IMG/VR virus record: IMGVR_UViG_3300048997_000353
Coordinates: 44,442-108,441 of that record
Source: a virus
Strand: one strand, 5' to 3'
Length of the DNA stretch: 64,000 bases
The position numbers and the translations under genes are program-made. Numbering within the stretch: position 1 is the first letter of the stretch; every line of letters starts with the position of its first letter. The notes below the pieces were generated by a model. The model was given only the letters and a program-made list of their open reading frames with translations. It had not been told where the DNA came from and searched no databases. Of the stretch, positions 1 to 64,000 are shown piece after piece.

Positions 1-1392
1 CGAACCGCCCCAAGTCTTACCGCACTGTTGGCATCTCCTGCCATTTGAAAAAATAATCGTGCACTCTGCGCTGCAATGGGGACAGATGGCGAGAGGCGCT
101 GGCTGTGGAATGTCCGCCGCCGCCCGGATCCGGCGGTGCGTCACATCGTCCATCTTGTTGGACCTGTAATAATAGTGGTACATCACTTCGGGAACATAGT
201 GTTCCAGTTTTACAACATTCAATTCCCGCAACGCATCGGACCAACGGTGATCCTCGCCGAAACCGCCGTCCATGGAAACCTTGAGTGCGAGCGACGTCAG
301 GATCGGATTGACGTGCGAGATGTCCCGGTAGTGACCGTCCTGATCTGAATTCCAACCATCGTATTTCAGGGAATGATAGGTAGGCTTCATCGCGTCGCCA
401 TCGATATAGCACTGCAATTGGAAGCCGACATAATCAATGCCATCAAGCAAGGGCAGAATACTTTCCACATAATCCGGAGCGACAATATCGTCGTCGTCGA
501 CGAAGCAGCTATATTCTCCGACCGCTTGCTCGCGCATGGCCTGGCGGTTTTCCCCGAGGCCCATATTTTCATCGAACAAGCGAATGTCGATTTCCACGCC
601 GGGCGCGCGATCGACTTGCGGCTGCAGGACAGCCAGCAGCTTCTCCAGAAAATCGGCGCGCGACGGCTGCGTCAAAATCATGATTGTCCATTTTGTCGGC
701 ACTTTGACTTCTCCCCTGATTGCTTTTTTTAGTTTTTCCACGTCAGCCTTTCTTCGAAGAGTAAGCGCCTGATAGGTTCCTTCCACCCAATCGCCCTCGT
801 GCCTTTCCAGCCGTTCCTGGGTGGTTTTGTCGATCTGCGCTTTACCGAAGACGTGATGCATGTGCTCGATCACAACGGTGGGCAGATAGCGGCGGCGACC
901 CAATTGATTTGCAAGAAAATTGATCCACGTATCGCCAAAGTCAGAGCTGAAATAGGGCGGCACGAAATACCCGACAGCTTCGACCCAGCGGCGGTGCACG
1001 AACGGATGGGCGCCGGCCTTGTCTGGAGCTGGCCCTCCATCGTTTCCATGGACCATCAGGATCCGGTCCAGGCAGGGAGAAAATGCTTCTTCGACGAGCC
1101 GATTCCAGCCTGGCGTGTGGAAGATCACGTCGTCATTGCATTGCATGACGATATCGCCCTTGGCTATTTTGAAAAGTTCATTCCAGGTCTGCGTGAGCAG
1201 AATTCGCGGACCCACGATATAGCGGATTCCGAGCTGCTCTGCCATCGTCGCAGATGGTTTGTCGTCATCGTCCACGTAGACAATAATTTCGACTGGATGA
1301 GTTGAATCCATCTCAACGGAGCGCCGGATTGACTCGACCGTGCGTGCTAGTCCGGCCGGCCGGCCGCGGGTGGGAAAGAGAACAGAGATCAT
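1..1392 (-). CDS. Tandem two-domain GT2 glycosyltransferase (partial, runs off left edge)
   Basis: One uninterrupted minus-strand frame reads from an ATG at 1392 to the window edge. The first half (about 220 residues) starts MISVLFPTRGRP and has a DDDD motif (VYVDDDDK) and a QCNDD motif typical of GT-A fold GT2 enzymes. A second GT-like domain starts near residue 230 (TIMILTQPSR) with FVDDDD. After it come two CxxC pairs (CPHC, CQQCG) suggesting a zinc ribbon. It overlaps the upstream gene by ATGA and follows a methyltransferase and another glycosyltransferase, so it probably modifies a virion or host surface glycan. The C-terminus is not in the window. Confidence 0.8.
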   Translation of the reverse strand, partial: MISVLFPTRGRPAGLARTVESIRRSVEMDSTHPVEIIVYVDDDDKPSATMAEQLGIRYIVGPRILLTQTWNELFKIAKGDIVMQCNDDVIFHTPGWNRLVEEAFSPCLDRILMVHGNDGGPAPDKAGAHPFVHRRWVEAVGYFVPPYFSSDFGDTWINFLANQLGRRRYLPTVVIEHMHHVFGKAQIDKTTQERLERHEGDWVEGTYQALTLRRKADVEKLKKAIRGEVKVPTKWTIMILTQPSRADFLEKLLAVLQPQVDRAPGVEIDIRLFDENMGLGENRQAMREQAVGEYSCFVDDDDIVAPDYVESILPLLDGIDYVGFQLQCYIDGDAMKPTYHSLKYDGWNSDQDGHYRDISHVNPILTSLALKVSMDGGFGEDHRWSDALRELNVVKLEHYVPEVMYHYYYRSNKMDDVTHRRIRAAADIPQPAPLAICPHCSAECTIIFSNGRRCQQCGKTWGGS

Positions 1393-1595
1393 TCGCCTCT
1401 CCAGATTTGATTGACTCGATCCCTCGTGGTTTCCTTGAATAAAACAGCGCCACTCGGAAGATCGTCACAATGTTCAAACCAGAAGTTAGCTCCCTCCGGA
1501 TCCGAGAGAATATTGAAAACATCGGGAACCAACTGGTTATCGCTAATTTCTAGAAACTGTTCCGCGCCGTTCGTGAATTTCAAAATCAGTTTCAT
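1389..1595 (-). CDS. Small hypothetical protein in glycosylation operon
   Basis: A 68-residue protein starting MKLILKFTNGAEQF. The ATG overlaps the stop of the upstream methyltransferase (ATGA), and its own stop overlaps the glycosyltransferase start, so translation is probably coupled. No recognised domain; mixed alpha/beta composition with aromatic residues (NFWFEH). The longer upstream extension of this frame lies inside the methyltransferase gene and is not needed. Confidence 0.65.
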   Translation of the reverse strand: MKLILKFTNGAEQFLEISDNQLVPDVFNILSDPEGANFWFEHCDDLPSGAVLFKETTRDRVNQIWRGE

Positions 1596-2131
1596 GCAGG
1601 CCTCTGGAAAATGGCCAGCCCCACGATGCTGGGAAAGACCAGGTGTGGCCAATGGAGCTGCTGAAAATAATCGTAGAGTTCTGCGCAATCAAAACCCACG
1701 TCGTGCATGGCCACAATGCCAAGCGGGGCGACGTTGTGATTGCCCAGAAGTTCTAATTCTTCTAGACGGACTGGTTGTATTCCTGAATCGATAAAAACGA
1801 AATCAATGTCCGTGAGCGATACCGACTGAATCAAAACCTTGCCCTGTGATTCCATGACGGTTACTGGAAGGCCCTGCAGCCGGATCGAGGCGGCTTTGAC
1901 AGTTTCCGGATCCACGTCGCAAGTCAACAGCCGTCCAAACCCATTTTTAAGCAGAGCCTTGCCGATCTGTTCCGCGCTATCCCCGACATACGTGCCGGTT
2001 TCGAGGCAGAGTCGCGGCTTCACCAGCCGCACCAGCCCATGCAGAAACTCACCAACCTCGACTTCCACTCCCTTCTGTCTTATGTATAGGTCTTTTCGAT
2101 TACAGGCTGGGATCTGCGGGTAAAGTCTCAT
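1592..2131 (-). CDS. Class I SAM-dependent methyltransferase
   Basis: 179 residues with a Rossmann methyltransferase motif I (LETGTYVGDSA, residues about 43-53) and an acidic strand-2 end (LLTCDVDPE); later DFVFIDS resembles motif IV. The family resembles Methyltransf_24, often found with glycosyltransferases, where it methylates sugars. It overlaps its neighbours on both sides by ATGA, placing it in a glycan-modification operon with the GT2 and CgeB-like enzymes. The substrate cannot be read from sequence. Confidence 0.75.
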   Translation of the reverse strand: MRLYPQIPACNRKDLYIRQKGVEVEVGEFLHGLVRLVKPRLCLETGTYVGDSAEQIGKALLKNGFGRLLTCDVDPETVKAASIRLQGLPVTVMESQGKVLIQSVSLTDIDFVFIDSGIQPVRLEELELLGNHNVAPLGIVAMHDVGFDCAELYDYFQQLHWPHLVFPSIVGLAIFQRPA

Positions 2132-3174
2132 ACGCCAACTTTCGCTGTGACCGGGGCGAGTAATTTCTCAAGCATTTGCTCCAAGGTGAATTCCCGATGG
2201 ACGAGTTCGCAGCCGGCGCGCGCGATCCGTTCGCGGTCCGCATCATCTTCCATGAAATGCAGAATGTCCTTGGCATTTTGTTTCAGGTAGCCCGGATCGT
2301 AATAGACCAGGTGCTCGTTATTTTTGAAGAGCACATTATTTTTCGAGGATCCACCCGGCATCCTGGGATACATGACGAACGTTCCACAGGCCATCACTTC
2401 GAACACCTTGCAGACGAGCAGCCTCGACATGGGCGGCAGACAGAAAAACACTTTGATCTGGCGATAGTTTTCCGCGAGCAGTTCCGTGCTTTCGAGTTCC
2501 AGCACGCCGCCGATGTCCTGCACGAGAACTTGGCCGTGATGAAACGTCACCGAATCCGGTAAAAACGGTGCGAGCTTGGAGAGATATTCCTGCCGCAAGG
2601 GGTACAGTGAACCGATGAAACCAAGCGCGTACTTCTTTTCATTATACGCGCACGTTTTCAGCCATTCCTCGCTCGTGTCCGGAAAAGCATGTATCCCTGT
2701 GAGTTTTTTAAGTCCCGGCTTGAACATTGTTGTGTCGGCACCGAACGGTAGCCAATCACCGCCATACTTGTCGGCATCCTGCGCCGCCGGAAAAGAATAA
2801 AAATTGGCCCAGCGTTTGAGCTCATCGAGCCGTGCCGGCAAACCCAGGTCCGTACGGTCCATCGTTTCATCGAACCTGGCAATCACTGGCACTTTCAAAT
2901 CCTTCCAGCGACCCTCGTACACATCCGCAAGCCAAGCCTGCGTGTATTCATGAAACGCGCTGATCACCACGTCACAGGAATTCAGATCCTCGATCGACGG
3001 CATTTTGTTTCGAAGAAACTGGATCCCCGGAAGCTGCACACCCGGATGATTCCCAGGGAACGGACAATCCAAAACTTCGTGTCCCATTCGTTCAAGTGTG
3101 AGGCGGTAGCCGCCCAGGGTAAACCAAGATGCTAAAACATTGCGGGGGTAGAACAGAGCAATTTTCACAGGCAA
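2128..3174 (-). CDS. CgeB-like glycosyltransferase
   Basis: 348 residues with a GT-B architecture: an N-terminal Rossmann-like half (ALFYPRNVLAS) and a C-terminal half carrying the CgeB/Glyco_trans_1_2 signature (CKVFEVMACGTFVMYPRM, then LVYYDPGYL). That signature is the nucleotide-sugar binding EVMACG loop. It is the first gene of a four-gene ATGA-coupled operon and probably transfers a sugar to a surface structure. The start at 3174 is an ATG just downstream of the 3195-3344 gene. Confidence 0.75.
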   Translation of the reverse strand: MPVKIALFYPRNVLASWFTLGGYRLTLERMGHEVLDCPFPGNHPGVQLPGIQFLRNKMPSIEDLNSCDVVISAFHEYTQAWLADVYEGRWKDLKVPVIARFDETMDRTDLGLPARLDELKRWANFYSFPAAQDADKYGGDWLPFGADTTMFKPGLKKLTGIHAFPDTSEEWLKTCAYNEKKYALGFIGSLYPLRQEYLSKLAPFLPDSVTFHHGQVLVQDIGGVLELESTELLAENYRQIKVFFCLPPMSRLLVCKVFEVMACGTFVMYPRMPGGSSKNNVLFKNNEHLVYYDPGYLKQNAKDILHFMEDDADRERIARAGCELVHREFTLEQMLEKLLAPVTAKVGV

Positions 3175-3194
3175 GACTCTACCATCAAACGGGA

Positions 3195-3344
3195 TTATTT
3201 CTGTTTCGATTTTTGGGGTTGCTGTTTCTGCTGTTGTTCCTGCTGCTGCTTAGTAAGCTGTTTCTGTAATTCGATTTTCAGGATTTCGTTTTCAACATAG
3301 AGCTGCCCAATCTTCCCGTATAGAGTTGCAACCGTGATTTCCAT
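3195..3344 (-). CDS. Short Gln-rich coiled-coil protein
   Basis: 49 residues starting MEITVATLYGKIG, preceded by AAAGGAAAATC. The first half is an amphipathic helix (LYVENEILKIELQKQL) and the tail is almost entirely Q, K and E. It lies between virion genes and the glycosylation operon. Possibly a small structural or assembly peptide; no family recognised. Confidence 0.6.
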   Translation of the reverse strand: MEITVATLYGKIGQLYVENEILKIELQKQLTKQQQEQQQKQQPQKSKQK

Positions 3345-3354
3345 GATTTTCCTT

Positions 3355-4011
3355 TTAGGAAGTGCTGTCCGTGATGAGTCCGTATGCGGCGAGAGCGGTG
3401 AGCAAACTGGCGAGCGCGGCGTTCGCGCCCTTCGATCCGCTGACGGTTTGTTTCGCTGCGGGCGTTGTGGAGAAGAAGCCGACATCCCCATTTATCTGAA
3501 GAGCATTATCCGCTTGAAGATTACCTCCAAAACGCCACAGCGACGCTGATGCATTCCATCCCAATGAACCGCCAGAAACAGCTTCGTCGGCGTAAATAGC
3601 GAAATCGCCTGACTGGAAAGCATTGATTGCTGCGAACCTGCTAGGGGCGGCCTTGTCATAAAAAACTACGTTGAACACAGCGTTACTATTACTGTCCGTT
3701 CCCAAAGCTAGCAGCGCATGTTCGCCGTCAAAATTACCTACACCTTTCCCCGAGATGACGATCTCGCACTCGTCAAATTCCAAAACATGCCCACCCATCG
3801 CAAACGTCTTATCCGCCGTGGGATCTAGGATCTGATCGAGCGTGGGAAAGCTTCCGCCCCCGCCACCACCGCCGATAGCTGCGCCAGCCGCATAAATCTG
3901 GCCTGTTACATCGTCGATTTCCAGCGATGGAATAATGGCTCCGTTAGATTGCTGTTCAAAAACTGGCGAGGAATTGCCAACAGGAATTGCGACCAATCTT
4001 CGCAGTGCCAT
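3355..4011 (-). CDS. Phage structural protein, tail-fibre-like C-terminus
   Basis: 218 residues. A glycine run (AIGGGGGGGSFP) near residue 50 separates an N-terminal arm from a beta-rich body. The C-terminus has the motif GDVGFFSTTPAAKQ followed by NAALASLLTALAAYGLITDS, which recurs at the ends of many phage fibre or decoration proteins. It overlaps the upstream structural gene by TAATG. Virion-surface role is inferred from family and context. Confidence 0.65.
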   Translation of the reverse strand: MALRRLVAIPVGNSSPVFEQQSNGAIIPSLEIDDVTGQIYAAGAAIGGGGGGGSFPTLDQILDPTADKTFAMGGHVLEFDECEIVISGKGVGNFDGEHALLALGTDSNSNAVFNVVFYDKAAPSRFAAINAFQSGDFAIYADEAVSGGSLGWNASASLWRFGGNLQADNALQINGDVGFFSTTPAAKQTVSGSKGANAALASLLTALAAYGLITDSTS

Positions 4012-4496
4012 TATTTTCCTACCCAGCCCGAAGAAGTAGATCCTCCGGATTCCTTGACATAGAGCGTAGTGCCAGCTCCTCCACTCAAATTCAGATAGAT
4101 CGATCCGACTGGTGCCGCCACCACGCCCGCGGGACTACCAATTCCGCTCATCGGGAGAATCGTGCCACCTTGAAAACTTGCACCAGGCCCCGAGCTGCTC
4201 ACGGTCACGCCAACGCTCACGCCCGCGCCGCCAGTCCACGTCGCAACCAAAATGAAATTGTCGTAGGTATCGCTGAGGGCAATGACCCGCTTGGCATTCG
4301 TCAGTCCCGCGTACGTGTCGAGGATCGCGACGTCGCCATTGTTCTTCACGCCCTGCACAACCAGGTTCACCGTGGCGGGCGCGCCCTTAATTACGTAATC
4401 GAATTCGATGGAGGTGCTGTTCTGCAGAGCGTTTGAAATGGTGACGAGCTTGCCGGATTCATCGACCGTGAACTGCTGCTGCTGAACTTGGCTCAT
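4011..4496 (-). CDS. Phage structural protein, probable head or tail decoration
   Basis: 161 residues of beta-rich, Gly/Ser/Val-rich sequence starting MSQVQQQQF, ending in a repetitive Gly-Ser tail that resembles fibre C-termini (GSIYLNLSGG, TLYVKES). It lies two genes downstream of the capsid gene and is coupled to the next structural gene. The SD GGAGATTTC precedes the ATG, with a pentamer-repeat unit in its 5' leader. Confidence 0.6.
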   Translation of the reverse strand: MSQVQQQQFTVDESGKLVTISNALQNSTSIEFDYVIKGAPATVNLVVQGVKNNGDVAILDTYAGLTNAKRVIALSDTYDNFILVATWTGGAGVSVGVTVSSSGPGASFQGGTILPMSGIGSPAGVVAAPVGSIYLNLSGGAGTTLYVKESGGSTSSGWVGK

Positions 4497-4532
4497 GAAA
4501 TCTCCTGTGGTACTCTGCTGCGCACATCACGT

Positions 4533-4600
4533 AGCGGCATGTTCCCACTGGTCATGACACGACGCGACATGTCCGCACACGACGGGACGTTACGGAGCAG
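4533..4600 (-). repeat. Single pentamer-phased repeat unit upstream of structural gene
   Basis: On the minus strand this reads CTGCT, eleven pentamers mostly of the form NNGTN (for example ACGTC, CCGTC, GTGTG, ATGTC, GCGTC), ATG, then CCGCT. Header-to-header distance is 63 bases, which fits 8+5n as in the large arrays. It sits after the capsid-gene hairpin and before the SD of the gene at 4496, in the sense orientation. Confidence 0.8.
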
Positions 4601-4620
4601 CAAAACTAAACCAAGACAAT

Positions 4621-4649
4621 GGCGGGAGCGATTCGTAGTCGCTCCCGCC
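4621..4649 (-). terminator. Hairpin after major capsid gene
   Basis: An 11-bp GC-rich stem (GGCGGGAGCGA with TCGCTCCCGCC) with a 7-base loop, 12 bases after the capsid stop codon. The following T-rich stretch is imperfect, so termination may be partial. Confidence 0.7.
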
Positions 4650-4661
4650 ACCTTTGTTTCC

Positions 4662-6578
4662 TTAGCTTTGGACCGGACCGTACTTGGCTTCGGCCTTTTT
4701 CAAGATGCGGGAGAACAACGCTTTCACTCCGGCCTTGAGGAAGGAAGATTTCTCAACCACACGCGCAGCGCGTTCGCCGTATGTGCGATAGAGATCCATA
4801 ACCAACTTGGCAACTGGTCCCGACTTTTCGTAGTCGTTGACCAGCCAAGTGCGGCACTTGCTGACCCGAGGTCCGGTGAAGAAATTCTCATCGAACGCGA
4901 CTGCTGCCAGCCAGCACGGAGCCACAAAAGGACCGATTCCGGTTCTCACAGCAGTAATCCACGGCATGTAGTGAGCCAATACTTGGTGGATGTACGTGCC
5001 GAAGGTCCACTGCCGGGAAACCGTGGGCCACTCGATCGCGTAGTAATCCCGTTGAGTCAGGAACTGCCGCACGGCCGGGATCCGGCTATGCGGGTAGGGA
5101 TTGGTGTTGATGTCGTACACGATCGTGCCGGCGGGAAACATCGGATGGAGCCGGATGGGAATGACGGCGGAACCGGTGGGGCTGATGGAGTATTTGGATT
5201 TGTACCCCGTCACGGCGAAGCCGGCGGTCAAGCCGGAATCCTGGCCCGCTTTGTCGTACCCGAACACGAAGCTGTTGGTGCCCGTCGACGAGTAGATCAC
5301 TGCGGACTCGAGTGAGGCGCGGACGTCGGACGAAACCCAGATAGCATCGGGTTGGGCTTGGTAGTTATTCCACATGAAGGCGAGGTCGGCTTCGATTTCG
5401 GCGACTTGGCCATTGCCGGCGGGGGTCAAGCTTCCGCCGTTCATGTCGGTCCAGTTTCCGTTGAGGAAAGTGTAAGTACCGAGGCCATCGAAATCGGTGG
5501 TCTGGTAGCTGTTGTCAACGTTGAGGCCAGCGGCGGCACCGGTTTGTGTTCCTGCAGCGGCAGCGACGATGGTGTAGCTGGGCCATGCGGTGATGGCGCC
5601 GAGTTTCACGTTGGCGGCGGATGCGGATACGTTCACACCCCAGAACCAGGCATAGGCGACAGCGCCCTTCATGGCGGGGATGGAGACGTTAACTTTTTGT
5701 GCCGCTGCGTTTGTGGTCACGAGGGCGGCCACGTTGGAAATGGCGCTGCAGCCGCAGGCCACGTTCGTGGTTGTGCCGTCCGCGTTGGTCCGAACGTAAT
5801 TGGTGGTGAGACCGTTTACGACGGAAGGGGGAGCCGCATAGCCGGCCTGTCCGCCCGGGTTCATGCCCATGCCGGTGATGGCGACAACCGCCACAACGAC
5901 GTTGGCCGAAGTTCCGAGCGCGCCCGTTCCTGTTGCCAGGGCAGACGTCACGTTCGTGGCTTGACCGAGAGCGAAACCCAAGTTGCCGGCGTTGAGCGAA
6001 TTGGGACCGGAGTTGCCCCAGATCGTCATCATTTCCTCTTGGAGCCGGAGGCGCGCCAAGTTGCGGAAATGTTCGTCGGCCAGGTTATCGGTGTAGCCTT
6101 CCCCGGCAAACTGCGCCGTGAACGTTTCTCCACCGTCCATGCCCATTTCCTTGTAAGTCGCGAGGTAATCGACTTCGTTCGGCGTGGCGATGGCGTTGCG
6201 TTGCCCTTCGAGCAAACCGGAATAGACGAACGTGGAGTTCGGATTCCGCGTGGCCTTCCAGTGCGCCGAGGTGCCGACGCCGGCATTCACTTTTCCGGAC
6301 TTGCCGATCATCTGGATGAACGGCGTGAGCAACGGGAAAATGAAATAGGCGGGCCCGCGCAGATCGTAAAAATTGAAGCCGAGGGCGGTGGTGACGCCGG
6401 CCTTGATCAGCGCGCGGCCGGCACGCTTAACCAGCGGATGTTCGGGCGACCAGTCCTTGAGGGGGATGGCTCGTGCCTGCTTGCAAAGGTCGGCAATTTG
6501 CGGATCCGACATCGCCTTTGCCATCTGCCCGCGGCTCATCATGGTAGCGGCCGCGTACATTTCTTGCGGAACTTTCAT
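4662..6578 (-). CDS. Major capsid protein with extra C-terminal domain
   Basis: 638 residues, long for an HK97-type capsid protein. It lies directly downstream of portal, protease and scaffold-like genes, the usual head-gene order. The central part (residues about 60-550) is capsid-like, with an N-terminal helical arm and a large Ala/Gly/Thr-rich insertion. The last 84 residues begin CWLAAVAF and are helical and charged, resembling the CFI-box module (CFIATAAYG type) found at the ends of secreted bacterial proteins. The ATG at 6578 is the clear start. The capsid call rests on context and composition more than on a motif. Confidence 0.75.
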   Translation of the reverse strand: MKVPQEMYAAATMMSRGQMAKAMSDPQIADLCKQARAIPLKDWSPEHPLVKRAGRALIKAGVTTALGFNFYDLRGPAYFIFPLLTPFIQMIGKSGKVNAGVGTSAHWKATRNPNSTFVYSGLLEGQRNAIATPNEVDYLATYKEMGMDGGETFTAQFAGEGYTDNLADEHFRNLARLRLQEEMMTIWGNSGPNSLNAGNLGFALGQATNVTSALATGTGALGTSANVVVAVVAITGMGMNPGGQAGYAAPPSVVNGLTTNYVRTNADGTTTNVACGCSAISNVAALVTTNAAAQKVNVSIPAMKGAVAYAWFWGVNVSASAANVKLGAITAWPSYTIVAAAAGTQTGAAAGLNVDNSYQTTDFDGLGTYTFLNGNWTDMNGGSLTPAGNGQVAEIEADLAFMWNNYQAQPDAIWVSSDVRASLESAVIYSSTGTNSFVFGYDKAGQDSGLTAGFAVTGYKSKYSISPTGSAVIPIRLHPMFPAGTIVYDINTNPYPHSRIPAVRQFLTQRDYYAIEWPTVSRQWTFGTYIHQVLAHYMPWITAVRTGIGPFVAPCWLAAVAFDENFFTGPRVSKCRTWLVNDYEKSGPVAKLVMDLYRTYGERAARVVEKSSFLKAGVKALFSRILKKAEAKYGPVQS

Positions 6579-6673
6579 CGATTATCTCCAGTCAAAAAAG
6601 AAGTGCTCGCGCAGTGCGAGTGAAACTCTTCTTCGTCTGACCGGGAACGAAGGATGATTTTTGTTACTGCCGT

Positions 6674-7348
6674 TTAGACGCCGAGGGCGTCTGCGAATTC
6701 CGGGGGAACTTTGCTCGAATCGATCGGAGCACCGCCGGGACGCGGAACCATCGTGGGACCCTTGGGCCCATCGGGCAACGCGCCGTGAACGGACGTGGGA
6801 ACCAGTTTGTCGCCAAGCTGCTCGGCAACCTGGGCCATGACCGCTTTTTTGAACATCTCCTTGAATTCGGGAGAGTCCTTGATTTCCTTGACGGCCGATG
6901 TGAGTGCTTCTCCCATGAGACCGCCCACCGTCGCCTTCACGTCGGCACTCTCCAGGAGTTTTGCCGCATTCGATTCAGCCGGAGCTGCTGCTGGATCGGC
7001 CGTTGCGCCTGCGCCGGCAGCCGCTGCCTTTGCAGCCTTGCCGTCACCGTCCATCGCGGTCTGGCAAGCGCCCATGTGTTCGCTGTGTGCCTTGTGAAGA
7101 GTGGCTGCCTCTTCGTGATGTGCTGCCAACGCTTTGTGCATCTCGTGGGCGGCGCCGAAGTAAGCCTTATCCACATGATCGTTTTCCAACGCCTCGTGCT
7201 TGGCCTTGGCCAGAGCCGCGTGATCGGTGTGGGCCTTCGCCATGGCTGTGTTGCACTTGTGCAACGCCATGTGATGTTCGGCGGATTTGCCGAAGTGCGT
7301 TCCCATCCCGCCCATCGCTTTCACGATGGCTTCAACTGTCTTGTCCAT
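6674..7348 (-). CDS. Helical scaffold-like head assembly protein
   Basis: 224 residues starting MDKTVEAIVKAMGGMG, behind a strong SD (AGGAGGAACGGC). The first 110 residues are almost pure alpha helix rich in Ala, His and Lys (AKAHTDHAALAKAKHEALE); an Ala/Pro linker follows, then a second helical part and a Pro-Gly tail. Position between protease and capsid gene fits a scaffold or capsid-assembly factor, though no family motif is visible. Confidence 0.6.
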   Translation of the reverse strand: MDKTVEAIVKAMGGMGTHFGKSAEHHMALHKCNTAMAKAHTDHAALAKAKHEALENDHVDKAYFGAAHEMHKALAAHHEEAATLHKAHSEHMGACQTAMDGDGKAAKAAAAGAGATADPAAAPAESNAAKLLESADVKATVGGLMGEALTSAVKEIKDSPEFKEMFKKAVMAQVAEQLGDKLVPTSVHGALPDGPKGPTMVPRPGGAPIDSSKVPPEFADALGV

Positions 7349-7402
7349 GCCGTTCCTCCTGAGATACAGATGCCGCTTGACCGGAGCGGCTGATTCCAAA
7401 AA

Positions 7403-8893
7403 TTAGGCCGTGACGTGAATCCGTTCCTTGATATCTTCCTTGAGCTCCTGACTTTCCTCCTGGACCATTTCGACCAGGATGTCGACCAGGTCATTCACGT
7501 TTTCCTGTAGATGCGCTGGCAGCGGGGAATCGGTGTCCTCTTCCCATTCCTGTTCGGACACGACGCTGAACAGGATATAACTCAGGCCTTGCACATATTC
7601 CGCCAGGCGGGAGACTTCGTACATTCCCTTGGCCAGTTTTCCCAGATCGGAATCGAGAAATGAAAGTGTGTGGCCGACGTCGCCTTTTTTTCGCGACAGC
7701 TTGTTGACGCTGATCCGCGCCTGCTTCCGCAGGTAGGAGTGGATGGAGGCTAGTTTTGCCTTATCCAAGGCCACATCGATTCCCTGTTGCTTCGCGGCGG
7801 CGACGACCCGCGCATACGTTTTATCTTTTTCGCCTGCCGGAATGGCCTTGGTTTGATTGAAGCGCGCCAGGGCTTTGCGGACATGCGATTTGGTTTTGCT
7901 GTCGCTCGAAAATTTAATGGGCAATTCCCAGGTCGCCGGATCGTTCTTGTTGCCGACGTAGGCGAACGCCGAGGAAGCGAGATCTTCGCTGGCCACCCGT
8001 TTCGTTTTCACCTTGGCGATATTGGGATCGGCGGCTTTCAGCAGGGCAACTTCCCTCTCGACTGCGGCGCGGACGAGTTTTTCAATCCGGCCCTCGTCTC
8101 TGAATGTTGGTTCCACTTTGGAGAACTTGCGCAATTCCAGAGCGCCATCGGATTTCACGTAGGCAAAGTGGGCTGAGGCCAAACAGGGATTATCGACGAG
8201 CGAACATTCGCTGGGATTGGCGACGTACCGCATGCAGTTCTTATAAACCGGATCTGGGACCATCTCGCCCACCTTGCGGCCGCCCTGCGAAAATCCGGTG
8301 TACACATTCTTCTGCACTTTTTTCCAGGCATCGTCGTCGACCACTTCGAAACCCATAAAAATTTCGCGGTCATTATCGCGGAAATCGAATCCGATGCCCT
8401 TGCCCACAGCGTCGAGCTGGTGCATGGCACGAAGAGGAAAACAATTATCGCCGCCCGCCGGGTTGGCTTGGCTCGCTTTCTTCATTTCGGCAATGACAGC
8501 TTCGTAGTAGGGCTTGGAGCCAGCATAATCGCAGACTTCATCGTCTTTGTCCGGGACCTCGGCCGTGACGATGCCCCATACCTGTCGCTTGGCCTCGTCG
8601 ATTTTGACGAAGGGAATGAATTTTCGAAATTCACTTGGCATCGCTTTCTCCTTTTTTGCTGGCTCGTACTCGTTGCAGCAATCGCCGGCCGCCACGGGAA
8701 TCAGACCTGTATCATCAACGAAAACTTGCAAGTCTGGATCAGTAATCACATCAAGGTTTGAACAATGTGCCTTCTCCATAAACCTGCAATGACTACACCG
8801 GAACGGTCCATTCTTGGCTCGGGCAAACCCGGTTGCGGCAGTTCCAATCGCCTTCTGCAACTGTTCCACCTCATCACACACACAAAAGCCCAC
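7403..8893 (-). CDS. Prohead protease / XkdF-like protein with DUF6582 and N-terminal zinc domain
   Basis: The frame encodes 496 residues. Residues about 25-80 hold a Cys cluster (CSHCRFMEKAHC, then CC). From an internal ATG at 8641 with an excellent SD (AAAAAAGGAGAAAGCG) comes the protease-like part: MPSEFRKFIPF, with CSLVDNPCLASAHF matching the SLVDxPA motif of prohead proteases. A DUF6582-like stretch follows (AFAYVGN, WELPIKF, ALARFNQTKAIP). The first start, GTG 8893, lies in the portal terminator, so the short 412-residue product from 8641 may dominate. Confidence 0.75.
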   Translation of the reverse strand: MGFCVCDEVEQLQKAIGTAATGFARAKNGPFRCSHCRFMEKAHCSNLDVITDPDLQVFVDDTGLIPVAAGDCCNEYEPAKKEKAMPSEFRKFIPFVKIDEAKRQVWGIVTAEVPDKDDEVCDYAGSKPYYEAVIAEMKKASQANPAGGDNCFPLRAMHQLDAVGKGIGFDFRDNDREIFMGFEVVDDDAWKKVQKNVYTGFSQGGRKVGEMVPDPVYKNCMRYVANPSECSLVDNPCLASAHFAYVKSDGALELRKFSKVEPTFRDEGRIEKLVRAAVEREVALLKAADPNIAKVKTKRVASEDLASSAFAYVGNKNDPATWELPIKFSSDSKTKSHVRKALARFNQTKAIPAGEKDKTYARVVAAAKQQGIDVALDKAKLASIHSYLRKQARISVNKLSRKKGDVGHTLSFLDSDLGKLAKGMYEVSRLAEYVQGLSYILFSVVSEQEWEEDTDSPLPAHLQENVNDLVDILVEMVQEESQELKEDIKERIHVTA

Positions 8894-8920
8894 CGGCGAT
8901 TAACCACTGGCCGGTGGGCT
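8887..8920 (-). terminator. Intrinsic terminator after portal gene
   Basis: A perfect 10-bp stem (AGCCCACCGG with CCGGTGGGCT), 14-base loop, then TTTTGTG on the minus strand. It lies 51 bases after the portal stop and overlaps the most upstream possible start of the protease gene. Confidence 0.8.
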
Positions 8921-8971
8921 ATTTCAAGGCTCGTAATCGTGAGCAAAAGTACCTTGTTTCATTCTCATGCG

Positions 8972-11431
8972 TCAAGAAACTTCAGCCTCATCGCTAATGA
9001 CTAGAGCACACAGGCAATTCACATGCGCTGGATAGGTGGGCACGGATGCGATCGAATAGGGCGAGCCCGCCTCGAGTTCGTCGCACTCATCATCCAGGTC
9101 GTGATTGGAACTCATTTGCCAATCCACGAATTTGACGATTCCTGATTTCCGCCAGGACTCTAAATTCCCGTTTACTTGCGCGCTCGAGATCTCCGTTCTG
9201 GCAATCATGGCGGCGCGCTGGTCGTTGAAGATTCCGGACTTGTCGATCCGCGCTTCGATATCCGCGAGCTTGGGCGTTTTTTCTTCCGCGAACAGTTCCG
9301 TCACGATGTCGTGGATTTTTGTTCTGGTGGTTTCACTGATGGCCCACTTCGCATCCGGATTGGCAATGAGCTTGCCAGAATTGGTGACTTTCATTCCCAC
9401 CATTTCGGCGGCGCGCGCCGAAGCCCATTCCTGCGCTGCTTCGTTCATTCCGGAAATCATGTCCTCATCGGAAATGTCGAGCTGCAGGATCCCGTTGGAC
9501 ACGCCGGCAATGGCGGCGTCCTGAAAATATTCTTCCGTCTCTTCCGCAATTTTGCGCCAGTCATCCGCGATCGATCGCAAAATTGCTTTCACTGTATCGT
9601 CCGCGGCCGCTTTGTGCAGCGTGGGTTCCATCGTTGCGGCCATGTGTCTATCCGGAAGACCGAGAGACTTGGCCAATTGCTTTTTGGTTTTCCGCTTCAT
9701 GGTCGCAAAGTGATCCTTCACAACTTTTTCCACGGCGTTTTTGGCAATGATGGATTGTGGCGCCAATCGATCGGGCGTGATTTTGATGCGTGCGCTCTTG
9801 CCGAATTTGAGAGAACCGGCGGCTTTGCCTTTGCCTTCTTTGCCTTTACCCGGAGGCGTCTGCTGTGCGCCAGCGCCGCCCTTCCCAGGTTTCTCCCCTC
9901 CTTTGTCACCGCCGGTCTCTTCTTGACCAGGAAGTCCGATTTGTCTGCGCGCTGTACCGTTTACCGCAGTTGCTTGCTGGTGTCGCTGCAATTCCATCTT
10001 GGCCTGCGATTCCAGCGCGGCCTGGCCCAGCAAAACAAATCCAGTACCGGTAATGATGCCAAGTTGCGAGGCCTCCGGTTCGTTCCGATCGTCCTCACCC
10101 AGCCGTTCGCGGCCTTCGTTCGGCGTGATAATTCCGCCGCCCACCAAAATTTTAATCGTTTCCGCATTTTTTTGCGGATCAGGTTCGGTGAAGGGCTGGA
10201 ACGCCATCTCATAATCCGGCAGATTGAATTTCTGCTGGATTATGTAATCGATCAAGCCTTTGATGAAATCGACCCAGGGCAGCGTGCCTTCTTCGACCGA
10301 TGCTTCCTGCGATTGCTCGGCCGACGCGCGGTTCATCGCGCGGATCAGTCGTTGCGCCGACGTGCCAAATCCGAAAGCAATCTTCCGGATATGCATGTCG
10401 TCGAATTCGTCCTTGAGCAAGGGCTCTTTGGTGAAAATAATTTGGTCGGGTTTTTCAGCATCATTGAAGCCTTGTACCATCCGCCACTGCCGGCGCGCGG
10501 CTAGATTGCCCGCCAGTTCCGAATTCATCCAGGTCATCGCTTCCGCGATTTTGTCGGGCGGCGTGCCCTTGGGCACAACCTGCACAACGCCTGGCGTCGA
10601 GCCTTCCGTGTAATAGGCCAAGGTAAAAGCCAGCCGCTGCGCGCCAATTTCAATTTCCGTTGCGAGCTGCTCGACAGGGGACATTCCGTAGAGTTGGGAA
10701 GAAATCGTATTCCGCGGAACGATGTTGCGCGGCTTGTAAATGAGTTGGTCGGTAGTCAGATTGACAAGCGGAATGCCCCACCAGTTTTGCGCGTAAGCAG
10801 GTTGCGGCGGCATCGGCGTCCAGCCATTCACGTCGATGTACCGCACAATGGAATCGCCGCGAAGAACGGGCAACTCCACAATTTCTCCCTTGAAGGTTTT
10901 GCGAATCAAAATGGCGACGGCATCGAGCACCAGCAGATCGTCCATCAGTGGCCGAAGCCATTCCTGCCAGTTGTGTTCCCGGTCCGGGCGTTCGAAGAAT
11001 TTACTGAGCTTGACGATTTGCGCATCGCCCTCAGCGCGCTTCTTCGCTTCTTTCTTGGTTTCTCCCGGTTTGCGGCGTAGTTGAACTTCCCAGGGAATTT
11101 TCGCGACGGAATCTTTGACATTCTCGATACAGATCCTCGCGAGGGGATACATCGCGAGCGCCTTGAGCGCCGCCGCCGAATATTCAGCATCCGCGCGCGG
11201 CGTATACAGCAAGTTCTGGCCAGCCCAATATTGAAACCCGCGTGGCTCGGTTCCTTCCGGCGCAATGGGTTTGACAGGTTGAAGGGGAGAATACCAAGTG
11301 CCGGCATCGATACCACGGATGGTTTCATCGGGCGGTTGATAGAGCTGACGGCCGTATTGCTGGAGCGCCTGGACAACAGGGCCAAGGTTGCGGACAGTGA
11401 TCCCGGAACCGGACCCTGGAGAATTAGCCAT
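8972..11431 (-). CDS. Portal protein fused to Mu gpF-like head morphogenesis domain
   Basis: 819 residues. Residues 1 to about 480 are a portal (LARICIENVKDSVAKIPWEV, then IYKPRN, QLYGMSPVEQL, YYTEGSTPG). A low-complexity Gly/Lys/Pro linker (about 500-560) joins it to a C-terminal head morphogenesis domain (MIARTEISSAQVNGN, then DECDELEAGSPYSI and PAHVNCLCAL, the PF04233-type ending). In Mu and SPP1 these are separate genes, so this is a natural fusion. The protein should form the portal vertex and recruit the minor head protein in one chain. Confidence 0.9.
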   Translation of the reverse strand: MANSPGSGSGITVRNLGPVVQALQQYGRQLYQPPDETIRGIDAGTWYSPLQPVKPIAPEGTEPRGFQYWAGQNLLYTPRADAEYSAAALKALAMYPLARICIENVKDSVAKIPWEVQLRRKPGETKKEAKKRAEGDAQIVKLSKFFERPDREHNWQEWLRPLMDDLLVLDAVAILIRKTFKGEIVELPVLRGDSIVRYIDVNGWTPMPPQPAYAQNWWGIPLVNLTTDQLIYKPRNIVPRNTISSQLYGMSPVEQLATEIEIGAQRLAFTLAYYTEGSTPGVVQVVPKGTPPDKIAEAMTWMNSELAGNLAARRQWRMVQGFNDAEKPDQIIFTKEPLLKDEFDDMHIRKIAFGFGTSAQRLIRAMNRASAEQSQEASVEEGTLPWVDFIKGLIDYIIQQKFNLPDYEMAFQPFTEPDPQKNAETIKILVGGGIITPNEGRERLGEDDRNEPEASQLGIITGTGFVLLGQAALESQAKMELQRHQQATAVNGTARRQIGLPGQEETGGDKGGEKPGKGGAGAQQTPPGKGKEGKGKAAGSLKFGKSARIKITPDRLAPQSIIAKNAVEKVVKDHFATMKRKTKKQLAKSLGLPDRHMAATMEPTLHKAAADDTVKAILRSIADDWRKIAEETEEYFQDAAIAGVSNGILQLDISDEDMISGMNEAAQEWASARAAEMVGMKVTNSGKLIANPDAKWAISETTRTKIHDIVTELFAEEKTPKLADIEARIDKSGIFNDQRAAMIARTEISSAQVNGNLESWRKSGIVKFVDWQMSSNHDLDDECDELEAGSPYSIASVPTYPAHVNCLCALVISDEAEVS

Positions 11432-11774
11432 TTACTTTTGCCGCCCCCTGCATCGCGCCCAACTTCAAAAGCTGATCTTCGGTCTTTTCGAGTTCGGTGC
11501 GGGGCGTTGCCGCTTCGGCCATGCCCGGCTTCTTGTTCACGTCCACGACAGGTTCCTCATAAAACTTCGCACCACAAACACGGCAGGTGTGCTGACACAA
11601 AATTTTTATAGTTGTGCCAGAAGAGGCTCTTGCCACACATCTTAAATTTCCTTTGGACGCGCCGCAGACCGGGCAGCGCGAGTCAGGCCGGATTCGCGCG
11701 ATGTCACGTTGAGTAACAGGCTTAACTAACCACAAAAGTTGTAGCAGTGCAAGCCTGATCCAGTAGAAAAGCAC
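11424..11774 (-). CDS. Zinc-ribbon protein upstream of portal
   Basis: 116 residues with two CxxC pairs (CPVCGASKGN and CRVCGAKF) forming a zinc ribbon around residues 34-73, and a charged helical C-terminal third. It overlaps the portal start by 8 bases. The frame opens with a GTG at 11774 lacking a clear SD, and the first 20 residues are hydrophobic, so the true start may be internal. Confidence 0.6.
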   Translation of the reverse strand: MLFYWIRLALLQLLWLVKPVTQRDIARIRPDSRCPVCGASKGNLRCVARASSGTTIKILCQHTCRVCGAKFYEEPVVDVNKKPGMAEAATPRTELEKTEDQLLKLGAMQGAAKVNG

Positions 11775-11838
11775 GGACGGATTCTACGCGAGAAAAAAAG
11801 CAAATACTAGCGTGGGTGTTTGAAGCTGTACCAGAAGG

Positions 11839-11925
11839 TCAGGTTGTGTGCTTTGCTTTTTCCAGCAGCAACCAGGAAACAACACTGGAAAGAGCCATGA
11901 AAATGAGCCCGTCGACGTAAGCCAT
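11839..11925 (-). CDS. 28-residue single-span membrane peptide
   Basis: MAYVDGLIFMALSSVVSWLL followed by a short basic tail, preceded by GGAGGAATC at ideal spacing. One hydrophobic helix fills nearly the whole peptide. It is an isolated micro-gene between the zinc-ribbon gene and the 12070 gene; possible holin-like or membrane-modulating role is only inference. Confidence 0.55.
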   Translation of the reverse strand: MAYVDGLIFMALSSVVSWLLLEKAKHTT

Positions 11926-12069
11926 GATTCCTCCAAACCTCTGGTGGACGACTGAAAGCAACGTTGCCGCCCACCAGATCAGATGCTCGTGGAGAGTGGC
12001 CGGACTCTCCGATACGAGAATTGTCCGCCGCTGTAGGAATTAGGGGAATCAGGCAAAAGCCGTATTTTA

Positions 12070-12228
12070 TTATCGCTTAAAAGTTGGAGCGCCCGCATCG
12101 ACGATCACACCAGGTTGCGGAAGGGGCGCGTGGTTTTCGTGGTATGGGACAAGGCTTCCATCGGCGAGTCTTACGAACTTCTGGTAGCCCTGGCAGGTCT
12201 TGAGAACGATTACGTGTGTTTGGTTCAT
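12070..12228 (-). CDS. Small hypothetical protein, 52 residues
   Basis: Starts MNQTHVIVLKTCQGYQKF behind an ideal SD (AAGGAGGTTCGC). Beta-strand-rich with a basic end (APTFKR); resembles short phage proteins of unknown function. It ends just before the intergenic hairpins at 11930-12030, which include a 7-bp stem (CTGGTGG/CCACCAG) and a GGAGAGT/ACTCTCC stem. Confidence 0.65.
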   Translation of the reverse strand: MNQTHVIVLKTCQGYQKFVRLADGSLVPYHENHAPLPQPGVIVDAGAPTFKR

Positions 12229-12359
12229 GCGAACCTCCTTGCTGTGATTGTGATTACGAATGCGGAGTTTTCTACGATTCGGCGCGCCTGTCCATACCAT
12301 TAACGCCTGAGTTAGAGAAAATATGGTAGTTTTTCACAGCTTGTCCACAGATTTTATTT

Positions 12360-12434
12360 TGGAGCGCCTGGCGCGATTCGAACGCGCGACCCGCCTCTTT
12401 AGAGAAGGCTACTCTACCGCTGAGTTACAGGCGC
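12360..12434 (-). tRNA. tRNA with anticodon CUA (amber suppressor type)
   Basis: A full cloverleaf can be drawn: 7-bp acceptor (GCGCCTG/CAGGCGC), D arm (ACTC/GAGT), anticodon stem GCCTT/GAGGC with 7-base loop CTCTAAA, 5-base variable loop, T arm GCGCG-TTCGAAT-CGCGC, discriminator U and encoded CCA. Loop positions 34-36 are CTA, which reads UAG. U33 and A37 are normal. U73 is a Gly or Cys-type discriminator, so the charging amino acid is uncertain. Confidence 0.9.
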
Positions 12435-12467
12435 CCGGTGCAAAAACCATGTCAAATCGCGTGCATA

Positions 12468-12920
12468 TTATTCCAACGATTCGACCAAGCTGGTGCCCGG
12501 TCCGCACTCAAGCGCAGTGAGCTGCCGCCCACTACCGGGCAGAGAATTGGTGCGGACGGTAGGATTTTCACCCACACTTTCAGCTTTAGAGGCCGACGTG
12601 CCTGACACCGCGTCCGCAGTGTATTTCCAAAGTCGGTAGTTCTTCAGCGCCGCGCGCTGTTCCCCCGTGATCGGAGCCGTGGCAATCGCCGTAAATCCAA
12701 AGTTATTATCCGGTTCGGTCCAGAGGTAGTGCGGGATGTAGTTGGCTTGCAGCTTCGCCACGACGCGGCGCAAAGCGGCCACACCGGGCAGGCCGACGAC
12801 GATGATATTGGGAACGAGATCTTCGTTGGGGTGCTGGATGGCGGCGAGATGGAAAACTGCATGATTGGCTTGAACGATTTGGTGAGCGACAGGAATGTCC
12901 TGTCTAACGAAAACGTACAC
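12468..12920 (-). CDS. Peptidyl-tRNA hydrolase 2 (PTH2)-like protein
   Basis: 150 residues. The N-terminus YVFVRQDIP...QIVQANHAVFHLA matches the PTH2 fold start (V-R-x-D-L and Q-xx-HA), followed by a strand-helix unit (NIIVVGLPGVAALRRVVAKL) and LWTEPDNNFGFTAIATAPI. PTH2 enzymes recycle peptidyl-tRNAs, so a gene next to a phage tRNA is suggestive. The last 45 residues are low complexity. Start is a GTG at 12920 without a strong SD, 28-35 bases below a good promoter. Confidence 0.65.
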   Translation of the reverse strand: MYVFVRQDIPVAHQIVQANHAVFHLAAIQHPNEDLVPNIIVVGLPGVAALRRVVAKLQANYIPHYLWTEPDNNFGFTAIATAPITGEQRAALKNYRLWKYTADAVSGTSASKAESVGENPTVRTNSLPGSGRQLTALECGPGTSLVESLE

Positions 12921-12954
12921 TGCATGGTCAGTGGGAATCTATGTCATGGCGAGC

Positions 12955-12983
12955 ATTCTCTGCGTGAACGATGGTGAAGTCAA
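12955..12983 (-). promoter_or_regulatory. Sigma70-type promoter for PTH2-like gene and tRNA-CUA
   Basis: Minus strand TTGACT, 17-base spacer, GAGAAT. It lies immediately below the terminator at 12985-13017, so it restarts transcription for the PTH2-like gene and the tRNA downstream. Confidence 0.6.
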
Positions 12984-12984
12984 C

Positions 12985-13017
12985 AAAAAAAAGGGCGAGC
13001 GTTTCTCGCGCCCGCCC
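12985..13017 (-). terminator. Intrinsic terminator below 13043-13327 gene
   Basis: GC-rich hairpin (GGGCG...CGCCC with inner GCG/CGC) followed by eight T residues on the minus strand. Confidence 0.8.
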
Positions 13018-13042
13018 TAAACCAACACCCCATTTTCGAAAG

Positions 13043-13327
13043 TTATGCCGAGGCTCCCCTAGCCTTGGCTCGCAGTTCTTGCTCCGCGTGGATCGCTGGC
13101 TCCGCGTCCTGCAGTGGCCGAATAATCCAGAGCGTGCGCTGTCCGGCGGGAACGAAGCTCGCGATCGAATGGCCTTCCTTGCAGCCAACCGTGAAAGCCT
13201 GGCTGCCGTAGACAACTTCGAAATTGCCTTGTTCACCGTCCAGGATGTCGGCCAAGTTTGGATTGTTGCTGACGTAAATTCCTGTCCGTTGCTGCTGTTG
13301 TTGCAATGGGGTTTGTCGATCTAACAT
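13043..13327 (-). CDS. Hypothetical protein, 94 residues
   Basis: Starts MLDRQTPLQQQQQR behind GAGAGGTG. A central beta-rich domain (GIYVSNNPNLADILDGE, FEVVYGSQAFTVGC) is followed by an Ala/Glu/Arg tail. No family recognised. It is followed by a strong terminator, so it ends a transcription unit. Confidence 0.6.
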   Translation of the reverse strand: MLDRQTPLQQQQQRTGIYVSNNPNLADILDGEQGNFEVVYGSQAFTVGCKEGHSIASFVPAGQRTLWIIRPLQDAEPAIHAEQELRAKARGASA

Positions 13328-13436
13328 TGGTGTTCACCTCTCAGTTTAGGCTGCGCAACCCTCAAGGCTGCCTACGGGAAAGATGGCACAGTTCCATATG
13401 CAAGGGAATCGGGTGCCTGTTGAAACGCTGTGGAAA

Positions 13437-13799
13437 TCAGTGGAAAAGTTTTGCGGAAAGTTTAAGTGGCGGGAATAATTTTGGCGAGCGCAGTAGTTCG
13501 ATGATTGGCTTGTCTGCCTCTAGCACGTGCCATGTATCAGGCACGACTCCGTAATTCTTCCATGCCTTTTCCACCATGATGTTCAAATCCCTGATCGTGA
13601 TCGTGGCTACTTCAATCGGACTCTTTCCCCACTTCCCACCGGCAAAAGTATAAACACCTCCGGAATCCACCGAATAATTCCCAGGTTTTATTTCGCTCGG
13701 AAAACTGAAGATCCGAAACGGCCAGGAGCGCGCAGCGGCCGTAGCTGCCACGCCGCCTACGATCATGCCCAAGAATCCGCGTCTTGAAAGATTACTCAT
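13437..13799 (-). CDS. Tat-signal-like phage protein
   Basis: 120 residues starting MSNLSRRGFLGMIVGG: a twin-arginine motif (SRRGFLG) then a hydrophobic Ala/Gly stretch, a canonical Tat signal layout. The mature part contains GNYSVDSGGVYTF and a helical segment (TIRDLNIMVEKAWKNYG) then VPDTWHVL. It may be exported folded, or the RR segment may be coincidental in a virion protein. SD GGAGAAACTCT supports the start. A second RR-start protein occurs at 20392-20571. Confidence 0.6.
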   Translation of the reverse strand: MSNLSRRGFLGMIVGGVAATAAARSWPFRIFSFPSEIKPGNYSVDSGGVYTFAGGKWGKSPIEVATITIRDLNIMVEKAWKNYGVVPDTWHVLEADKPIIELLRSPKLFPPLKLSAKLFH

Positions 13800-13992
13800 A
13801 GAGTTTCTCCACGCGCCGCAAGCAGGCGACGATTTCAGGTTCAACTTGTTGCAGCTTGAGTGTGCCCATCACCACGCGTTCGATATGACGGTTGGCGACG
13901 CCCAGCTCCGTCCAACATCGCGCGCCATCGCCTCGCGTTTCGGCGCGCAACTGGATTGTGTTCCGTCGTTGAATGTAATCTTCAAGAATCAT
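13792..13992 (-). CDS. Small charged hypothetical protein
   Basis: 66 residues starting MILEDYIQRRNTIQL, helical and rich in Arg and Glu; its stop overlaps the Tat-like gene start. No SD is obvious. It lies just below the hammerhead ribozyme, so its mRNA 5' end may be made by ribozyme cleavage. Confidence 0.45.
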   Translation of the reverse strand: MILEDYIQRRNTIQLRAETRGDGARCWTELGVANRHIERVVMGTLKLQQVEPEIVACLRRVEKLYE

Positions 13993-14026
13993 GAATTTTA
14001 ATGGGACGGTTGGTCACCAGTTATTC

Positions 14027-14105
14027 CCCGGCAGGGGTGACTCCACGGTACGCCTTCACAAGCAGCGTTTCGTCTCACGACTCTTCAGCCGCTAATAACG
14101 CCGGG
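14027..14105 (-). ncRNA. Hammerhead ribozyme (type I layout)
   Basis: The minus strand carries every core element. Box 1 is CTGAAGA; stem II is GTC-GTGA-GAC; box 2 is GAAA; stem III is ACGC...GCGT; the cleavage triplet is GUA, with the scissile bond between 14049 and 14048. Stem I pairs GCGG with CCGT next to the core and extends with CCCGGC/GCCGGG after internal loops, leaving stem I open. An outer 8-bp helix (GGGACGGT 14003-14010 with ACCGTCCC 14121-14128) may enclose it. It lies 40 bases downstream of tRNA-Ala. Confidence 0.75.
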
Positions 14106-14168
14106 CCAGATGTCAGCAAGACCGTCCCGTCGCTGACCCACGGATCGTACTGCAACATGCCTTAAATT

Positions 14169-14244
14169 TGGTGGACCTGACCGGCTATGATCCGGCTGCC
14201 TCCTGATTGCAAAACAGGCGCTCTCCCAATTGAGCTACAGGCCC
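14169..14244 (-). tRNA. tRNA-Ala (UGC) with atypical T loop
   Basis: Cloverleaf with acceptor GGGCCTG/CAGGTCC containing the G3:U70 wobble that defines alanine tRNAs, D arm GCTC/GAGC, anticodon loop TTTGCAA (UGC), A73 and encoded CCA. The T stem GCCGG/CCGGT closes a loop ATCATAG in place of the usual TTCRANY, and pair 31-39 is T-T. It may be decaying or specialised. Confidence 0.8.
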
Positions 14245-14254
14245 ACAAGAAATT

Positions 14255-14560
14255 CTACGCTACTTCCGGCAAATAGATGATCCATTGGTGGCCCTGACTG
14301 CACCGCGCCGTTTTGTTTCCGAGATCGACGGTGGTCGCGAGATCAAGTGCGTGGCAAGTTGGGCAAACAATTTGCTCGGCTGGAATATCCTTGCCGGCCA
14401 CGGTCACATATTGAATTTCCCGGTCCATCGCTTCCTCCACTTTCTCGACTTCTTCCGGATCACACAGAAATGCTGAGTCTCCAATGTAAATAATTTCACG
14501 GTCGGCATCAGCGGCGTCGAACGTGAAAACTCCGTAGCGATCTGCCACGACGATTTTCAT
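14255..14560 (-). CDS. Zinc-ribbon protein
   Basis: 101 residues starting MKIVVADRYGVFTF, ATGA-overlapping the upstream gene. The C-terminal 40 residues hold CPTCHALDL and CSQGHQW, a CxxC...CxxxH zinc site. The N-terminal part has an acidic helix (EEVEKVEEAMDRE). One of many small zinc proteins here; nucleic-acid binding is a guess. Confidence 0.6.
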   Translation of the reverse strand: MKIVVADRYGVFTFDAADADREIIYIGDSAFLCDPEEVEKVEEAMDREIQYVTVAGKDIPAEQIVCPTCHALDLATTVDLGNKTARCSQGHQWIIYLPEVA

Positions 14561-14886
14561 GTTTCGGTGAACACGATTCCCTTGTCTTGCTCGTACCTGC
14601 AACGAATTGTTTTGTCGTTGTGCACAAAAACGACTGACAGAATTGCGTATCGCCCGATTTTGGTTTCAAGTGGCGTTCCCTCTCCCCACACCGGGAGCGA
14701 ACTCTTCACGAGCATATTGGCAGCCAGCTTGCAGCGGTCGAGATCATCGCCCGGCTCGCACTCAAGACGTAAAATCATGTGATTTCTCTTTTCCACTGGA
14801 CCGACGTTCCGGATTTTTCCGGCAATGGGCGGATGCCATTCGTTCCCGTAATAGGTGCCGTTGCACACGACTAGCTTGGTTCTCAT
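14557..14886 (-). CDS. Hypothetical protein, 109 residues
   Basis: Starts MRTKLVVCNGTYYGNEW; mixed alpha/beta with a central ILRLECEPGDDLDRCKL. Translationally coupled on both sides (ATGA overlaps). No recognised family. Confidence 0.55.
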   Translation of the reverse strand: MRTKLVVCNGTYYGNEWHPPIAGKIRNVGPVEKRNHMILRLECEPGDDLDRCKLAANMLVKSSLPVWGEGTPLETKIGRYAILSVVFVHNDKTIRCRYEQDKGIVFTET

Positions 14887-15119
14887 GGCGACACATCCAG
14901 GTTGATTGCTCTTTTGGGAAGCGGCGGCACTTCTTTTCTGAACACGCGGTCCCAATATTTTTCTTCTGGGAATAACGGCCACCAGCCCCCTGGCGTTCTT
15001 TCCCCAACCACTTTCCAAACGATGCCGCACTCGCAGGTTATCGCATCGCCTTTTTCAAGGCGGGCATCATCGACTGGCATGAGCCGTATACAATCCGGGC
15101 ATTGGATGTAGGTATTCAT
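14883..15119 (-). CDS. Zinc-finger protein carrying the shared C-terminal tag
   Basis: 78 residues starting MNTYIQCPDCIRLMP, with CPDC and CECG pairs making one zinc ribbon and an aromatic stretch (GWWPLFPEEKYW). The end reads VPPLPKRAINLDVSP, a member of the R-A-I-x-L-D/E tail family seen on at least nine proteins in this window. Coupled to the following gene by ATGA. Confidence 0.6.
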   Translation of the reverse strand: MNTYIQCPDCIRLMPVDDARLEKGDAITCECGIVWKVVGERTPGGWWPLFPEEKYWDRVFRKEVPPLPKRAINLDVSP

Positions 15120-15120
15120 G

Positions 15121-16071
15121 TTAAACCTCGAAACCAAATTGCAGATCAGCCAGCCCGGTTGCTGGAGTTGCTGACCAGGGAAACGGCCACGGTATCCAGG
15201 TGATGCCATCCGCGCTGCACTCAGCCGCACCGTCTCTAAAAACGGAATCCGTGGGGAATCCTTGCTGCAATCCTTTTCGCAATGGATAACACAAACCATC
15301 GCACTGGACGTGCACCACGTCACCTGGCGCCATCACCAGGGGGGTTGCAAACTCCATCCGTGGTAGCCAGCCGTCCTTGTCCGATATCCCCGAGAATGTG
15401 AAGAACTGCGCCACGCCATTGATTCCGACCGTGATCTTCGCGGGCGTGTTCCGGATGGCGCGGAACCAAAGCGCATACGCAGTGATCGGACTCGATGGCT
15501 TAATCACTTCGCGCCCGTGAAACAAGGGATTGCCGACCCACGCTTCCATGTAGCCGATGCCATCGGCGCATAGCGGCCCCGACAGTCCGAGAATGGGAAC
15601 GTAGCCAAATCGTTCGGTGCGGTTACCCAATGGGCTGACATACACAACTTTTCCGTCCGAGGGAAGAATCAACGGTTGCGGCGCATCTTCGTTTGGCGCA
15701 TTGATGTACAGAGAATCCAGAGAGCAAAAGTTTAGGTCGGGCGCAGGATCAATATTTGTGAACGACAGCACGTACTGCTTGCCAGCTTCAAACGTGAACA
15801 GGTAGGGCAGCCTGAGAACGGGCCAGTCACCAAGAGCCGTGCCCTGCAGGGTCCACGCGAGATTCGTTCCAATGAGGATGATTTTGATCTGGCCGTTGGT
15901 CCCAGCGGCGTACCCTGGCTTGCTGACGATCAGAAACGGCCGCATGGTATCGACCACTAAAGAATTCTTCAGCCGGAAATGCATTTCAACTGTTTTGTTG
16001 CCGTGACCAATCGTGGTGTTGGCGAGCCCATCGGCTGCGAGTGATCCGTAAAATCCGCTTCGTTGAATCAT
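15121..16071 (-). CDS. Probable tail or receptor-binding structural protein
   Basis: 316 residues starting MIQRSGFYGSLAAD after AAAGGAGAACG. Beta-rich throughout with many Gly, Pro and aromatic residues (GDWPVLRLPYLFTF, GIGYMEAWVGNPLFHG), typical of phage baseplate or fibre proteins. No named domain is visible; it could be a carbohydrate-binding virion protein. Confidence 0.55.
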   Translation of the reverse strand: MIQRSGFYGSLAADGLANTTIGHGNKTVEMHFRLKNSLVVDTMRPFLIVSKPGYAAGTNGQIKIILIGTNLAWTLQGTALGDWPVLRLPYLFTFEAGKQYVLSFTNIDPAPDLNFCSLDSLYINAPNEDAPQPLILPSDGKVVYVSPLGNRTERFGYVPILGLSGPLCADGIGYMEAWVGNPLFHGREVIKPSSPITAYALWFRAIRNTPAKITVGINGVAQFFTFSGISDKDGWLPRMEFATPLVMAPGDVVHVQCDGLCYPLRKGLQQGFPTDSVFRDGAAECSADGITWIPWPFPWSATPATGLADLQFGFEV

Positions 16072-16109
16072 GGTCGGTTCGTTCTCCTTTGACAAATGGC
16101 AGAGCATGG

Positions 16110-16139
16110 AACTTACCTGCATAGCAGGTTAAAGGTCAA
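16110..16139 (-). promoter_or_regulatory. Weak promoter candidate upstream of 15121-16071
   Basis: Minus strand TTGACC, 18-base spacer, TAAGTT. The spacer holds a short inverted repeat (ACCTGC/GCAGGT). The -10 match is poor. Confidence 0.3.
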
Positions 16140-16143
16140 GTTT

Positions 16144-16347
16144 TTATTTTTCGTCCTTCTCGTCCCGCGGGATGCAAACAATCCCCCGGGTCCTGCCAAA
16201 ATCGTCTTTGATTCTATGGACGCGCAAGCCAGCCGCCTCGCACTTCTTGATTTCGGCGATGGTTTCTTCGTTGGTAAAAACATGCGGACCTAATTCCTCG
16301 CAGCCCGCTAATAATACTAGCACCAGGAATAATAAAAGTAGCTTCAT
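16144..16347 (-). CDS. Small phage lipoprotein
   Basis: 67 residues starting MKLLLLFLVLVLLAGCEELG. A hydrophobic signal ends in a textbook lipobox (LLAGC, Cys16), so the mature protein should be lipid-anchored. The mature part is charged, with one further Cys (GIVCIP). Phage lipoproteins often act in superinfection exclusion or as Rz1-like spanins, but nothing here decides between them. ATGA-coupled to 16344-16694. Confidence 0.7.
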   Translation of the reverse strand: MKLLLLFLVLVLLAGCEELGPHVFTNEETIAEIKKCEAAGLRVHRIKDDFGRTRGIVCIPRDEKDEK

Positions 16348-16694
16348 GGTTTGTACTCCACCAAAGCTGGCAGACGGCTCATGATCGACGGAAAAAATTG
16401 TGTGGCGAGCTCAAGGCCTTCGGCGAAAGTGTACGTTCCTTCGAGCAGGAATGTGCTGTTGGAACCGGGACGAGAATCTACACTTTGATCCCAGCACGAA
16501 ATTGCCGTCCAACCGTCTTTGTGATGCAACGCGGCAACTCCTTGGCTTTGCCCTTTCGGAGCGAGTATCCCGTCCGGATACCGGCCCCATGGTGACACGA
16601 AATCGTGCGGCGCCGATCTCGGTCCCCACGCGCCGCCCGGCTCCCACATGTAATGGCCCGCTCGTTCGAAGCAGCCGAAATAATAGGCTTTCAT
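16344..16694 (-). CDS. Hypothetical protein, 116 residues
   Basis: Starts MKAYYFGCFERAGHYMW; aromatic and Gly-rich with no transmembrane segment, resembling uncharacterised proteins common in phage replication regions. Its start overlaps the helicase-loader-like gene stop. Confidence 0.55.
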   Translation of the reverse strand: MKAYYFGCFERAGHYMWEPGGAWGPRSAPHDFVSPWGRYPDGILAPKGQSQGVAALHHKDGWTAISCWDQSVDSRPGSNSTFLLEGTYTFAEGLELATQFFPSIMSRLPALVEYKP

Positions 16695-17503
16695 TTTGCC
16701 TCCTGCGAAGCTTCCGGGGTTGGCGGCTCTGGATACCTGCGTTTAATTTCCTCTTTCTGTTGCCGGATGCGCTCGTCCATCTCAGGCGTCCGAATGACAA
16801 CATGGGGAGTGGACGCAGTAACTTTACTTGCCGACGAAGTTGGCTGCATTGCTTGCTGCATTTCCTCGGCCGTCATCGGCGGTCGTGTGCGAATCGAGTT
16901 GGCTTCGGGCAACTGCCGAACTGGCTCATAAAAACGCTCGAGTATTTTCTGGGCTTCCGGTCCGCTGATTAAATTCTGGTCACGCTCGATCTCTTCCTGA
17001 TGCGCGTAGTTCTCCAGGAAATCTTTTTTGCGCCACACGAGGTCGGCCGTTGGACACTCCCACAAGAAAGCCATCCCGCCGGCAGCCTTGATGGCGCGCA
17101 CAATTTTTTCATCCAAGGCGGGCGCCCGACGATCGACTCCAAGATCCGGATGAAAATACTGCCCGATCCACGCGAGTCCCTCTTGCCAGGATTTTTCAGC
17201 GAGAAGGGCCTGCGCGGCACCGTTGGCGGTATCCACGAATTCAAACAGGTGAGCTGGCGTGGGAAACTGGCAAGCCGATGTTGGCTTGAAGGTGCTTTTC
17301 AGTTTCGCGAAGGCTGTTCGCAATCCCTCTTCGGAGAGATCCTTCGTCCTGCGATCCGTGAACAGGGTTTCAATCCAAAGATCAAAAACTGGCGCGCCCA
17401 CAATTTTTTCAGTGAGCGTTCCGATCTTTAAGAGTTCCGTCCGAATTAAGGCCTGAGTTTTCGAGGTTCTGTCGAAGGACTTCGTCTGCATCTGGTCTGC
17501 CAT
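16691..17503 (-). CDS. Candidate helicase loader / replication protein P-like
   Basis: 270 residues starting MADQMQTKSFDRTS with SD AAAAGGAGAACC. Helical N-terminal 80 residues, a CQFPTPAHLFEFV segment similar to helicase-loader families where P-rich linkers precede the loader helix, and a Gln/Glu-rich basic C-terminus (IRQQKEEIKRRYP). It directly follows an initiator-like gene, the order seen in lambda O-P type modules. The assignment rests on context. Confidence 0.45.
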   Translation of the reverse strand: MADQMQTKSFDRTSKTQALIRTELLKIGTLTEKIVGAPVFDLWIETLFTDRRTKDLSEEGLRTAFAKLKSTFKPTSACQFPTPAHLFEFVDTANGAAQALLAEKSWQEGLAWIGQYFHPDLGVDRRAPALDEKIVRAIKAAGGMAFLWECPTADLVWRKKDFLENYAHQEEIERDQNLISGPEAQKILERFYEPVRQLPEANSIRTRPPMTAEEMQQAMQPTSSASKVTASTPHVVIRTPEMDERIRQQKEEIKRRYPEPPTPEASQEAK

Positions 17504-18305
17504 TGGTTCTCCTTTTGCCATTCGTTTGGGCGGGTGGTTTATCTTCCCATTGATGGCCGTTCAAAAAAGTGGTGGGATGTGGAATGAATTGGAGTGTGCC
17601 GTCCGCGATGCTACTCGACCATTGCTCGGTCTGGCACCAGAGCTCGACCGCTTCGACCACCTCGGGCCAGCGGTCGTCGGCCTTTACCTGGGACAGCCAG
17701 GCCTTGAGTGCCCGGCCCCGGTGGACCTTCCTCGGGTAGCTGTGCCAGAAGATCGAGAACCCTGGCAAGTCAGGCTCGTTTCGGACACTTCTGTCGCCCG
17801 GGTTTTGGGCAATGGTTTTAGATTCTAATTCTTCATTCTTACTTCTTAATTCTAGAATAGGTGCGTCCTCAGTACAGTCCACAGTGCGTCCTCCATGCGT
17901 CCTCAGTGTCACGTCAGTACCGTCCTCAGTACACGGCTCATAAATTGGGTACTGCCATGACGTTGAAGCATCAGCATTTAGGCGTTGTCCGATGAGTGCG
18001 CCGAATTCCGGTTCATACTTGTTGACCAAACACCTGTAGTTCCCCCTACATCCCGGTGTCCTAAACCTTTTTATGTACGCTTTTTGTTCGATACTCTCAA
18101 GGCTCCTCTGGATGTCCCGGAGGGTCGTTCCTCGGGGTGCCGAGGCCAAAAGCTTACCGGCCGAACCGGTCCAAATCCCGGTCTTGAAGTCGGCCTGCAG
18201 GTGGATCACGGTGTACACACCCAGGTCAAAAAAACCCATCTCCCCCTCTTCTAAATGCTGTTGGATACCGCGGCGGATTTTAATGAAACCCCTGGGGTGT
18301 GCCAA
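17409..18305 (-). CDS. Replication initiator-like protein (phage O / DnaD type)
   Basis: 298 residues from a TTG at 18305 with SD AAGGGAGG. The N-terminal 90 residues look like a winged-helix domain (FFDLGVYTVIHLQADFKTG, then IQRSLESIEQKAYIKRF). The C-terminal part has IFWHSYPRKVHRGRALKAWL, the F-x-x-YP-K-x-x-AxxAW signature of phage initiator or DnaD-like proteins. It overlaps the loader-like gene by 95 bases in another frame. An origin-like palindrome lies just upstream. Confidence 0.6.
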   Translation of the reverse strand: MAHPRGFIKIRRGIQQHLEEGEMGFFDLGVYTVIHLQADFKTGIWTGSAGKLLASAPRGTTLRDIQRSLESIEQKAYIKRFRTPGCRGNYRCLVNKYEPEFGALIGQRLNADASTSWQYPIYEPCTEDGTDVTLRTHGGRTVDCTEDAPILELRSKNEELESKTIAQNPGDRSVRNEPDLPGFSIFWHSYPRKVHRGRALKAWLSQVKADDRWPEVVEAVELWCQTEQWSSSIADGTLQFIPHPTTFLNGHQWEDKPPAQTNGKRRTNGRPDADEVLRQNLENSGLNSDGTLKDRNAH

Positions 18306-18339
18306 ACGAACGCCCTCCCTTAAAGAGCGAGGCGAGAAA

Positions 18340-18362
18340 GGCCGGTGTTAAGGGCACCGGCC
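18340..18362 (-). terminator. Hairpin between coiled-coil gene and initiator gene
   Basis: 8-bp stem GGCCGGTG/CACCGGCC followed by TTTCTCG on the minus strand. It lies between a promoter (18401-18429) and the initiator gene, so it could be an attenuator. Confidence 0.55.
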
Positions 18363-18400
18363 TGGGGCTCGCTTTGAAACCTGACATGGAACCGGACTGA

Positions 18401-18429
18401 ACGATAACTGCGGCAGGGGAACAGGTCAA
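18401..18429 (-). promoter_or_regulatory. Promoter candidate for the replication operon
   Basis: Minus strand TTGACC, 17-base spacer, TATCGT, about 100 bases above the initiator start. Confidence 0.5.
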
Positions 18430-18453
18430 GTATGCATTGTTGACCAGATGGAC

Positions 18454-18488
18454 AAACTCACAACATTCTGCGGATTTCCTGTGAGTTT
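18454..18488. repeat. Inverted repeat, possible origin or operator
   Basis: A 9-bp inverted repeat (AAACTCACA and TGTGAGTTT) separated by 17 bases, next to TGTGGAAAT (similar to a DnaA box) and TGTGAATGTGTGAATT. Placed upstream of the initiator-like gene, it may be a phage origin or an operator. Confidence 0.4.
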
Positions 18489-18522
18489 GCCCTGTGGAAA
18501 TACTGTGAATGTGTGAATTAAC

Positions 18523-18960
18523 TCAAACAGAACCAGTTGACAAGCCTTCTTTGGCATTCGCCGAACCCTTACTTAACAGAGACGCTAGATCGTTTCTGTC
18601 GCGGTCGGCGATTTCTTTTTCGATCAATCGCTGAAAAATCGCCTCTGCTTCCGGGTGCAGTTCGAGCCAGGCAATATTTTCTTGCAATTGCTGGCCCTTG
18701 AGCTGGACCGCGCGCAATTCGTCATTCATCCGCTTCTGGATCTCGACGATTTGATCCTTCACGACATCCAGTTCCTGTTTCTGCTTTCCCAGAAATGTAA
18801 CGGGAACTTTTGCCGTGAACGCGCCAGGCCAATTGCCAGAAGGCTGCGGCAGTCCGCGTCCTTCCGAAATACCGCCATCGGGCAACGGTTGTTTCTGTGT
18901 TGGTTTAACCACTGGTTTGATCCTCCATGTGTGAATGTGAAATAAATCAAGAATGCTCAT
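18523..18960 (-). CDS. Coiled-coil protein, 145 residues
   Basis: A Pro/Gly-rich N-terminal half is followed by a long amphipathic helix (LDVVKDQIVEIQKRMNDEL, then LKGQQLQENIAWLEL). Probably oligomeric. ATGA-coupled to the gene above. No family recognised. Confidence 0.6.
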   Translation of the reverse strand: MSILDLFHIHTWRIKPVVKPTQKQPLPDGGISEGRGLPQPSGNWPGAFTAKVPVTFLGKQKQELDVVKDQIVEIQKRMNDELRAVQLKGQQLQENIAWLELHPEAEAIFQRLIEKEIADRDRNDLASLLSKGSANAKEGLSTGSV

Positions 18961-19184
18961 AGCACGATCCCGGTTTCCCTTTTGGGCGGCTCGGGAATGA
19001 CAGGTTTGCGATCCACGGCGTCGGCCAGCTCGCGCAGAAGTTGCGAGAAGCCAGTCGTGCGATCGTGTTCATACACCTTGCCCGACCACACCACTTTATC
19101 GCTGATAAACACCGTGGCTTCGTAATCGGAAATGTTACTGGCGAGGGGCTGCTCGGAAAGATTCCGAACTCGGATGGTCATCAT
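18957..19184 (-). CDS. Small beta-rich protein, 75 residues
   Basis: Starts MMTIRVRNLSEQPL; beta-strand-rich with VFISDKVVWSGKVYEH. The end (PPKRETGIVL) faintly resembles the shared C-terminal tag. The start overlaps the upstream stop by ATGA. Confidence 0.55.
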   Translation of the reverse strand: MMTIRVRNLSEQPLASNISDYEATVFISDKVVWSGKVYEHDRTTGFSQLLRELADAVDRKPVIPEPPKRETGIVL

Positions 19185-19423
19185 TGAATGATCTCGCGCG
19201 CGTGGTGCAACCGCCGAAACACATTGCCCGCCGCGACCCATCCGTAGGCCATGCCAGTGTCCCTTGTCAGGATCAGGACTGGCGTGAAGCAGTTCGAACA
19301 TCCAAGAACCAATGCGTGACGGCCCTGCTGCTGTTGCCTGTAAACGTCAATCGCTTCCTCGATCGTCAGTCCGTACTTCCGGACGATGATCAGAGGTCCC
19401 GGCAGTTTTTGTTGGTTGTTCAA
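19181..19423 (-). CDS. Hypothetical protein, 80 residues
   Basis: Starts MNNQQKLPGPLIIVRKYG, with a helix (TIEEAIDVYRQQQQG) and a CSNCF pair around residue 43. Overlaps the zinc-ribbon gene above and the gene below. Confidence 0.5.
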   Translation of the reverse strand: MNNQQKLPGPLIIVRKYGLTIEEAIDVYRQQQQGRHALVLGCSNCFTPVLILTRDTGMAYGWVAAGNVFRRLHHAREIIQ

Positions 19424-19685
19424 GTCGGGGCGCCCTATCGAAAATTTCCACGCTGATCAGGTCTGGCCTCAGTACATCGACGCCTTGACGCTCGCAACGC
19501 GGATTCGTGCAGCGGATCAAAGTTAAAATCCGCGGTGATCGTTCGAGTTTATTACCACACAAAAGACAGTAGAAATTCCTGCCTTCCGTGATGAGCATGC
19601 GCGCTTCGGTGCCGTGTGATTCTAGGCCCATGGGCGCGATCACGATAACACGGATTACAATTTTGGTTTCAGAAATCCCCAGCAC
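19347..19685 (-). CDS. Zinc-ribbon protein, start uncertain
   Basis: The frame holds FYCLLCGNKLERSP and CTNPRCERQG, a clean CxxC...CxxxxC zinc ribbon. Possible starts are GTG 19685, ATG 19631 or the ATG of MLITEGRNFY; none has a strong SD. The tail overlaps the 19181-19423 gene by 77 bases and looks less protein-like there. Confidence 0.45.
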   Translation of the reverse strand: MLGISETKIVIRVIVIAPMGLESHGTEARMLITEGRNFYCLLCGNKLERSPRILTLIRCTNPRCERQGVDVLRPDLISVEIFDRAPRLEQPTKTAGTSDHRPEVRTDDRGSD

Positions 19686-20098
19686 CAGTTGCCAACTTTG
19701 TAAATCTTCCGAATGCCTTCGCGCTCACTGAACAGTAACGGGTGAACGGCGGCTAGATCAGGCAGAACTGTCGCCGCGTCCGCCACGCGCAAGGGATGCT
19801 GGAATCTCTTCGCGTGGATGCCATACCCGTAAATCCGAAACCACCACAGCCCAGGCTCGCGATAGCCAGAGAATGGCCGGCGCAAGTTCCTGTCGAGATC
19901 CGCGCGGAGCTTGCCCTGTTCGATGTTGGCGAATAGCGGGACCGCTTTCGGTGGACCCTCATCATGAAGCGGGCAATTGACCAGGTCGTGTTCCTGGCAA
20001 TAGGAATTTAGAGACGCCCACAGTGGACCGTGGTTGCAGAGTGTCCACTGTTCCGCGTCGTCATACAGCCGGTTGCAAACGGAACATGTGACGATCAT
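19655..20098 (-). CDS. Hypothetical protein with N-terminal Cys cluster
   Basis: Starts MIVTCSVCNRLYDD with CSVC, further Cys/His (LCNHG, CQEH, CPLH) suggesting two zinc sites, then an aromatic beta-rich part (GLWWFRIYGYGIHAKRF). The SD GGAGGAATGGGAAGA favours the ATG at 20098. Confidence 0.55.
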   Translation of the reverse strand: MIVTCSVCNRLYDDAEQWTLCNHGPLWASLNSYCQEHDLVNCPLHDEGPPKAVPLFANIEQGKLRADLDRNLRRPFSGYREPGLWWFRIYGYGIHAKRFQHPLRVADAATVLPDLAAVHPLLFSEREGIRKIYKVGNWCWGFLKPKL

Positions 20099-20131
20099 TC
20101 TTCCCATTCCTCCAATTTTAATTCCATAGGT

Positions 20132-20395
20132 TCAGGAACACGAACACCCAATGTAACCGTAAGGCGCAAAATCACCCTGCGGAGAATGGCGTGCCCTGTA
20201 CTCCACTGGAAATTGTTTGTCCTCAGCAGGAACGAGCCCGTATGTGTTACCCAGAGAATCAGTCACGAACAAAACGGGATGATTCAACTTCACGCGGATC
20301 TGGTTGTCGACCGTGACCGCGTAAGGCAATGAAATCGAATAACACGTAGCATCCGTGGTTGTTACGTGCCATGTCATCCACTGTTTCAAGTTCAT
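20132..20395 (-). CDS. Hypothetical protein, 87 residues
   Basis: Starts MNLKQWMTWHVTTT; beta-rich with a possible hydrophobic strand (HPVLFVTDSLG) and a Cys-containing end (GYIGCSCS). Start overlaps the stop of the gene above (ATGA). Confidence 0.55.
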   Translation of the reverse strand: MNLKQWMTWHVTTTDATCYSISLPYAVTVDNQIRVKLNHPVLFVTDSLGNTYGLVPAEDKQFPVEYRARHSPQGDFAPYGYIGCSCS

Positions 20396-20571
20396 GTTTG
20401 CAGACTCCGTCCGACGGCCGCGATGACCTGTTTTTGAAGCATAGCCGTCAGTTCCGGGATGGGCACAAAAACGCCACTGCACGAATCTATTTTTGGCTCT
20501 GGCATAAATTTTGCGGCCAGTGCGCCGCTGAATATGCCAGCGAGGCGCGCGAACAAGGCCCGCCGGTTCAT
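20392..20571 (-). CDS. Short protein with RR signal-like N-terminus
   Basis: 59 residues starting MNRRALFARLAGIFSGALAA, a twin-Arg plus hydrophobic stretch resembling a Tat or membrane-targeting segment, then KFMPEPKID and an amphipathic helix. SD AAAGGAGCCCAC. Coupled on both sides by ATGA. It echoes the Tat-like protein at 13437-13799. Confidence 0.55.
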   Translation of the reverse strand: MNRRALFARLAGIFSGALAAKFMPEPKIDSCSGVFVPIPELTAMLQKQVIAAVGRSLQT

Positions 20572-20786
20572 GTGGGCTCCTTTACGTCGGACTTGGGTTT
20601 CCCCTTCACGGCTTGCGGCCGCTCAATGAGATCGGCCAGGATGCCGATCGCTTCGAGGACGCGCAGTTGGCCGCGAACCATGTCGACCTGCAGATCCCGG
20701 TCATGCGTGCGCGGCATTGAGGAATTTTCCAACTTCGAGACTGTCTGCTGCTGTTGCTCGATCAGTTCTTGGATTGTTTCTGCCAT
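20568..20786 (-). CDS. Helical hypothetical protein, 72 residues
   Basis: Starts MAETIQELIEQQQQTVSKLE behind AAAAGGAGCTC; helical with DMVRGQLRVLEAIGILADLIE and a Lys/Pro end. It is the first gene below array 1, with its SD beginning about 20 bases from the array edge. Confidence 0.6.
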   Translation of the reverse strand: MAETIQELIEQQQQTVSKLENSSMPRTHDRDLQVDMVRGQLRVLEAIGILADLIERPQAVKGKPKSDVKEPT

Positions 20787-20816
20787 TTCTTAGAGCTCCT
20801 TTTTAGATTTGTACTG

Positions 20817-21558
20817 CCGCTAGCTTCAGTCCTGGTTTCGTCGTGTAATATCTAGTGATGCCGCCTCGTGCAGTCACGTGAAGTGTGGTGATGCCGCTGC
20901 ATCCTGTTTTGCCTGACTCAGTTTCGCCGTTAGATGGTGCCGACCGGCTCCGCTTTGTCGTGCCGCTAAGTCGAGTCCGAAATTGTCTCGTCATGTCATG
21001 CCGCTACATTTCGTTTCGTCCGGTTTGCAAATTGCCGCCCCCGCGATGCTGCGTGATGCGATGTCCTGTCAAGCCGCTCGGTCTGGCGGTGCGAAGTGGA
21101 ATCGAGTAACGCCGCTCTGTCCGGTCAGGTATGGTTCAGTGGGGTAAAGCCGTTTCGTTAAGTTTTGTCCTGTCACGAAATGTCCTATCAGGCCGCTGTG
21201 TTCAGTTCTGTTCTGTGGTGTCGCATACGGCCGCTGCATCGAATTTTGTAAGATTTAATCTGGCGTTGCCGCTCCGTGGGATCCAGTAGTATCAAGTAAA
21301 GTCTGGTCAAGCCGCTGTGTATTTGTCATGTCACGTCCAGTCGGGCCGCTCGGTCAAGTTGTGCCGTGTGCGGTCTAGCCCGGCCGCTCCGTGGAGTTCA
21401 GTTTCGTTCAATTGCGTCCTGCCGCTACGTGACGTAAAGTTCGGTGAAGTGGTGCCGCTGAGTCACGCTTGGTGAAGCGGTGCCGCTCCGTGGTGTCATG
21501 CCGCGCCTGGTTGAGCAATGCCGCTATGTGGTGTGGCGTGATGTTAAGTGACGCCGCT
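20817..21558 (+). repeat. Pentamer-phased array 1 (23 headers)
   Basis: Read on the plus strand, the array is a chain of header CCGCT (variants CCGCC, CCGTT, CCGCG) followed by pentamers NNGTN and ending NNG before the next header. Example: header at 21112 is followed by CTGTC CGGTC AGGTA TGGTT, CAGTG GGGTA AAG and a CCGTT header. By hand parse the 22 header spacings are 13 to 44 bases, and 17 equal 3 modulo 5. No reading frame is credible. It is antisense to the minus-strand genes on both sides. Confidence 0.9.
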
Positions 21559-21577
21559 CGGTTTTTGGAAAATGAAT

Positions 21578-21740
21578 GGGAACCGCTGAACATTGGAGTA
21601 ACAGTCCAACTCTTTGCGGTTCCCCTTGAAACGGCCACGGCTCCGAGGCTAATCGCGGGTTGATCGTAAGCAGTTACGATGCTTCGTATCCCTATCGCCG
21701 TCCTCCGCCTATAGCTCCACTTGGTCACTAGGGCCGTTTC
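21578..21740. ncRNA. Structured RNA element at end of array 1
   Basis: Two base-paired domains. The first is a hairpin with a 9-bp stem GGGAACCGC/GCGGTTCCC (21578-21624) containing an inner TTGGA/TCCAA. The second is closed by GAAACGGCC/GGCCGTTTC (21628-21740) and contains a 7-bp hairpin ATCGTAA-GCAG-TTACGAT. The outer helix overlaps the stop codon of the minus-strand gene above. Strand and function are unknown; it could be a ribozyme, processing signal or regulatory RNA. Confidence 0.5.
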
Positions 21741-21930
21741 AATTACCAATCTTGGCGCGGACAAAGCAGTCTTTTGCCTCAAGCAGTTTGCGGAGTCCAG
21801 CCGATTTCTCAGGCCCATCAGGAAGTTGCGCGTCCATCGAGCAGGCGAGCGCGAATACATCTCCGCTCACGCCCCTTAGGTGCTCTGGTAAGTGTGCGAA
21901 GTCGAAATATTTCATAATCGGTGATGGCAC
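21739..21930 (-). CDS. Conserved small phage protein (MKYFDFAHLPEHL type)
   Basis: The body MKYFDFAHLPEHLRGVSGDV ... LPDGPEKSAGLRKLLEAKD matches a very common uncharacterised phage protein of 50-60 residues. The GTG at 21930 has the better-placed SD (GGAGGAACACT); the ATG at 21915 is the alternative. It is followed at once by the structured RNA of array 1. Confidence 0.75.
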   Translation of the reverse strand: MPSPIMKYFDFAHLPEHLRGVSGDVFALACSMDAQLPDGPEKSAGLRKLLEAKDCFVRAKIGN

Positions 21931-21963
21931 AGTGTTCCTCCATTTCGAGTTGCGATTATAAGG

Positions 21964-21985
21964 GGCCGGATTCGGCGCTCCGGCC
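21964..21985 (-). terminator. Hairpin below RAMP-like gene
   Basis: 7-bp stem GGCCGGA/TCCGGCC with an 8-base loop, then CCCTTATAATC on the minus strand; an imperfect terminator, or a hairpin followed by a TATAAT box. Confidence 0.5.
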
Positions 21986-21998
21986 TGCGCTTCGTGAT

Positions 21999-22814
21999 TT
22001 AAGCCGTCGCCGCCTTGGCTGTTTCCGCGCCGTTCGCCTTGGCTGGTGCCTCGATCACTGGCTTCTCCCGCTTCTTCTGCCGGTCGCCCATCTCGATCTC
22101 GGCTTCGTCGACCCGGAAGCGGCCGCGGCCCAGCGATCGGCAACTGCCCAAACCGCACATCATAATCATCGCAGTGACGTCGGTAAGATCAACCTCCTTC
22201 ACGTTGGTGGTCAAGAATCGGAAGTTGAACGAAAATCTCGAGCCCGACGCCACACACTCGGAATGCTGGTAAATGCTCTTGGGTCCCTTCGGCGTATTCA
22301 CCGAACCCATGAACGCACTCCAATAAGTTTTGGCCGGGCCTGTCATGTCCTCGTTCAGCATGTACACCTTGTCCGGGGAATCAGCGTCGAGCAAACTAAA
22401 TCCATCGGCCAAGACGCGCGCTGCTTCCGAGAAATCACCCTTCGTTCCCCGCAGATCGGAAAATATTTTGAGACGCGATGCGGCCTGCTTTATGCAGGCC
22501 TGCACCATCCAGTTGCCGATATACGCTCCGCGCTCCGTGCGCCGGAGAGCGTTGACTCCATACACTTGCTCGGGCTGCAATTCCCCGGTTTCGCTCGGAA
22601 GTTCCTCCTGCCCAACCTCTTCGTGAAGGATTCTCTGGACAGCCTTCTCGGCATCATCGCCGGTCAGTTCCAAATGATGCTCCACGAACGCGCGAACACC
22701 ACGTTCATCCGCTGGTTGCCCGCCCACAAACTCGGTTACGAAAGTGGCTTGCACTTTCACAACTCCCGTTAGTTTCTGGTAAATCGCTTCTAGGTCTTTT
22801 GCGTTGAATTTCAT
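21999..22814 (-). CDS. Candidate RAMP-superfamily (Cas7-like) protein between repeat arrays
   Basis: 271 residues from the ATG at 22814, SD AAAGGAGAACAG. Features resemble RAMP/Cas7 proteins. The first strand is KVQATFVTEFVGG. A strand-loop-helix segment, GAYIGNWMVQACIKQAASRL, resembles the PYIPGSSLKGALR element. A C-terminal strand pair (SRFSFNFRFLTTNV, TAMIMMCGLGSCRSLGRGRF) has the glycine-rich loop typical of RAMPs near residues 221-233. The end is a basic, Ala-rich tail. It lies between arrays 1 and 2, its SD 40 bases from array 2. Single-strand nucleic-acid binding is inferred; no Cas gene is nearby. A novel beta-rich fold is the main alternative. Confidence 0.5.
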   Translation of the reverse strand: MKFNAKDLEAIYQKLTGVVKVQATFVTEFVGGQPADERGVRAFVEHHLELTGDDAEKAVQRILHEEVGQEELPSETGELQPEQVYGVNALRRTERGAYIGNWMVQACIKQAASRLKIFSDLRGTKGDFSEAARVLADGFSLLDADSPDKVYMLNEDMTGPAKTYWSAFMGSVNTPKGPKSIYQHSECVASGSRFSFNFRFLTTNVKEVDLTDVTAMIMMCGLGSCRSLGRGRFRVDEAEIEMGDRQKKREKPVIEAPAKANGAETAKAATA

Positions 22815-22871
22815 TTTCTGTTCTCCTTTGTGATCTGCGAACGAATCGATCATTGCTCGCTAGATTTCGTG

Positions 22872-23621
22872 CCGAAAAGTTTCGTTTTGCCGCTATGTGG
22901 TGTCCAGTAGCGTGTGGTCATGCCAAGTACAGTAGCGCCGCTCTGTGCGGTCGAGTAACTGTCGAATTGGGTCCGGTCTTGTCGTGCCGCTCTGTGACGT
23001 ATAGTAAAGTCTTGTCTTGTCCCGCCGCTCTGAACGGTTGAATGGAGTTGGGTGCCGCCGCTGGGTCGCATCGTGTAATGTTCTGTCATGCTTCGCGACG
23101 CCGCTGGATACTGCGATGTCGAGTGTAGTCGAGCCGTTGCGTGGAATATGGTGAAGTGGCGTACTGCCGCAGTAGTGCCACGCGCTGTCCAATGCGGAAT
23201 TGCCGCTCGGTCGAGTCCGGTGCAGTAGGGTCTTGTGGTATGGAGCCGCTGCGTAGAATCGAGTCCTGTGACATCATGGGTTGCCGTTTTATTCTGCTCG
23301 GTTTGGTCGAAGTCAAGTTTGCCGCTCCGTCATGCCGCTCTGTCGTGTCGAGTTCAATGGTGTGCGGTCGTGTAAAGTCCTGCCGCTCCGTGCTGCCAGG
23401 TTGTGTCGTGTGAGATGGGGTATAGCCGCTCTGTTGCATAGAGTTATGTTGTGTCCAGCCGCTCAGTCTTGTCGTGTCTGGGCATGTGGAGTTTGGCCGC
23501 TGTGTAAAGCTCAGTTCGAGTGCGCTTTGCCGCCTGCGTGATGCCGTGCGCGATGGTGTAATGCCGCTGAATCGGGTGCCAACTTGTGAAGTGCTGTCAA
23601 ATGGCATCTTGTCGAGCCGCT
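22872..23621 (+). repeat. Pentamer-phased array 2 (22 headers)
   Basis: Same grammar and plus-strand orientation as array 1. The header at 22987 is followed by CTGTG ACGTA TAGTA AAGTC, TTGTC TTGTC CCG and the next CCGCT. Hand parse gives 21 spacings from 13 to 53 bases, 17 of them equal to 3 modulo 5. It begins with a T-rich lead-in (TCGTTTTGCCGCT) and ends four bases from the stop codon of the zinc-ribbon gene at 23625. Confidence 0.9.
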
Positions 23622-23624
23622 AGA

Positions 23625-23957
23625 TTATTTCTTTCCGGTTGGAGTTCCGCAGTTCGAACAGAACTTCGCACCTGCGATTTGCGTGTTACAGGTTCCGCAG
23701 ATCAAGTCCTCCGGTGCAGGCCCCGAAATGAGACGGATCTCCTTCTCGGGCCGCTTACCGCGGTTTAATCGTTGGTTTTGAATCATCAAATCGCCAATTT
23801 TGCAAAATATTTTGGCATTGCCTTGTTTGATGCGCGCGACAGCTTCCGTCATGGAGCCATCGTCGATCCCTTCTCCGATCTGGTTGACCAGGGCCACAAC
23901 ATCCCCTAGATTTTCAACCTTGATTGTCTTTCTTGCCGCCGGCGGTTGGTCGGTCAT
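23625..23957 (-). CDS. Zinc-ribbon protein between arrays 2 and 3
   Basis: 110 residues starting MTDQPPAARKTIKVENLG with SD AAAGGAGAAAAG. The N-terminal 70 residues are helical (VVALVNQIGEGIDDGSMTEA); the last 25 hold CGTCNTQIAGAKFCSNCG, a textbook double-CxxC zinc ribbon. Its position between arrays suggests a possible link to them, which is inference only. Confidence 0.65.
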   Translation of the reverse strand: MTDQPPAARKTIKVENLGDVVALVNQIGEGIDDGSMTEAVARIKQGNAKIFCKIGDLMIQNQRLNRGKRPEKEIRLISGPAPEDLICGTCNTQIAGAKFCSNCGTPTGKK

Positions 23958-24017
23958 CTTTTCTCCTTTAAGAGTTTAGTTCTCTCGCATTTTTGGGCTT
24001 CGTTTTGTTTTGTGTTG

Positions 24018-24540
24018 CCGCTTTATCGAGTAGAGTCACGTACAGTGCTGTCGAGTAACGCCGCTGTGTCGCGTACCGTCGAGTCAGGTGACGGCCAGTA
24101 GCGCCGCTGAGTAAAGTCGAGTCGGATCGGGTCCCGTATTGCCGTTCCGTAAGGTCACGTTGGGTTGAGCCGCTGGGTAAAGTCCAGTCTTATCCCGTCG
24201 AGTCGCGGAGAATACTGCCGGGTCATGTGGCGCCGCTGCGTTGTGTAAGGTCAAGGATTGTCGGGTCGAGTGGGGAAAGGCCGCTCGGTGGTATAAAGTT
24301 GCGTGCAGTCGGAGCATGCCGCTGCGCAGAGCTGTGTGAGGGAATGTGGCAAATTGCCGTTCGGTGTGGATAGGTTTCGTCATGTCATGCCGCATTATCA
24401 AGTGGAGTCTGGTGGGATCGGGCCGCTTGTCTTGTTGAGTGCGGTGTCGGAGGGTCATGCCGCTATATTGAATTGGGTCGGGTCGGAGCATGGAAAGTGG
24501 GGCCGCTACGACTTGTGACGTTCTGGTTGGTATCGCCGCT
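24018..24540 (+). repeat. Pentamer-phased array 3 (15 headers)
   Basis: Same grammar. The header at 24061 is followed by GTGTC GCGTA CCGTC GAGTC, AGGTG ACGGC CAGTA GCG and CCGCT. Of 14 spacings, 12 equal 3 modulo 5 (28 to 48 bases). The lead-in is TTTTGTTTTGTGTTG and the array runs into the structured RNA at 24563. Confidence 0.9.
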
Positions 24541-24562
24541 TGGTAAAGGTTATGTGTTGACT

Positions 24563-24729
24563 GACCTGTTACAAGGACACCCGCAAGGATTGGCGTGTGC
24601 CGACGCCTACGTTTTATGCCCCACTCCTGCGTTAATTCGCGACCTTGGCTAGTGTCAGTCGCTCTTACGAGCGGGTTTTCCCCAGCGGCAACCTGTGGAG
24701 CCTCCCTGTGGGTGCCCATGTAACAGGTC
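24563..24729. ncRNA. Structured RNA element at end of array 3
   Basis: Closed by an 11-bp perfect helix GACCTGTTACA/TGTAACAGGTC, continued after a small internal loop by GGACACCC/GGGTGCCC (one mismatch). Inside are hairpins GGCGT/ACGCC and CGCTC-TTAC-GAGCG. It starts 10 bases below the stop of the 24740-24880 gene, the same relative position as the element at array 1. I could not match it to a known riboswitch or ribozyme. Confidence 0.55.
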
Positions 24730-24739
24730 AATCGTGTGT

Positions 24740-24880
24740 TCATATTTTCTTCTTCTTGGCTGCTGACTTAACAATGGACTCCAGGGTTTCGTACTGCCGC
24801 TTGCCCGCCATGGCGGCGAGAATCCGCAACAGCCGAAGCGTTTCTGGTGTGACTTTGGTGCTTACCAGAGGTTCCCGCAT
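24740..24880 (-). CDS. Small ribbon-helix-helix-like protein
   Basis: 46 residues starting MREPLVSTKVTPETLRLLR, then ILAAMAGKRQYETLESIV and a Lys-rich end. The strand-helix-helix spacing resembles Arc/CopG-type DNA-binding proteins, and some of these (Omega, ParR) bind tandem arrays. SD AAGGAAATAA; the ATG abuts the stop of the HTH gene above. It lies directly upstream of array 3. Confidence 0.5.
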   Translation of the reverse strand: MREPLVSTKVTPETLRLLRILAAMAGKRQYETLESIVKSAAKKKKI

Positions 24881-25123
24881 TTATTTCCTTGGCGCGCGTG
24901 CCAAACCAATTTTGCGCTGGAGTGAACTAATATGAGATTGCGAGCAATCTAGAACGCTTGCAATCTCGGCCTGGGTAAATCCTTTGCGGCACAGTTCCCG
25001 CACTCGCTTATGAGTCACTGCAACCCTCCTGAGTTGTTCACTGTGGCTGTAGTAGGTTTTCCACATCTCCAAAATAACTAAGAGATTGTGCTGTAACCTT
25101 GTCACTTTTCGTTCGAGGGTCAT
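24881..25123 (-). CDS. Helix-turn-helix regulator, probably leaderless
   Basis: 80 residues starting MTLERKVTRLQHNLLVILEM. The C-terminal half has a clear HTH (RELCRKGFTQAEIASVL, then CSQSHISSLQRK) similar to sigma region 4 or resolvase-type HTHs. The ATG lies 11 bases below a strong -10 box with no room for an SD. Likely regulator of the minus-strand operon that contains the arrays. Confidence 0.65.
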   Translation of the reverse strand: MTLERKVTRLQHNLLVILEMWKTYYSHSEQLRRVAVTHKRVRELCRKGFTQAEIASVLDCSQSHISSLQRKIGLARAPRK

Positions 25124-25133
25124 GGAGGCAAGT

Positions 25134-25162
25134 GTTATACGCCTAGACGTAAAAAGAGTCAA
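25134..25162 (-). promoter_or_regulatory. Strong sigma70-type promoter for the HTH/array operon
   Basis: Minus strand TTGACT, exactly 17 bases, TATAAC, with the HTH gene ATG 10 bases further on. Transcription from here would read the HTH gene, the RHH-like gene, array 3, the zinc gene, array 2 and the RAMP-like gene in order. Confidence 0.75.
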
Positions 25163-25197
25163 ATGCTATTATTCGCGCTCACACGGAGGACCGATTC

Positions 25198-25760
25198 GTG
25201 CCCAAGATCAAGTACAGAGAATTCAAGTTCCGGCCCGCCACGCTCGCGATGATTAAGAAGGCGAACGAAATTATTGCGGAGTACGCCGCGCAAGGCTTTG
25301 ATTTGACGCTCCGGCAAATGTACTACCAGTTCGTTTCATGCAGAACACGCGCGGCGGGCAGAAGCCAATCGTGTTTCATTTCGGGGATATGGACCCAAGC
25401 GGACGAGATATGAGTCGAGATATTGTCGATCGACTGGAACTGTTCACGCGCAGCGAACTTAGGTTCGAACGCCTGGCGCTCAACATGGACCAGGTGCGGC
25501 AGTATAATCCTCCACCCAATCCTGCGAAGATCACTGATTCGCGGGCCAATGGCTATATCGCTGAATTCGGCGGTGAGTCCTGGGAACTGGATGCGCTGGA
25601 ACCGGCCGTGCTCGAAGCTTTGGTGCGCAACGCGATCGAGTCCGTCGTCGATCAGGATTTAATGGATGAAGCGATGGAAGAACAAACCAAGCACCGGAAA
25701 ACATTGGAGCTGATTGCTTCGAAATTCCAGAAGGTCGAAAGGTTGGTGAACCGGCCATGA
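25198..25760 (+). pseudogene. TOPRIM-type protein gene broken by internal deletion and frameshift
   Basis: From a GTG at 25198 (SD GGAGGACC) the product begins MPKIKYREFKFRPATLAMIK and reaches LTLRQMYYQFVS, the N-terminus of a phage and bacterial TOPRIM-like family. The frame then changes. From 25338 another frame gives PIVFHFGDMDPSGRDMSRDI, RLALNMDQVRQYNPPPNPA and SWELDALEP, the C-terminal part of the same family, ending at 25760. Roughly 100 or more middle residues are missing, so the gene is probably non-functional or the two parts are separate products. Confidence 0.7.
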
Positions 25761-26014
25761 AAATTTACTTGGTAACGCAAGGCGAGTATTCGGACTATCA
25801 GATTCTTGGCGCGTTCAGCACTGAGGAAAAAGCTCAACAATTTGCTGCTGGCCACGGAACCATCGAACCATTTGAAGTGGATGACCCAGAGAATGATCTT
25901 CGGGGATTCCGCACGATGTGGTGTATTAACATTTATTTGGAAACCGGGAACATGCATCACCCGTTTGGTGGTCCACAACAAGGCGCATGGGAGAGAGTCT
26001 TTAGAGAAGTATAG
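25757..26014 (+). CDS. Hypothetical protein, 85 residues
   Basis: Starts MKIYLVTQGEYSDYQILGAF, a pattern common in small uncharacterised phage proteins (YSDYxIxxxFS, then EEKAQQFA). The ATG overlaps the stop of the TOPRIM remnant. The stop codon is UAG. Confidence 0.6.
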   Translation: MKIYLVTQGEYSDYQILGAFSTEEKAQQFAAGHGTIEPFEVDDPENDLRGFRTMWCINIYLETGNMHHPFGGPQQGAWERVFREV

Positions 26015-26024
26015 TGCCCGTGGC

Positions 26025-26273
26025 ATGGTGGAATTCTACATGGGTTGTCTTGCGCCAAATGAACCCCCAATAGCTAAGGCCTATTCTTTTGTTTCGGCAG
26101 ACCATGCCAAAAAACTTGCCGCAGAAGCAAGGCAAGCATGGCTGCGGATGGGTTCACCAAAAGCAGTCTGGGACAAGCACGACAATGGAACGACTGTTTA
26201 CAACGGAGTAAAAACCCAGGCAATAACAGACGAACTCAGACAAGCCATGCTGCCAGTGATTCTCACAGATTAG
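26025..26273 (+). CDS. Hypothetical protein, 82 residues
   Basis: Starts MVEFYMGCLAPNEPP, helical in the middle (DHAKKLAAEARQAWLRMG). Its layout (short strand, then sequence, then helix) resembles the preceding gene, so the two may be diverged relatives. No SD is seen. The stop is UAG and overlaps the convergent gene at 26270. Confidence 0.5.
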   Translation: MVEFYMGCLAPNEPPIAKAYSFVSADHAKKLAAEARQAWLRMGSPKAVWDKHDNGTTVYNGVKTQAITDELRQAMLPVILTD

Positions 26274-26383
26274 GCAGGATCAGGCGCAGGATCTGGCGCA
26301 GTAATATCGCGCACGTAGACAACCTCACTGCCATTGAACGACATTCTGCCGACTTCTTTTAGACACACCTGAAACTCTCGCAT
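26270..26383 (-). CDS. 37-residue protein with strong SD
   Basis: Starts MREFQVCLKEVGRMSFNGSE and ends in a Pro/Asp repeat (APDPAPDPA). The SD AAAGGAGAATCGCA is as strong as that of any gene here. Convergent with 26025-26273, overlapping by four bases. Function unknown. Confidence 0.5.
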   Translation of the reverse strand: MREFQVCLKEVGRMSFNGSEVVYVRDITAPDPAPDPA

Positions 26384-26516
26384 TGCGATTCTCCTTTGAA
26401 GGCTTCTTGCATTTGTGGGATTGGCCAGATGTGACGAGGACGCCACACAGCGGGCAGTTCATGTCCATACCGAGAATCGTGAGGACGCAGGTTGCGTACT
26501 TTATTTTTACTCGCAT
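26325..26516 (-). CDS. Small zinc-binding protein
   Basis: 63 residues starting MRVKIKYATCVLTILGMD, with CPLCG and HKC around residues 21-36. The C-terminal 20 residues overlap the 26270-26383 gene in another frame. Start overlaps the HAD gene stop by ten bases. Confidence 0.45.
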   Translation of the reverse strand: MRVKIKYATCVLTILGMDMNCPLCGVLVTSGQSHKCKKPSKENRNARVSGVSKRSRQNVVQWQ

Positions 26517-26932
26517 AATCCCAATTTTCGGATGGCCAGCTCGACATTGGCCGACGTGAGTCCCGTGGCCCATTTCGTGAGAACCAGGTGTCCCATGAGC
26601 GGCTCCATGCACTGATCATCGTCGAGGATGGCGAAGCGTTCGATCTCGAGCTTGGTTTCCAGTAGCCATTCGTGGATCTCGATCCCGCGCGCAAGGCCGT
26701 GAGGATAGCAGGTCTTGCCCATCACCGGAGCCGTCACGCCCCACTCGACAAGGATTTTCTCGATATCGTCGAACACGCGCCAGGTCGAGCTCACCACAAT
26801 CTGGGCGCCGGTCGCATGTGTGATTTGATTGAGCAGCTTGACCAGTTCGGGATCGGCCTTGCGCACGCCGTACTTGCGCGCGGACGCATTACTGATGAGC
26901 ACCCCGTCGATATCGAGAAATAGAATTTTCAC
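26507..26932 (-). CDS. HAD-fold phosphatase-like protein (HAD_SAK type)
   Basis: 141 residues from a GTG at 26932 (SD AGAGG). Motif I is LFLDIDGVLI, motif II VVSSTWRV, motif IV FAILDDDQ. The short cap-less layout matches the HAD domain associated with RNA/DNA end-healing proteins. It probably removes phosphate from a small molecule or nucleic-acid end. Confidence 0.75.
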   Translation of the reverse strand: MKILFLDIDGVLISNASARKYGVRKADPELVKLLNQITHATGAQIVVSSTWRVFDDIEKILVEWGVTAPVMGKTCYPHGLARGIEIHEWLLETKLEIERFAILDDDQCMEPLMGHLVLTKWATGLTSANVELAIRKLGLCE

Positions 26933-27141
26933 GGCATGAACACCTCTGGATGATGCAAGGCAACCACTCTTCTTTTGTGGCCACAGCGCAGACACTTGGT
27001 TCCATCCATGTCGTGCCTGATGAAATTGCCCACCGCACTCATGCACCTGCGTCGCTTGGCGCGAAACTGTGCTTTGCCGCCAGGCAGCGGCCGGCGAGCC
27101 TTTCTTGCAGCGATTGCCATACGTTCAACGTAGCGCATCAT
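26929..27141 (-). CDS. Basic zinc-binding small protein
   Basis: 70 residues starting MMRYVERMAIAARKARRPLP, very basic, with CLRCGHKRRV near residue 50. SD GGGAGG is close to the ATG. Coupled to the HAD gene (stop/start overlap). Confidence 0.5.
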   Translation of the reverse strand: MMRYVERMAIAARKARRPLPGGKAQFRAKRRRCMSAVGNFIRHDMDGTKCLRCGHKRRVVALHHPEVFMP

Positions 27142-27153
27142 TCCTCCCGAAAG

Positions 27154-27366
27154 TTAGATCCACCGGCCGCGCGGGCCACGCGCAAACGCTTCCCATCTTC
27201 GGCGCTCCGCGACAGCCAAGGGCTCGTCATGATAAAACGCAAGCAATCCTCCACACTCCCCGCATTCCCAGCCCAACGCGGCAAAGCTGCCATGGAATTT
27301 CTGTTGCCATGTGTCGCACTGGCAGAAGCAACAAAGATGCCTGCGGCACTCTGTCCGGAACGTCAT
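27154..27366 (-). CDS. Cys-rich small protein
   Basis: 70 residues starting MTFRTECRRHLCCFCQCD, with CCFC and CGECG pairs making a likely zinc ribbon. Start overlaps the upstream stop by ATGA. Confidence 0.5.
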   Translation of the reverse strand: MTFRTECRRHLCCFCQCDTWQQKFHGSFAALGWECGECGGLLAFYHDEPLAVAERRRWEAFARGPRGRWI

Positions 27367-27578
27367 GGTAAAGCGTACTCAAAAATAAGCCTCTGCATTT
27401 CCATGTAAATTGCGACTGGAACCAAAACGGCAAGCGGTTCCTGCCTGTATAAAATCAGCATAGGTTCATCGAGTTGGCGAAGCCGCTGCGCGTTCATCAC
27501 TTGCAGCACCGAAACAGGCAACGTCCGCTTGGGAATGAATCGGAGATGATCTTTGTCCGATGATTCAGTTTGGTCCAT
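27363..27578 (-). CDS. Phd/YefM-like antitoxin-type protein
   Basis: 71 residues. The core VLQVMNAQRLRQLDEPML ILYRQEPLAVLVPVAIY follows the Phd/YefM pattern (strand-helix, then a hydrophobic strand pair). No toxin gene is next to it, so it may act alone as a repressor. Family assignment is tentative. Confidence 0.4.
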   Translation of the reverse strand: MDQTESSDKDHLRFIPKRTLPVSVLQVMNAQRLRQLDEPMLILYRQEPLAVLVPVAIYMEMQRLIFEYALP

Positions 27579-27824
27579 TCAATCCCCGATCTCTGCGATG
27601 TGCTCGCAGAGCAGAGTATCATTATCGGCACGTCTGAAAACTCGCCCATTACAGAACCCGCTCAGTTCCGGAAAATCTTCTTGTCGGAGAGGTTCAGGAA
27701 TAATAGGAACCAGCTTGCCAGCGTTGTGAATAGCCCAGCGCCTGGCATGGTCGTCAACGCTATCGTGGTGCTCGTGTTCGATGGCGTGCAAGATTTGTGT
27801 GGCAGAGCGGAGTTTCACAAGCAC
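27579..27824 (-). CDS. Hypothetical protein, start uncertain
   Basis: From GTG 27824 about 81 residues: helical part (LRSATQILHAIEHEHHDSVD) then a Pro-rich and beta part. GTG 27818 is an alternative. Lies between a zinc gene and the antitoxin-like gene. Confidence 0.45.
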   Translation of the reverse strand: MLVKLRSATQILHAIEHEHHDSVDDHARRWAIHNAGKLVPIIPEPLRQEDFPELSGFCNGRVFRRADNDTLLCEHIAEIGD

Positions 27825-27832
27825 CGTTTTGA

Positions 27833-28135
27833 TTACGGTGTTTCCCTCGGCATGGGCATCCACGCAGGTCCGTCCTCTCCCACCGTTTGGACCATGGTGA
27901 ACTGAATCCCGCCTCGATCGTTCTTGAAAATGGCTTTGGCGCCGCGGCCGCATTGCTTGCAGACCGCGCCGGCGGTGTACGCTGCTTCTGTTTCGAGCAC
28001 GCGATGGACGAGGAAATCAGGCTCGGCGCAAAATGGACACGGCACATGACAAGTTGTCTCGGCACCGATGCCGGAGAGCTTCTGATTGCTAAAAAACTTG
28101 GCTTCGTATTCTTCCCTGGAGGTGCAATCGCTCAT
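27833..28135 (-). CDS. Zinc-ribbon protein, 100 residues
   Basis: Starts MSDCTSREEYEAKFFSNQ; CPFCAEPDF and CKQCGRG form one zinc ribbon around residues 34-67. Start overlaps the upstream stop by ATGA. Confidence 0.6.
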   Translation of the reverse strand: MSDCTSREEYEAKFFSNQKLSGIGAETTCHVPCPFCAEPDFLVHRVLETEAAYTAGAVCKQCGRGAKAIFKNDRGGIQFTMVQTVGEDGPAWMPMPRETP

Positions 28136-28356
28136 GGTTTCACCCGCTTGGTCTCTCGCTCCACGATCTTTGAAACGCACGCCTTCTCCCCGAGTTTCCT
28201 TAAGCAAAATTTGCAAGTTACCCCTTCTCCGATATTCATGCCGTCTGAACCCGTTTGCATTCGACCACAGAGCGTGGTTGTAAGCGTCCCGCCGAACGGA
28301 CCTTTTCTAACGATTGACTTGTGGAGCACTACTCGGCGCTTAGCATAGGTCATCAT
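28132..28356 (-). CDS. Small Cys-pair protein
   Basis: 74 residues starting MMTYAKRRVVLHKSIVRK; TLCGR and VTCKFCLRKL give a zinc-type cluster seen in many small phage proteins. Basic C-terminus. Confidence 0.55.
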   Translation of the reverse strand: MMTYAKRRVVLHKSIVRKGPFGGTLTTTLCGRMQTGSDGMNIGEGVTCKFCLRKLGEKACVSKIVERETKRVKP

Positions 28357-28374
28357 TTCACAGCCTTCTCTCTG

Positions 28375-28632
28375 TCATCGGTTATGCACCTTGGGCGTTG
28401 TGAAGACCCGATACTGCCCCCAGCATTCGCGCGGCCACTCAATAAGTTCCCCTAGTTCGACCATCCGGTCCACGCACGCGACTTGCTCCCATGCGCAAAT
28501 GCCAGCCTCCTCCAATCTGAAGGCCCCCGCCTTTTTCAGCAGTTCGTTCACCTGATCGCGTACCCTGATAAATATTCTTTGGCCCGGCTCGGTGAAAAGA
28601 TACTCGCGCTCTGCTTTGTAGTCGTAACTCAT
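28375..28632 (-). CDS. Hypothetical protein, possible winged-helix
   Basis: 85 residues starting MSYDYKAEREYLFTEPGQ with SD GGAGG. Helical segments and an aromatic strand end (WGQYRVFTTP) would fit a small wHTH protein, but no family is recognised. Confidence 0.55.
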   Translation of the reverse strand: MSYDYKAEREYLFTEPGQRIFIRVRDQVNELLKKAGAFRLEEAGICAWEQVACVDRMVELGELIEWPRECWGQYRVFTTPKVHNR

Positions 28633-28650
28633 TTTCCCTCCACCTGTTTC

Positions 28651-29211
28651 TCATGATTGCGCCCTGACCGGCGACAGCTTGCCCCGCTGAAACGATTCAA
28701 TCCACTCCCGCACTTTACTCTTGCCCGGCGGCAGAGGAACGACTGCAACAAAATAAAAGAAGATCACTACCCCAAGACACCACAGCACGTTCTCGGTAAA
28801 TACAGCCAGCCTGTGCTCTGTTACCCAGATTAATTTCACGGTGTACCGTGCCGTGAAAGATATCCACAGCAGCCGCCAAAACAATCCGTAGCGTATTGAT
28901 GCTGCAATGCCTTTGGGTAGTGTGTCCGCTCCCGATTGGACATGCCGGTCGGCCTCATCGCAAAGCTTGCCGTCATGTGCCAGAAGAACAATCACAAAAG
29001 CAGTAAGCGCGGCATTAATGATGCTGGGCCGATCCGCCGACAGCTTTAGGAAATAATCGGCAAGATTGAACACGCCAGAACAAAACGTGATGAATCTTCC
29101 TTGCTTGGCGATGAAATAAGTTGTCCGTCCGGTCAACCGCTGAAACCAGTGCGCGAACGTGGTGCATCTGGCAAGGATCCAATTATCCGTAACACGGAAA
29201 GGATTCATCAT
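28651..29211 (-). CDS. Membrane protein, about 186 residues
   Basis: Starts MMNPFRVTDNWILARC. Hydrophobic segments near residues 65-85 (IINAALTAFVIVLLA), 110-125 and 145-165 (VLWCLGVVIFFYFVAVV) suggest two or three membrane spans, with a basic C-terminus. The ATG overlaps the stop of 29208-29375. Confidence 0.55.
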   Translation of the reverse strand: MMNPFRVTDNWILARCTTFAHWFQRLTGRTTYFIAKQGRFITFCSGVFNLADYFLKLSADRPSIINAALTAFVIVLLAHDGKLCDEADRHVQSGADTLPKGIAASIRYGLFWRLLWISFTARYTVKLIWVTEHRLAVFTENVLWCLGVVIFFYFVAVVPLPPGKSKVREWIESFQRGKLSPVRAQS

Positions 29212-29375
29212 TCGTCCCACTCATTCAGCTTTTTTGAGAGTTGGCGTTCGAGCTTTTGCATTTGCGCGATTTCGGGAACCAAATCTTCTTCGTAATGAAG
29301 TTGAATTACTGAAGCTGCTGTTGACCATCCGTGAATCTTTGAATACTCTCGCGGTAGAAATTCGGTCATTTTCAT
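29208..29375 (-). CDS. 55-residue protein overlapping the integrase-arm gene
   Basis: Starts MKMTEFLPREYSKIHGWSTA with a strong SD (AAGGAGAATC); a helix-forming, charged sequence ending KKLNEWDE. It lies wholly inside the 3' end of the 29221-30006 frame, in a different frame, and couples to the membrane-protein gene by ATGA. Its SD makes it the more credible product of this stretch. Confidence 0.6.
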   Translation of the reverse strand: MKMTEFLPREYSKIHGWSTAASVIQLHYEEDLVPEIAQMQKLERQLSKKLNEWDE

Positions 29376-30006
29376 GATTCTCCTTGTGGAAATGCTGTTC
29401 CAATTCCTTGGGCTCAGGATTGGACGCGAAATAATGCCAGTTCGCTAGGACAGCGGCCGCGGTGATCAGATGGTGCATGAACTTGCCATCGTCGCCGGCG
29501 CGCTGCGCGTGCAATGCTTTCCCGGCAAGATAACCGATCACCCAGAACCATTCTTCCGGCCCTTTCGCGCGGTCCTGTTCGATCCCCCAGCGGGTGAGTT
29601 GGTGTGCGGCCTCGATCTTGACGCCTGCCAGGAAGTCGTTAATCTCCGGTCGGTTGAGTAACTCGCGAAGTGCCTGGCAATCTTCCCGGTCACAAGGATA
29701 CTTGCCCAATTTTGGAATCATCTGGCGCCTGCGAGTGAGCGGGTCATTTCCCTCGTTAATCGTATTCCGTAAATCGCTCGCCTCGTTACGCGCATCGGCA
29801 AGAGAAAGCTCGGGATATTTTCCGATGGTGTACCGGCGTTCGCGCTGGTTGATGCGATAGTTCAGCACGAAGGAGATGGCACCGCCGGCCGTCACTCGCA
29901 CAGCGAATCCGCGCACAGAGTCCTTCCCGTCATAGAAATACAATTTATTTCCCTTCGCCGGACGCGGCAATTTCGGGATTGTTTTTTCACTTATGAGAAC
30001 GCTCAT
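29221..30006 (-). CDS. Integrase arm-binding domain fused to a phage domain, no catalytic domain
   Basis: Residues 1-100 match the N-terminal arm-DNA-binding domain of phage tyrosine integrases (IPKLPRPAKGNKLYFYDGK, AVRVTAGGAISFVLNYR, RRYTIGKYPELSLADAR). The core-binding and R-H-R-Y catalytic domains are absent. Instead residues about 125-205 hold a widespread phage domain (RPEINDFLAGVKIEA, GPEEWFWVIGYLAGKALH). The last 50 residues are read through the overlapping 29208-29375 gene and may not be meaningful. It may be a DNA-binding factor derived from an integrase. Confidence 0.7.
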   Translation of the reverse strand: MSVLISEKTIPKLPRPAKGNKLYFYDGKDSVRGFAVRVTAGGAISFVLNYRINQRERRYTIGKYPELSLADARNEASDLRNTINEGNDPLTRRRQMIPKLGKYPCDREDCQALRELLNRPEINDFLAGVKIEAAHQLTRWGIEQDRAKGPEEWFWVIGYLAGKALHAQRAGDDGKFMHHLITAAAVLANWHYFASNPEPKELEQHFHKENHENDRISTARVFKDSRMVNSSFSNSTSLRRRFGSRNRANAKARTPTLKKAE

Positions 30007-30017
30007 ACAACCTCCCG

Positions 30018-30206
30018 TCACGGACCGTTAGCATCGCGGCAAACCGGACACATCCCGTCCACGCCAGGCAGTAAATTCCGGGGCAAGATCGTCCATTCCG
30101 TGTGCGTCAAAAAGACAAAAGGGAAATGGGTTTGGGAGGTCCACCAGTGAGAGGGAGACACATCCCCATCTGTATCGAGCACAATCTTCCGTTGAAGGTC
30201 CGGCAC
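30018..30206 (-). CDS. Short zinc-type protein, possibly frameshifted
   Basis: From a GTG at 30206: RKIVLDTDGDVSPSHWWT ... LPGVDGMCPVCRDANGP, ending in a CPVC knuckle. An adjacent frame just upstream reads GRWYRVRCRTFNG, which would join naturally if one frameshift is allowed. Another start (ATG 30268, 80 residues, different frame) exists but its product looks less protein-like. Confidence 0.4.
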   Translation of the reverse strand: MPDLQRKIVLDTDGDVSPSHWWTSQTHFPFVFLTHTEWTILPRNLLPGVDGMCPVCRDANGP

Positions 30207-30272
30207 CGCACCCGATACCAGCGACCGTCTGCCTCGCGGCCGGCCAGGGGAACGGTTCTCCGCTCATCCTGA

Positions 30273-31247
30273 TTATTCCTCCAGTTTCATCGCGCGCTTG
30301 CCGCCGATCACCGGCCCAGGCGCACTCGGTTGTGCTTTCTGTTGCGGTTCGGCCTTCGTAGCGCACACAACACACATGTACACCACGGCGGGATCTGTTC
30401 CAACTGGCACGTTCAGCATGACGCCACACTTGAAACAGTTGGCGTTATACTGCGGCACTGGCATTGGCCGGTTGTATGCCCCATTTTGCCAGGGATTCCA
30501 CCGCTTCTGTTCGCATTCCGGGCATACGAAGTTCGCGCCCGAGGTCCACCAAGCCGGTGCGGGTTGCGGTCTCTTACATTCGACGCAGTAACAGTACTGT
30601 GGATAGACCGTAAAGTTTCCGCTGGTCGGATACACCGGATCGGTCGGACCAGGCCGGTTGTCAACGGTCACCGAACCGTCTGGGTTTATATACCATGTTC
30701 TGCTTGGGTACACTGGCTCACTTGCTACGACTGTAACAACTCCAGTGGACCTGGATAGCTCCTGCAGAAGATTACCGGTTTCACTCAGTTCCTCTGGATT
30801 CCAAAGAATTAAACATTTTGTTTCGAGGGACGCTATTGTTGGTAGAAGTCCCCAACCGGGAGACCTCAATTGTGGGCGCAAGAAATCCGAGATCACACTC
30901 GGGTCCATCCTTTGAGTTTCATCAAAAATCAGCAAACCGGGCGGCGCCGTGCGAATCAAATCGCAGATATCACGTGCATTTTGGACCCCGACGAAACGGA
31001 ATTGGTTGATCCAGTCGGTGGTACTGGACGCCAATTGCGAAAGCTGCCACTTCATTTGCTGCACCATGTTAAAGCCTGAAGGTAAATACCAAACGGGCAG
31101 ACCATCAGAAATTCGGCTGAGAGTTTGAGCCGCGGCGACCCAAGTCTTTCCCGATCGACGTGGGCCCACAAACATGCGTAGGGCAGACTGAGACACCAGG
31201 ATCTCAGCTTGCTTGAGCGTGGCACTGCTTAAATTGAGATTGAACAT
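30273..31247 (-). CDS. P-loop ATPase with C-terminal zinc ribbons and shared tail tag
   Basis: About 324 residues starting MFNLNLSSATLKQAE. Walker A is FVGPRRSGKTWVA (about residue 28), Walker B GLLIFDETQR (about 105), resembling terminase or helicase ATPase cores. After residue 200 come CVECKRPQPAP, CPECEQKRW, CFKCGVML and CVVCAT, four Cys pairs forming two zinc ribbons. It ends GGKRAMKLEE, a member of the shared tail family. SD CGGAGAATC. No nuclease domain is seen, so it is not a second TerL in the usual sense. Confidence 0.65.
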   Translation of the reverse strand: MFNLNLSSATLKQAEILVSQSALRMFVGPRRSGKTWVAAAQTLSRISDGLPVWYLPSGFNMVQQMKWQLSQLASSTTDWINQFRFVGVQNARDICDLIRTAPPGLLIFDETQRMDPSVISDFLRPQLRSPGWGLLPTIASLETKCLILWNPEELSETGNLLQELSRSTGVVTVVASEPVYPSRTWYINPDGSVTVDNRPGPTDPVYPTSGNFTVYPQYCYCVECKRPQPAPAWWTSGANFVCPECEQKRWNPWQNGAYNRPMPVPQYNANCFKCGVMLNVPVGTDPAVVYMCVVCATKAEPQQKAQPSAPGPVIGGKRAMKLEE

Positions 31248-31270
31248 CACTGGTCTGATTCTCCGGTAGT

Positions 31271-31304
31271 CGTGGCGGCCGCAATGGGGGTAGAGACCGC
31301 CACG
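31271..31304 (-). terminator. Hairpin between ARPP-1-like gene and ATPase gene
   Basis: 8-bp stem CGTGGCGG/CCGCCACG. On the plus strand it is followed by TTTATT, on the minus strand by ACTACC, so as a minus-strand terminator it would be weak. Confidence 0.4.
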
Positions 31305-31334
31305 TTTATTCCCAGACGCGCCATTTGCGCGAGA

Positions 31335-32483
31335 CTAGCACATTTCTAAAACAACCGCGTGCATAACTCGTCCGTCCAGTTCCACGACTTCACCGACAAA
31401 GCGATCGGCCGTAACCCCGAAGATGCTGACATGCGGTTCGCCGTTGGACGATTTGTGGTTATAAATCAAATTGGATTTGAAGGGAAGCCCCAGAACTTTT
31501 TGCACGGCTGCGATGGCGTTGTCTGGCTTGTACTGGAACACACTCGCCTCATCCTTGCCCCGCAACAGTTCTGTTCCCATCCGTTTGACCGAATCCTTGT
31601 GAATGGCTTCCCAAGACAATGGCAGATCGAATAGCTCCACCGTCTTGCAGCCCTGTTCGGTAATGAGTGCCAGGCCCGCCTGATTTTCGTGCAACCGCGC
31701 CTTGGACAGCACGGCATCGAAACTCTTGGCGAACGCGTCGAAGTTCTGTTTGAGATTGTCTGATTGGAATGCAGACCCAGACGGCGGAATGGAATCTTCC
31801 ACCGGAGGGATATATGGTTCGTCGCCAAACCGGATGCCGCGGTTGCTGCCCATGGCCACGGGACGCGTATGGCCTGACAACGATCGCGTTGGAGTTGCAT
31901 TCATCATTCTGGTTCGCATGCGTCCCGGAAGGTCCGGAAGGCGGGATTTCTGATAAACGCCCGTGGTTGATCCAAGAGGCATGGACACAGAACCCGTGTA
32001 GGTTTCCACGGCGTCCCACATGGTTCGTTGATCGGAAGAGGCGTAGCCACTCGTGTAGGTTCTCGAGTCCAAGTCGAGCGGCGTGATCCCACCGTATTTG
32101 AACTCGGCGCCCGGATGAATTCCATGCGTGGCATGAATGCACCGCACGTTCAGGCCAACTTCCATTCCAGGATACAGAATGGCAGAACGGGTAAGCGCAC
32201 GCGTCTGTGTGCCCTTACCTTCAAAGATGGTGCCGGAACGGACAAACACGTTTTTCTTTGACGTGTTTTTGAGATTCACTTTGTTGATGCTGCCAGAGTC
32301 ATGAATCAGGACTTCTTCAGTTTCCGGCATGGTGATGTACTGCCGTTCCTGGGACGTGACCCGCAGAATGGGAAGGATGCAAACGAGTGAATTATCGGAC
32401 GGCCGGTCCGGTTCACCGAATTTGAATCCAAACTCTTGTTCAGAAACAGTTTTGAAAATGGAATCGACAGAAAGGGTGAGCAT
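31335..32483 (-). CDS. ARPP-1-like domain protein
   Basis: 382 residues starting MLTLSVDSIFKTVSEQEF. The part NLKNTSKKNVFVRSGTIFEG KGTQTRAL ... SAILYPGMEVGLNVRCIHATHG resembles the ARPP-1 domain (found with ADP-ribose and NAD-linked systems: a promoter-like FVxxGxxxxGxxQxR core and a CxH-type strand). A Ser/Pro-rich linker (about 185-215) precedes a helical C-terminal domain (FDAFAKSFDAVLSKARL). The stop codon is UAG, and the frame stays open beyond it into the downstream ATPase gene. Confidence 0.5.
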   Translation of the reverse strand: MLTLSVDSIFKTVSEQEFGFKFGEPDRPSDNSLVCILPILRVTSQERQYITMPETEEVLIHDSGSINKVNLKNTSKKNVFVRSGTIFEGKGTQTRALTRSAILYPGMEVGLNVRCIHATHGIHPGAEFKYGGITPLDLDSRTYTSGYASSDQRTMWDAVETYTGSVSMPLGSTTGVYQKSRLPDLPGRMRTRMMNATPTRSLSGHTRPVAMGSNRGIRFGDEPYIPPVEDSIPPSGSAFQSDNLKQNFDAFAKSFDAVLSKARLHENQAGLALITEQGCKTVELFDLPLSWEAIHKDSVKRMGTELLRGKDEASVFQYKPDNAIAAVQKVLGLPFKSNLIYNHKSSNGEPHVSIFGVTADRFVGEVVELDGRVMHAVVLEMC

Positions 32484-32542
32484 CAGGTTCTCCTGTTCCG
32501 AGGATTCTTCCCCGGTTAAATTTGAGTACGCCGCGCAGCGTA

Positions 32543-32851
32543 TCAGGCTTTGACAGCTTTGTCAGTAGGAAATAATTCGGGATGGGCTAGGCGCACCTTG
32601 GCAACCTGAATGGCCAGCGCTGCAATAAATTCTTCGAGCGGCCGTTCAAAATCCTTCTTATCCAAGAAAAATGTTTGGCAGAAGTCCAGATTCGGATCAA
32701 TCCACAGGTGTAACCCGAGCCGGTCCTGCCATCCGTCATGGTCATTGCCGTACTGATTATAGGTAATGGAATGATGACGAGTTTCGAGGCGTTCACCGGG
32801 CGGAAATGCCAGTTCAATTCTTTTCATGAATTCCAACAGCTTGTCTCTCAT
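32543..32851 (-). CDS. Hypothetical protein, 102 residues
   Basis: Starts MRDKLLEFMKRIELAFPPG; beta-hairpin middle (GLHLWIDPNLDFCQTFFLD) and a helical end. ATGA-coupled to the LuxR-type regulator. Confidence 0.55.
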   Translation of the reverse strand: MRDKLLEFMKRIELAFPPGERLETRHHSITYNQYGNDHDGWQDRLGLHLWIDPNLDFCQTFFLDKKDFERPLEEFIAALAIQVAKVRLAHPELFPTDKAVKA

Positions 32852-33180
32852 CGGTCTCCTTGTGTGATCCAGTGTTTGATTCCTACAGCGTCGTGGATAC
32901 CCAGCTTTGCAAAAATGTTTTGCTTGTGATTCCGGACGGTCTGATAGGCGATGCCCAGCGTTTCTGCGATATGTTTTTCCTGCATCCCATCGGCCACAAG
33001 CTGAGCCACCTGCAACTCGCGCGCGGTCAGTTTCCGGTTGGATTGGACTTCGCCATGATTCTGGTGATTCCGTATAGTTTCAAACGTGGTATCCAGCAAC
33101 TGGTTGAATTCACCAATCCCACGCGCCCGGGACCGACGATCCTCCGTGGCGCGTGTCTTGGCGCGACGACCGCTACTCAA
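32848..33180 (-). CDS. LuxR-type HTH regulator without receiver domain
   Basis: 110 residues. The last 60 are a full LuxR/GerE HTH (LTARELQVAQLVADGM, HIAETLGIAYQTVRNHKQN, IFAKLGIHDA). The N-terminal 45 are basic and unstructured. Start is a TTG directly after the upstream TAA, so translation is probably coupled. Likely a phage transcription regulator. Confidence 0.75.
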   Translation of the reverse strand: MSSGRRAKTRATEDRRSRARGIGEFNQLLDTTFETIRNHQNHGEVQSNRKLTARELQVAQLVADGMQEKHIAETLGIAYQTVRNHKQNIFAKLGIHDAVGIKHWITQGDR

Positions 33181-33396
33181 TTAAGCCGCCGTCGTTGTCT
33201 GTGCGACGCATTCACCGCACATCGCATCTGGTTCCTGTGGACAGTTCTCTGTGTGACACGGCAAACGCCGGCAACAGCGCGGGCAGTGGTGATAATGGGT
33301 TTCAGGTGGAGCGGCGTGTAGATCGGGAGTGAGATTCACGTCCCCTCCAATCGCTAAACCCGTTGCGGCAACGCTGACATCCTTTTGATCTTCCAT
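33181..33396 (-). CDS. Cys/His-rich small protein
   Basis: 71 residues starting MEDQKDVSVAATGLAIGG with a strong SD (AAGGAGGAAGAG). Residues 37-64 hold HCPRCCRRLPCHTENCPQ and MCGEC, enough Cys and His for two zinc ions. Confidence 0.6.
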   Translation of the reverse strand: MEDQKDVSVAATGLAIGGDVNLTPDLHAAPPETHYHHCPRCCRRLPCHTENCPQEPDAMCGECVAQTTTAA

Positions 33397-33560
33397 CTCT
33401 TCCTCCTTTTAGTGGTACTATCCGGACCGTCGATTGTTGAACAAAACTTGGCAGTTCTGGACAACAAAAAAAACGACAAAACACCATTCGCATTGCCGAA
33501 AGCTGCCTAACAACAGCGAGAGGGGCCGGATTCAAACCGGCCTCTTCGGTTTCCCACAGT

Positions 33561-33636
33561 GCTGCCGTAGCTCAATTGGTAGAGCCGACGATCTGTAATC
33601 GTCCTGTTTGGGGTTCAAGTCCTCACGGCAGCCCCA
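33561..33636 (+). tRNA. tRNA-Thr (UGU)
   Basis: Acceptor GCTGCCG/CGGCAGC, D arm GCTC/GAGC, anticodon stem GACGA/TCGTC with loop TCTGTAA (anticodon TGT), T arm TGGGG-TTCAAGT-CCTCA, encoded CCA. Position 33 is C instead of the near-universal U. It is on the plus strand between minus-strand genes. Confidence 0.85.
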
Positions 33637-33638
33637 CT

Positions 33639-34034
33639 TCATTGAGACACCTTGATTTCCTTTTGGAATCCGCACTCGTTGCAACGGTAAACCGTACCGA
33701 TAAAAACCGTGCAACTCGAACTGCATTCCGGGCAAGCGGGCAGCAGGACAACCGGAATATCTGACACCATCGGTGCGCTGGCCATCCAGGCAGTGCGTGC
33801 TTTCCATGCTCGCACAGCCTCGAGATGTTCTTCCTTCTTTCGGATTTGGCTGCGCGCCCACCGCATTTTCTTGAGACAAGCTGGCGAACAATATTTGCGA
33901 CGATTATCTTTCCGCTTATCGCAGATGGGACACAGACTGACCCAGATGGCATCCGGCGCCGGAACGTGCGGTTCCCATTCTGGCCAGAGTGGTTCGCCGC
34001 CCAGGAGCGAACGATCCGTTTTCAGCTCCCACAT
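33639..34034 (-). CDS. Zinc-finger protein next to terminase
   Basis: 131 residues starting MWELKTDRSLLGGEPLW. Two clusters: CPICDKRKDNRRKYCSPAC (residues about 39-57), resembling a HNH-associated or FCS-type knuckle, and CPECSSSC ... CNECGF near the end. Nucleic-acid binding is plausible. Confidence 0.6.
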   Translation of the reverse strand: MWELKTDRSLLGGEPLWPEWEPHVPAPDAIWVSLCPICDKRKDNRRKYCSPACLKKMRWARSQIRKKEEHLEAVRAWKARTAWMASAPMVSDIPVVLLPACPECSSSCTVFIGTVYRCNECGFQKEIKVSQ

Positions 34035-34051
34035 TTTTACCGGACAGTCGC

Positions 34052-34129
34052 TCAAGGTTTCATGCGGAAAGATTTGACCCCTTCGATCTCGTGGATGGCG
34101 GTGGCGAGCCGTTCGTATTCTTGGATCAT
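34052..34129 (-). CDS. Micro-gene, 25 residues
   Basis: MIQEYERLATAIHEIEGVK followed by SFRMKP. The ATG overlaps the terL stop (ATGA) as in other coupled pairs here. Short, so coding is uncertain. Confidence 0.35.
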   Translation of the reverse strand: MIQEYERLATAIHEIEGVKSFRMKP

Positions 34130-35741
34130 TTGCGTAGCTCGTGCGCAGCGCGGCCGCCGACAGGATGCGTGCCATTTGATTTGGCCTTATTCCACTGCAG
34201 ACCGCACTGCCGGCACTTGAACTGTGAGCCCAGGTCCGCGAGCAACACGGATTTGCATTCTGGACACTTCGGCGTGTTGTCCGACAGCATGATCTTCGCC
34301 AGTTCCAGTGGGTCCATATCCTTGGCTTTCTCTGCGGCGATGAGTGCTGGCGATTTCGGCGGTGTGTTTAGAATCTTCATCTGTCTCTCGATTCCCCCGG
34401 CTTTGTAAAACTCAACTAAACCCAGGACTCCCGGCTTGGCGCCTAACGCATCTTCGGCCAGACAATAGGCCCAAAAGTGATCGGCATGACCATACGTCGC
34501 GTCGTGATCGGCGTCAAATCTACTTTGTCCGGTAAGCGATGTGCTTTTCTTGACGGAGCGGAACGCATACCGAATCTTGTCGGCATCAGGGATGCGAACC
34601 TTCCCTTCGAGCATGCGGTTCTTGGCATGAACGGCTAGGGCTTCTTTGGATTTGAGCGTGAAGTCCACGCCCTCGATGCGGCTACCGAATTCCTCGTGCA
34701 AATCTTCGTACACAGCCAGGCCCATGCCGGTTTTATCAATGCTCATCCGGGCGCACATGGGCATCAGCGCACGCGCCTGGCGTTTCTGTTCCGGTAGCGG
34801 CAAGTTTTCAAACTCAATGACTCCGCGTGTCCAACTGACGTCGCCCACCTCTTCGATAATCCACAACACCGAAAGGTCTCGATTGCGGGCCACGTCCCAG
34901 CCGGCATACAGCTTTTGATTCCACTGACCCATGGGCGGGCCTGTCACCGCGCCGGCATCTACGCAGGCCTGAAACAGTTCTGGCGGAATCCACTGCGCAT
35001 TAATGGCCACAAATGCGCACATGTATTCCTGCATCCACGTATCTTCGTCGAGACAATCCGCGCGAATCTCGGCCAGATCAAGCACTTTGCCAAAACGGTC
35101 TGTGCAGCCCTGCGCGATGGCTTCGACGAGCGTACAGCGATGCGGGGACCAGGCCGGATTCCGGACAACCCCGTCCACCAGCCCGGCATCATTCGCAAGT
35201 TCGTAATAGGTGCCCTGCTGGCCATTCGGCGTGGAAATAATCTTGATGCGATATCCGCGCGTGATCGACGGTGTAATGGCAGCGTAAATTTCTTTGGGAC
35301 TTAACTGGAATCCAAATTCGTCCAGCGTTACATCCCCCTCATATGAACGCGCGGTATCCGGATTGGCCGGCAGCGCAATAATCCGGAAGTTGTCCCCAAA
35401 GCGGACTTCGTGCGTCATGATCGACGTGCCTGGCATGTAGGCATCCACGTATTGAGCAATTACGCCCAGGGCTCGTACATGCGGCGCAACCGAATCTGTG
35501 ATGAACTCTTTGGCCTGGCGCTCTCCGCGAGACAGCACAATGCCCATACTCTTGGACAAGCCGTTTTGTTTTTCTTGCAGACGACTGAGGATTTGATCGA
35601 AGCCTTCCGCGAACGAGAAACCAATACGCCGGGATTTATTCGCTATCTTCCGACGGCTCCGGTCCTCGATCCACCGTTTCTGGTAAGGATAAAGTTGCAG
35701 AAGATTCTTCGGCAGTTCCCGCGCCGGCTTCACTTCCACTT
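34126..35741 (-). CDS. terL: Terminase large subunit, Mu gp28-like
   Basis: The terminase starts around LPKNLLQLYPYQKRWIEDRS. The ATPase has an adenine-motif YQKRW and a Mu gp28-type P-loop (NKSRRIGFSFA), Walker B VTLDEFGF, and motif III KIISTPNG. The RNase H-like nuclease part shows AGWDVARNRDLSVL, RMSIDKTGMG and the late acidic cluster FDADHDATYGHADHFWAY. The last 60 residues add a zinc ribbon (CPECKSVL, CRQCGLQW) unusual for TerL. The frame is open up to 35949, but that extension is low complexity and lies inside terS, so I place the start at GTG 35741. Confidence 0.9.
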
Positions 35742-36172
35742 TCGGCGCAGTCGGCGTCGGGGGTAACTTCGATGACTTTGTTGTCCCGCTGGTCGTAGAT
35801 GCGGATTCCGTAGATGGTGGAGATGGCGGCGACGAGATCGCCGGATCCCCCGAGCTTCGCTGAGATTTCGAGTTGCTCTTGTCCGTCCGGACTTTGGAAG
35901 CTGCGGATGACGGGCGGTCCTTCGACTCGGTCGGTGATTTCTCGGGCAAACGCTATGTTTCCCTTCTGAATCGCCTGGATCAACCCAGCCTTTGCAAAAG
36001 CCACGGCGATTGTATCCCGATTTAAGTCGATTTTCAGCGCACTCAGTTTCTTTTTGAGCAACCGATGATACTGCTTTGTAATGGGCCGGCCCTTCAGGTT
36101 ACCCGATTGACCTGGCTTCCACATACGCGCTGGATTTGCTGATTTACCCTTCGTCCAATCGGGATTCGCCAT
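35636..36172 (-). CDS. Terminase small subunit-like protein
   Basis: 178 residues starting MANPDWTKGKSANPARMW. The motif WKPGQSGNLKGRPITKQYHR is the DUF5681-like start of terminase small-subunit proteins. A helical part (DTIAVAFAKAGLIQAIQKG) and an acidic C-terminus (GPEPSEDSE) follow. It directly precedes and overlaps terL. SD GGAGAACAGGGCC. Confidence 0.75.
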   Translation of the reverse strand: MANPDWTKGKSANPARMWKPGQSGNLKGRPITKQYHRLLKKKLSALKIDLNRDTIAVAFAKAGLIQAIQKGNIAFAREITDRVEGPPVIRSFQSPDGQEQLEISAKLGGSGDLVAAISTIYGIRIYDQRDNKVIEVTPDADCAESGSEAGAGTAEESSATLSLPETVDRGPEPSEDSE

Positions 36173-36232
36173 GGCCCTGTTCTCCGCAACAAGAATTCCT
36201 GATGCTATTCCTGTTCAAATTTGAGTCTAACC

Positions 36233-36268
36233 GAAAAAAAGCGGGCGACCCATACTAAGATCGCCCGC
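36233..36268 (-). terminator. Intrinsic terminator upstream of terS
   Basis: 8-bp stem GCGGGCGA/TCGCCCGC followed by seven T residues on the minus strand. It ends the transcript of the 36293-36394 gene. Confidence 0.85.
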
Positions 36269-36292
36269 GTGGACCAGCGTGTGTGGAAGCGA

Positions 36293-36394
36293 CTACCCGC
36301 CCCCTCCGCCTCCGCCGCCCTTGCCTTTCTTGCCGCCACCAGACTTCTTGGCACCGCGGGCTTTCAGTTTCTTCGCTGCTTTCCTCTTGGCCAT
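36293..36394 (-). CDS. Lys/Gly-rich basic micro-protein
   Basis: 33 residues: MAKRKAAKKLKARGAKK, then SGGGKKGKG and a glycine run. SD AGGAAAGGTG. Such peptides can bind DNA or RNA nonspecifically; possibly a packaged or condensing peptide. The stop is UAG and a strong terminator follows. Confidence 0.55.
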   Translation of the reverse strand: MAKRKAAKKLKARGAKKSGGGKKGKGGGGGGGG

Positions 36395-36574
36395 AATCAC
36401 ACCTTTCCTCTGATCAGAGCTTCAAGGCCGGAACGCTGAGCGAAATCATACGCTGGCACACTCACACTCACAACGAAAAACACGCGCAGAGGTACACAGG
36501 CGTGCAAGGTTTAGGCTGCGTTGACTCACATACATTGTTGTGCTTTCATTTACACGCGCAAGGAGCGCACAAGG

Positions 36575-36949
36575 ATGCTTTGCTTATCACTGCGAGAACC
36601 GTGGGTCACAGCGATTTTCAAGCTGGGCAAAAACGTAGAGAACCGGACGTGGCGCACGAATTTTCGCGGACAATTAGGTATTCACGTTTCGAGCACAATC
36701 GACACAGAACAGATGATGCGGCTCGGCCTAAAACGCGCTGACCTGTTTCCCCTGGGCCACGTGGTGGGATTCGTGGAACTGTACGATATCGTGTCGGCCG
36801 CCAATAGCAAATGGGCAATAGAAGATCAATGGCATTGGCTGATTCGCACGCCCATCAAGATTCGGCCGGTCCGCTGGCGGGGACAGTTGAATTTATTTCA
36901 GGCGCAGGTAGCGGCGATTCCGTTGCGCTTAAACGGCCCTTTGCAATAA
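36575..36949 (+). CDS. ASCH-domain protein
   Basis: 124 residues starting MLCLSLREPWVTAIFKLG. The pattern LSLREPW ... GKNVENRTW ... GQLGIHVS and VVGFVELYD matches ASCH domains (PUA-like fold that binds RNA or modified nucleotides). SD AAGGAGCGCACAAGG. Convergent with, and overlapping by 95 bases, the minus-strand ParB-like gene. Confidence 0.7.
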   Translation: MLCLSLREPWVTAIFKLGKNVENRTWRTNFRGQLGIHVSSTIDTEQMMRLGLKRADLFPLGHVVGFVELYDIVSAANSKWAIEDQWHWLIRTPIKIRPVRWRGQLNLFQAQVAAIPLRLNGPLQ

Positions 36950-37640
36950 GCTGCCTGAAATCCACCCCACTCTGATAGCGATTCTCCGGCAAGCAATTCT
37001 CCTTCAAGAAATTGTCACAGTCCTGGGCATTGCGAAACACGACAACCACATAATAATCCTCGCGACTGGCCTCCTTGATCTTGGCATCGAGCGCCGTGTA
37101 GGAGTCGGCGAGCATACGTGCTTTGTCGGCGAGCTCGTCCAGGCGGTCGGTGCCATCGAGCCAGATATCTTCGCCGAAGGTGTGGAACATATCGTCGCGC
37201 TCAAATCCGGCTGATTCCAGATCGAAACCCTCGGTGAGCAACAGGCCTTTTAATTCGGGCAAGAGCCAGTCGCCCTGGGCATTGGGATTGTTGAGCAGGA
37301 CGTTTAATTCCTTCTCGCGCAACTCTTCGACGTCGATGGCAGCGACGCGCAAGCGATATTTAGACGTGCCGGCCAGGGTATCCAGCGCAATCAGGCGCTG
37401 ATGCCCGCCTACAACGCGGCCGGTCCGACGATTCCAGGTGATAGGAGAGACCATGCCGTGCCGTTTGAGTCCTTCGCGCAGCTTCCGCTTTTCCTGATCG
37501 GTCATGACGCGCGGATTGTACTCAGCGTTGGAGATGGCGGAGCGGTCCACTTCCACGATTTCATAATTCTCTAATCCCAGGCTAGCGAGAGTCTTGACCT
37601 GCTCTTGCTCGGATTCGGCAGACTTTTTCTTTTTCGACAT
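36855..37640 (-). CDS. ParB-like nuclease-fold protein (IbrB-like)
   Basis: 261 residues starting MSKKKKSAESEQEQV. The ParB core reads VDRSAISNAEYNPRVM ... GLKRHGMVSPITWN ... GRVVGGHQRLIALDTL. It is coupled (TGATG) to a PP-loop PAPS-reductase-like gene, the arrangement of IbrB and IbrA, a pair that influences prophage and immunoglobulin-binding gene expression in E. coli. The C-terminal 60 residues are helical then Pro-rich. Confidence 0.7.
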   Translation of the reverse strand: MSKKKKSAESEQEQVKTLASLGLENYEIVEVDRSAISNAEYNPRVMTDQEKRKLREGLKRHGMVSPITWNRRTGRVVGGHQRLIALDTLAGTSKYRLRVAAIDVEELREKELNVLLNNPNAQGDWLLPELKGLLLTEGFDLESAGFERDDMFHTFGEDIWLDGTDRLDELADKARMLADSYTALDAKIKEASREDYYVVVVFRNAQDCDNFLKENCLPENRYQSGVDFRQLIAKGRLSATESPLPAPEINSTVPASGPAES

Positions 37641-38329
37641 CACGGGCGCCCTCCTGGGCTTGGCACACTGTAAAACTTGCGTTTCCAAATGGCCGCTTCC
37701 GCAAACGGAAAATACTGGCACAGCTTTCTGAAATCGTTGGGGAACGTGTCATGGAGCCAGAACAAGGACCGGTCCGTGAGATCGATCCCACTCGTATCGC
37801 CGGCGGACGGCGGCAACGGAATATTGTGCAGCCGTAGATAATTGAGCACATCGAAACGATTCCAGTCGGCCAGGGGATGCACAACATCGCTGTTGCGGGC
37901 GATGGTCATGAGCCAGCGGCGTGACGCGGAATCCGATTTTTTCTGGCCGGTCATAATCAGGCGCGTGTTCGTGTCCGACATGGCCAGCACGTACACGTCC
38001 CGCAACTTGTATTCCTTAATGGCATCGCGGCGAAAGCTGGGATGGCAATAGATGCCGTTGCTGATAAACCGCGAAGCATTCCAGTGCGGATACAGGCGAA
38101 TCTTGATGCCCCACTTCTGCTCGGCTTGCTGCATGGCCACGTCCACGCATTCGAGTCCGGGAATCAAATACATGAAAAAGGCCTCGACCCGCTTAAATGA
38201 ACGCAGGCACAGATCCATGACGGCGCGGCTGTCCTTGCCGTCACTATAGGAAATCAGGACGGACTCGTAGCGGTCGGCATAGCTTTTGACGTTTGCAATT
38301 GCATCGTTAATGACGGTGGTGGTGGCCAT
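37640..38329 (-). CDS. PP-loop ATPase, PAPS-reductase-like (IbrA-like)
   Basis: 229 residues starting MATTTVINDAIANVKSYA. The PP-loop motif is LISYSDGKDSRAVM (about residue 26). Later RLIMTGQKKSDSASR matches the PAPS-reductase core, and FWLHDTFPNDFRKLCQYFPFAE ends the fold. The reaction is ATP pyrophosphatase chemistry (sulfate reduction-like or base modification, as in DndC). It pairs with the ParB-like gene. Confidence 0.75.
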   Translation of the reverse strand: MATTTVINDAIANVKSYADRYESVLISYSDGKDSRAVMDLCLRSFKRVEAFFMYLIPGLECVDVAMQQAEQKWGIKIRLYPHWNASRFISNGIYCHPSFRRDAIKEYKLRDVYVLAMSDTNTRLIMTGQKKSDSASRRWLMTIARNSDVVHPLADWNRFDVLNYLRLHNIPLPPSAGDTSGIDLTDRSLFWLHDTFPNDFRKLCQYFPFAEAAIWKRKFYSVPSPGGRP

Positions 38330-38352
38330 GCGGGCAGTCTACCTGAAATTAA

Positions 38353-38401
38353 AACGCCCTGCGATGGTCAAACCACCGAAGGCAGGGCGTTTGGGTTGTG
38401 T
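38353..38401. terminator. Bidirectional hairpin terminator
   Basis: 10-bp stem AACGCCCTGC/GCAGGGCGTT with an inner GGTGG/CCACC-type pairing. TTAATTT follows on the minus strand and TTGGGTT on the plus. It lies between the IbrA-like gene and the plus-strand block. The rest of 38402-38550 has no gene, only a 9-bp hairpin CCGGGGCGG/CCGCCCCGG at 38472-38510. Confidence 0.65.
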
Positions 38402-38550
38402 CCTAAACTGAGGGTTCTCTCTGGAACGCCGGAAGTATCACACGAATATTTAAGCAAAGAAGAGAATATTTCCGGGGCGGTTCCCAGTCCGATACCTCAT
38501 TCCGCCCCGGCTCGGCAATCCCTCTAGCTAAGTGCACCGGACTATACAGC

Positions 38551-38868
38551 ATGGTTGAGATGAAAACAACTCAACGGGAAACTGATATATTCTGTCCGCA
38601 AATGGACCTACACATTTTGCAAGCGCAGTTAAGACGCACCAGACAAGCAGGCGCAAAATGGAGGGCACACCACCCTCAACTCGCCTTCTCTGCTCGAAAT
38701 GCTGTCCGACGTGCCCGCGATTCCGGGCGATTGAAACCTAAACTGTGCGCTGTTTGTGGCGAACAAGGCACGGTTGCCCACCATGCCGACTATTCGAAGC
38801 CACTAAAGATCGTTTGGCTGTGCGTCAAAGACCATACACAGGTTCATCACGCCGTATCAAAAAGATAA
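38551..38868 (+). CDS. HNH-related zinc protein
   Basis: 105 residues. The C-terminus CAVCGEQGTVAHHADYSKPL ... WLCVKDHTQVHH matches the common phage HNH/endonuclease VII-like zinc module with AHH and a terminal HH. The middle is basic helix (RRTRQAGAKWRAHHP). No SD; a TATACA box lies 15 bases upstream. Confidence 0.6.
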   Translation: MVEMKTTQRETDIFCPQMDLHILQAQLRRTRQAGAKWRAHHPQLAFSARNAVRRARDSGRLKPKLCAVCGEQGTVAHHADYSKPLKIVWLCVKDHTQVHHAVSKR

Positions 38869-39511
38869 CAATTTCAGCCATTTGGCCGTACATAGTTAAG
38901 CAACGAAACAAAGGCGAAGGCTTGGCTAGACAGTGCTCCAAAACATGCTTGGCAGGAAAATAAGACTTGCTCCGTAACATGGCCTGTAGGATAATTACGT
39001 TAATGATATGCGTTAACTATATGAGAGAAAACATATAGGGACTTAAGCCGGACGCCAGCAGGGACCGGAACAGGGGTTCAACGCATTAGATTCCAGAGCA
39101 AAGTTAGGATGTGGCCTTGAGCCGATGATTCCTACTAACTTCCGCGATGTGGCCCCGCGCCGAATTCGGGATGGTCCTCTGGAGTTGATTAGGTTCCTAC
39201 AGAATAGCTCTATGGTTTGTTGTCCTATCGCTGACCATAGTGAAGGAAAGCCAATTCCTCTACCTGTACACAATCCACGGACGAAAGAAGATGCCTAAGT
39301 CAGATGAAGCGCAATCGGATAGCGCGGAATTATCCGTCCGACGCGTAGAACGGTAAGTCTACGCCACAACAGATTTTGCAGATGGACTCCGGTCAGGACC
39401 GCCGAGAAAGCGGAACCCGCAGGCTACACGCTAGGCAAACCGGAGTTAATGCACACGGTCCGTCCAAAGTCGGACCAAATTTTGGTGGTGGACGCCAAGG
39501 AGAATCAGACC
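38869..39511 (+). other. 640-base non-coding, hairpin-rich region before HNH gene
   Basis: No convincing reading frame. Hairpins seen: CTATGGT/ACCATAG (39210-39240), GCGTAGA/TCTACGC (39343-39364), CTCCGGT/ACCGGAG (39387-39445, enclosing CCGC/GCGG) and GGTCCG/CGGACC (39457-39476). The sequence GGTTCAACGCATTAGA near 39075 faintly recalls a group I intron R element, but I could not complete a P3-P7 core. Together with the HNH gene that follows it may be a mobile intron or intein-like remnant, or a long leader RNA. Confidence 0.4.
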
Positions 39512-39913
39512 ATGCAATCGCGACACGTCAAGGATCAAGGTATGAACTGGATTCGCAAGGAAAAGCGCCTGGCTATTTATCTGCGTGACGGTCTGGCCTG
39601 CGTGTATTGCGGCCAGAGTGTTGAGGATGGCGTGCAATTAACGCTCGATCATCTGATCTGCTACAAGCACCGCGGCACCAATCACGAATCCAATCTCGTG
39701 ACGGCTTGCCTTCAGTGCAATTCCTCGCGCGGTGCACGGCCCTGGAAACTGTTTGCCAAGAAAGTGGCCGGATACATCAACCACGGCGTCACAGCCAAGC
39801 AAATCGTTAGCTTCATTAGCAAAACGATTGCGCGGCCGCTGGACGTGAAAGCGGCCCAGAAACTAATTGCAAGGCGCGGGGGATTCGTCAAGGCTGTGTA
39901 CGGCAAGCGGTAG
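39512..39913 (+). CDS. HNH endonuclease
   Basis: 133 residues with SD AAGGAGAATCAGACC. The HNH core is CVYCGQSVEDG ... LTLDHLICYKHRGTNHESNLV TACLQCNSSRGARP: CxxC, DH, N, CxxCN. A helical C-terminus (AAQKLIARRGGFVKAVYG) may bind DNA. It is a free-standing HNH gene after a structured non-coding stretch, a typical homing-endonuclease setting. Stop is UAG. Confidence 0.8.
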   Translation: MQSRHVKDQGMNWIRKEKRLAIYLRDGLACVYCGQSVEDGVQLTLDHLICYKHRGTNHESNLVTACLQCNSSRGARPWKLFAKKVAGYINHGVTAKQIVSFISKTIARPLDVKAAQKLIARRGGFVKAVYGKR

Positions 39914-39956
39914 GGTTGACAACGTAACTCAAATCTGATTTAAAGGAGCTACGCCA

Positions 39957-40109
39957 ATGCACAACGAAACGCAACGGCAATACCGGGAGCACCGCCGACA
40001 ACTGACGATGGCGGCAATCCTGATTCTGACTGCCGGATTTTCCCTCTTCATTACCGTGCACCATTCGCAGGACGCAGTAATGCAGCACATCGCAAAAATC
40101 CTCAAGTAA
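39957..40109 (+). CDS. Single-span membrane protein, 50 residues
   Basis: MHNETQRQYREHRRQLTMAA, then ILILTAGFSLFITV as one membrane helix and a short tail. SD AAAGGAGCTACGCC. Function unknown. Confidence 0.6.
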   Translation: MHNETQRQYREHRRQLTMAAILILTAGFSLFITVHHSQDAVMQHIAKILK

Positions 40110-40160
40110 CCAGTCTGCCCGTAACTGGCACGGCGAAGCCAGTTCAATAGGAGAATGACC

Positions 40161-40355
40161 ATGACCGCGACCATGACCGCGAGCACTGGTGTGACCGTGA
40201 ACGGAATGCCGCTCCAGCAATATCTCGGAATTGCCGAACGGGCCGAAGTGGATTTTGGCGATGGCAAGAGCCGTGAGATTCAGAAGTTTTTCCGCGACGA
40301 AATCAGGATGATGCGGCGCCCTGGGCTGCGGCTCCAGAAGGCGGTGCAATCGTGA
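40161..40355 (+). CDS. Small hypothetical protein, 64 residues
   Basis: Starts MTATMTASTGVTVNG; second half helical and basic (REIQKFFRDEIRMMRRPG). SD TAGGAGAATGACC points to the ATG at 40161. Stop overlaps the next GTG. Confidence 0.55.
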   Translation: MTATMTASTGVTVNGMPLQQYLGIAERAEVDFGDGKSREIQKFFRDEIRMMRRPGLRLQKAVQS

Positions 40356-40789
40356 CACCTGAACTGCCGAAAGACATACTGGCTTCCGATCTGGAACGCG
40401 TGAAGGCGCCACAGTCTGTGTACAAAACAAACCGGGCCTACAAAGCATTCTTCGGCAAACCGGAACACAAGATCGTGGCCGAATTCGAAATGTGGTATTG
40501 CAACGGCATGGGCTGGGTGATCCCGACGCTGTTGATCCGCACGACGCGGCGAATGGACCGCGCAAACCGAACCTACGCCACTTCCCTTAACGGCCATCAG
40601 TGCCGCGTGGGAATGGGGCCGCATGTGCTCCGGCAAGTGACGGTGTATGTCCGCGCAACACGGCAATCTGCCTTGCAAAAGTATCTGGACCTGAAACTGA
40701 AAGGCGAGCAAGACTCCAATCAGATCAGGGACAGAATCTCTACCCGCCGTGCGATGGGGACGATGCGGCGTTCAATCTACGGTTTCTAG
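40352..40789 (+). CDS. Hypothetical protein, 145 residues
   Basis: From a GTG overlapping the previous stop. Beta-rich core (HKIVAEFEMWYCNGMGW, IPTLLIRTTRRM) and a very basic C-terminus (RDRISTRRAMGTMRRS). Possibly a nucleic-acid-binding beta-barrel. The stop is UAG, followed in frame by two more UAG codons. Confidence 0.55.
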   Translation: MTPELPKDILASDLERVKAPQSVYKTNRAYKAFFGKPEHKIVAEFEMWYCNGMGWVIPTLLIRTTRRMDRANRTYATSLNGHQCRVGMGPHVLRQVTVYVRATRQSALQKYLDLKLKGEQDSNQIRDRISTRRAMGTMRRSIYGF

Positions 40790-40977
40790 GGTACAGGCTA
40801 GACGTTAGGCGCTTGGGACACTCTCAAAACAGGCTCAAAACACAGTAAAAACCCAATGAATTAGGGCTGTTTTTGAGGGTATAGGGCAAAGGTAGCAGGA
40901 TTGCTGCAAGATGGCTGTAATAGGCTGCAAACGGGCATAGCTACAGGCTAGGTTATGGCACACGACAAGGAGAATAC
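40790..40977 (+). other. Intergenic region with short GGCT-containing repeats
   Basis: No gene. Contains two copies of TACAGGCTAG (40790s and 40950s), two of CTCAAAACA, and several other GGCT words at irregular spacing. It does not follow the pentamer grammar of the large arrays. Possibly a regulatory or replication-related region. Confidence 0.35.
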
Positions 40978-41133
40978 ATGCAGACTACAGGCAAGGCGAG
41001 CAAGAAGCCAGTCGGACAGAGGGTCCGCGAGACGCTGATTCAAATTCAAATCCTCTGCGCACGCGGCGCACCGCTCGACAAGATCTGGGAAGTGGCAGAG
41101 CAAGGCATCGAGAAAAGCAATTCGCGACACTGA
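40978..41133 (+). CDS. 51-residue helical protein
   Basis: MQTTGKASKKPVGQRVRET, then LIQIQILCARGAPLDKIWEV. SD ACAAGGAGAATAC. The stop codon lies inside the 19-base repeat ACTGAAAGTCGTGGTGGAC that leads into the next gene. Confidence 0.55.
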   Translation: MQTTGKASKKPVGQRVRETLIQIQILCARGAPLDKIWEVAEQGIEKSNSRH

Positions 41134-41147
41134 AAGTCGTGGTGGAC
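41129..41147 (+). repeat. Repeated 19-base leader element
   Basis: ACTGAAAGTCGTGGTGGAC occurs here and again, identical, at 42961-42979; both copies hold the stop codon of the previous small gene and sit 10-30 bases above an SD. A partial copy (GTGGTGGACGATG) lies at 45700-45713. Confidence 0.7.
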
Positions 41148-41174
41148 GAACATTCGCAAAAGGAGAATGGACCA

Positions 41175-41684
41175 ATGGCTATCGGAACGTGGGACGACTT
41201 CACCGACAAGTTTGGATTCCAAGATGGCGCTGGCGTAGAGGATACCGACTTCCGCGCTCGCGCCGTGCTGGTCAAGAAGCTGAACGATCACCCGGTCATG
41301 CAGAAAGCGAAAATCACGGCGGTCGAATATGATCGGCCTGGAATGCACAACCCCTGCATGATCCTACTGTTCAAGAATCCGAATCGACTCACAGCCAAGC
41401 AATTGCTAAAGAAATTCCTAGTGGAAGCGGACTTCATCGAGACTGAACTTCCCGAGGACGACGTGGACGTGAACGAAATGATTTCGGAAGCCTACGCTTC
41501 GGTCATGCCTACCAACCCTCAACTTTCCGGCCGCGAACTGGCAACGGTCCTCGCGGCGCTCCGCGCTTGGCAGCGGATTAAGGATTGCAATTACACCGTG
41601 AAAGATTTCGCGGATTATTTCCACGATCACAAGCCGCTGTCGCCAAAACAGATTGACCGCCTCTGCGAACGCATCAACCGATAA
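41175..41684 (+). CDS. Hypothetical protein, 169 residues
   Basis: Starts MAIGTWDDFTDKFGFQDG with SD AAAAGGAGAATGGACC. Alpha/beta composition; acidic middle (ELPEDDVDVNEMISEA) and helical C-terminus (KQIDRLCERINR). No family recognised. It directly precedes the DNA ligase gene and is likely co-transcribed. Confidence 0.6.
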   Translation: MAIGTWDDFTDKFGFQDGAGVEDTDFRARAVLVKKLNDHPVMQKAKITAVEYDRPGMHNPCMILLFKNPNRLTAKQLLKKFLVEADFIETELPEDDVDVNEMISEAYASVMPTNPQLSGRELATVLAALRAWQRIKDCNYTVKDFADYFHDHKPLSPKQIDRLCERINR

Positions 41685-41739
41685 CCGATACGCAACGGAC
41701 CGCGTGGAAGGGCCGGGGACAAAAAGGAGAATCGAGACC

Positions 41740-42873
41740 ATGAAAAGCATAAGCCTGTACTACTCTGACCTAGCGATGGGTGGGAGTTCAGACAAGGAAT
41801 ATCACCTACAGATCGAATTGATTTTGGGAAGCGGCTATATGGTGAACTTCCAATATGGCCGGCGGGGCGGCACCATGCAGCCGGGCACGAAAACTCCGAG
41901 ACCTGTCCCCGAGGCCGAGGCCAGGCGCATCTTCGATCGACTCGTGGCCGAGAAAACCGGAAAGGGTTACGCTCCGGGTCAATCAAGGAACACAGCCGTG
42001 CAGCCGTCGCCCAGCCGTCTCAAGGATGATCCCGACGCAATGGAAGCGGCAATTACAACTGCGCAAGCGATCCGCACAAAGTATCCCGTCGAGAAGCTGG
42101 GCGAGATTGGCCTGAACGACGTGGAGCGGTTCTTGACGTCTGCCAATTACTTCATGCAGCGGAAAGAAGATGGCGAACGCAGGCAGATTGCCAAGACCGA
42201 AGCGGGCGTCGTCGGCTACAACAAGCTGGGCAACGCCGTTGAACTGCCGCGCGTTCTCGTGGCGGAAATTAATCGCCTCAACATGCGGACACTGTTTCTG
42301 GATGGCGAGATCATCGGAGATCGGTACATCGCGTGGGACCTGCTCATGGCCGATGGCGTCAGCATCGCGTCACAGGCCTACGAAACCCGGCTCGCCAAAC
42401 TCACGAAGCTGATTCCCGCGAAAAATAAACTGCTGTCCATCGTGCCGACCTGGGACAAGACAGCGCAGAAGCAAGGTGCCCTCGCATTGCTCAAGAAAAA
42501 CCGTGGCGAAGGCGTGGCCTTCAAACTCAAAACAGCGCCGTATCGCGCTGGGATTGGTTCCCACAAGAAATTCAAGTTTCTCAAATCCGCAAGCTGCTAC
42601 GTGTCCGCGGTTGGCATCAACGGCAAAAGCAACGCGGAACTTTCCTTGCTGGACGACCGCACCGGCGAGTGGGTGGAAGTGGCGCACGCATCCACGATCG
42701 GCAAAGGCAAAATCGAGAAGGGCATGATCGTTGAAGTAATTTTCCTCAACGCTACAGCCGGCAGGCGGCTCTACCAACCTCGGATTAAAGAAGTCCGGGA
42801 AGACGTGGACCTATATGACTGCACCATATCCCGTCAACTCAAACCGGAAGTATTCAAAGAAGGCGTGCAGTGA
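41740..42873 (+). CDS. ATP-dependent DNA ligase with N-terminal WGR domain
   Basis: 377 residues, SD AAAAAGGAGAATCGAGACC. Residues 1-80 are a WGR domain (GYMVNFQYGRRGGTMQPGTK). The ligase part shows a motif I of KEDGER type (about residue 141), motif III LFLDGEIIG, motif IV EGVAFKLKTAPYRAG and motif V KFKFLKSA, then an OB-like domain with GEWVEVAH and GMIVEVIF. WGR-ligases act in nick or double-strand-break repair, and a Ku gene lies 7 kb downstream. Confidence 0.85.
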   Translation: MKSISLYYSDLAMGGSSDKEYHLQIELILGSGYMVNFQYGRRGGTMQPGTKTPRPVPEAEARRIFDRLVAEKTGKGYAPGQSRNTAVQPSPSRLKDDPDAMEAAITTAQAIRTKYPVEKLGEIGLNDVERFLTSANYFMQRKEDGERRQIAKTEAGVVGYNKLGNAVELPRVLVAEINRLNMRTLFLDGEIIGDRYIAWDLLMADGVSIASQAYETRLAKLTKLIPAKNKLLSIVPTWDKTAQKQGALALLKKNRGEGVAFKLKTAPYRAGIGSHKKFKFLKSASCYVSAVGINGKSNAELSLLDDRTGEWVEVAHASTIGKGKIEKGMIVEVIFLNATAGRRLYQPRIKEVREDVDLYDCTISRQLKPEVFKEGVQ

Positions 42874-42965
42874 AGGCCGTCCTTCTACTTCTCGTGCTCA
42901 CGCCAGCCGATGATGTGATCGTGCTGGCCCTGCTGTGGCTCGCCAAACATTTTTTGCATCACTGA
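42870..42965 (+). CDS. 31-residue hydrophobic micro-protein
   Basis: From a GTG overlapping the ligase stop: MKAVLLLLVLTPADDVIVLA, then LLWLAKHF. Two short hydrophobic stretches. Stop lies in the repeated 19-base leader. Confidence 0.4.
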   Translation: MKAVLLLLVLTPADDVIVLALLWLAKHFLHH

Positions 42966-42997
42966 AAGTCGTGGTGGACCAAAAAGGAGAATCGACC

Positions 42998-43285
42998 ATG
43001 TGCAGCAACTGCGATTACGATTGGGAGCCAGACTTCGATAGCCAAGTCGAAGAGGAACGGTTGGTCGTGCTCGACCAGCAAAATCTGTGCGTCTGCGAAC
43101 AGCCCGGACACTTTAATTCCGGTGTCCCCGGCGTGCTGGCGCATCTTGAGAATGGGAAACTGGCGGGCCGCGTCGAGCGGTGCGACCAGTGCAAAAGATA
43201 TGACACCGATCAGGATGCGCGGTATGCTTTCTTCTCCGCGTACAACAATCCCCTGTTCTACGGACATAACAAGGAGGCCGCATGA
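42998..43285 (+). CDS. Zinc-type protein, 95 residues
   Basis: Starts MCSNCDYDWEPDFDSQ; CSNC, CVCEQPGH and CDQCKRY give two possible zinc sites. SD AAAAAGGAGAATCGACC. Coupled to the next gene by ATGA. Confidence 0.6.
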   Translation: MCSNCDYDWEPDFDSQVEEERLVVLDQQNLCVCEQPGHFNSGVPGVLAHLENGKLAGRVERCDQCKRYDTDQDARYAFFSAYNNPLFYGHNKEAA

Positions 43286-43653
43286 CATTTCGGGACCCGC
43301 TATCGCAGAAAGCCGAATTGCACTGCGACTTCTGCGATGTACCGAACCCTGAACCCAGCAAAACCTACGCGTGTCAATCCTTCGACACGATGGCGGTGCT
43401 TACTGGCGCACGCGTGATTGAGCCGGCAAGGTTCGCCGGAACGCCAATCAAACTCATGTCGAGCGTTGGCTCATGGCTCGCGTGCCAGACCTGCGCCGCC
43501 TTGATCGACGCCAACGATATAGACGGACTCACAGACCGCGCCGTCGAGCACCTGTCGAGTCCAACCGAAACGCCGGAGCAAACTGAATTCCTCCGGCAGT
43601 TCATGCGGCGTCAGAATGAACAGTTCATGAAACTCAGACTCGCGATTCAGTAA
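43282..43653 (+). CDS. Hypothetical Cys-pair protein, 123 residues
   Basis: CDFCDVPNPEPSKTYAC near residue 15 and CQTCAALIDANDIDGL near 67 form a zinc site of a type common in actinobacterial and phage proteins; helical end. Confidence 0.6.
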   Translation: MTFRDPLSQKAELHCDFCDVPNPEPSKTYACQSFDTMAVLTGARVIEPARFAGTPIKLMSSVGSWLACQTCAALIDANDIDGLTDRAVEHLSSPTETPEQTEFLRQFMRRQNEQFMKLRLAIQ

Positions 43654-43695
43654 AAACGGGCCGGTACGTCAAAACTAAAAAGGAGAATCAAGACC

Positions 43696-45189
43696 ATGAC
43701 CATGACATTCCTCGACCAGTTCAAGGCAGCACGCAGAGTATCTACTCCACTGATTGTTGTTCGAACCCCAGATCCAGCAGCCACGATTGGTGCCATCGGT
43801 TCCCTTGCAAATGGCGTTCGTCCTCCCCTCTTGCTGTGGGATATCGTTCGCGGCTTGGTCGGAGTTGGCAGGGAAGGCGAAGAAGTCGTGCGGCAAATCT
43901 GCGGACAAGAAGATCCTTCGATGATGACCAATCCAGTGGAGGCACTCAGCAAGGTAACGCGGATGCCGAAGAATTCCATCCTGCTGTTTGCGAACGCCCA
44001 GCGGTACATGGGTGAGGCGTCCGTGATTCAGGCGGTGTGGAATCTGCGGGACCTGTTCAAACAGGACTACCGGGCACTCGTCATGCTGTGCCCCATGATT
44101 ACACTGCCGCCTGAGCTAGCGAATGACGTGCTCATTCTGGACGAGCCGTTACCCGACCTGGCTCAACTGACGGTGATCGTGAACGACACGTACACGGCGG
44201 TGAATCTGCCGCTGCCGAAGCCTGATATTGCCGCGCGGGCGGTGGACGCAATCTCTGGCCTTGCGGCGTTTCCAGCCGAGCAAGTCTGCGCCATGAGCAT
44301 CACGAAACAAGGTCTCGATCTCGAAGCGCTCTGGGAACGCAAGCGCCAACAGATCGAACAAACCCCGGGCCTGTCGGTGTGGCGCGGCGGCGAACGGTTC
44401 TCCGACATTGGCGGATGCAAAAACATCAAATCGTTTTCCTCCCGCGTCCTCAATGGCGAAGAACGGCCCCGGTCTATCGTCTTTATCGACGAAATCGAGA
44501 AGGCTCTGGCCGGAGCGGGCGGCGATACCAGCGGCACGTCACAGGAAATGCTGGGCACGCTGCTTACCTTCATGCAGGACAAGAACGCGACGGGCATGCT
44601 GTTCATCGGGCCCCCAGGCGCAGCCAAAACTGCGATGGCCAAAGCGGCTGGCAATGAAGCGGGCATTCCGACCATCGCGTTCGATATGTCCGGGATGAAG
44701 GGTTCCCTCGTTGGCGAATCCGGCGCAAACATGCGGACCGCGCTCAAGGTGGTCGAAGCGGTTTCGCAAAACCGGGCGCTGTTCATCGCAACCTGCAATT
44801 CCATCAGCGCACTGCCGCCGGAACTGCGGCGTCGGTTCTCCTTCGGCACATTCTTTTTTGATCTGCCGGACACAGAAGAACGCGAAGCCATCTGGAAGAT
44901 TTATCTCGCCAAGTACAATCTGACCAACGGCAAGGCGCGACGCCCAGCCGATGAAGATTGGACGGGCGCGGAAATCAAACAGTGCTGCAACTTGGCCTAC
45001 CGGCTCAAAACGTCGCTCGAAGATGCAGCGACCTACATTGTGCCCGTTGCCAAGAGCGCGGCCGAACAAATCTCCACCCTCCGCAAACAAGCGTCTGGCC
45101 GATTTATTTCTGCCAGCTATTCCGGTATCTACCAGGGCGCTTCCACCCTCCCGGCATCGGACGGCAAGCGGAAAGTGTCAGTCCAATGA
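43696..45189 (+). CDS. AAA+ ATPase with apparently permuted motif order
   Basis: 497 residues, SD AAAAAGGAGAATCAAGACC. The Walker B-like SIVFIDEIEKALAG (about residue 261) comes before Walker A FIGPPGAAKTAMAK (about 305). After Walker A follow GMKGSLVGESGANMRTAL, a sensor-1 strand ALFIATCNS and an arginine stretch LPPELRRRFSFG. The N-terminal 220 residues resemble a Ycf46-type non-catalytic domain (DQFKAARRVSTPLIVVRT). Three genes on are DUF1257 and DUF2997 proteins, the cyanobacterial Ycf46/Ycf35 neighbourhood. Role: remodelling ATPase, substrate unknown. Confidence 0.75.
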   Translation: MTMTFLDQFKAARRVSTPLIVVRTPDPAATIGAIGSLANGVRPPLLLWDIVRGLVGVGREGEEVVRQICGQEDPSMMTNPVEALSKVTRMPKNSILLFANAQRYMGEASVIQAVWNLRDLFKQDYRALVMLCPMITLPPELANDVLILDEPLPDLAQLTVIVNDTYTAVNLPLPKPDIAARAVDAISGLAAFPAEQVCAMSITKQGLDLEALWERKRQQIEQTPGLSVWRGGERFSDIGGCKNIKSFSSRVLNGEERPRSIVFIDEIEKALAGAGGDTSGTSQEMLGTLLTFMQDKNATGMLFIGPPGAAKTAMAKAAGNEAGIPTIAFDMSGMKGSLVGESGANMRTALKVVEAVSQNRALFIATCNSISALPPELRRRFSFGTFFFDLPDTEEREAIWKIYLAKYNLTNGKARRPADEDWTGAEIKQCCNLAYRLKTSLEDAATYIVPVAKSAAEQISTLRKQASGRFISASYSGIYQGASTLPASDGKRKVSVQ

Positions 45190-45671
45190 GTCCCAGCAGG
45201 CTCCTTCCGGCGAAAGCCGGATGGGATAACCGATGGGAAATCATCAGCGACGCCAGCGGTGAGAAATACACCGTTGGCCAGCGGTCGTTCGGCACGTGGT
45301 CCTGCTCGTGCAAGAAGTGGATTTTTTCGAAGGCGCCGAAGCCAGATTGCAAGCACATTCTCGAACTGAAAACCGAACGCGCCCGAACGGACCGCACGCC
45401 CACACCAACCATTGACCGCGATATTCCACGCGACTCAATCCGCCTTCTCTACCACTGTTTCGGGTGCGACAACGACGTCGAGCCTGAAATGCGACGTGAC
45501 GGCGCAGCGTTTTGCCCGCTCTGCGGCTCATTCGCCCTTGGCGGCGGAGGCAGCGAGAGATTCCGAACCAAACCGGCCGAGTACATGGCTGAACTCAACA
45601 AACCAAAACCGGAACCCAAACCGTCGCCGTTTCCCAGCAAGACGCGGCGCGCAATTCGACTGGAGGATTGA
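45186..45671 (+). CDS. SWIM zinc-finger protein with shared tail tag
   Basis: 161 residues from an ATG overlapping the ATPase stop. A SWIM-type finger (WSCSCKKW...DCKHILEL, CxC...CxH) lies at residues 38-58, then a second zinc ribbon (CFGCDNDV ... FCPLCGSF). A Pro/Lys linker leads to the C-terminus KTRRAIRLED, one of the shared tail peptides. Its LE codons also form an SD-like CTGGAG. Confidence 0.7.
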   Translation: MSPSRLLPAKAGWDNRWEIISDASGEKYTVGQRSFGTWSCSCKKWIFSKAPKPDCKHILELKTERARTDRTPTPTIDRDIPRDSIRLLYHCFGCDNDVEPEMRRDGAAFCPLCGSFALGGGGSERFRTKPAEYMAELNKPKPEPKPSPFPSKTRRAIRLED

Positions 45672-45710
45672 AAATGGCCGCACAACAACTCAGAAAAAAG
45701 GTGGTGGACG

Positions 45711-46052
45711 ATGCCCTGTGACACAATCCAGCGCAGCAGTATTAGTCTCGAACTGAAAGCCGACAACAAGACGTTTTTAATTGCGGCTCTCAAGGCCCTC
45801 GGCTACACAGTGAGCGAATCGGGCGAAGTGGTCCGGTTCGTCGTCAGAGAAAATTACGAAACGCTCACTGGCAGCTTCATCAACGGCAAACTCAGACTCG
45901 AAGGCGATACCAGCACGGTCAATCGCTTCAACGTCAACGCCGTCAAACGCGCTTACTCATTCCAAGTCGTGCAGTCCCAGGCCAAAAAACACGGCTGGAC
46001 ACTGAAACAGACGAAAGACAATAAATTCGTCGTCCAGAAAAGAGGAATGTAG
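45711..46052 (+). CDS. DUF1257 (Ycf35-like) protein
   Basis: 113 residues starting MPCDTIQRSSISLELKAD. This start and KTFLIAALKALGYTVSESGE match DUF1257, a small family found with Ycf46 AAA ATPases and DUF2997 proteins. SD AAAAAAGGTGG. Function unknown. Stop UAG. Confidence 0.7.
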   Translation: MPCDTIQRSSISLELKADNKTFLIAALKALGYTVSESGEVVRFVVRENYETLTGSFINGKLRLEGDTSTVNRFNVNAVKRAYSFQVVQSQAKKHGWTLKQTKDNKFVVQKRGM

Positions 46053-46055
46053 ACC

Positions 46056-46262
46056 ATGAAAAACGACGAAATGACTATCGAAATCCTCGAAGATGGCACG
46101 ATCAAAACCACGACCAACCCGATCTCTGGAGCCAATCACCAGAACGCCGAAGAATTCTTGAAGTCCATGGCGCGTCTGGCGGGCGGCGAGACAACCCGCG
46201 TGCGGCGCAACGATCGCCACGAACACGGCCACACGCATACCGACGAACGGATCAAGCAATGA
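46056..46262 (+). CDS. DUF2997-like protein
   Basis: 68 residues; EMTIEILEDGTIKTTTNPIS GANHQNAEEFLKSMARL fits DUF2997, the usual partner of DUF1257. His-rich end (HEHGHTHTD) may bind metal. Confidence 0.65.
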   Translation: MKNDEMTIEILEDGTIKTTTNPISGANHQNAEEFLKSMARLAGGETTRVRRNDRHEHGHTHTDERIKQ

Positions 46263-46492
46263 AGGTCCGGTACCACAAAGCGGAAGAGATTATCGCCAAC
46301 ATCCGGAAGTATCACGGCTTCCGCTCTGCGAGTATCACGCACATGGCCCGGCTGAATTCAGAAACAGAACTCGAGATCGTGCCGGTGCCACATCCGCCCG
46401 ATCCTGAATCAGCCGGAAAATGCAGTTTGCCCCGGTTCCAATCCGTAGACGGTTTGCGTTGGGTATGCGGCCACTTTGCCGAGATCGACTAA
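46259..46492 (+). CDS. Hypothetical protein, 77 residues
   Basis: Starts MKVRYHKAEEIIANIRKYHG, overlapping the DUF2997 stop. Helix then beta, two Cys (GKCSLP, WVCGHF). Part of the same operon. Confidence 0.55.
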   Translation: MKVRYHKAEEIIANIRKYHGFRSASITHMARLNSETELEIVPVPHPPDPESAGKCSLPRFQSVDGLRWVCGHFAEID

Positions 46493-46513
46493 TTCAAAAG
46501 GAGAATCAAGACC

Positions 46514-47437
46514 ATGGCAACCAAAGCTACTATCGTAGAACAATCCCTCGGAGATCAGCTACAGGAACGCGCAGTCGGATTGATCCTCACATTCTCCGGC
46601 ATCGGCAACCGCCGGAAAGTGAGCATGTCCGATGTGGAAGTGGACGCCGACAAGGAACTCTTGGCGATGTCGAAAAAACTAATCGACGCGGAAGAGTTTG
46701 AGGCCATCCAATCGCTCGACGGCGAAGCGCGCCGCTATATCGAAACCCGCGCTCTGCCCTCGCAATTAAAGAAGGGAATCTATTTACTTCCCAACGCGCT
46801 CGTCACCGAAGTGGAAGAAAAACTGTCCGAGTTTGCTGCCAAGCGCGGCACGCTGGTCGAAGCCTTGCTGCTGCGCTACAGCGAACTGGTTGCCGAATCC
46901 CGCCGGCGACTCAAATCACTCTTCGATGCCACTGACTATCCCAACGCTGACTACATCCGCAACGCGTTCAAGCTGTCCTGGCGCATCATCGGATTCACAA
47001 CGCCGACCAGCCTCAAGGAACTCGACCGGGCGCTCTACGACCGCGAATGCAAGAAGGCCGCGGAACAGTGGGCCGAATCGTGGAAAAACATTGAGCAACT
47101 TCTCGCGTGGAATCTGGCCGATCTGGTCGAACATTTGATCGGCCGCCTCGAACCCGACGAGAAAACCGGGAAAAAGAAAACGTTTAAGGACTCCGCCGTG
47201 ACTAAAATTCAAGATTTCCTCAACACGTTCGACGCGCGGAACATCGGCAATTCAACCGAACTCAAGGCGCTGGTCGACAAAACCAGAGTTTTGATTGCGG
47301 ATGTAAACCCCGAGCAACTCCGCACCAGTCCCCGCACGCGGGATACGGTTGCCAAGGGTTTCGAGAAGATTGCCGACCTACTCGATCCAATGCTCGTCGA
47401 AAAACCAACTCGCGCTATTTCGTTTGAAGAGGATTGA
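46514..47437 (+). CDS. DUF3150-like protein with shared-type tail
   Basis: 307 residues, SD AAAAGGAGAATCAAGACC. Almost all alpha-helical; GIYLLPNALVTEVEEKLSEF AAKRGTLVEALLLRYSELV resembles DUF3150 proteins that partner AAA ATPases. It ends KPTRAISFEED, a divergent member of the shared tail family. The assignment is tentative. Confidence 0.5.
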   Translation: MATKATIVEQSLGDQLQERAVGLILTFSGIGNRRKVSMSDVEVDADKELLAMSKKLIDAEEFEAIQSLDGEARRYIETRALPSQLKKGIYLLPNALVTEVEEKLSEFAAKRGTLVEALLLRYSELVAESRRRLKSLFDATDYPNADYIRNAFKLSWRIIGFTTPTSLKELDRALYDRECKKAAEQWAESWKNIEQLLAWNLADLVEHLIGRLEPDEKTGKKKTFKDSAVTKIQDFLNTFDARNIGNSTELKALVDKTRVLIADVNPEQLRTSPRTRDTVAKGFEKIADLLDPMLVEKPTRAISFEED

Positions 47438-47473
47438 GTTTGGCGGAGTCACCGGCCACTTGGCTTCGCCAGG

Positions 47474-47509
47474 CAGGGCGCGCAGTACGTCATGGTCCTG
47501 CGCGCCCTG
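47474..47509 (+). terminator. Terminator before Ni/Co permease gene
   Basis: 12-bp perfect stem CAGGGCGCGCAG/CTGCGCGCCCTG, 12-base loop, then a T-rich run (TTCTAACTTTTCGG). It insulates the transporter gene from the upstream operon. Confidence 0.8.
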
Positions 47510-47533
47510 TTCTAACTTTTCGGTTTGTTTTTG

Positions 47534-47581
47534 CCGCTGGATTTTGTCTCGTGATGTCAGGTCATGCGGGGTGTCGCCGCA
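47534..47581 (+). repeat. Single pentamer-phased unit before Ni/Co permease
   Basis: CCGCT, then GGATT TTGTC TCGTG ATGTC AGGTC ATGCG GGGTG TCG written in pentamers, then CCGCA; spacing 43, that is 8+35. Sense orientation, ending one base before the SD AAAGGAGAAT. Confidence 0.8.
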
Positions 47582-47593
47582 AAGGAGAATATC

Positions 47594-48259
47594 ATGCTAC
47601 CGATTATTTGCTTGGGATTTTTGTTAGGCATGAGGCACGCGACTGATGTGGACCATGTGTTTGCCGTAACGACGCTGGTTTCCCGCTATCGCAGCGCGGC
47701 GCGTGCGGCCATCGTCGGCGCGTTGTGGGGTGTTGGACATACGGTCATGGTGATGATCGTCGGCACTGGAATCATTTTATTCCAGTGGGTGATTCCAGTC
47801 CGGGCCGGTTTGGGAATGGAATTTTCGGTTGCCTTGATGCTGGTCGTTCTTGGGATTCTGAATTTAACCGGAGTCCCAGGCCGACAGGTTGAAGTGTACG
47901 ATCACGCGACCGATGAATTCGTTCCACGTCCGCAACCACGGCTTGTGGCAACAATCAGGCCGGTGGTGGTCGGATTAGTTCACGGCTTGGCAGGGTCCGC
48001 AGCAATCGCGCTCATGGTTCTCAGTACAATCCACGAACCGCGCTTGGCTGTCGCGTATCTTGCATTGTTTGGGACCGGAACACTGGCCGGGATGATGCTG
48101 ATTACAGCGGCGCTCGCGTATTCCTTCACGAAGATGCCAGCGCAGTTACTCCGCATTGGTTCTGGCATCCTGTCTCTCGGCTTCGGTCTTTTCTTGATCT
48201 ATCAAATCGGAATCGTCGGTGGGCTCTTTACAAGCCATCCGGTCTGGAGTCCACGATGA
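47594..48259 (+). CDS. Ni/Co permease (NicO/HoxN-like), auxiliary gene
   Basis: 221 residues with about six membrane helices. The signature GMRHATDVDHVFAVTTL (residues about 11-27) is the HxxxxDH metal-binding motif of nickel/cobalt permeases; a second His appears in GLVHGLAGSAAIAL. Helices run through GALWGVGHTVMVMIVG and LFGTGTLAGMMLITAALAY. It should carry Ni2+ or Co2+ across the inner membrane. It has its own upstream terminator and repeat-unit leader, so it is an autonomous cargo (moron) gene. Confidence 0.8.
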   Translation: MLPIICLGFLLGMRHATDVDHVFAVTTLVSRYRSAARAAIVGALWGVGHTVMVMIVGTGIILFQWVIPVRAGLGMEFSVALMLVVLGILNLTGVPGRQVEVYDHATDEFVPRPQPRLVATIRPVVVGLVHGLAGSAAIALMVLSTIHEPRLAVAYLALFGTGTLAGMMLITAALAYSFTKMPAQLLRIGSGILSLGFGLFLIYQIGIVGGLFTSHPVWSPR

Positions 48260-48597
48260 AACTACAAAAGATCATTTACGTGCCGGAAGCAAGAGTAGAA
48301 TTTTCCGCCGAGGACGTGAACGCGCTGTTCGCGGCATCGAGGGAGCACTACGATACGCTGTGTCGGCAACAGTCGGAGCCAGGTGGAATGCTTTGGGGAC
48401 TCCGTAACCGGATTGAATATCCGCCTGTTGAACGGTGTCTGACGACTCACGACATTGACTTGCTTTCGAAGATTTCCGAACGCATCAAAAACGTCCTAAA
48501 TGACGACCGTCGCGATGCGGTCATTTCCGGAATCCGTTCTGAGTTACATAGGATTTTCAGAACGCTCAACGATGAATACAAGAGGCTAAACCCATGA
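48256..48597 (+). CDS. Helical hypothetical protein, 113 residues
   Basis: Starts MKLQKIIYVPEARVEF, overlapping the permease stop by ATGA. Helical with ALFAASREHYDTLCRQQ and IKNVLNDDRRDAVISGI. No family recognised. Confidence 0.55.
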   Translation: MKLQKIIYVPEARVEFSAEDVNALFAASREHYDTLCRQQSEPGGMLWGLRNRIEYPPVERCLTTHDIDLLSKISERIKNVLNDDRRDAVISGIRSELHRIFRTLNDEYKRLNP

Positions 48598-48848
48598 AAC
48601 TCAACTGCGGCGAGTGCCTCGACAAACACGTAACGGTGATTCGGCTGTGGCAAGACGGAACTTGTCCATGCTGCCTCAGCGGGCACGATCTGGTGACGTG
48701 GACAACTTCAAACGGAGAAAAACGCCACGGAGTGCGGAAATTCGCGAAGGCTGGCTCCGACACGTATGTCCTGTGGATAAATCCAAGCGGAGCCGTCAAC
48801 GGCGGCGGTTGGGTGGACCCGGCGCAACTCACCGAGGGCCACACATGA
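48594..48848 (+). CDS. Zinc-type protein, 84 residues
   Basis: Starts MKLNCGECLDKHVTV; CGEC and CPCC with HD nearby form a zinc site. Gly-rich C-terminus. Coupled on both sides by ATGA overlaps. Confidence 0.55.
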   Translation: MKLNCGECLDKHVTVIRLWQDGTCPCCLSGHDLVTWTTSNGEKRHGVRKFAKAGSDTYVLWINPSGAVNGGGWVDPAQLTEGHT

Positions 48849-49216
48849 AATCCAAACAGGATTGGGTTGTCATTCGTGATGCCGGCGCGACGGCGCTGTG
48901 CTTGCGGTGCGGCAAAATGGCGTCCGTCAAATTGCCGATGCCGTTGATGATGTATGTCGCGGCGATGAAAAGAATTCTGCAAACTTCACCGCAGGTGCAA
49001 ACCGAAATGACGCGTCTATTCGTGGTGCCCACAAAGCAAACTTTCCAAAAGCGCCGAGCGACCACAGTGCAACTCACACTGGCACAGCGCATCCTGCTAT
49101 CCGAACTCCAGTTGAAGCGCATGACGGCTGGCAAACGGAAGCCGACTATCACGCAGATGGTTAGCGAAGGCCTCGCGTTGCTGTTCCGGCGAGAGAAAAT
49201 CAAGGAGAACCCATGA
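48845..49216 (+). CDS. Zinc knuckle plus helical C-terminal domain protein
   Basis: 123 residues starting MKSKQDWVVIRDAGA. CLRCGKMASVKLPMPLMM matches a common phage motif (C-x-RCG-LPMP). The C-terminal half (VQLTLAQRILLSELQLKRM, ITQMVSEGLALLF) is helical and may be RHH-like. Confidence 0.55.
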   Translation: MKSKQDWVVIRDAGATALCLRCGKMASVKLPMPLMMYVAAMKRILQTSPQVQTEMTRLFVVPTKQTFQKRRATTVQLTLAQRILLSELQLKRMTAGKRKPTITQMVSEGLALLFRREKIKENP

Positions 49217-49437
49217 AGGAATTCATCGTCAAAGTGCAATGGCCCATTTCGACCAATGAGCCGCAACCGCTTGTTCTGGTTTACAACCGAGATCGGTCAA
49301 TCCATCAAAAGTTTCCTGCAACCACGGAACTTCGAGAGCGGATGAACAATCGCCCGAAGGTTTATTTTTGGGCGGTTGTCAATCAACTCAATGGCAAGCT
49401 GGAACTCGGGAGAAACGCTCCCGATCAAAACTGGTAG
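49213..49437 (+). CDS. Hypothetical protein, 74 residues
   Basis: Starts MKEFIVKVQWPISTN; beta-rich (PLVLVYNRDRS, KVYFWAVVNQLNGKLELG). Stop UAG, directly followed by a terminator-like hairpin. Confidence 0.55.
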   Translation: MKEFIVKVQWPISTNEPQPLVLVYNRDRSIHQKFPATTELRERMNNRPKVYFWAVVNQLNGKLELGRNAPDQNW

Positions 49438-49441
49438 GAAA

Positions 49442-49463
49442 GGCCGGGAATTGCTCCCCGGCC
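49442..49463 (+). terminator. Hairpin before Ku gene
   Basis: 7-bp stem GGCCGGG/CCCGGCC, then CGAATGTTTTG. It separates the upstream operon from the Ku transcription unit. Confidence 0.65.
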
Positions 49464-49474
49464 CGAATGTTTTG

Positions 49475-49517
49475 CCGCTGTGTGACGTAATGATCCGTGG
49501 TGTCTAGTCCTGCCGCT
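49475..49517 (+). repeat. Single pentamer-phased unit before Ku gene
   Basis: CCGCT, GTGTG ACGTA ATGAT CCGTG GTGTC TAGTC CTG read in pentamers, then CCGCT; spacing 38 = 8+30. Sense orientation, about 45 bases above the Ku SD. Confidence 0.8.
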
Positions 49518-49573
49518 TTGCAAAAGCATATCACGCAACCGACGCGTAGAAGTCGCAAAAGGAGAATCGACCA

Positions 49574-50416
49574 ATGGCCACAAAAGTTTGGAAGGGATTT
49601 TTGAACTTCGGCCTTGTAACCATTCCAGTATATTTGAATACAGGCGCACGCGGCGAGAGCGTGAGCCTCAACACGTTCCACGAACCCTGCGGCTCCCGCG
49701 TTCGGATGCCGAAGTTCTGCGACACCTGCAACAAACAGATTCCCCCGGAAGAGATCGTGAAGGGCTACGCGAACGGCGATTCGTATGTGCCCATCACAAA
49801 AGAAGAATTGGAATCCATCGCGCCGGCTTCGGACAGGACGATGGAAATTCGCGAATGCGTCGAAGCCGACAAAGTTGATCCGATTTATTTGGCTGAATCC
49901 TTCTACTTGCTCCCGGACGATGCGGGCAGGAAAGCCTATTCCCTGCTGGTCCAGGCGCTCGCGGATTCCGGGCGCTGTGCCATCGCACAACTCACAAAGA
50001 GTAATCGCGAACACATCGTCCTGCTCAGGCCGCGCGAGAATGGCCTCGTGGCGCATTTCCTTTACTTCGAAAACGAAGTCAACCGCGTGCCTGAGTTTGA
50101 ATCTCTCAAACAGATCGAGCTGTCGAAGGCGGAGCACAAGATGGCCGCGCAGTTGGTGGACGATCTAGCCGCGCCGTTCGAACCTGGCCAGTACGAGGAT
50201 GGATACTCGATGCGACTCAACGCCTTAATCGCGTCCAAACTCGACAAGAACACACCAGCACCGAAACCCATCAAGTCCCAGGCACCTGCGTCAATGGATC
50301 TATCGGCGGCGCTGGCGGCTTCGCTGGGCCGACCGAAGCGGAAAATCACGCTCGACGAAGAACCGGCTGCCCCGAAAAAAGCTGGAGCTGGCAAGAAGGG
50401 ACGCCGAGTAGCGTAA
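49574..50416 (+). CDS. ku: Ku-family DNA end-binding protein
   Basis: 280 residues, the usual length for bacterial Ku. It begins MATKVWKGFLNFGLVTIPV, the standard Ku start, then has a zinc-type CGSRVRMPKFCDTCNKQI, SFYLLPD, REHIVLLRPRENGLVAHFLY and KMAAQLVDDLAAPFEPGQY of the Ku core. A Lys/Ala tail follows, with KRKITLDEE about 25 residues from the end, similar to the shared tail peptide. Ku rings bind DNA double-strand ends and recruit ligase, consistent with the WGR-ligase at 41740-42873. SD AAAAGGAGAATCGACC. Confidence 0.92.
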   Translation: MATKVWKGFLNFGLVTIPVYLNTGARGESVSLNTFHEPCGSRVRMPKFCDTCNKQIPPEEIVKGYANGDSYVPITKEELESIAPASDRTMEIRECVEADKVDPIYLAESFYLLPDDAGRKAYSLLVQALADSGRCAIAQLTKSNREHIVLLRPRENGLVAHFLYFENEVNRVPEFESLKQIELSKAEHKMAAQLVDDLAAPFEPGQYEDGYSMRLNALIASKLDKNTPAPKPIKSQAPASMDLSAALAASLGRPKRKITLDEEPAAPKKAGAGKKGRRVA

Positions 50417-50427
50417 GGAGAATCGAA

Positions 50428-50865
50428 ATGTCGTGGGAAACTGCAAAAGATAAGCTGATCTGTTTCATGCTGGTTGACGATTCCCTTGGCATAAAAGTGT
50501 GTGGACCCAGCGCCAAGGGAATCGCCTTCTGGCGAGCGTTCATTCTTGAGGATCGTCAAACCGGGGAAATCCATGCGGTTTGGCGATTCAAATATCCGGA
50601 CGGCAATACTAGCTGGACGGAAATCACATGCACGAACGGACTATCGGGGGACGCGGCAAAGAACCATCTGCGCTGTGCCCTTGAAGATGTAATCAACAAG
50701 GCCAATGACGTTTTTGGATTGCCGCAGAAGGTCGAGTGCTTCTATCCACCGGACGACGGCGGTGATCCAGGAAAAACTTTGCTGTGGCTCGACGAGCACG
50801 ACTTGATTGAATTCAGGGTTGAGAAAATCGATCCCAAGAAAGGAGATGGCGGACATGGATCGTGA
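50428..50865 (+). CDS. Hypothetical protein, 145 residues
   Basis: Starts MSWETAKDKLICFMLVDD, SD TAAGGAGAATCG. Alpha/beta fold with GIAFWRAFILEDRQTGEIH and WRFKYPDGNTSWTEIT. Acidic then Lys/Gly end. It follows Ku and may belong to the repair unit; no family recognised. Confidence 0.55.
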   Translation: MSWETAKDKLICFMLVDDSLGIKVCGPSAKGIAFWRAFILEDRQTGEIHAVWRFKYPDGNTSWTEITCTNGLSGDAAKNHLRCALEDVINKANDVFGLPQKVECFYPPDDGGDPGKTLLWLDEHDLIEFRVEKIDPKKGDGGHGS

Positions 50866-51832
50866 AGGAGACCAAACTACATGGCATATTCGCCTGTCTA
50901 GAAAAGTGGGTGATATTGAAGTGTGGAGATTATGGAAAGGAGACGAACCACAATCCAGCGAAATGCCTAAGTCTGTAGTTCAGAAATGGCTTGGTGAAGA
51001 GATTGCAAAAAAGACAGGCCTAGATTTCCCGCAGCACAAATCAAAACTAAAAAGGAGAATCGACCGCATGACTCAGAAAAAGTATGTAATTCATCCTCTC
51101 GCATTGCTGTTCCCGGCTGTGGCGGGCAAGGCGTTCAACGATCTGGTCGCCGATATCAAGGCGCACGGCTTGCTGAATCCCATTGTCCGACAGGGCCACA
51201 CGATCATCGACGGCCGCACGCGCTTGGAAGCATGTAAGCAAGCGCGTGTGACGCCGAAGTTCGTGGAGTTTTCTTCGCTGGGCCAGAAGTGCACAGTCGA
51301 GAACTACATTTGGTCCTCGAATGTGGAACGCCGTCACCTGACCGAAGATCAGCGGGCCGTTGTGGCGCACGAATGGGCCAACGCGCTCGCGGAACAGGCT
51401 CGGGCCCGGCAAGTCGCGGCGCTCAAGAAGGGCAAGGTCGTGCAGATGAAATCAAAATCTGCAGGACCGGCAAAACCCAACGCGACCCGGCGTGCTGTGG
51501 CCGAACAGGGCCAGGTATCGGTGCATAAGATTCAACAGGTCGAAATGACCAAAAAGCATGCGCCCGAACTGGTCAAAAAGGTTGCTTCCGGAAAAATGAA
51601 GTTGAGGGACGCTGCGAAAATTGCGGCCAAGCGCATTCCCAAGCGCAAGGCGCAGCGGGCGCGGCTAATCGTCCATCCGCTCAGCACGCGCGCGGCGGTC
51701 GGAAAGGTGGTGGACAGCTTCGCAGCGGACGTGAAGAATATTTTGCCCAGAGTTACGGACCATGGCGCATTCTTCCGCTCGTTGCTCGACCACGTTGAAT
51801 CGTTCTGCAGAAAAATGAAGAAAGCGGCATAA
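50855..51832 (+). CDS. ParB-like protein, with an in-frame fused leader ORF
   Basis: The ParB part (254 residues) begins at the ATG at 51068, SD AAAAAGGAGAATCGACCGC: MTQKKYVIHPLALLFPA, then DIKAHGLLNPIVRQGHTIIDGR and TRLEACKQARV, followed by NVERRHLTEDQRAV and an HTH-like KIQQVEMTKKHAPEL. A separate small gene (from ATG 50855, MDREGDQTTWHIRLS) has no stop and reads through the ribosome-binding site (KLKRRIDR) into ParB in frame, so a 325-residue fusion is also possible. Confidence 0.75.
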   Translation: MDREGDQTTWHIRLSRKVGDIEVWRLWKGDEPQSSEMPKSVVQKWLGEEIAKKTGLDFPQHKSKLKRRIDRMTQKKYVIHPLALLFPAVAGKAFNDLVADIKAHGLLNPIVRQGHTIIDGRTRLEACKQARVTPKFVEFSSLGQKCTVENYIWSSNVERRHLTEDQRAVVAHEWANALAEQARARQVAALKKGKVVQMKSKSAGPAKPNATRRAVAEQGQVSVHKIQQVEMTKKHAPELVKKVASGKMKLRDAAKIAAKRIPKRKAQRARLIVHPLSTRAAVGKVVDSFAADVKNILPRVTDHGAFFRSLLDHVESFCRKMKKAA

Positions 51833-51853
51833 GTCCTGCTACAAAAGTCAGGA

Positions 51854-51878
51854 GCCGGGCGACTCGATATCGCCCGGC
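51854..51878 (+). terminator. Hairpin after ParB-like gene
   Basis: 9-bp stem GCCGGGCGA/TCGCCCGGC with a short loop, then TTGCATTTC. Weak T-tract. Confidence 0.6.
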
Positions 51879-51905
51879 TTGCATTTCAAAAAGGAGAATC
51901 AGACC

Positions 51906-52148
51906 ATGCAAGGCTCAATGCTGACCGAAAGCCAGCTCTACAACGTCCTCAGTTGCTTTCACGCCGATCAAGAAGAGGGAAGATTCATCGTCCGCGGACA
52001 TATCACGTCTTTTCTTGGCATGGGTCAGGAATTCGTGATTGACGAGTCCGCCGAATACCGATGTTCCGAATCTGGAACAGAGCGATGGTTTAATTTGCTG
52101 GCGGCCGTGAAGGTGACGAGTTATCACATGCCTATCCAGGTGTTTTGA
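51906..52148 (+). CDS. Hypothetical protein, 80 residues
   Basis: Starts MQGSMLTESQLYNVLSC, SD AAAAAGGAGAATCAGACC. Beta-rich (FIVRGHITSFLGMGQEF). No family. Confidence 0.55.
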   Translation: MQGSMLTESQLYNVLSCFHADQEEGRFIVRGHITSFLGMGQEFVIDESAEYRCSESGTERWFNLLAAVKVTSYHMPIQVF

Positions 52149-52184
52149 TTTTGGCTCCAAAAATCTAACAAGGAGAATCGACCA

Positions 52185-52433
52185 ATGGCAGAGCAAGCAC
52201 CCAGCATTACCCTCAAGGAATTCGACCGGAAGTTTTGCACGCCAACGCCTGGCAATCTCAGGCGGGCCGCGCACGCGTTGCGGGAATTTTATCTCTCGCA
52301 TCCGTTCAGGCAACCGCGCGGCGAAAAGCCTATCACGAAAGCGCAACTCGAACAGCAAGCGCAGACGCGCACGGCGAAACAGATAGCGTTTCTGTATCCC
52401 GGCGTGGCCGCGCAGAAACAGAAGGCTGCGTGA
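52185..52433 (+). CDS. Small basic helical protein, 82 residues
   Basis: Starts MAEQAPSITLKEFDRKF, SD AACAAGGAGAATCGACC. Helical with NLRRAAHALREFYLSHPF and a Gln/Lys end. Confidence 0.55.
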   Translation: MAEQAPSITLKEFDRKFCTPTPGNLRRAAHALREFYLSHPFRQPRGEKPITKAQLEQQAQTRTAKQIAFLYPGVAAQKQKAA

Positions 52434-52711
52434 CAGGCCTTCCGCTTCTGCTTTGCAATCCCCAGATTGTGCGGCTCGAAGTTGAGCGGCGGCCGGACCG
52501 CGCGTATCGCGGTTCCGGCTTTTGGGGATTGTACGGATACGATGCCAGCGGAACGCAAGTGTGGGGTTCCGCTGGCTACCGTACAAAGCGTGACGCCAAC
52601 GGCCGGAAAGACAAGGGCTGCATGTGCACAAAACATTTCCCGCAGATAAGCGACCCAGATCCCGTGCCAACGCCGCAAACCAGGCGGGCAATTCGATTGG
52701 AGTTGCTATGA
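52430..52711 (+). CDS. Small protein with shared tail tag
   Basis: 93 residues from a GTG overlapping the previous stop. Aromatic Gly-rich core (SGFWGLYGYDASGTQVWGS), a CMCTKH site, then a Pro-rich linker and the end TRRAIRLELL. Confidence 0.55.
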   Translation: MTGLPLLLCNPQIVRLEVERRPDRAYRGSGFWGLYGYDASGTQVWGSAGYRTKRDANGRKDKGCMCTKHFPQISDPDPVPTPQTRRAIRLELL

Positions 52712-53136
52712 AAATCGCGATGGTCGGCGCGAACGATCCTCTCACGTTTGACGATCACATGCGTCTGGATGCGGCCGGATGCTACCTGCCGTTTCCGCGC
52801 GATGATGAAACCTTGGATATCGTCAACCTGAATCACGGCCGGGATTTCCTCACCGAACGGCGCAAATACGATGCTGTAATCCTTCACAGCATTTTCCATC
52901 CCAAAATAAAACATGCAGCCGAAACGCTCGATCATCCCGGCACGCGATTGTCGCCACATCACAGCGTGGAACGATGGCGGAAACGGCTTTGTTCAACTGA
53001 CGCAAGGATCATTGTCGTTTGGGAATTGTTGCCATCCGTTCTGCATGGCTGGGAACTAGATGAACTGGACGGATACAAAATCTATCACCGAGACGCGCGA
53101 GTCACCGCTTACAAAAAAAGGAGAATCTCGAAATGA
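52708..53136 (+). CDS. Hypothetical alpha/beta protein, 142 residues
   Basis: Starts MKIAMVGANDPLTFDDH; GRDFLTERRKYDAVILHSIF, then RIIVVWELLPSVLHGW suggest a Rossmann-like fold. Ends basic (AYKKRRISK). Confidence 0.55.
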   Translation: MKIAMVGANDPLTFDDHMRLDAAGCYLPFPRDDETLDIVNLNHGRDFLTERRKYDAVILHSIFHPKIKHAAETLDHPGTRLSPHHSVERWRKRLCSTDARIIVVWELLPSVLHGWELDELDGYKIYHRDARVTAYKKRRISK

Positions 53137-53483
53137 CGCAACCAAAGACCGCGCCGGAAGGCGCAATCTGCAAGGTGTGTAAGAAGGGAATGCTCGTGGC
53201 CGAGGGATGCATCATGATTACCGTTCCGATCTACGGCACGCCGGAAGTCCGCGGCAAGAATCGCAGGCCGCTTAAGGTACTGGACCCCGTAAAGTACGGC
53301 GATGAAATCAGGTTTCGTGGACTGGTTAGCGCCGAAGCCAACGCCGAGGCCAACAAGGGGCGCTGTCACGATTGCGGCGCCCTACCCGGAAACTATCACC
53401 ATCCCGGATGCGATTGGGAAGAATGCCCAAACTGCCACGGCCAGATGCTCTTTTGCGGCGGGGAATGCGGGGCACCGAATTGA
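53133..53483 (+). CDS. Multi-zinc small protein, 116 residues
   Basis: CKVCKKGMLVAEGC at the N-terminus and CHDCGALPGNYHHPGCDWEECPNCHGQ near the end, the latter a common bacterial C-x-x-C...HHxGC motif. SD AAAAAAGGAGAATCTCG. Confidence 0.6.
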   Translation: MTQPKTAPEGAICKVCKKGMLVAEGCIMITVPIYGTPEVRGKNRRPLKVLDPVKYGDEIRFRGLVSAEANAEANKGRCHDCGALPGNYHHPGCDWEECPNCHGQMLFCGGECGAPN

Positions 53484-53764
53484 CTAACGAACGCGTAAAC
53501 ATAGGCGGTATCGACGCGGAAGTAATGTCCGTGGAAGATATTCAAAAATCGGGCGCACCAATCATGGCTGTGCCCGTCAAGATGGCGCTGTCGCTCAAAA
53601 ACTATCCGCCGGGAACTAGGTCCGGTTATCCGTGCTCGATCTGCAACGAAGATTGCATCTTGGCTCCATCCGGGCAGGAAGTTTTCAAGGCTGGCCGCAA
53701 TCCCGTGATTTGCATGGAATGTTTCATGGTGAAGCTGAAACAAGAAAAGGATGGTGCCGTGTGA
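53465..53764 (+). CDS. Zinc-type protein, 94-99 residues
   Basis: Starts MRGTELTNERVNIGGID (ATG 53465) or at TTG 53480, which overlaps the previous stop. CSICNEDCILAPSG and CMECFM form one zinc site. Coupled to 53761. Confidence 0.55.
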   Translation: MRGTELTNERVNIGGIDAEVMSVEDIQKSGAPIMAVPVKMALSLKNYPPGTRSGYPCSICNEDCILAPSGQEVFKAGRNPVICMECFMVKLKQEKDGAV

Positions 53765-54009
53765 AGAAGAAACCACTCGACCTAGCGAAGCTGAGTAAAA
53801 CTCCCGAAATGCTGGCCACGTTCCAGTTGCTCGCCATGACCAAACTGAAACAGTGGGACCTGGAACGGGACATCGAACGAATGGCTCGTCGCACGTTTGA
53901 TGGCATGGACAGAGCCATAAGCGACTACTGCGCTGCCTGTGCCGAGCCGGTTGTCGCGAAGCCGGAAGATTTGAGATTTTATCTCGAATCGCTGGTGGTG
54001 GAGCAATAA
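53761..54009 (+). CDS. Helical protein, 82 residues
   Basis: From a GTG: MKKKPLDLAKLSKTPEML, then LKQWDLERDIERMARRTF and CAAC. Probably a small helical bundle. Coupled to the methylase-like gene (stop/start overlap). Confidence 0.5.
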   Translation: MKKKPLDLAKLSKTPEMLATFQLLAMTKLKQWDLERDIERMARRTFDGMDRAISDYCAACAEPVVAKPEDLRFYLESLVVEQ

Positions 54010-54803
54010 TGCTCGATCAACACCAAAAAAGATTCGTCAAGATCGTTGAAGGTTTGTCCTACGGAAAATCCAACATCCTGCGCGACTTCTGCGAGATCGG
54101 CGCTATCACTCTGGCCAACAGCATCCAGATCAAGGATGCCGCGTGGCAGGCCCGAGAGAAGCGGTACCTAGAAGTTGTGAAGGCCTACAAACCGGAAGAA
54201 CTCGGACTGTTCGCGGAAATGCTGGCGTGCGTCGTCAATTCCCTGACTGATGGCGACGGCTTTAATTTCCATGACTGCCTGGGCGAGCTCCACATGGCGG
54301 ATGAAATCACGGGCCGCTCCAAGTGGGATTCCGACGTGGCCTTCACGCCGAAAGAAGTCGCACTCATGATGGCCAGAATCACTTTCTCCGGAATGAAAAA
54401 GATACCGGCGAAGGGATATATCACCGTATCCGAGCCGGCGTGTGGCGGCGGCAGCATGGTTATTGCCGCATGCGCCGTGCTCAAGGAAATGGGCTACAAC
54501 TTTCAACAGCAACTTCATGTGACGGCCGTCGAGTTGCGCTCGATGATTGCTCACATGGCCTACATTCAATTTTCCCTGTTGCACATCCCGGCGGTGGTGG
54601 TGGTCCACGGCAATTCCCTATCGCTTGAATCGTGGTCAGTCTGGCAAACACCCGCGCACGTTCTGGGTTTTTGGGACGCGCGGCTGCGCGATTTTGTTGC
54701 GCCTGAACCGCAAATCAAACAGGCAATCCAATTCAACAAGCGCGGCCAATCCGCGTTCGATTTTCATGTACCGGCACGGGATAAGAAAAGGAAAACCGCA
54801 TGA
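54009..54803 (+). CDS. N6-adenine methylase-like protein, NPP motif not seen
   Basis: 264 residues. Motif-type features: DVAFTPKEVALMMARI, then SEPACGGGSMVIAACAVL (motif I of type I-like N6 methylases) and LHVTAVELRSMIAHMAYIQ (acidic motif II). After HGNSLSLESW the expected NPP(Y/F) catalytic motif is missing (LGFWDARLRD in that place). It may be a degenerate or specialised methylase, or a DNA-binding SAM protein. Confidence 0.65.
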   Translation: MLDQHQKRFVKIVEGLSYGKSNILRDFCEIGAITLANSIQIKDAAWQAREKRYLEVVKAYKPEELGLFAEMLACVVNSLTDGDGFNFHDCLGELHMADEITGRSKWDSDVAFTPKEVALMMARITFSGMKKIPAKGYITVSEPACGGGSMVIAACAVLKEMGYNFQQQLHVTAVELRSMIAHMAYIQFSLLHIPAVVVVHGNSLSLESWSVWQTPAHVLGFWDARLRDFVAPEPQIKQAIQFNKRGQSAFDFHVPARDKKRKTA

Positions 54804-54849
54804 CGGCAGCCGGCAGCCGCGAATTGCCGCCCATAAACAGGAGCTCCGC

Positions 54850-55053
54850 ATGGCAGACCTAATTAAGACGGATCACTACAACGATAATCTGGTACACGCT
54901 ACGGACAAGGAGCCGGCAACCGCACTTGAGGCTCTGGAACAAGCCGTCGCTATGCTCAACGCGATTCGAGACGGTAAAAACTTCGGCATGATTCATTACC
55001 ACGAGAAGCTAACGCAATTCGAGGAAATCATCAAAGCCAGCCGTGACGTATGA
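54850..55053 (+). CDS. Hypothetical helical protein, 67 residues
   Basis: Starts MADLIKTDHYNDNLVHAT, SD ACAGGAGCTCCGC; helix EALEQAVAMLNAIRDG. A 20-codon frame from 54800 to 54862 overlaps it and is not called. Confidence 0.5.
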   Translation: MADLIKTDHYNDNLVHATDKEPATALEALEQAVAMLNAIRDGKNFGMIHYHEKLTQFEEIIKASRDV

Positions 55054-55277
55054 CAATCGACGAGCGTCGCCGTAGACTCCAGACCGCGCAGAGCATGGTC
55101 AAAACCACACAGAAGCGGATTCGCCGGTTGAATACCGCCCTGAAAAATTGGGAGCGCCGCGTCAACATGCACCAGAAAGCCATTCGGGATGCGGAACTCG
55201 AAGCGTACCAGAAGAGAATCACCGAACTGGAATCGCAGGTTGGCAGACCGCGCCGGGGCATCCGATTGGAGCCGTAA
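55050..55277 (+). CDS. Coiled-coil protein with shared tail tag
   Basis: 75 residues, helical throughout (RRLQTAQSMVKTTQKRIRRL, AYQKRITELESQV), ending GRPRRGIRLEP. Probably dimeric. Coupled to both neighbours. Confidence 0.55.
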   Translation: MTIDERRRRLQTAQSMVKTTQKRIRRLNTALKNWERRVNMHQKAIRDAELEAYQKRITELESQVGRPRRGIRLEP

Positions 55278-55534
55278 TGAAAATTGTTATCCAATTTGAA
55301 AATAATGATGAAAAACAATGGTTTGGCGGCGGCGGCGATATCCTTGCTGCTGATGCTACCGGCTTGGAGCTAAATATTGACTATCAGACGCAGACGTTCA
55401 CTAGCGCGAACGGCTTCCAAACACGGATGGCCGGCAACCAAAGAATTACCATGAAAGTCGTTCTGACCAACGCTTCATTTGTCCAGAACTGGCCGGAGAA
55501 ACCGTTGGCCAAACGCGCAATCACACTCGAATAA
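55277..55534 (+). CDS. Beta-rich protein with shared tail tag
   Basis: 85 residues starting MKIVIQFENNDEKQWFGG; beta sequence (LELNIDYQTQTFTSANGF) and the end KPLAKRAITLE. The linker preceding the tag is short and Pro-containing. Confidence 0.55.
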   Translation: MKIVIQFENNDEKQWFGGGGDILAADATGLELNIDYQTQTFTSANGFQTRMAGNQRITMKVVLTNASFVQNWPEKPLAKRAITLE

Positions 55535-55550
55535 AAAAGGAGAATTGACC

Positions 55551-56186
55551 GTGAAAACACTACTTGAAGCAGCAAAGGATGCATTGATGCTGTTGCAGAG
55601 CATTCAGTACAAGGAGCAAGAGCGGACCGGGAAACACGACATGCTTCCGTTTCCAGAAACCGAGGCTCTACAACACGCTATCGACAATCCGCCGAATTAC
55701 TATGTGATCTGTTCGGAAGGCGTGACGCGGGCACTCATCGAAGTTGCGTGGCCTGGTGCTTCCGCCGGCGGAAAACTTCGAACCTTGAATGAAACGGTGA
55801 TTGATCTAGACGTGTTCGAATCCGATAATCCGGACGCCAAAACCGAATTCGAAAAACTCATGCCAGAGGAAATCTTTGTGATCAAAGCCTACGATGCGGG
55901 CGAGTTCGCGGCTATTCAAAAGCGTTTCTCCGTGACGCATTCGGAGTGGATTACAAAAGATGGATTCGAACAAATCGAAGGTAAGGATTGCACCATCACG
56001 CTGGAACGACGGCCGCATTACTGCGACCGGGGAACCATCCTGGCCCACGTTAATGTGAAACGGGGCGGCGATTCCCTCGCCCTTAATCTCGATTTTGCCG
56101 ATGGCTGGCCCCGCTATTACATGGACGAGTACCGCGGCAAGCTGGAGTGCGAAGATTGGCTCCGGAAACGGAAGCAATGGCTATGA
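55551..56186 (+). CDS. Hypothetical protein, 211 residues
   Basis: From a GTG with SD AAAAAAGGAGAATTGACC. Helical N-terminus (LLEAAKDALMLLQSIQY) and alpha/beta body with HYCDRGTILAHVN. No family recognised; the aromatic, acidic C-terminus (ADGWPRYYMDEYRGKLE) may be an interaction surface. Confidence 0.5.
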   Translation: MKTLLEAAKDALMLLQSIQYKEQERTGKHDMLPFPETEALQHAIDNPPNYYVICSEGVTRALIEVAWPGASAGGKLRTLNETVIDLDVFESDNPDAKTEFEKLMPEEIFVIKAYDAGEFAAIQKRFSVTHSEWITKDGFEQIEGKDCTITLERRPHYCDRGTILAHVNVKRGGDSLALNLDFADGWPRYYMDEYRGKLECEDWLRKRKQWL

Positions 56187-56593
56187 CAGGATTTGTTGCG
56201 TCGTGCCATCGCTGCCAGATGAACGATCCGAACAAGCTGCAAACTTACGAAGTGGCTGACAGCAAGCGCGGCCTGCGCCTGTTAATCAACGTGACGGCCG
56301 CGTACGCATTTGCCAGGCTCAATCTCACCGCCATGGAAATTCCCGTGGACTACGTTCAGAAAATGGTCCTCGTCAATATGAGTGAAACATTTTGCGGCGC
56401 TCACGTTGAACACGTTGACAGGACCAAGCCGGCCATCGTTGGAATCTTCGAAAACGACAAAGAAGTAGCCATGCTCCTGCTCGACGGAACGCACCGCATG
56501 TTTGGCTCTGTCAAACACGGCGAACCGGCGATGGCCTATGTTCTTGAACCGAGCGATTTACTGCGATTTGTGATTGAGAGGACCGCGATATGA
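56183..56593 (+). CDS. ParB-like fold protein, 136 residues
   Basis: Starts MTGFVASCHRCQMNDPNK. The C-terminal AMLLLDGTHRMFGSVKHGEPAM resembles the DGxHRxxA motif of ParB-type folds. N-terminal Cys pair. Function unknown. Confidence 0.45.
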   Translation: MTGFVASCHRCQMNDPNKLQTYEVADSKRGLRLLINVTAAYAFARLNLTAMEIPVDYVQKMVLVNMSETFCGAHVEHVDRTKPAIVGIFENDKEVAMLLLDGTHRMFGSVKHGEPAMAYVLEPSDLLRFVIERTAI

Positions 56594-57207
56594 CAGAGGC
56601 TGTGAAGTGGCTTCGCGAACAAGGGATCGAGCCAAAACCATTTCGGATTGGTGATTACAAGGCTGGGGATTTGTCGCTGGAAAAATGGAAAATCAGGGAT
56701 AAGTTCATAGCCAAATTCGGCTTTGCCATCATGAGTGACGAAGCCGGGGAAATTATCGCGCGGTATGCACCCATCCTGGAAGTCGGTGCCGGGTGCGGTT
56801 ATTGGAGCTATGAATTGCGGAAGGCTGGCGTCGACGTTGTCGCTACTGAACCTCATCCGGGGATGAAGTATGGCGCTATTCCCGAAGCGTGGAAACCGTG
56901 GATCGAACTTGATCCCATAACAGGGACCGACGCCGTGGCGAAATATCCGGGGCGGTCATTACTGGTTGGCTGGCCAAGCCTGAACGATCCTTGGCCGTCA
57001 GATACTCTCAAGGCATTTAACAATCCCGGCTCGATCGTGATCTACGTCGGGGAAGGCGATGGCGGCTGCACCGCAGACGACAACTTCCACAACCAACTTC
57101 GTGATGATTTTGAATTGATTATGGACGTCGCAATACCGCAGTTCGTTGGAATACACGACGATTTGACTGTTTGGCAGCGGAAACAACGCAGGGCAATCAC
57201 ACTCTAA
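56590..57207 (+). CDS. SAM-dependent methyltransferase with shared tail tag
   Basis: 205 residues; motif I ILEVGAGCGYWSYELRKAG, acidic strand-2 DVVATEPHPG, and a motif IV-like VGWPSLNDPW. The end RKQRRAITL is a shared tail peptide. Substrate unknown. Confidence 0.7.
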   Translation: MTEAVKWLREQGIEPKPFRIGDYKAGDLSLEKWKIRDKFIAKFGFAIMSDEAGEIIARYAPILEVGAGCGYWSYELRKAGVDVVATEPHPGMKYGAIPEAWKPWIELDPITGTDAVAKYPGRSLLVGWPSLNDPWPSDTLKAFNNPGSIVIYVGEGDGGCTADDNFHNQLRDDFELIMDVAIPQFVGIHDDLTVWQRKQRRAITL

Positions 57208-57239
57208 CTAAAACATTAAAAAGGAGAATCACAAAGACC

Positions 57240-57977
57240 ATGACCAATCTCGCTCTGGAATTTCCGCAATCCCTCGCAGATAAATACCGGCCGCGCCGGC
57301 TGCAAGATTTCATTGGAGTCTCGGTGCCACGTCGGGTGATGCAATCGTTCATCCGGCGTCCCTACAGTTCCACATGGTTTCTGCTGGGTCCCTCGGGCAT
57401 GGGCAAAACGTCGATGGCCCAGGCAGTCGGACTCGAGATCGGCGCCGAAGTTCATCACATTCCAAGTCAGAGCTGCGACTTGGCAGCCATTGACCATGTT
57501 TGCCAGATGTGCCACTACGTTCCCGCCAACGGACAGTTCCACCTGGTCGTGGTGGACGAAGCGGACCGGATGACAAACGGGGCCCAGCTCGCTCTGCTTT
57601 CCAAGCTGGATTCCACCGCGTTTCCTCCACAAACCATTTTCTTTTTCACGGCGAATACATCCTTGCCGCTCGAACCCAGGTTTCTATCCAGATGCCGGAT
57701 CCTGGTATTCGAAGCGGAATCGCTCGAAACCGAACTTGCCCATTACTTGAGGCGCGTGTATAACCTTGAGTGTGGCTTAACCTTGCCTCTAAGTTACTTC
57801 ACCGCAATAGCCAAGGATAGCGAGAATAACGTCCGGGATGCCCTCGGCAAACTGGAAATCGAGATCATGCTCGATCACCCAAGGAAGGGACGAAATGCCA
57901 AAGCAAAAAATGCCAGAGGCTCTAAGAAAATATTTCCGAAAGTTCGCGAGCAAGGGCGGCAAGGCGCGAGCCGCTAA
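57240..57977 (+). CDS. Clamp-loader-type AAA+ ATPase
   Basis: 245 residues, SD AAAAAGGAGAATC. LADKYRPRRLQDFIG is the RFC/DnaX box II; Walker A LLGPSGMGKTSMA; Walker B LVVVDEADRMTNGAQ; sensor 1 FFFTANT; SRC box FLSRCRILVF. It should load a sliding clamp during phage replication. The final 25 residues overlap the next gene and are basic. No phage clamp is seen in this window. Confidence 0.85.
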   Translation: MTNLALEFPQSLADKYRPRRLQDFIGVSVPRRVMQSFIRRPYSSTWFLLGPSGMGKTSMAQAVGLEIGAEVHHIPSQSCDLAAIDHVCQMCHYVPANGQFHLVVVDEADRMTNGAQLALLSKLDSTAFPPQTIFFFTANTSLPLEPRFLSRCRILVFEAESLETELAHYLRRVYNLECGLTLPLSYFTAIAKDSENNVRDALGKLEIEIMLDHPRKGRNAKAKNARGSKKIFPKVREQGRQGASR

Positions 57978-58155
57978 GTACGACGGGAAAACCCTGTCAG
58001 AGTGGGGCAGTAAGGGTGGCCGTCCACCGGGAGGAACCGATAAGAAGCTGGCGGATGCGCTGAAAGAGGCCGGGGGTAATCATTCCCTGGCCGCTCGCCG
58101 GCTCGGGATTGCGCGTAACACGCTCTACCGCCGACTGCAGAAAGAAAAAAAATAA
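57895..58155 (+). CDS. Fis-type HTH protein with KGG repeats
   Basis: 86 residues starting MPKQKMPEALRKYFRKF, SD AAGGAAGGGACG. The middle has KGGKARAAKY and KGGRPPGG (minor-groove-type), and the end GGNHSLAARRLGIARNTLYR is a Fis-family HTH. Likely DNA-binding regulator or nucleoid protein. Confidence 0.7.
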   Translation: MPKQKMPEALRKYFRKFASKGGKARAAKYDGKTLSEWGSKGGRPPGGTDKKLADALKEAGGNHSLAARRLGIARNTLYRRLQKEKK

Positions 58156-58170
58156 ACAAAAGGAGAATCA

Positions 58171-59163
58171 ATGGCCGACCACAGCAACATTGAATGGACG
58201 GATGCGACGTGGAACTGCATCCGTGGTTGCTCTCGCATCTCGGAAGGCTGCCGGCACTGCTATGCAGAGCGTGTGGCGGCACGGTTTTCCGGACCGGGCC
58301 AGCCGTATGAAGGGCTCGCGGTCATGAAAACCGTGTACGGCCAATCGGAATGCGAACTCGATCCACTACGAGCACCGAGCCGGAAGGAACCCCGCTGGAC
58401 TGGCGAAGTCCGATTCATCACGGAACACCTGGAAGATCCGCTGCGCTGGAAAAAGCCCCGCATGATCTTCGTGAATTCCATGTCTGATCTGTTTCACGAG
58501 GATGTGCCCGATGAATGGATCGATCGGATCTTCGCGGTGATGGCGCTGGCTCCGCGGCATACGTTTCAGGTTCTCACCAAAAGGCCTGGGCGGATGCTGA
58601 ATTACTTGGGAGCTCCTGGGTGCATGTGGCGTTGGACGCGCCACATGCCCAATATGGACGGAAAATCTATCGGGCATTGGGAGGATGAATTCAAGCAAGG
58701 CGCTTTGAATAATGTTTGGCTTGGCGTTTCTGTCGAAGATCAAGAAACAGCAGACAACCGTATCCCGCTATTGCTGCAAACTCCCGCCGCTGTCCGCTGG
58801 GTGAGCTACGAACCGGCGCTCGGCCCGGTCGATTTTAGATCGCACTTTTGCGGGCACTGCGCTGGACACGACTTCGCTGGTGGGTTTTGCACTCATCGTA
58901 AGCACGAAGGGGTGCAGCATCTCGATTGGATCGTCTGCGGCGGCGAGTCCGGACCAAGCGCGCGACCGTTTGATGTGCAGTGGGCAATAAGCACGGTCAA
59001 ACAATGCAAGGTTTCCAAAGTACCGTGCTTCGTGAAACAGCTTGGCGCACATCCGTTTGACAGTACCCAACCCGGCCGGCCGCATTTAGCACTGAATGAC
59101 CGGAAGGGCGGCGAAATGGCTGAATGGCCAGAAGGGTTGAGGGTGCGCGAGTACCCTCGATGA
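58171..59163 (+). CDS. DUF5131 (phage Gp37/Gp68 family) protein
   Basis: 330 residues. WTDATWNCIRGCSRISEGCR HCYAERVAARF is the DUF5131 start with the three-Cys motif. Further FVNSMSDLFHEDVP, VLTKRPGRM, VWLGVSVEDQETADNRI and WIVCGGESG are all family hallmarks. It is a radical-SAM-like family of unknown reaction, frequent in phages and near modification genes. It has an extra Cys/His insert (CGHCAGHD) not usual in short members. Confidence 0.85.
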   Translation: MADHSNIEWTDATWNCIRGCSRISEGCRHCYAERVAARFSGPGQPYEGLAVMKTVYGQSECELDPLRAPSRKEPRWTGEVRFITEHLEDPLRWKKPRMIFVNSMSDLFHEDVPDEWIDRIFAVMALAPRHTFQVLTKRPGRMLNYLGAPGCMWRWTRHMPNMDGKSIGHWEDEFKQGALNNVWLGVSVEDQETADNRIPLLLQTPAAVRWVSYEPALGPVDFRSHFCGHCAGHDFAGGFCTHRKHEGVQHLDWIVCGGESGPSARPFDVQWAISTVKQCKVSKVPCFVKQLGAHPFDSTQPGRPHLALNDRKGGEMAEWPEGLRVREYPR

Positions 59164-59405
59164 ACCCGAGCCATAATGGCGTAGTTCCACCCTCGCAAAG
59201 AATCCCGTTGAAGTGCCCAAACAAATGGTGTCGGCGTCCGCTTTTGTGGGGTGCCAATCTCGAACCGGAACGGCTTGGTTGCGTTCTCTGCAAAAACTTC
59301 TTTTTGTTTGCATGGCTGCTGCCGAAGTTGGACTTACTCAAACTTCGCTCTGGCAATGCCGGTCAAGTCATGCAGTACGTCAACAGCTTGATTAAGGACG
59401 CATAA
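59160..59405 (+). CDS. Zinc-type protein, 81 residues
   Basis: Starts MNPSHNGVVPPSQRI, overlapping the DUF5131 stop. CPNKWCRRP and CVLCKNFF form one zinc site; helical, hydrophobic C-terminus. Confidence 0.5.
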   Translation: MNPSHNGVVPPSQRIPLKCPNKWCRRPLLWGANLEPERLGCVLCKNFFLFAWLLPKLDLLKLRSGNAGQVMQYVNSLIKDA

Positions 59406-59419
59406 AACTGGAGGCAACA

Positions 59420-59869
59420 ATGAAAGTAATTGGATGGGCATTTGTAATTGTCGTTGCGGTGATCGCGTTGTGGTTTGTTGGTGCCACGCTCGGTTGGTTT
59501 GGCCGCGCAGCAGACGTGGTACAGCAAGAAGTTGATCCCTACGCGCTGCAACGGAAATACGAATGGTTCAAGGATTCAGCGGCACAGCTAGACGCTCGCC
59601 GTGCTGATATCGCCGTCTATGAAAACCGATTCAAGGCCATCGGCGGGAAGGTTGGAGAATGTCCGCCAGGTGCGGCCCGCGTCGAGCGCGAGCAGTGCAT
59701 GGTGTGGGTACAGGAAGTGTCCGGCGTGATTGCAAGTTACAACGATCTCGCGTCGCAATATAACGCGGAGATGGCGAAGTGGAATTGGAGATTTGTGAAC
59801 GTGGGCCAATTACCGCAGGGCGCGACAGAACCGTTGCCGCGCGGCTTCAAGCCCTACCAATACAACTAA
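59420..59869 (+). CDS. Membrane-anchored protein, 149 residues
   Basis: One N-terminal membrane helix (VIGWAFVIVVAVIALWFVG), then a helical extracytoplasmic part (YALQRKYEWFKDSAAQLDAR) with two Cys (GECPPG, QCMVW) that could form a disulfide. Resembles LemA-like or LysM-less envelope proteins. SD ACTGGAGGCAAC. Confidence 0.6.
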   Translation: MKVIGWAFVIVVAVIALWFVGATLGWFGRAADVVQQEVDPYALQRKYEWFKDSAAQLDARRADIAVYENRFKAIGGKVGECPPGAARVEREQCMVWVQEVSGVIASYNDLASQYNAEMAKWNWRFVNVGQLPQGATEPLPRGFKPYQYN

Positions 59870-59880
59870 AAGGAGAGAAA

Positions 59881-60441
59881 ATGAAATCACGGATTGGCTT
59901 TCTGTTTTTGATTTTAGCTTTGGCGTTTGCAGGGATGGGAAGTAGCTGTGATCCGCCAGCGCAGTCAACGAGCGGCGTGGCAAAGGTTACGGCGGAGATC
60001 CCCACTGGACCGGATGGAATGACCGTAGAGCAGCGCAATATCAAGGACCGCCTCGCGATGGACAATAAGCCCGGGTCCATCAAGCACCTGTACATAATCT
60101 CTGCGTACAGCGGCCAGGTCATTCTCTACTCGACGGTCAAAGGAAAAGTCACGTCGAGCGGGAAGCGCCTGACGCCGTATTCAGCAAATTACACCAGCAA
60201 TTCAGCGGGCAGCGAAGGATTTCGGGTCAACTTGCCGAACGGCGAATACTTCCGGACCAGCGAAGTGCTTCAGGACGATGGGACCTACGGGGAATCGATT
60301 CCCTACATTTATTGGTGGGACGTGACCGGGAAGTATCGTCAGATTTATGTCAGTGGCGGAACAATAGTTATGCTTTCCGATCAACCGCTTCCCGTAAAGA
60401 GCATCACCATGAACCTTGAAGTATCTGAACAAAAACAGTGA
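59881..60441 (+). CDS. Lipoprotein candidate, 186 residues
   Basis: Starts MKSRIGFLFLILALAFAG; a signal peptide ending in GSSC (Cys about 23), a plausible lipobox, followed by Pro/Ser linker and a beta-rich domain (SGQVILYSTVKGKVTSSG, IPYIYWWDVTGKYRQIYV). SD AAAAGGAGAGAA. Forms a probable envelope pair with the preceding gene. Confidence 0.65.
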   Translation: MKSRIGFLFLILALAFAGMGSSCDPPAQSTSGVAKVTAEIPTGPDGMTVEQRNIKDRLAMDNKPGSIKHLYIISAYSGQVILYSTVKGKVTSSGKRLTPYSANYTSNSAGSEGFRVNLPNGEYFRTSEVLQDDGTYGESIPYIYWWDVTGKYRQIYVSGGTIVMLSDQPLPVKSITMNLEVSEQKQ

Positions 60442-60454
60442 CGTGAAAAATGCA

Positions 60455-60482
60455 GCGGGCCGGGAGACCAATCCCGGCCCGC
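60455..60482 (+). terminator. GC-rich hairpin ending at an SD
   Basis: 10-bp stem GCGGGCCGGG/CCCGGCCCGC, 8-base loop, immediately followed by AAGGAGAATC. No T-tract, so it could instead be a processing or translation-control hairpin. Confidence 0.45.
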
Positions 60483-60574
60483 AAGGAGAATCAAACCGCA
60501 AGACCCGCAAGCGAGGCATGCAGCCAGCCCAAACCGTACCACAGACAGTAAATACAAAGCAACTGGAGGCACGT

Positions 60575-60814
60575 ATGAACTTGAACAATTTCCTGGATTT
60601 CGTCGCGTTCGTTTTGATTTTCAAGTGGGCGTTTCTCGGTGCCTACGCGTGGCTCCGGTACGGATTTGACGGAGTCCTCTTCATCTGGTCCAAGGATTTT
60701 TCTGCTTCGCTTCGAGCCTGGCAACAGCTTGAGCGAACGCGGAAGCGGAAGGAGGAAAAACTTGCGATTGCAAGAGCAGGAGAGACGGAAACTATTCAAC
60801 GCGTTGCTCGGTAA
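60575..60814 (+). CDS. Small membrane protein, 79 residues
   Basis: Starts MNLNNFLDFVAFVLIFKW, SD ACTGGAGGCACG. One or two hydrophobic segments (FVLIFKWAFLGAYAW) then a basic helical tail (RTRKRKEEKLAIARAG). Confidence 0.5.
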   Translation: MNLNNFLDFVAFVLIFKWAFLGAYAWLRYGFDGVLFIWSKDFSASLRAWQQLERTRKRKEEKLAIARAGETETIQRVAR

Positions 60815-61160
60815 AACGGTTGGTATGGACTACGACACCATGCGCATTCTGGAAGATATCGCCGTACATGACCTGCGCGCCATCGAGCCGGTCGTTGAGG
60901 ACATCATTCAGAATGCCATTAAAACCGGGATGAAAGAAGGGCTCCGGCGCTATGCGACGATGGTTTTCAAAAACGGGCTAGGCCGCATTGGTTCACCGGA
61001 GCGGATCGCGTACCAAGTTTTTGCGGAGATTGACGCATTGCCCGTAGCGGAAATAGAAAAAATCATAAAGGAGAATACGCATGACAGCGAGCACAGTGGT
61101 AGCAGTGCAACAACAACTGGAGAAAATCAGCCTGAACCAGATCAAGGAATCCACAACTAA
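60762..61160 (+). CDS. Hypothetical helical protein, 132 residues
   Basis: From a TTG at 60762 with SD GGAGG. MDYDTMRILEDIAVHDLRAI, then IIQNAIKTGMKEGLRRYATM. The C-terminal 27 residues (overlapping the ParB start) are Ser/Thr/Glu-rich. Start is uncertain. Confidence 0.45.
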   Translation: MRLQEQERRKLFNALLGKTVGMDYDTMRILEDIAVHDLRAIEPVVEDIIQNAIKTGMKEGLRRYATMVFKNGLGRIGSPERIAYQVFAEIDALPVAEIEKIIKENTHDSEHSGSSATTTGENQPEPDQGIHN

Positions 61161-62754
61161 CCCACGAAAGCATTTCGAACCGAAGGCCATGGCTGAACTC
61201 GTGGCCAGCGTTACAGAGAAAGGCCTGATTGTCCCGCCATTGGTTCGTCCATTCCGCGATGGCCACTACGAAATCGTAGCCGGGGCGCGGCGGTTCCGCG
61301 CAGCCAAGCAAGCCAAACTTTCCGAGATTTTTTGCATCGTGCGAGAGCTCACGGACGACCAGGCGCTAGAGATCCAGGTCATTGAAAATCTACAGCGCGA
61401 AGATGTGCACCCACTGGAAGAAGCCGAAGGCTACAGACAGCTTCTCGATCGAGCCACACATGATTTCGCATCCCTTGCTGCCAAGGTCGGCAAATCAGAA
61501 AGCTACATCCACCAGCGGATTAAATTGCGCGACTTGATTGCTCCCGCCAAGAAAATGTTTCTCGAAGAGGCCCTGAGCCTGGGGCACGCGCAATTGCTCT
61601 GCCGGCTCCAAACCGCCCAGCAGAAGGAAGCAATCGCCTGGATCTCGCGCGGCGATTCTGTCCGTGGATTCAGGTCTGAAATTTACCGCCATTTCCATCT
61701 CCGGCTTAAGAACGCCGTGTTCAACACGGAAGATCCGCAACTGGTTCCGGCAGCCGGGGCGTGCGAGGATTGTCCGAAACGGACAGGTGCGAACCCGGGC
61801 CTGTTCTCGGAAATTAAGGAAGCCGACACGTGCACGGATCCATCCTGCTTCCAGCAGAAAGAAAACGCGTTCGTGAAAATCCAAGTTGGCACGCATCCTG
61901 ATGCCGAAATGGTGTCGATCGGACGGCGCTATCCAGAAGAGATTCGAGGGCTGTCTCCAGACCAATGGCTCCAAGCTGGCACGAAGAAGTGCGATTCAGT
62001 CTTGGAAGCCGTGATCGTGCAGAGTGGCGGCGAAGAAATTACCTATGGCGACAAAAAGGGACTTCGCCTGGGACAAGTTCTCTCGATTTGCAGGAACTCG
62101 AAGTGCCGTGTGCACCGCGAGGTATCCGACTACAATCCGAACACGGGCGGTAGCCGGAAAGCGGACAAGGCACGAAAGATCGAACTGCGGCGCCGGGGAC
62201 TTGTTTTTAAGGAACTCGCATCCGAGCCGTTCACGGTTGCAGAGAAGGACTACCGCGCCATCCTCGATCACATGATCGTCGGCCTCGGCCACGACCACGC
62301 TAAGGCTTTGTGTGACGCGATGGGATGGGACGTACCCAAATCCGAGACTGGACATGGACAACGCTCCTACGATGTTGTGGTCAAGGAAAAACTAGCCAAA
62401 CTTAGCCCAGAGGGGATCGAGCAATGGCTCTACCTACTCACACTCGCCGAAAGTGAGCTCTGGTTCTATACGTTCAGCAAAATTTCCTCCAAGCTGCTCG
62501 ACGCCAAAGCGAAAGCCACCGGCGTGCCGCTCGCAGCTATTGCGAAAGAGTCAAAACAACCTGTCCGGAAAGGGATAAAGGCCGGGACCTGCCGGCATTG
62601 CGGCTGCACCGAAAAACGAGCGTGTCGATATCAGGTCAAGACTAAAGACTTCAAGGGTCCTCGATCTTGCTCCTGGGTTGATGCGACAAAAACCGTTTGC
62701 AGTAATCCAATCTGCGTCAAGAAGGAGGCGTCTCGGAAGGCGAAGGCGGCATAA
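61081..62754 (+). CDS. Large ParB/RepB-family protein
   Basis: 557 residues, SD AAAGGAGAATACGC. ParB core: TNPRKHFEPKAMAELVASV, IVPPLVRPFRDGHYEIVAGARRFR, then VIENLQREDVHPLEEAEGY and an HTH with KVGKSESYIHQRIKL. A Cys motif (CEDCPKRTGANPGLF ... CTDPSCFQQK) follows, typical of plasmid ParB relatives. The last 60 residues add a zinc cluster (CRHCGCTEKRAC, CSWVDATK, CSNPIC). Suggests the phage has a partition or plasmid-like state, or uses ParB as a regulator. Confidence 0.85.
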   Translation: MTASTVVAVQQQLEKISLNQIKESTTNPRKHFEPKAMAELVASVTEKGLIVPPLVRPFRDGHYEIVAGARRFRAAKQAKLSEIFCIVRELTDDQALEIQVIENLQREDVHPLEEAEGYRQLLDRATHDFASLAAKVGKSESYIHQRIKLRDLIAPAKKMFLEEALSLGHAQLLCRLQTAQQKEAIAWISRGDSVRGFRSEIYRHFHLRLKNAVFNTEDPQLVPAAGACEDCPKRTGANPGLFSEIKEADTCTDPSCFQQKENAFVKIQVGTHPDAEMVSIGRRYPEEIRGLSPDQWLQAGTKKCDSVLEAVIVQSGGEEITYGDKKGLRLGQVLSICRNSKCRVHREVSDYNPNTGGSRKADKARKIELRRRGLVFKELASEPFTVAEKDYRAILDHMIVGLGHDHAKALCDAMGWDVPKSETGHGQRSYDVVVKEKLAKLSPEGIEQWLYLLTLAESELWFYTFSKISSKLLDAKAKATGVPLAAIAKESKQPVRKGIKAGTCRHCGCTEKRACRYQVKTKDFKGPRSCSWVDATKTVCSNPICVKKEASRKAKAA

Positions 62755-63394
62755 CCACTTGGAGGGCACGGAATTCCTCGGCGCGGATATGCATGGCCAT
62801 CGTATCGGCGAGCGACCGTGCCATCCACCGGGCAACCATGGAACACCGCTTGAGCGGCGCTCGCCCTTTGTGAATCCGTCGCGGGCGCCGCACTAGAATC
62901 ATGTACGGATCACACGTTGCCAGACCAGCAAATGGAAGCTTCCTCTCAATCCACCTGAGAGCTGAGGCTTCCATTTTTTTTGGGACAACGAAGGAAAAAT
63001 AGTTTGGAAAATATTCGGCACGCCATTTATTCTCACCGCCCATTGCGGGCAGGCCGCCGTTTTGATGTTTGTATTTCCGCATTTCGCGGTACAAATCTTC
63101 CATGGATTGTTTGATTTCCCATTCGTACTGATAACGGCTTGCGGACATGGACCAGACATCGTGCGCCTGGAAGGATGGCTCGACGGCGACCAGGACATGC
63201 CGGAGCGAAAAGACGGCATACTTCACGACGGCGGCCTTAAGCGGCAGGGCGTTTTTGTTCACGGTTTGCGCGGCTCCGGTTCGAGCCACATGCCGCACCG
63301 TTGACAGTGCCGCCGATCCTGGCCGCGAAACTTCCCGATATTCTCCGTATGCTCCTGCCTGTCTGGCGTTCCCTGCACGACACACGGTCGCCAC
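62717..63394 (-). CDS. MmcB-like PD-(D/E)XK nuclease-fold protein
   Basis: The core AAVVKYAVFSLRHVLVAVE ... HDVWSMSASRYQYEWEIKQS MEDLYREMRKYKHQ has an acid, then E-x-EIK, as in PD-(D/E)XK folds; PNYFSFVVPKKM follows. The frame starts at a GTG (63394), but the first 35 residues look non-conserved, so the start may be internal. Convergent with the large ParB, overlapping by 38 bases. Confidence 0.6.
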   Translation of the reverse strand: MATVCRAGNARQAGAYGEYREVSRPGSAALSTVRHVARTGAAQTVNKNALPLKAAVVKYAVFSLRHVLVAVEPSFQAHDVWSMSASRYQYEWEIKQSMEDLYREMRKYKHQNGGLPAMGGENKWRAEYFPNYFSFVVPKKMEASALRWIERKLPFAGLATCDPYMILVRRPRRIHKGRAPLKRCSMVARWMARSLADTMAMHIRAEEFRALQVVMPPSPSETPPS

Positions 63395-63395
63395 T

Positions 63396-63593
63396 TCAAG
63401 ATTTTTCAGCTTTCAAGTCCACCACCCTTGGGCTGTGCCAAATCGGATGCAGTTCGATCGACTTCACCAGTGCGCCGCCATCGGCAGCCTCGATCCATCC
63501 GAGGATATGGTCTTTTTCATTCTCGTCCAGAAAGTGAACTTCATACCGCTGCCCGTTATAGCCCACCCTTCCGCGCATCAGTGAACAGGTCAT
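63396..63593 (-). CDS. Small beta-rich protein, 65 residues
   Basis: Starts MTCSLMRGRVGYNGQRY with SD AGGAGGATCGG. Beta-rich (RYEVHFLDENEKDHILGW). No family recognised. Confidence 0.55.
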   Translation of the reverse strand: MTCSLMRGRVGYNGQRYEVHFLDENEKDHILGWIEAADGGALVKSIELHPIWHSPRVVDLKAEKS

Positions 63594-63604
63594 AGCCGAT
63601 CCTC

Positions 63605-63895
63605 CTAGTCGAGAGTTATTGCTCTGCCTTTTCGGATGGCTGGGACTTCTGGATCCACGGTCACATCTTCGGTGTCAACGAGGTCATAGCGAAGCCCGCG
63701 AAACTTAAGTTCTGCGACGATGCTATCGCGGAGCCAGCGCCAGCGTTCGGCTTTCATAAAGGGAAGAGTTGTGAGGAATGAAAGATAATCATCCGGCACC
63801 AGGCGTACGCGCACACCCTTATATTTTGTTCCGAATGGAATTGTGGCGCGGCCGTGCCTCACTCGGCCCGTCCATATGAGGCAGTCCCCTCCCAA
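63605..63895 (-). CDS. DUF3820-like protein with shared tail tag
   Basis: ATIPFGTKYKGVRVRLVPDDYL SFLTTL follows the DUF3820 pattern (F-GKYKG, P-DYL-W). The end AIRKGRAITLD is a shared tail peptide. Start is TTG 63895 or GTG 63862; neither has a strong SD. Confidence 0.55.
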   Translation of the reverse strand: MGGDCLIWTGRVRHGRATIPFGTKYKGVRVRLVPDDYLSFLTTLPFMKAERWRWLRDSIVAELKFRGLRYDLVDTEDVTVDPEVPAIRKGRAITLD

Positions 63896-63916
63896 TTATC
63901 TCTCACGATTATATAC

Positions 63917-63945
63917 TTGACAAAAGTAGGCCATTAGCTTATCCT
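63917..63945 (+). promoter_or_regulatory. Sigma70-type promoter at right edge
   Basis: TTGACA, 17-base spacer, TATCCT. A TATAAT box on the opposite strand (about 63910) may serve the divergent gene. Confidence 0.7.
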
Positions 63946-63951
63946 TTACAT

Positions 63952-64000
63952 ATGAGAGCAAGAGTCAACCTTTCTTGGGCTTACGGGAAGCAGCCGCAAC
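63952..64000 (+). CDS. Partial leaderless gene at right edge
   Basis: An ATG six bases below the -10 box opens a frame MRARVNLSWAYGKQPQ that runs off the window. No SD fits between promoter and start, so the mRNA would be leaderless, as at 25123. Too short to assign. Confidence 0.35.
   Translation, partial: MRARVNLSWAYGKQPQ

What the first reader, a model, noticed from the sequence alone, without database searches (positions are those of the whole stretch)
14003..14128. Hammerhead ribozyme between a tRNA and a small gene
All core positions of a hammerhead are present on the minus strand: CTGAAGA, GTC-GTGA-GAC, GAAA, stem III with the A15.1-U16.1 pair, and a GUA cleavage triplet, enclosed by an 8-bp outer helix. 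It sits 40 bases below tRNA-Ala. Cleavage after 14049 would separate the tRNA transcript from the mRNA of the small gene at 13792-13992.
Basis: partly seen in the sequence, partly recalled or inferred. Interest (0 to 1): 0.8.

Follow-up and report, generated by a model that had tools for sequence, protein, structure and literature searches.

The report
Hammerhead ribozyme inside knotted phage RNA
A predicted self-cutting RNA (hammerhead ribozyme) in this phage is real, but it is only the middle of a larger, knotted RNA that recurs, once per genome and often beside tRNA genes, in very different phages and that no entry in the RNA-family database Rfam 15 describes.

Summary
The element spans 14143-14003 (minus strand).

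Rfam's best hammerhead score is sub-threshold (17.4 bits, cutoff 34). But I found the same RNA in 15 further distinct sequences in the same order, in a permuted order (E. coli prophages, Enterobacter and Pectobacterium phages, Acinetobacter plasmids), and without the hammerhead in two tRNA-cluster phages. Covariation is overwhelming (21 of 36 pairs change on both sides; 0/500 shuffles match). A model built without this sequence finds it at 108 bits, E=2.7e-30. One copy per matching record; at least 9 of about 21 independent loci lie beside tRNAs; no Rfam family matches the domain.

Best reading: a self-cleaving phage RNA that nicks itself between A14049 and C14048 while helices B-D hold both halves, protecting the new ends at a tRNA/mRNA boundary. 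Structure is shown; cleavage, retention and purpose are inferred.

The parts
14003..14143 (-). whole element: knotted RNA with embedded hammerhead
   Evidence: leave-one-out covariance model hit 14143-14002, 108.3 bits, E=2.7e-30; alignment A1
14138..14143 (-). conserved 5' CCGUGG of half 1
   Evidence: near-invariant in alignment A1
14132..14137 (-). helix A, 5' strand GUCAGC (pairs with 14117-14112)
   Evidence: 4 of 6 pairs change on both sides, 96.9% of cells paired
14112..14117 (-). helix A, 3' strand GCUGAC
   Evidence: 6-10 bp in all 23 members with 20 different 5' sequences
14003..14010 (-). helix B, 3' strand ACCGUCCC
14106..14111 (-). conserved AUCUGG between helices A and C
14100..14105 (-). 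helix C, 5' strand CCCGGC, encloses the hammerhead
   Evidence: 100% of cells paired; CCCAGC/GCUGGG, CCCGAC/GUCGGG, CCCUGC/GCAGGG and CCCGCC/GGCGGG elsewhere
14027..14032 (-). helix C, 3' strand GCCGGG, in the loop of hairpin D
14089..14092 (-). hammerhead stem I, 5' strand GCGG
   Evidence: 98.4% of cells paired, 2 pairs change on both sides
14082..14088 (-). hammerhead core CUGAAGA (C3-A9)
   Evidence: CUGANGA in all members of A1 except Gaia UUGAUAA
14072..14081 (-). hammerhead stem II GUC-GUGA-GAC
   Evidence: covariation
14068..14071 (-). hammerhead core GAAA (G12-A15.1)
   Evidence: invariant in A1
14050..14068 (-). hammerhead stem III hairpin with A15.1-U16.1
   Evidence: 100% of cells paired, 2 pairs change on both sides
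14048..14049 (-). predicted cleavage site, between A17 (14049) and C1.1 (14048)
   Evidence: position inferred from hammerhead rules on the sequence; not tested
14045..14048 (-). hammerhead stem I, 3' strand CCGU (overlaps conserved CGYGGAGU of half 2)
14036..14041 (-). helix D, 5' strand GUCACC (pseudoknotted across helix C)
   Evidence: 5 of 6 pairs change on both sides, 99% of cells paired; paired in all 23 members
14013..14018 (-). helix D, 3' strand GGUGAC
14019..14026 (-). conserved GAAUAACU between C3' and D3'
   Evidence: GGGGAAUAAC invariant in A1
14169..14244 (-). tRNA-Ala(UGC), 25 nt upstream of the element
   Evidence: ARAGORN, Rfam
13792..13992 (-). 66-aa ORF downstream; one homologue found (L017, 66% identity)
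   Evidence: no PHROG match

Best explanation
The element is a self-cleaving phage RNA of about 141 nt. Two similar half-domains (CCGUGG-hairpin-AUCUGG-tail, and CGYGGAGU-hairpin-CUAGG-tail) lock together because the loop of each hairpin pairs with the tail of the other (helices B and C). A hammerhead ribozyme sits between them, its stem I growing out of helix C. In this phage the RNA would form at the 3' side of tRNA-Ala, cut itself between 14049 and 14048, and leave a 2',3'-cyclic phosphate on the tRNA-side strand and a 5'-OH on the small-gene strand. Helices B, C and D would keep the two strands together, so the product is a nicked but intact knot. I propose it shields both new ends from exonucleases and 5'-end-dependent decay and so punctuates and stabilises tRNA or late-gene transcripts. 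Shown: sequence, secondary structure, conservation, tRNA proximity. Inferred from hammerhead knowledge: cleavage and its site. Inferred without direct evidence: retention of the halves and end protection. That the conserved hammerhead-bearing RNA is real I hold at about 0.97, that this copy cleaves at about 0.85; the confidence given is for the whole mechanism.
For: Core, stems and NUH triplet present. Same architecture in 15 other distinct sequences in the same order. 21 of 36 pairs change on both sides, covariation score 0.490 vs 0.136 in shuffles (0/500), 90.6% of cells paired vs 32-45% when slid. Helix B present in all 23 members with 20 different 5' strands; C and D pair in 23/23 (three permuted members were misparsed for helix A there). 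Model built without the window finds it at 108.3 bits. Permuted members keep the same helices. Core pair 3-8 covaries in Gaia, a covariation reported active (PMC3088659). The element abuts or neighbours tRNAs in the window, Gaia, phiGD24-3, Pappous, an Acinetobacter plasmid, L027 and L042, and lies inside tRNA clusters in L041 and Microcystis phage Mwe-JY26. One copy per matching record.
Against: No cleavage data exist. The inspected Acinetobacter plasmid copy has AAAA for GAAA (G12A), so cleavage may be dispensable there. Two members lack the hammerhead. About half of the loci have no tRNA called nearby. Retention of the halves and end protection rest only on the helices; the roughly 25 conserved unpaired bases suggest a further binding function that this model does not explain.
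Confidence: 0.6

Rival explanations
1. One reading: a plain hammerhead that severs the tRNA precursor from the downstream mRNA, trimming the tRNA 3' trailer, as proposed for HDV-like theta ribozymes of gut phages.
For: Cut site lies between tRNA-Ala and the small gene; several members abut tRNA 3' ends. Theta ribozymes are tRNA-associated and postulated to process 3' trailers (PMC10879173).
Against: Three conserved helices bridge the products. The tRNA would keep a folded 3' trailer of about 120 nt. Many loci have no tRNA called nearby, and the permuted form puts the whole knot before tRNA-Met in Pappous.
Confidence: 0.15
2. The knotted domain is a sensor (natural allosteric ribozyme): a ligand or protein binds the conserved unpaired bases and switches hammerhead cleavage on or off.
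For: Roughly 25 conserved unpaired bases (AUCUGG, GGAGU, GGGGAAUAAC, CCGUGG). Loop II is not conserved, so the usual stem I-loop II stabilisation may be replaced by the domain.
Against: Hammerhead-less members keep the domain, so sensing for cleavage cannot be its only role; no ligand is suggested by context.
Confidence: 0.12
3. The domain is the functional part, for example a small phage RNA that acts as decoy or inhibitor from tRNA arrays, and the hammerhead is an optional maturation insert or a decaying passenger.
For: Hammerhead-less forms in a 20-tRNA plus tmRNA cluster (L041) and in a Microcystis phage tRNA cluster; core mutation G12A in an Acinetobacter plasmid.
Against: The catalytic core is intact in nearly all members and covaries at pair 3-8, so cleavage appears to be under selection in most.
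Confidence: 0.1
4. A mobile, circular-RNA-derived element, comparable to retrozymes, which would explain the circularly permuted copies.
For: Two circular permutations of the same RNA exist.
Against: Exactly one copy per matching record, no scattering in host genomes (0/369, 0/385, 1/296).
Confidence: 0.02
5. Chance resemblance to a hammerhead.
For: Rfam score below cutoff; minimum-energy fold of the lone sequence differs.
Against: Leave-one-out model hit E=2.7e-30, covariation, chance expectation.
Confidence: 0.01

Closest known systems
Hammerhead ribozyme type I (Rfam RF00163)
   Same: Core CUGANGA/GAAA, three stems, A15.1-U16.1, NUH site, stem I open-ended, stems II and III closed hairpins.
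   Different: 17.4 bits against a cutoff of 34; stem I is 4 bp and continues into a conserved doubly pseudoknotted domain that the 45-position family model does not contain.
Bacterial and prophage hammerheads of Perreault et al. 2011 (PMC3088659)
   Same: Found in phage and prophage intergenic regions, single or clustered; pseudoknots are common; U3-A8 variants known.
   Different: Their pseudoknot links the loop of stem I to nucleotides beside stem II and stabilises the core; here the pseudoknots join two half-domains beyond stem I and do not involve stem II. I found no description of this domain there; the supplements were not available.
Theta ribozymes (HDV-like, PMC10879173)
   Same: Self-cleaving phage RNAs next to tRNA genes.
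   Different: HDV fold, not hammerhead; the word hammerhead does not occur in that paper's main text.
Twister-P5 ribozyme (RF02684)
   Same: A second predicted self-cleaving RNA in this same phage, window 39377-39474.
   Different: Unrelated fold and position.

Membership tests
Hammerhead ribozyme | conserved core C3U4G5A6N7G8A9 ... G12A13A14 | tested here: met
   14088-14082 and 14071-14069; conserved in family
Hammerhead ribozyme | three stems around the core, with A15.1-U16.1 | tested here: met
   covariation in I, II and III
Hammerhead ribozyme | NUH cleavage triplet | tested here: met
   GUA in window; GUA or GUC in the relatives
Hammerhead ribozyme | Rfam gathering score for RF00163 or RF00008 | tested here: not met
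   17.4 bits vs 34 for RF00163; 16.1 vs 48.5 for RF00008. A database threshold, not a biochemical definition
Hammerhead ribozyme | stem I to loop II tertiary contact or pseudoknot | tested here: inconclusive
   loop II sequence varies across the family; no loop II pairing seen
Hammerhead ribozyme | self-cleavage giving 5'-OH and 2',3'-cyclic phosphate | not testable with these tools
   needs in vitro assay
Theta (HDV-like) ribozyme | HDV-type nested double pseudoknot with HDV core | tested here: not met
   no HDV-family match in Rfam at E<=10 over 13900-14300
Any Rfam 15 RNA family for the knotted domain | match to a covariance model | tested here: not met
   no family but Hammerhead_1 (sub-threshold) overlaps the element in the window at E<=10; none at gathering score in 19 further element-bearing loci

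The most novel reading that the evidence does not exclude
A previously undescribed class of phage RNA: two similar half-domains exchange loop-tail pairings to make a pseudo-two-fold knot, existing in two circular permutations and with or without an embedded hammerhead that nicks the RNA while the knot holds it together. Its job in phage tRNA and late-gene transcripts is unknown, and the hammerhead serves it as a maturation or switching module.
Probability: 0.6. Interest if true: 0.85.

Novelty: new variant of a known kind. Interest (0 to 1): 0.75.

Why it matters
What bacterial and phage hammerheads are for is an open question. This family ties one to a conserved partner domain and a recurring place (tRNAs, late genes), and it occurs in cultured laboratory phages (Gaia on M. 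smegmatis, Karkharias and Constance on Arthrobacter). Function can therefore be tested directly, with natural hammerhead-less and core-mutated members as controls. The domain is a new target for structure work, and an Rfam entry would let annotation pipelines find it, since Rfam's present models miss it.

Tried and rejected
Relatives by synteny: portal-gene relatives (L002-L016) and the 66-aa homologue contig (L017) lack the element; up- and downstream proteins found no relatives. An exact 22-mer of the core found nothing; a degenerate core with GUGA loop found L025, and that opened the family. A weak model hit in the portal relative L016 (14.3 bits) was read and rejected: no conserved half-domain sequence. 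Pattern-only hits in L047, L048 and L050-L060 are chance matches. Minimum-free-energy folding was rejected as evidence because it omits the pseudoknots; forced nested folds are 3.5-21.7 kcal/mol above the MFE before B and D are counted. Helix B columns in the MAFFT alignment are partly out of register (60.7% paired), so B was scored separately. Mobile-element reading rejected: one copy per matching record, near absence from host genomes. Literature text search for the conserved string gave nothing relevant. The VIPR preprint was checked; its hammerhead-interspersed arrays are a different context.

Full report
WHAT WAS CHECKED. Exact positions: stem I 14092-14089/14048-14045, CUGAAGA 14088-14082, stem II 14081-14079/14074-14072 with a GUGA loop, GAAA 14071-14068, stem III from 14068/14050 inward, triplet GUA 14051-14049, so the cut falls between 14049 and 14048. 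tRNA-Ala lies at 14244-14169 and the 66-aa ORF at 13992-13792. The record is a virus contig of 108,441 bases; the window holds a portal and a terminase large-subunit gene.

IS IT MORE THAN CHANCE? On its own the hit is suggestive only. Rfam scores Hammerhead_1 at 17.4 bits against a cutoff of 34. The minimum-energy fold of the lone 126-mer is a competing structure, with a z-score of -1.65. In 1.7 Gb of random sequence of the same dinucleotide make-up, a loose type I/II descriptor is expected 0.036 times per window, and a strict one fitted to this case was never met. A one-mismatch descriptor found nothing else in about 300 kb of relatives. Relatives with the same portal gene lack it.

THE HOMOLOGUES. 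A degenerate core pattern in 2.9 million viral contigs gave one hit, L025. It shares not only the hammerhead but long flanks: CAUCUGGCCCGGC before it and CGYGGAGU...CCCCUGCCGGGGAAUAACUGG after it. Patterns built on the flanks and BLAST against named phages, plasmids and E. coli then gave a family. After removing near-duplicates there are 16 sequences in the window's order (window, L025-L031, L033, Arthrobacter phage Karkharias, mycobacteriophages Gaia and phiGD24-3, L040, L042, L044, and a spirochaete contig L049). Five sequences are in a permuted order (Enterobacter phage SDFMU_EhYP, two E. coli prophages, Pectobacterium phage Pappous, an Acinetobacter plasmid). Two have no hammerhead (L041, Microcystis phage Mwe-JY26). 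The permuted form occurs in 15 of 5,426 E. coli genomes, in prophage regions in the two inspected.

THE STRUCTURE. Beyond the hammerhead there are four helices. A is a hairpin near the 5' end (14137-14132/14117-14112). C (14105-14100/14032-14027) encloses the hammerhead, and its 3' strand lies in the loop of hairpin D (14041-14036/14018-14013). The two halves are alike: CCGUGG-hairpin-AUCUGG-tail, then CGYGGAGU-hairpin-CUAGG-tail; the loop of each pairs with the tail of the other. On 16 sequences, 36 pairs, 90.6% of cells are paired, 21 pairs change on both sides, and the covariation score is 0.490 against 0.136 in shuffles (0/500 reach it) and at most 0.112 when slid. Helix B was out of register in part of that alignment and was scored apart: 6-10 bp in all 23 members, with 20 different 5' strands. 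The same script pairs C and D in 23/23; its helix A parse failed for the three members of the Enterobacter/E. coli permuted group. A model built from the other 15 sequences finds the window at 108.3 bits, E=2.7e-30, from 14143 to 14002. Shortened calibration makes that E-value rough.

THE CATALYTIC CORE. CUGANGA and GAAA are intact in nearly all members. Gaia has UUGAUAA, which is C3 to U together with G8 to A, the covariation of the 3-8 pair that Perreault et al. report as active (PMC3088659). The inspected Acinetobacter plasmid copy carries G12 to A and may be inactive. Loop II is variable, so the usual stem I-loop II contact is not evident.

CONTEXT. In Gaia and phiGD24-3 the element starts at the last base or the next base after an annotated tRNA-Ser. 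In Karkharias it directly follows a tRNA-like T arm that ARAGORN does not call. tRNAs lie within about 60 nt in the window, L027, L042, Pappous and the Acinetobacter plasmid, and L041 and the Microcystis phage carry it inside tRNA clusters. Others sit between late genes: capsid-region and tail genes in SDFMU_EhYP, the antiterminator and holin in E. coli EC6622. Each matching record has exactly one copy; sampled cell genomes almost never have it (0/369, 0/385 and 1/296, the one being L049).

MECHANISM. Shown: sequence, secondary structure by covariation, distribution. Inferred from hammerhead knowledge: self-cleavage at 14049/14048 leaving a cyclic phosphate and a 5'-OH. Inferred from anatomy only: helices B, C and D bridge the cut, so the halves stay together as a nicked knot that shields both new ends; I propose this stabilises or punctuates tRNA and late transcripts. 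The conserved unpaired bases may bind something, which leaves a sensor or a decoy role open.

NOVELTY AND LIMITS. No Rfam 15 family other than a sub-threshold Hammerhead_1 overlaps the element in the window (E<=10), and none matches it in 19 further loci at gathering score. Text searches found no description, but only open-licence papers were searchable and supplements were not. Hammerhead-less members are surely under-counted, because the scans required a spacing that the hammerhead fills.

Noticed in passing
window 39377-39474 (+): Type-P5 twister ribozyme above Rfam cutoff (39.5 vs 37.6 bits), overlapping the start of an ORF with an HNH-like motif at 39449-39913; a second predicted self-cleaving RNA in the same phage.
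   Followed up: partly
window 12360-12434 and 12551-12617 (-): Two tRNAs with CUA (amber suppressor) anticodons upstream of the portal gene; the related phage contig L007 has two such tRNAs in the same place (7265-7339, 7526-7625).
   Followed up: partly
L041 1-7515: Phage contig with 20 tRNA genes plus a tmRNA gene; it carries the element without hammerhead.
   Followed up: partly
L062 5740-5820 and 5990-6200: In E. coli EC6622 the flanks AACAGGTAAGAGCA...TGCTCTT occur twice between antiterminator and holin, around two different inserts, one of them the permuted element; looks like cassette swapping.
   Followed up: no
L065 1000-1075: Streptomyces phage phiSASD1 carries what looks like a decayed half 1 of the element directly after a tRNA-like T arm, before its putative holin gene.
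   Followed up: no
L039 1460-1660: An Acinetobacter plasmid carries the permuted element next to tRNA-Asn with GAAA mutated to AAAA, an apparently inactivated hammerhead inside an intact knot.
   Followed up: partly
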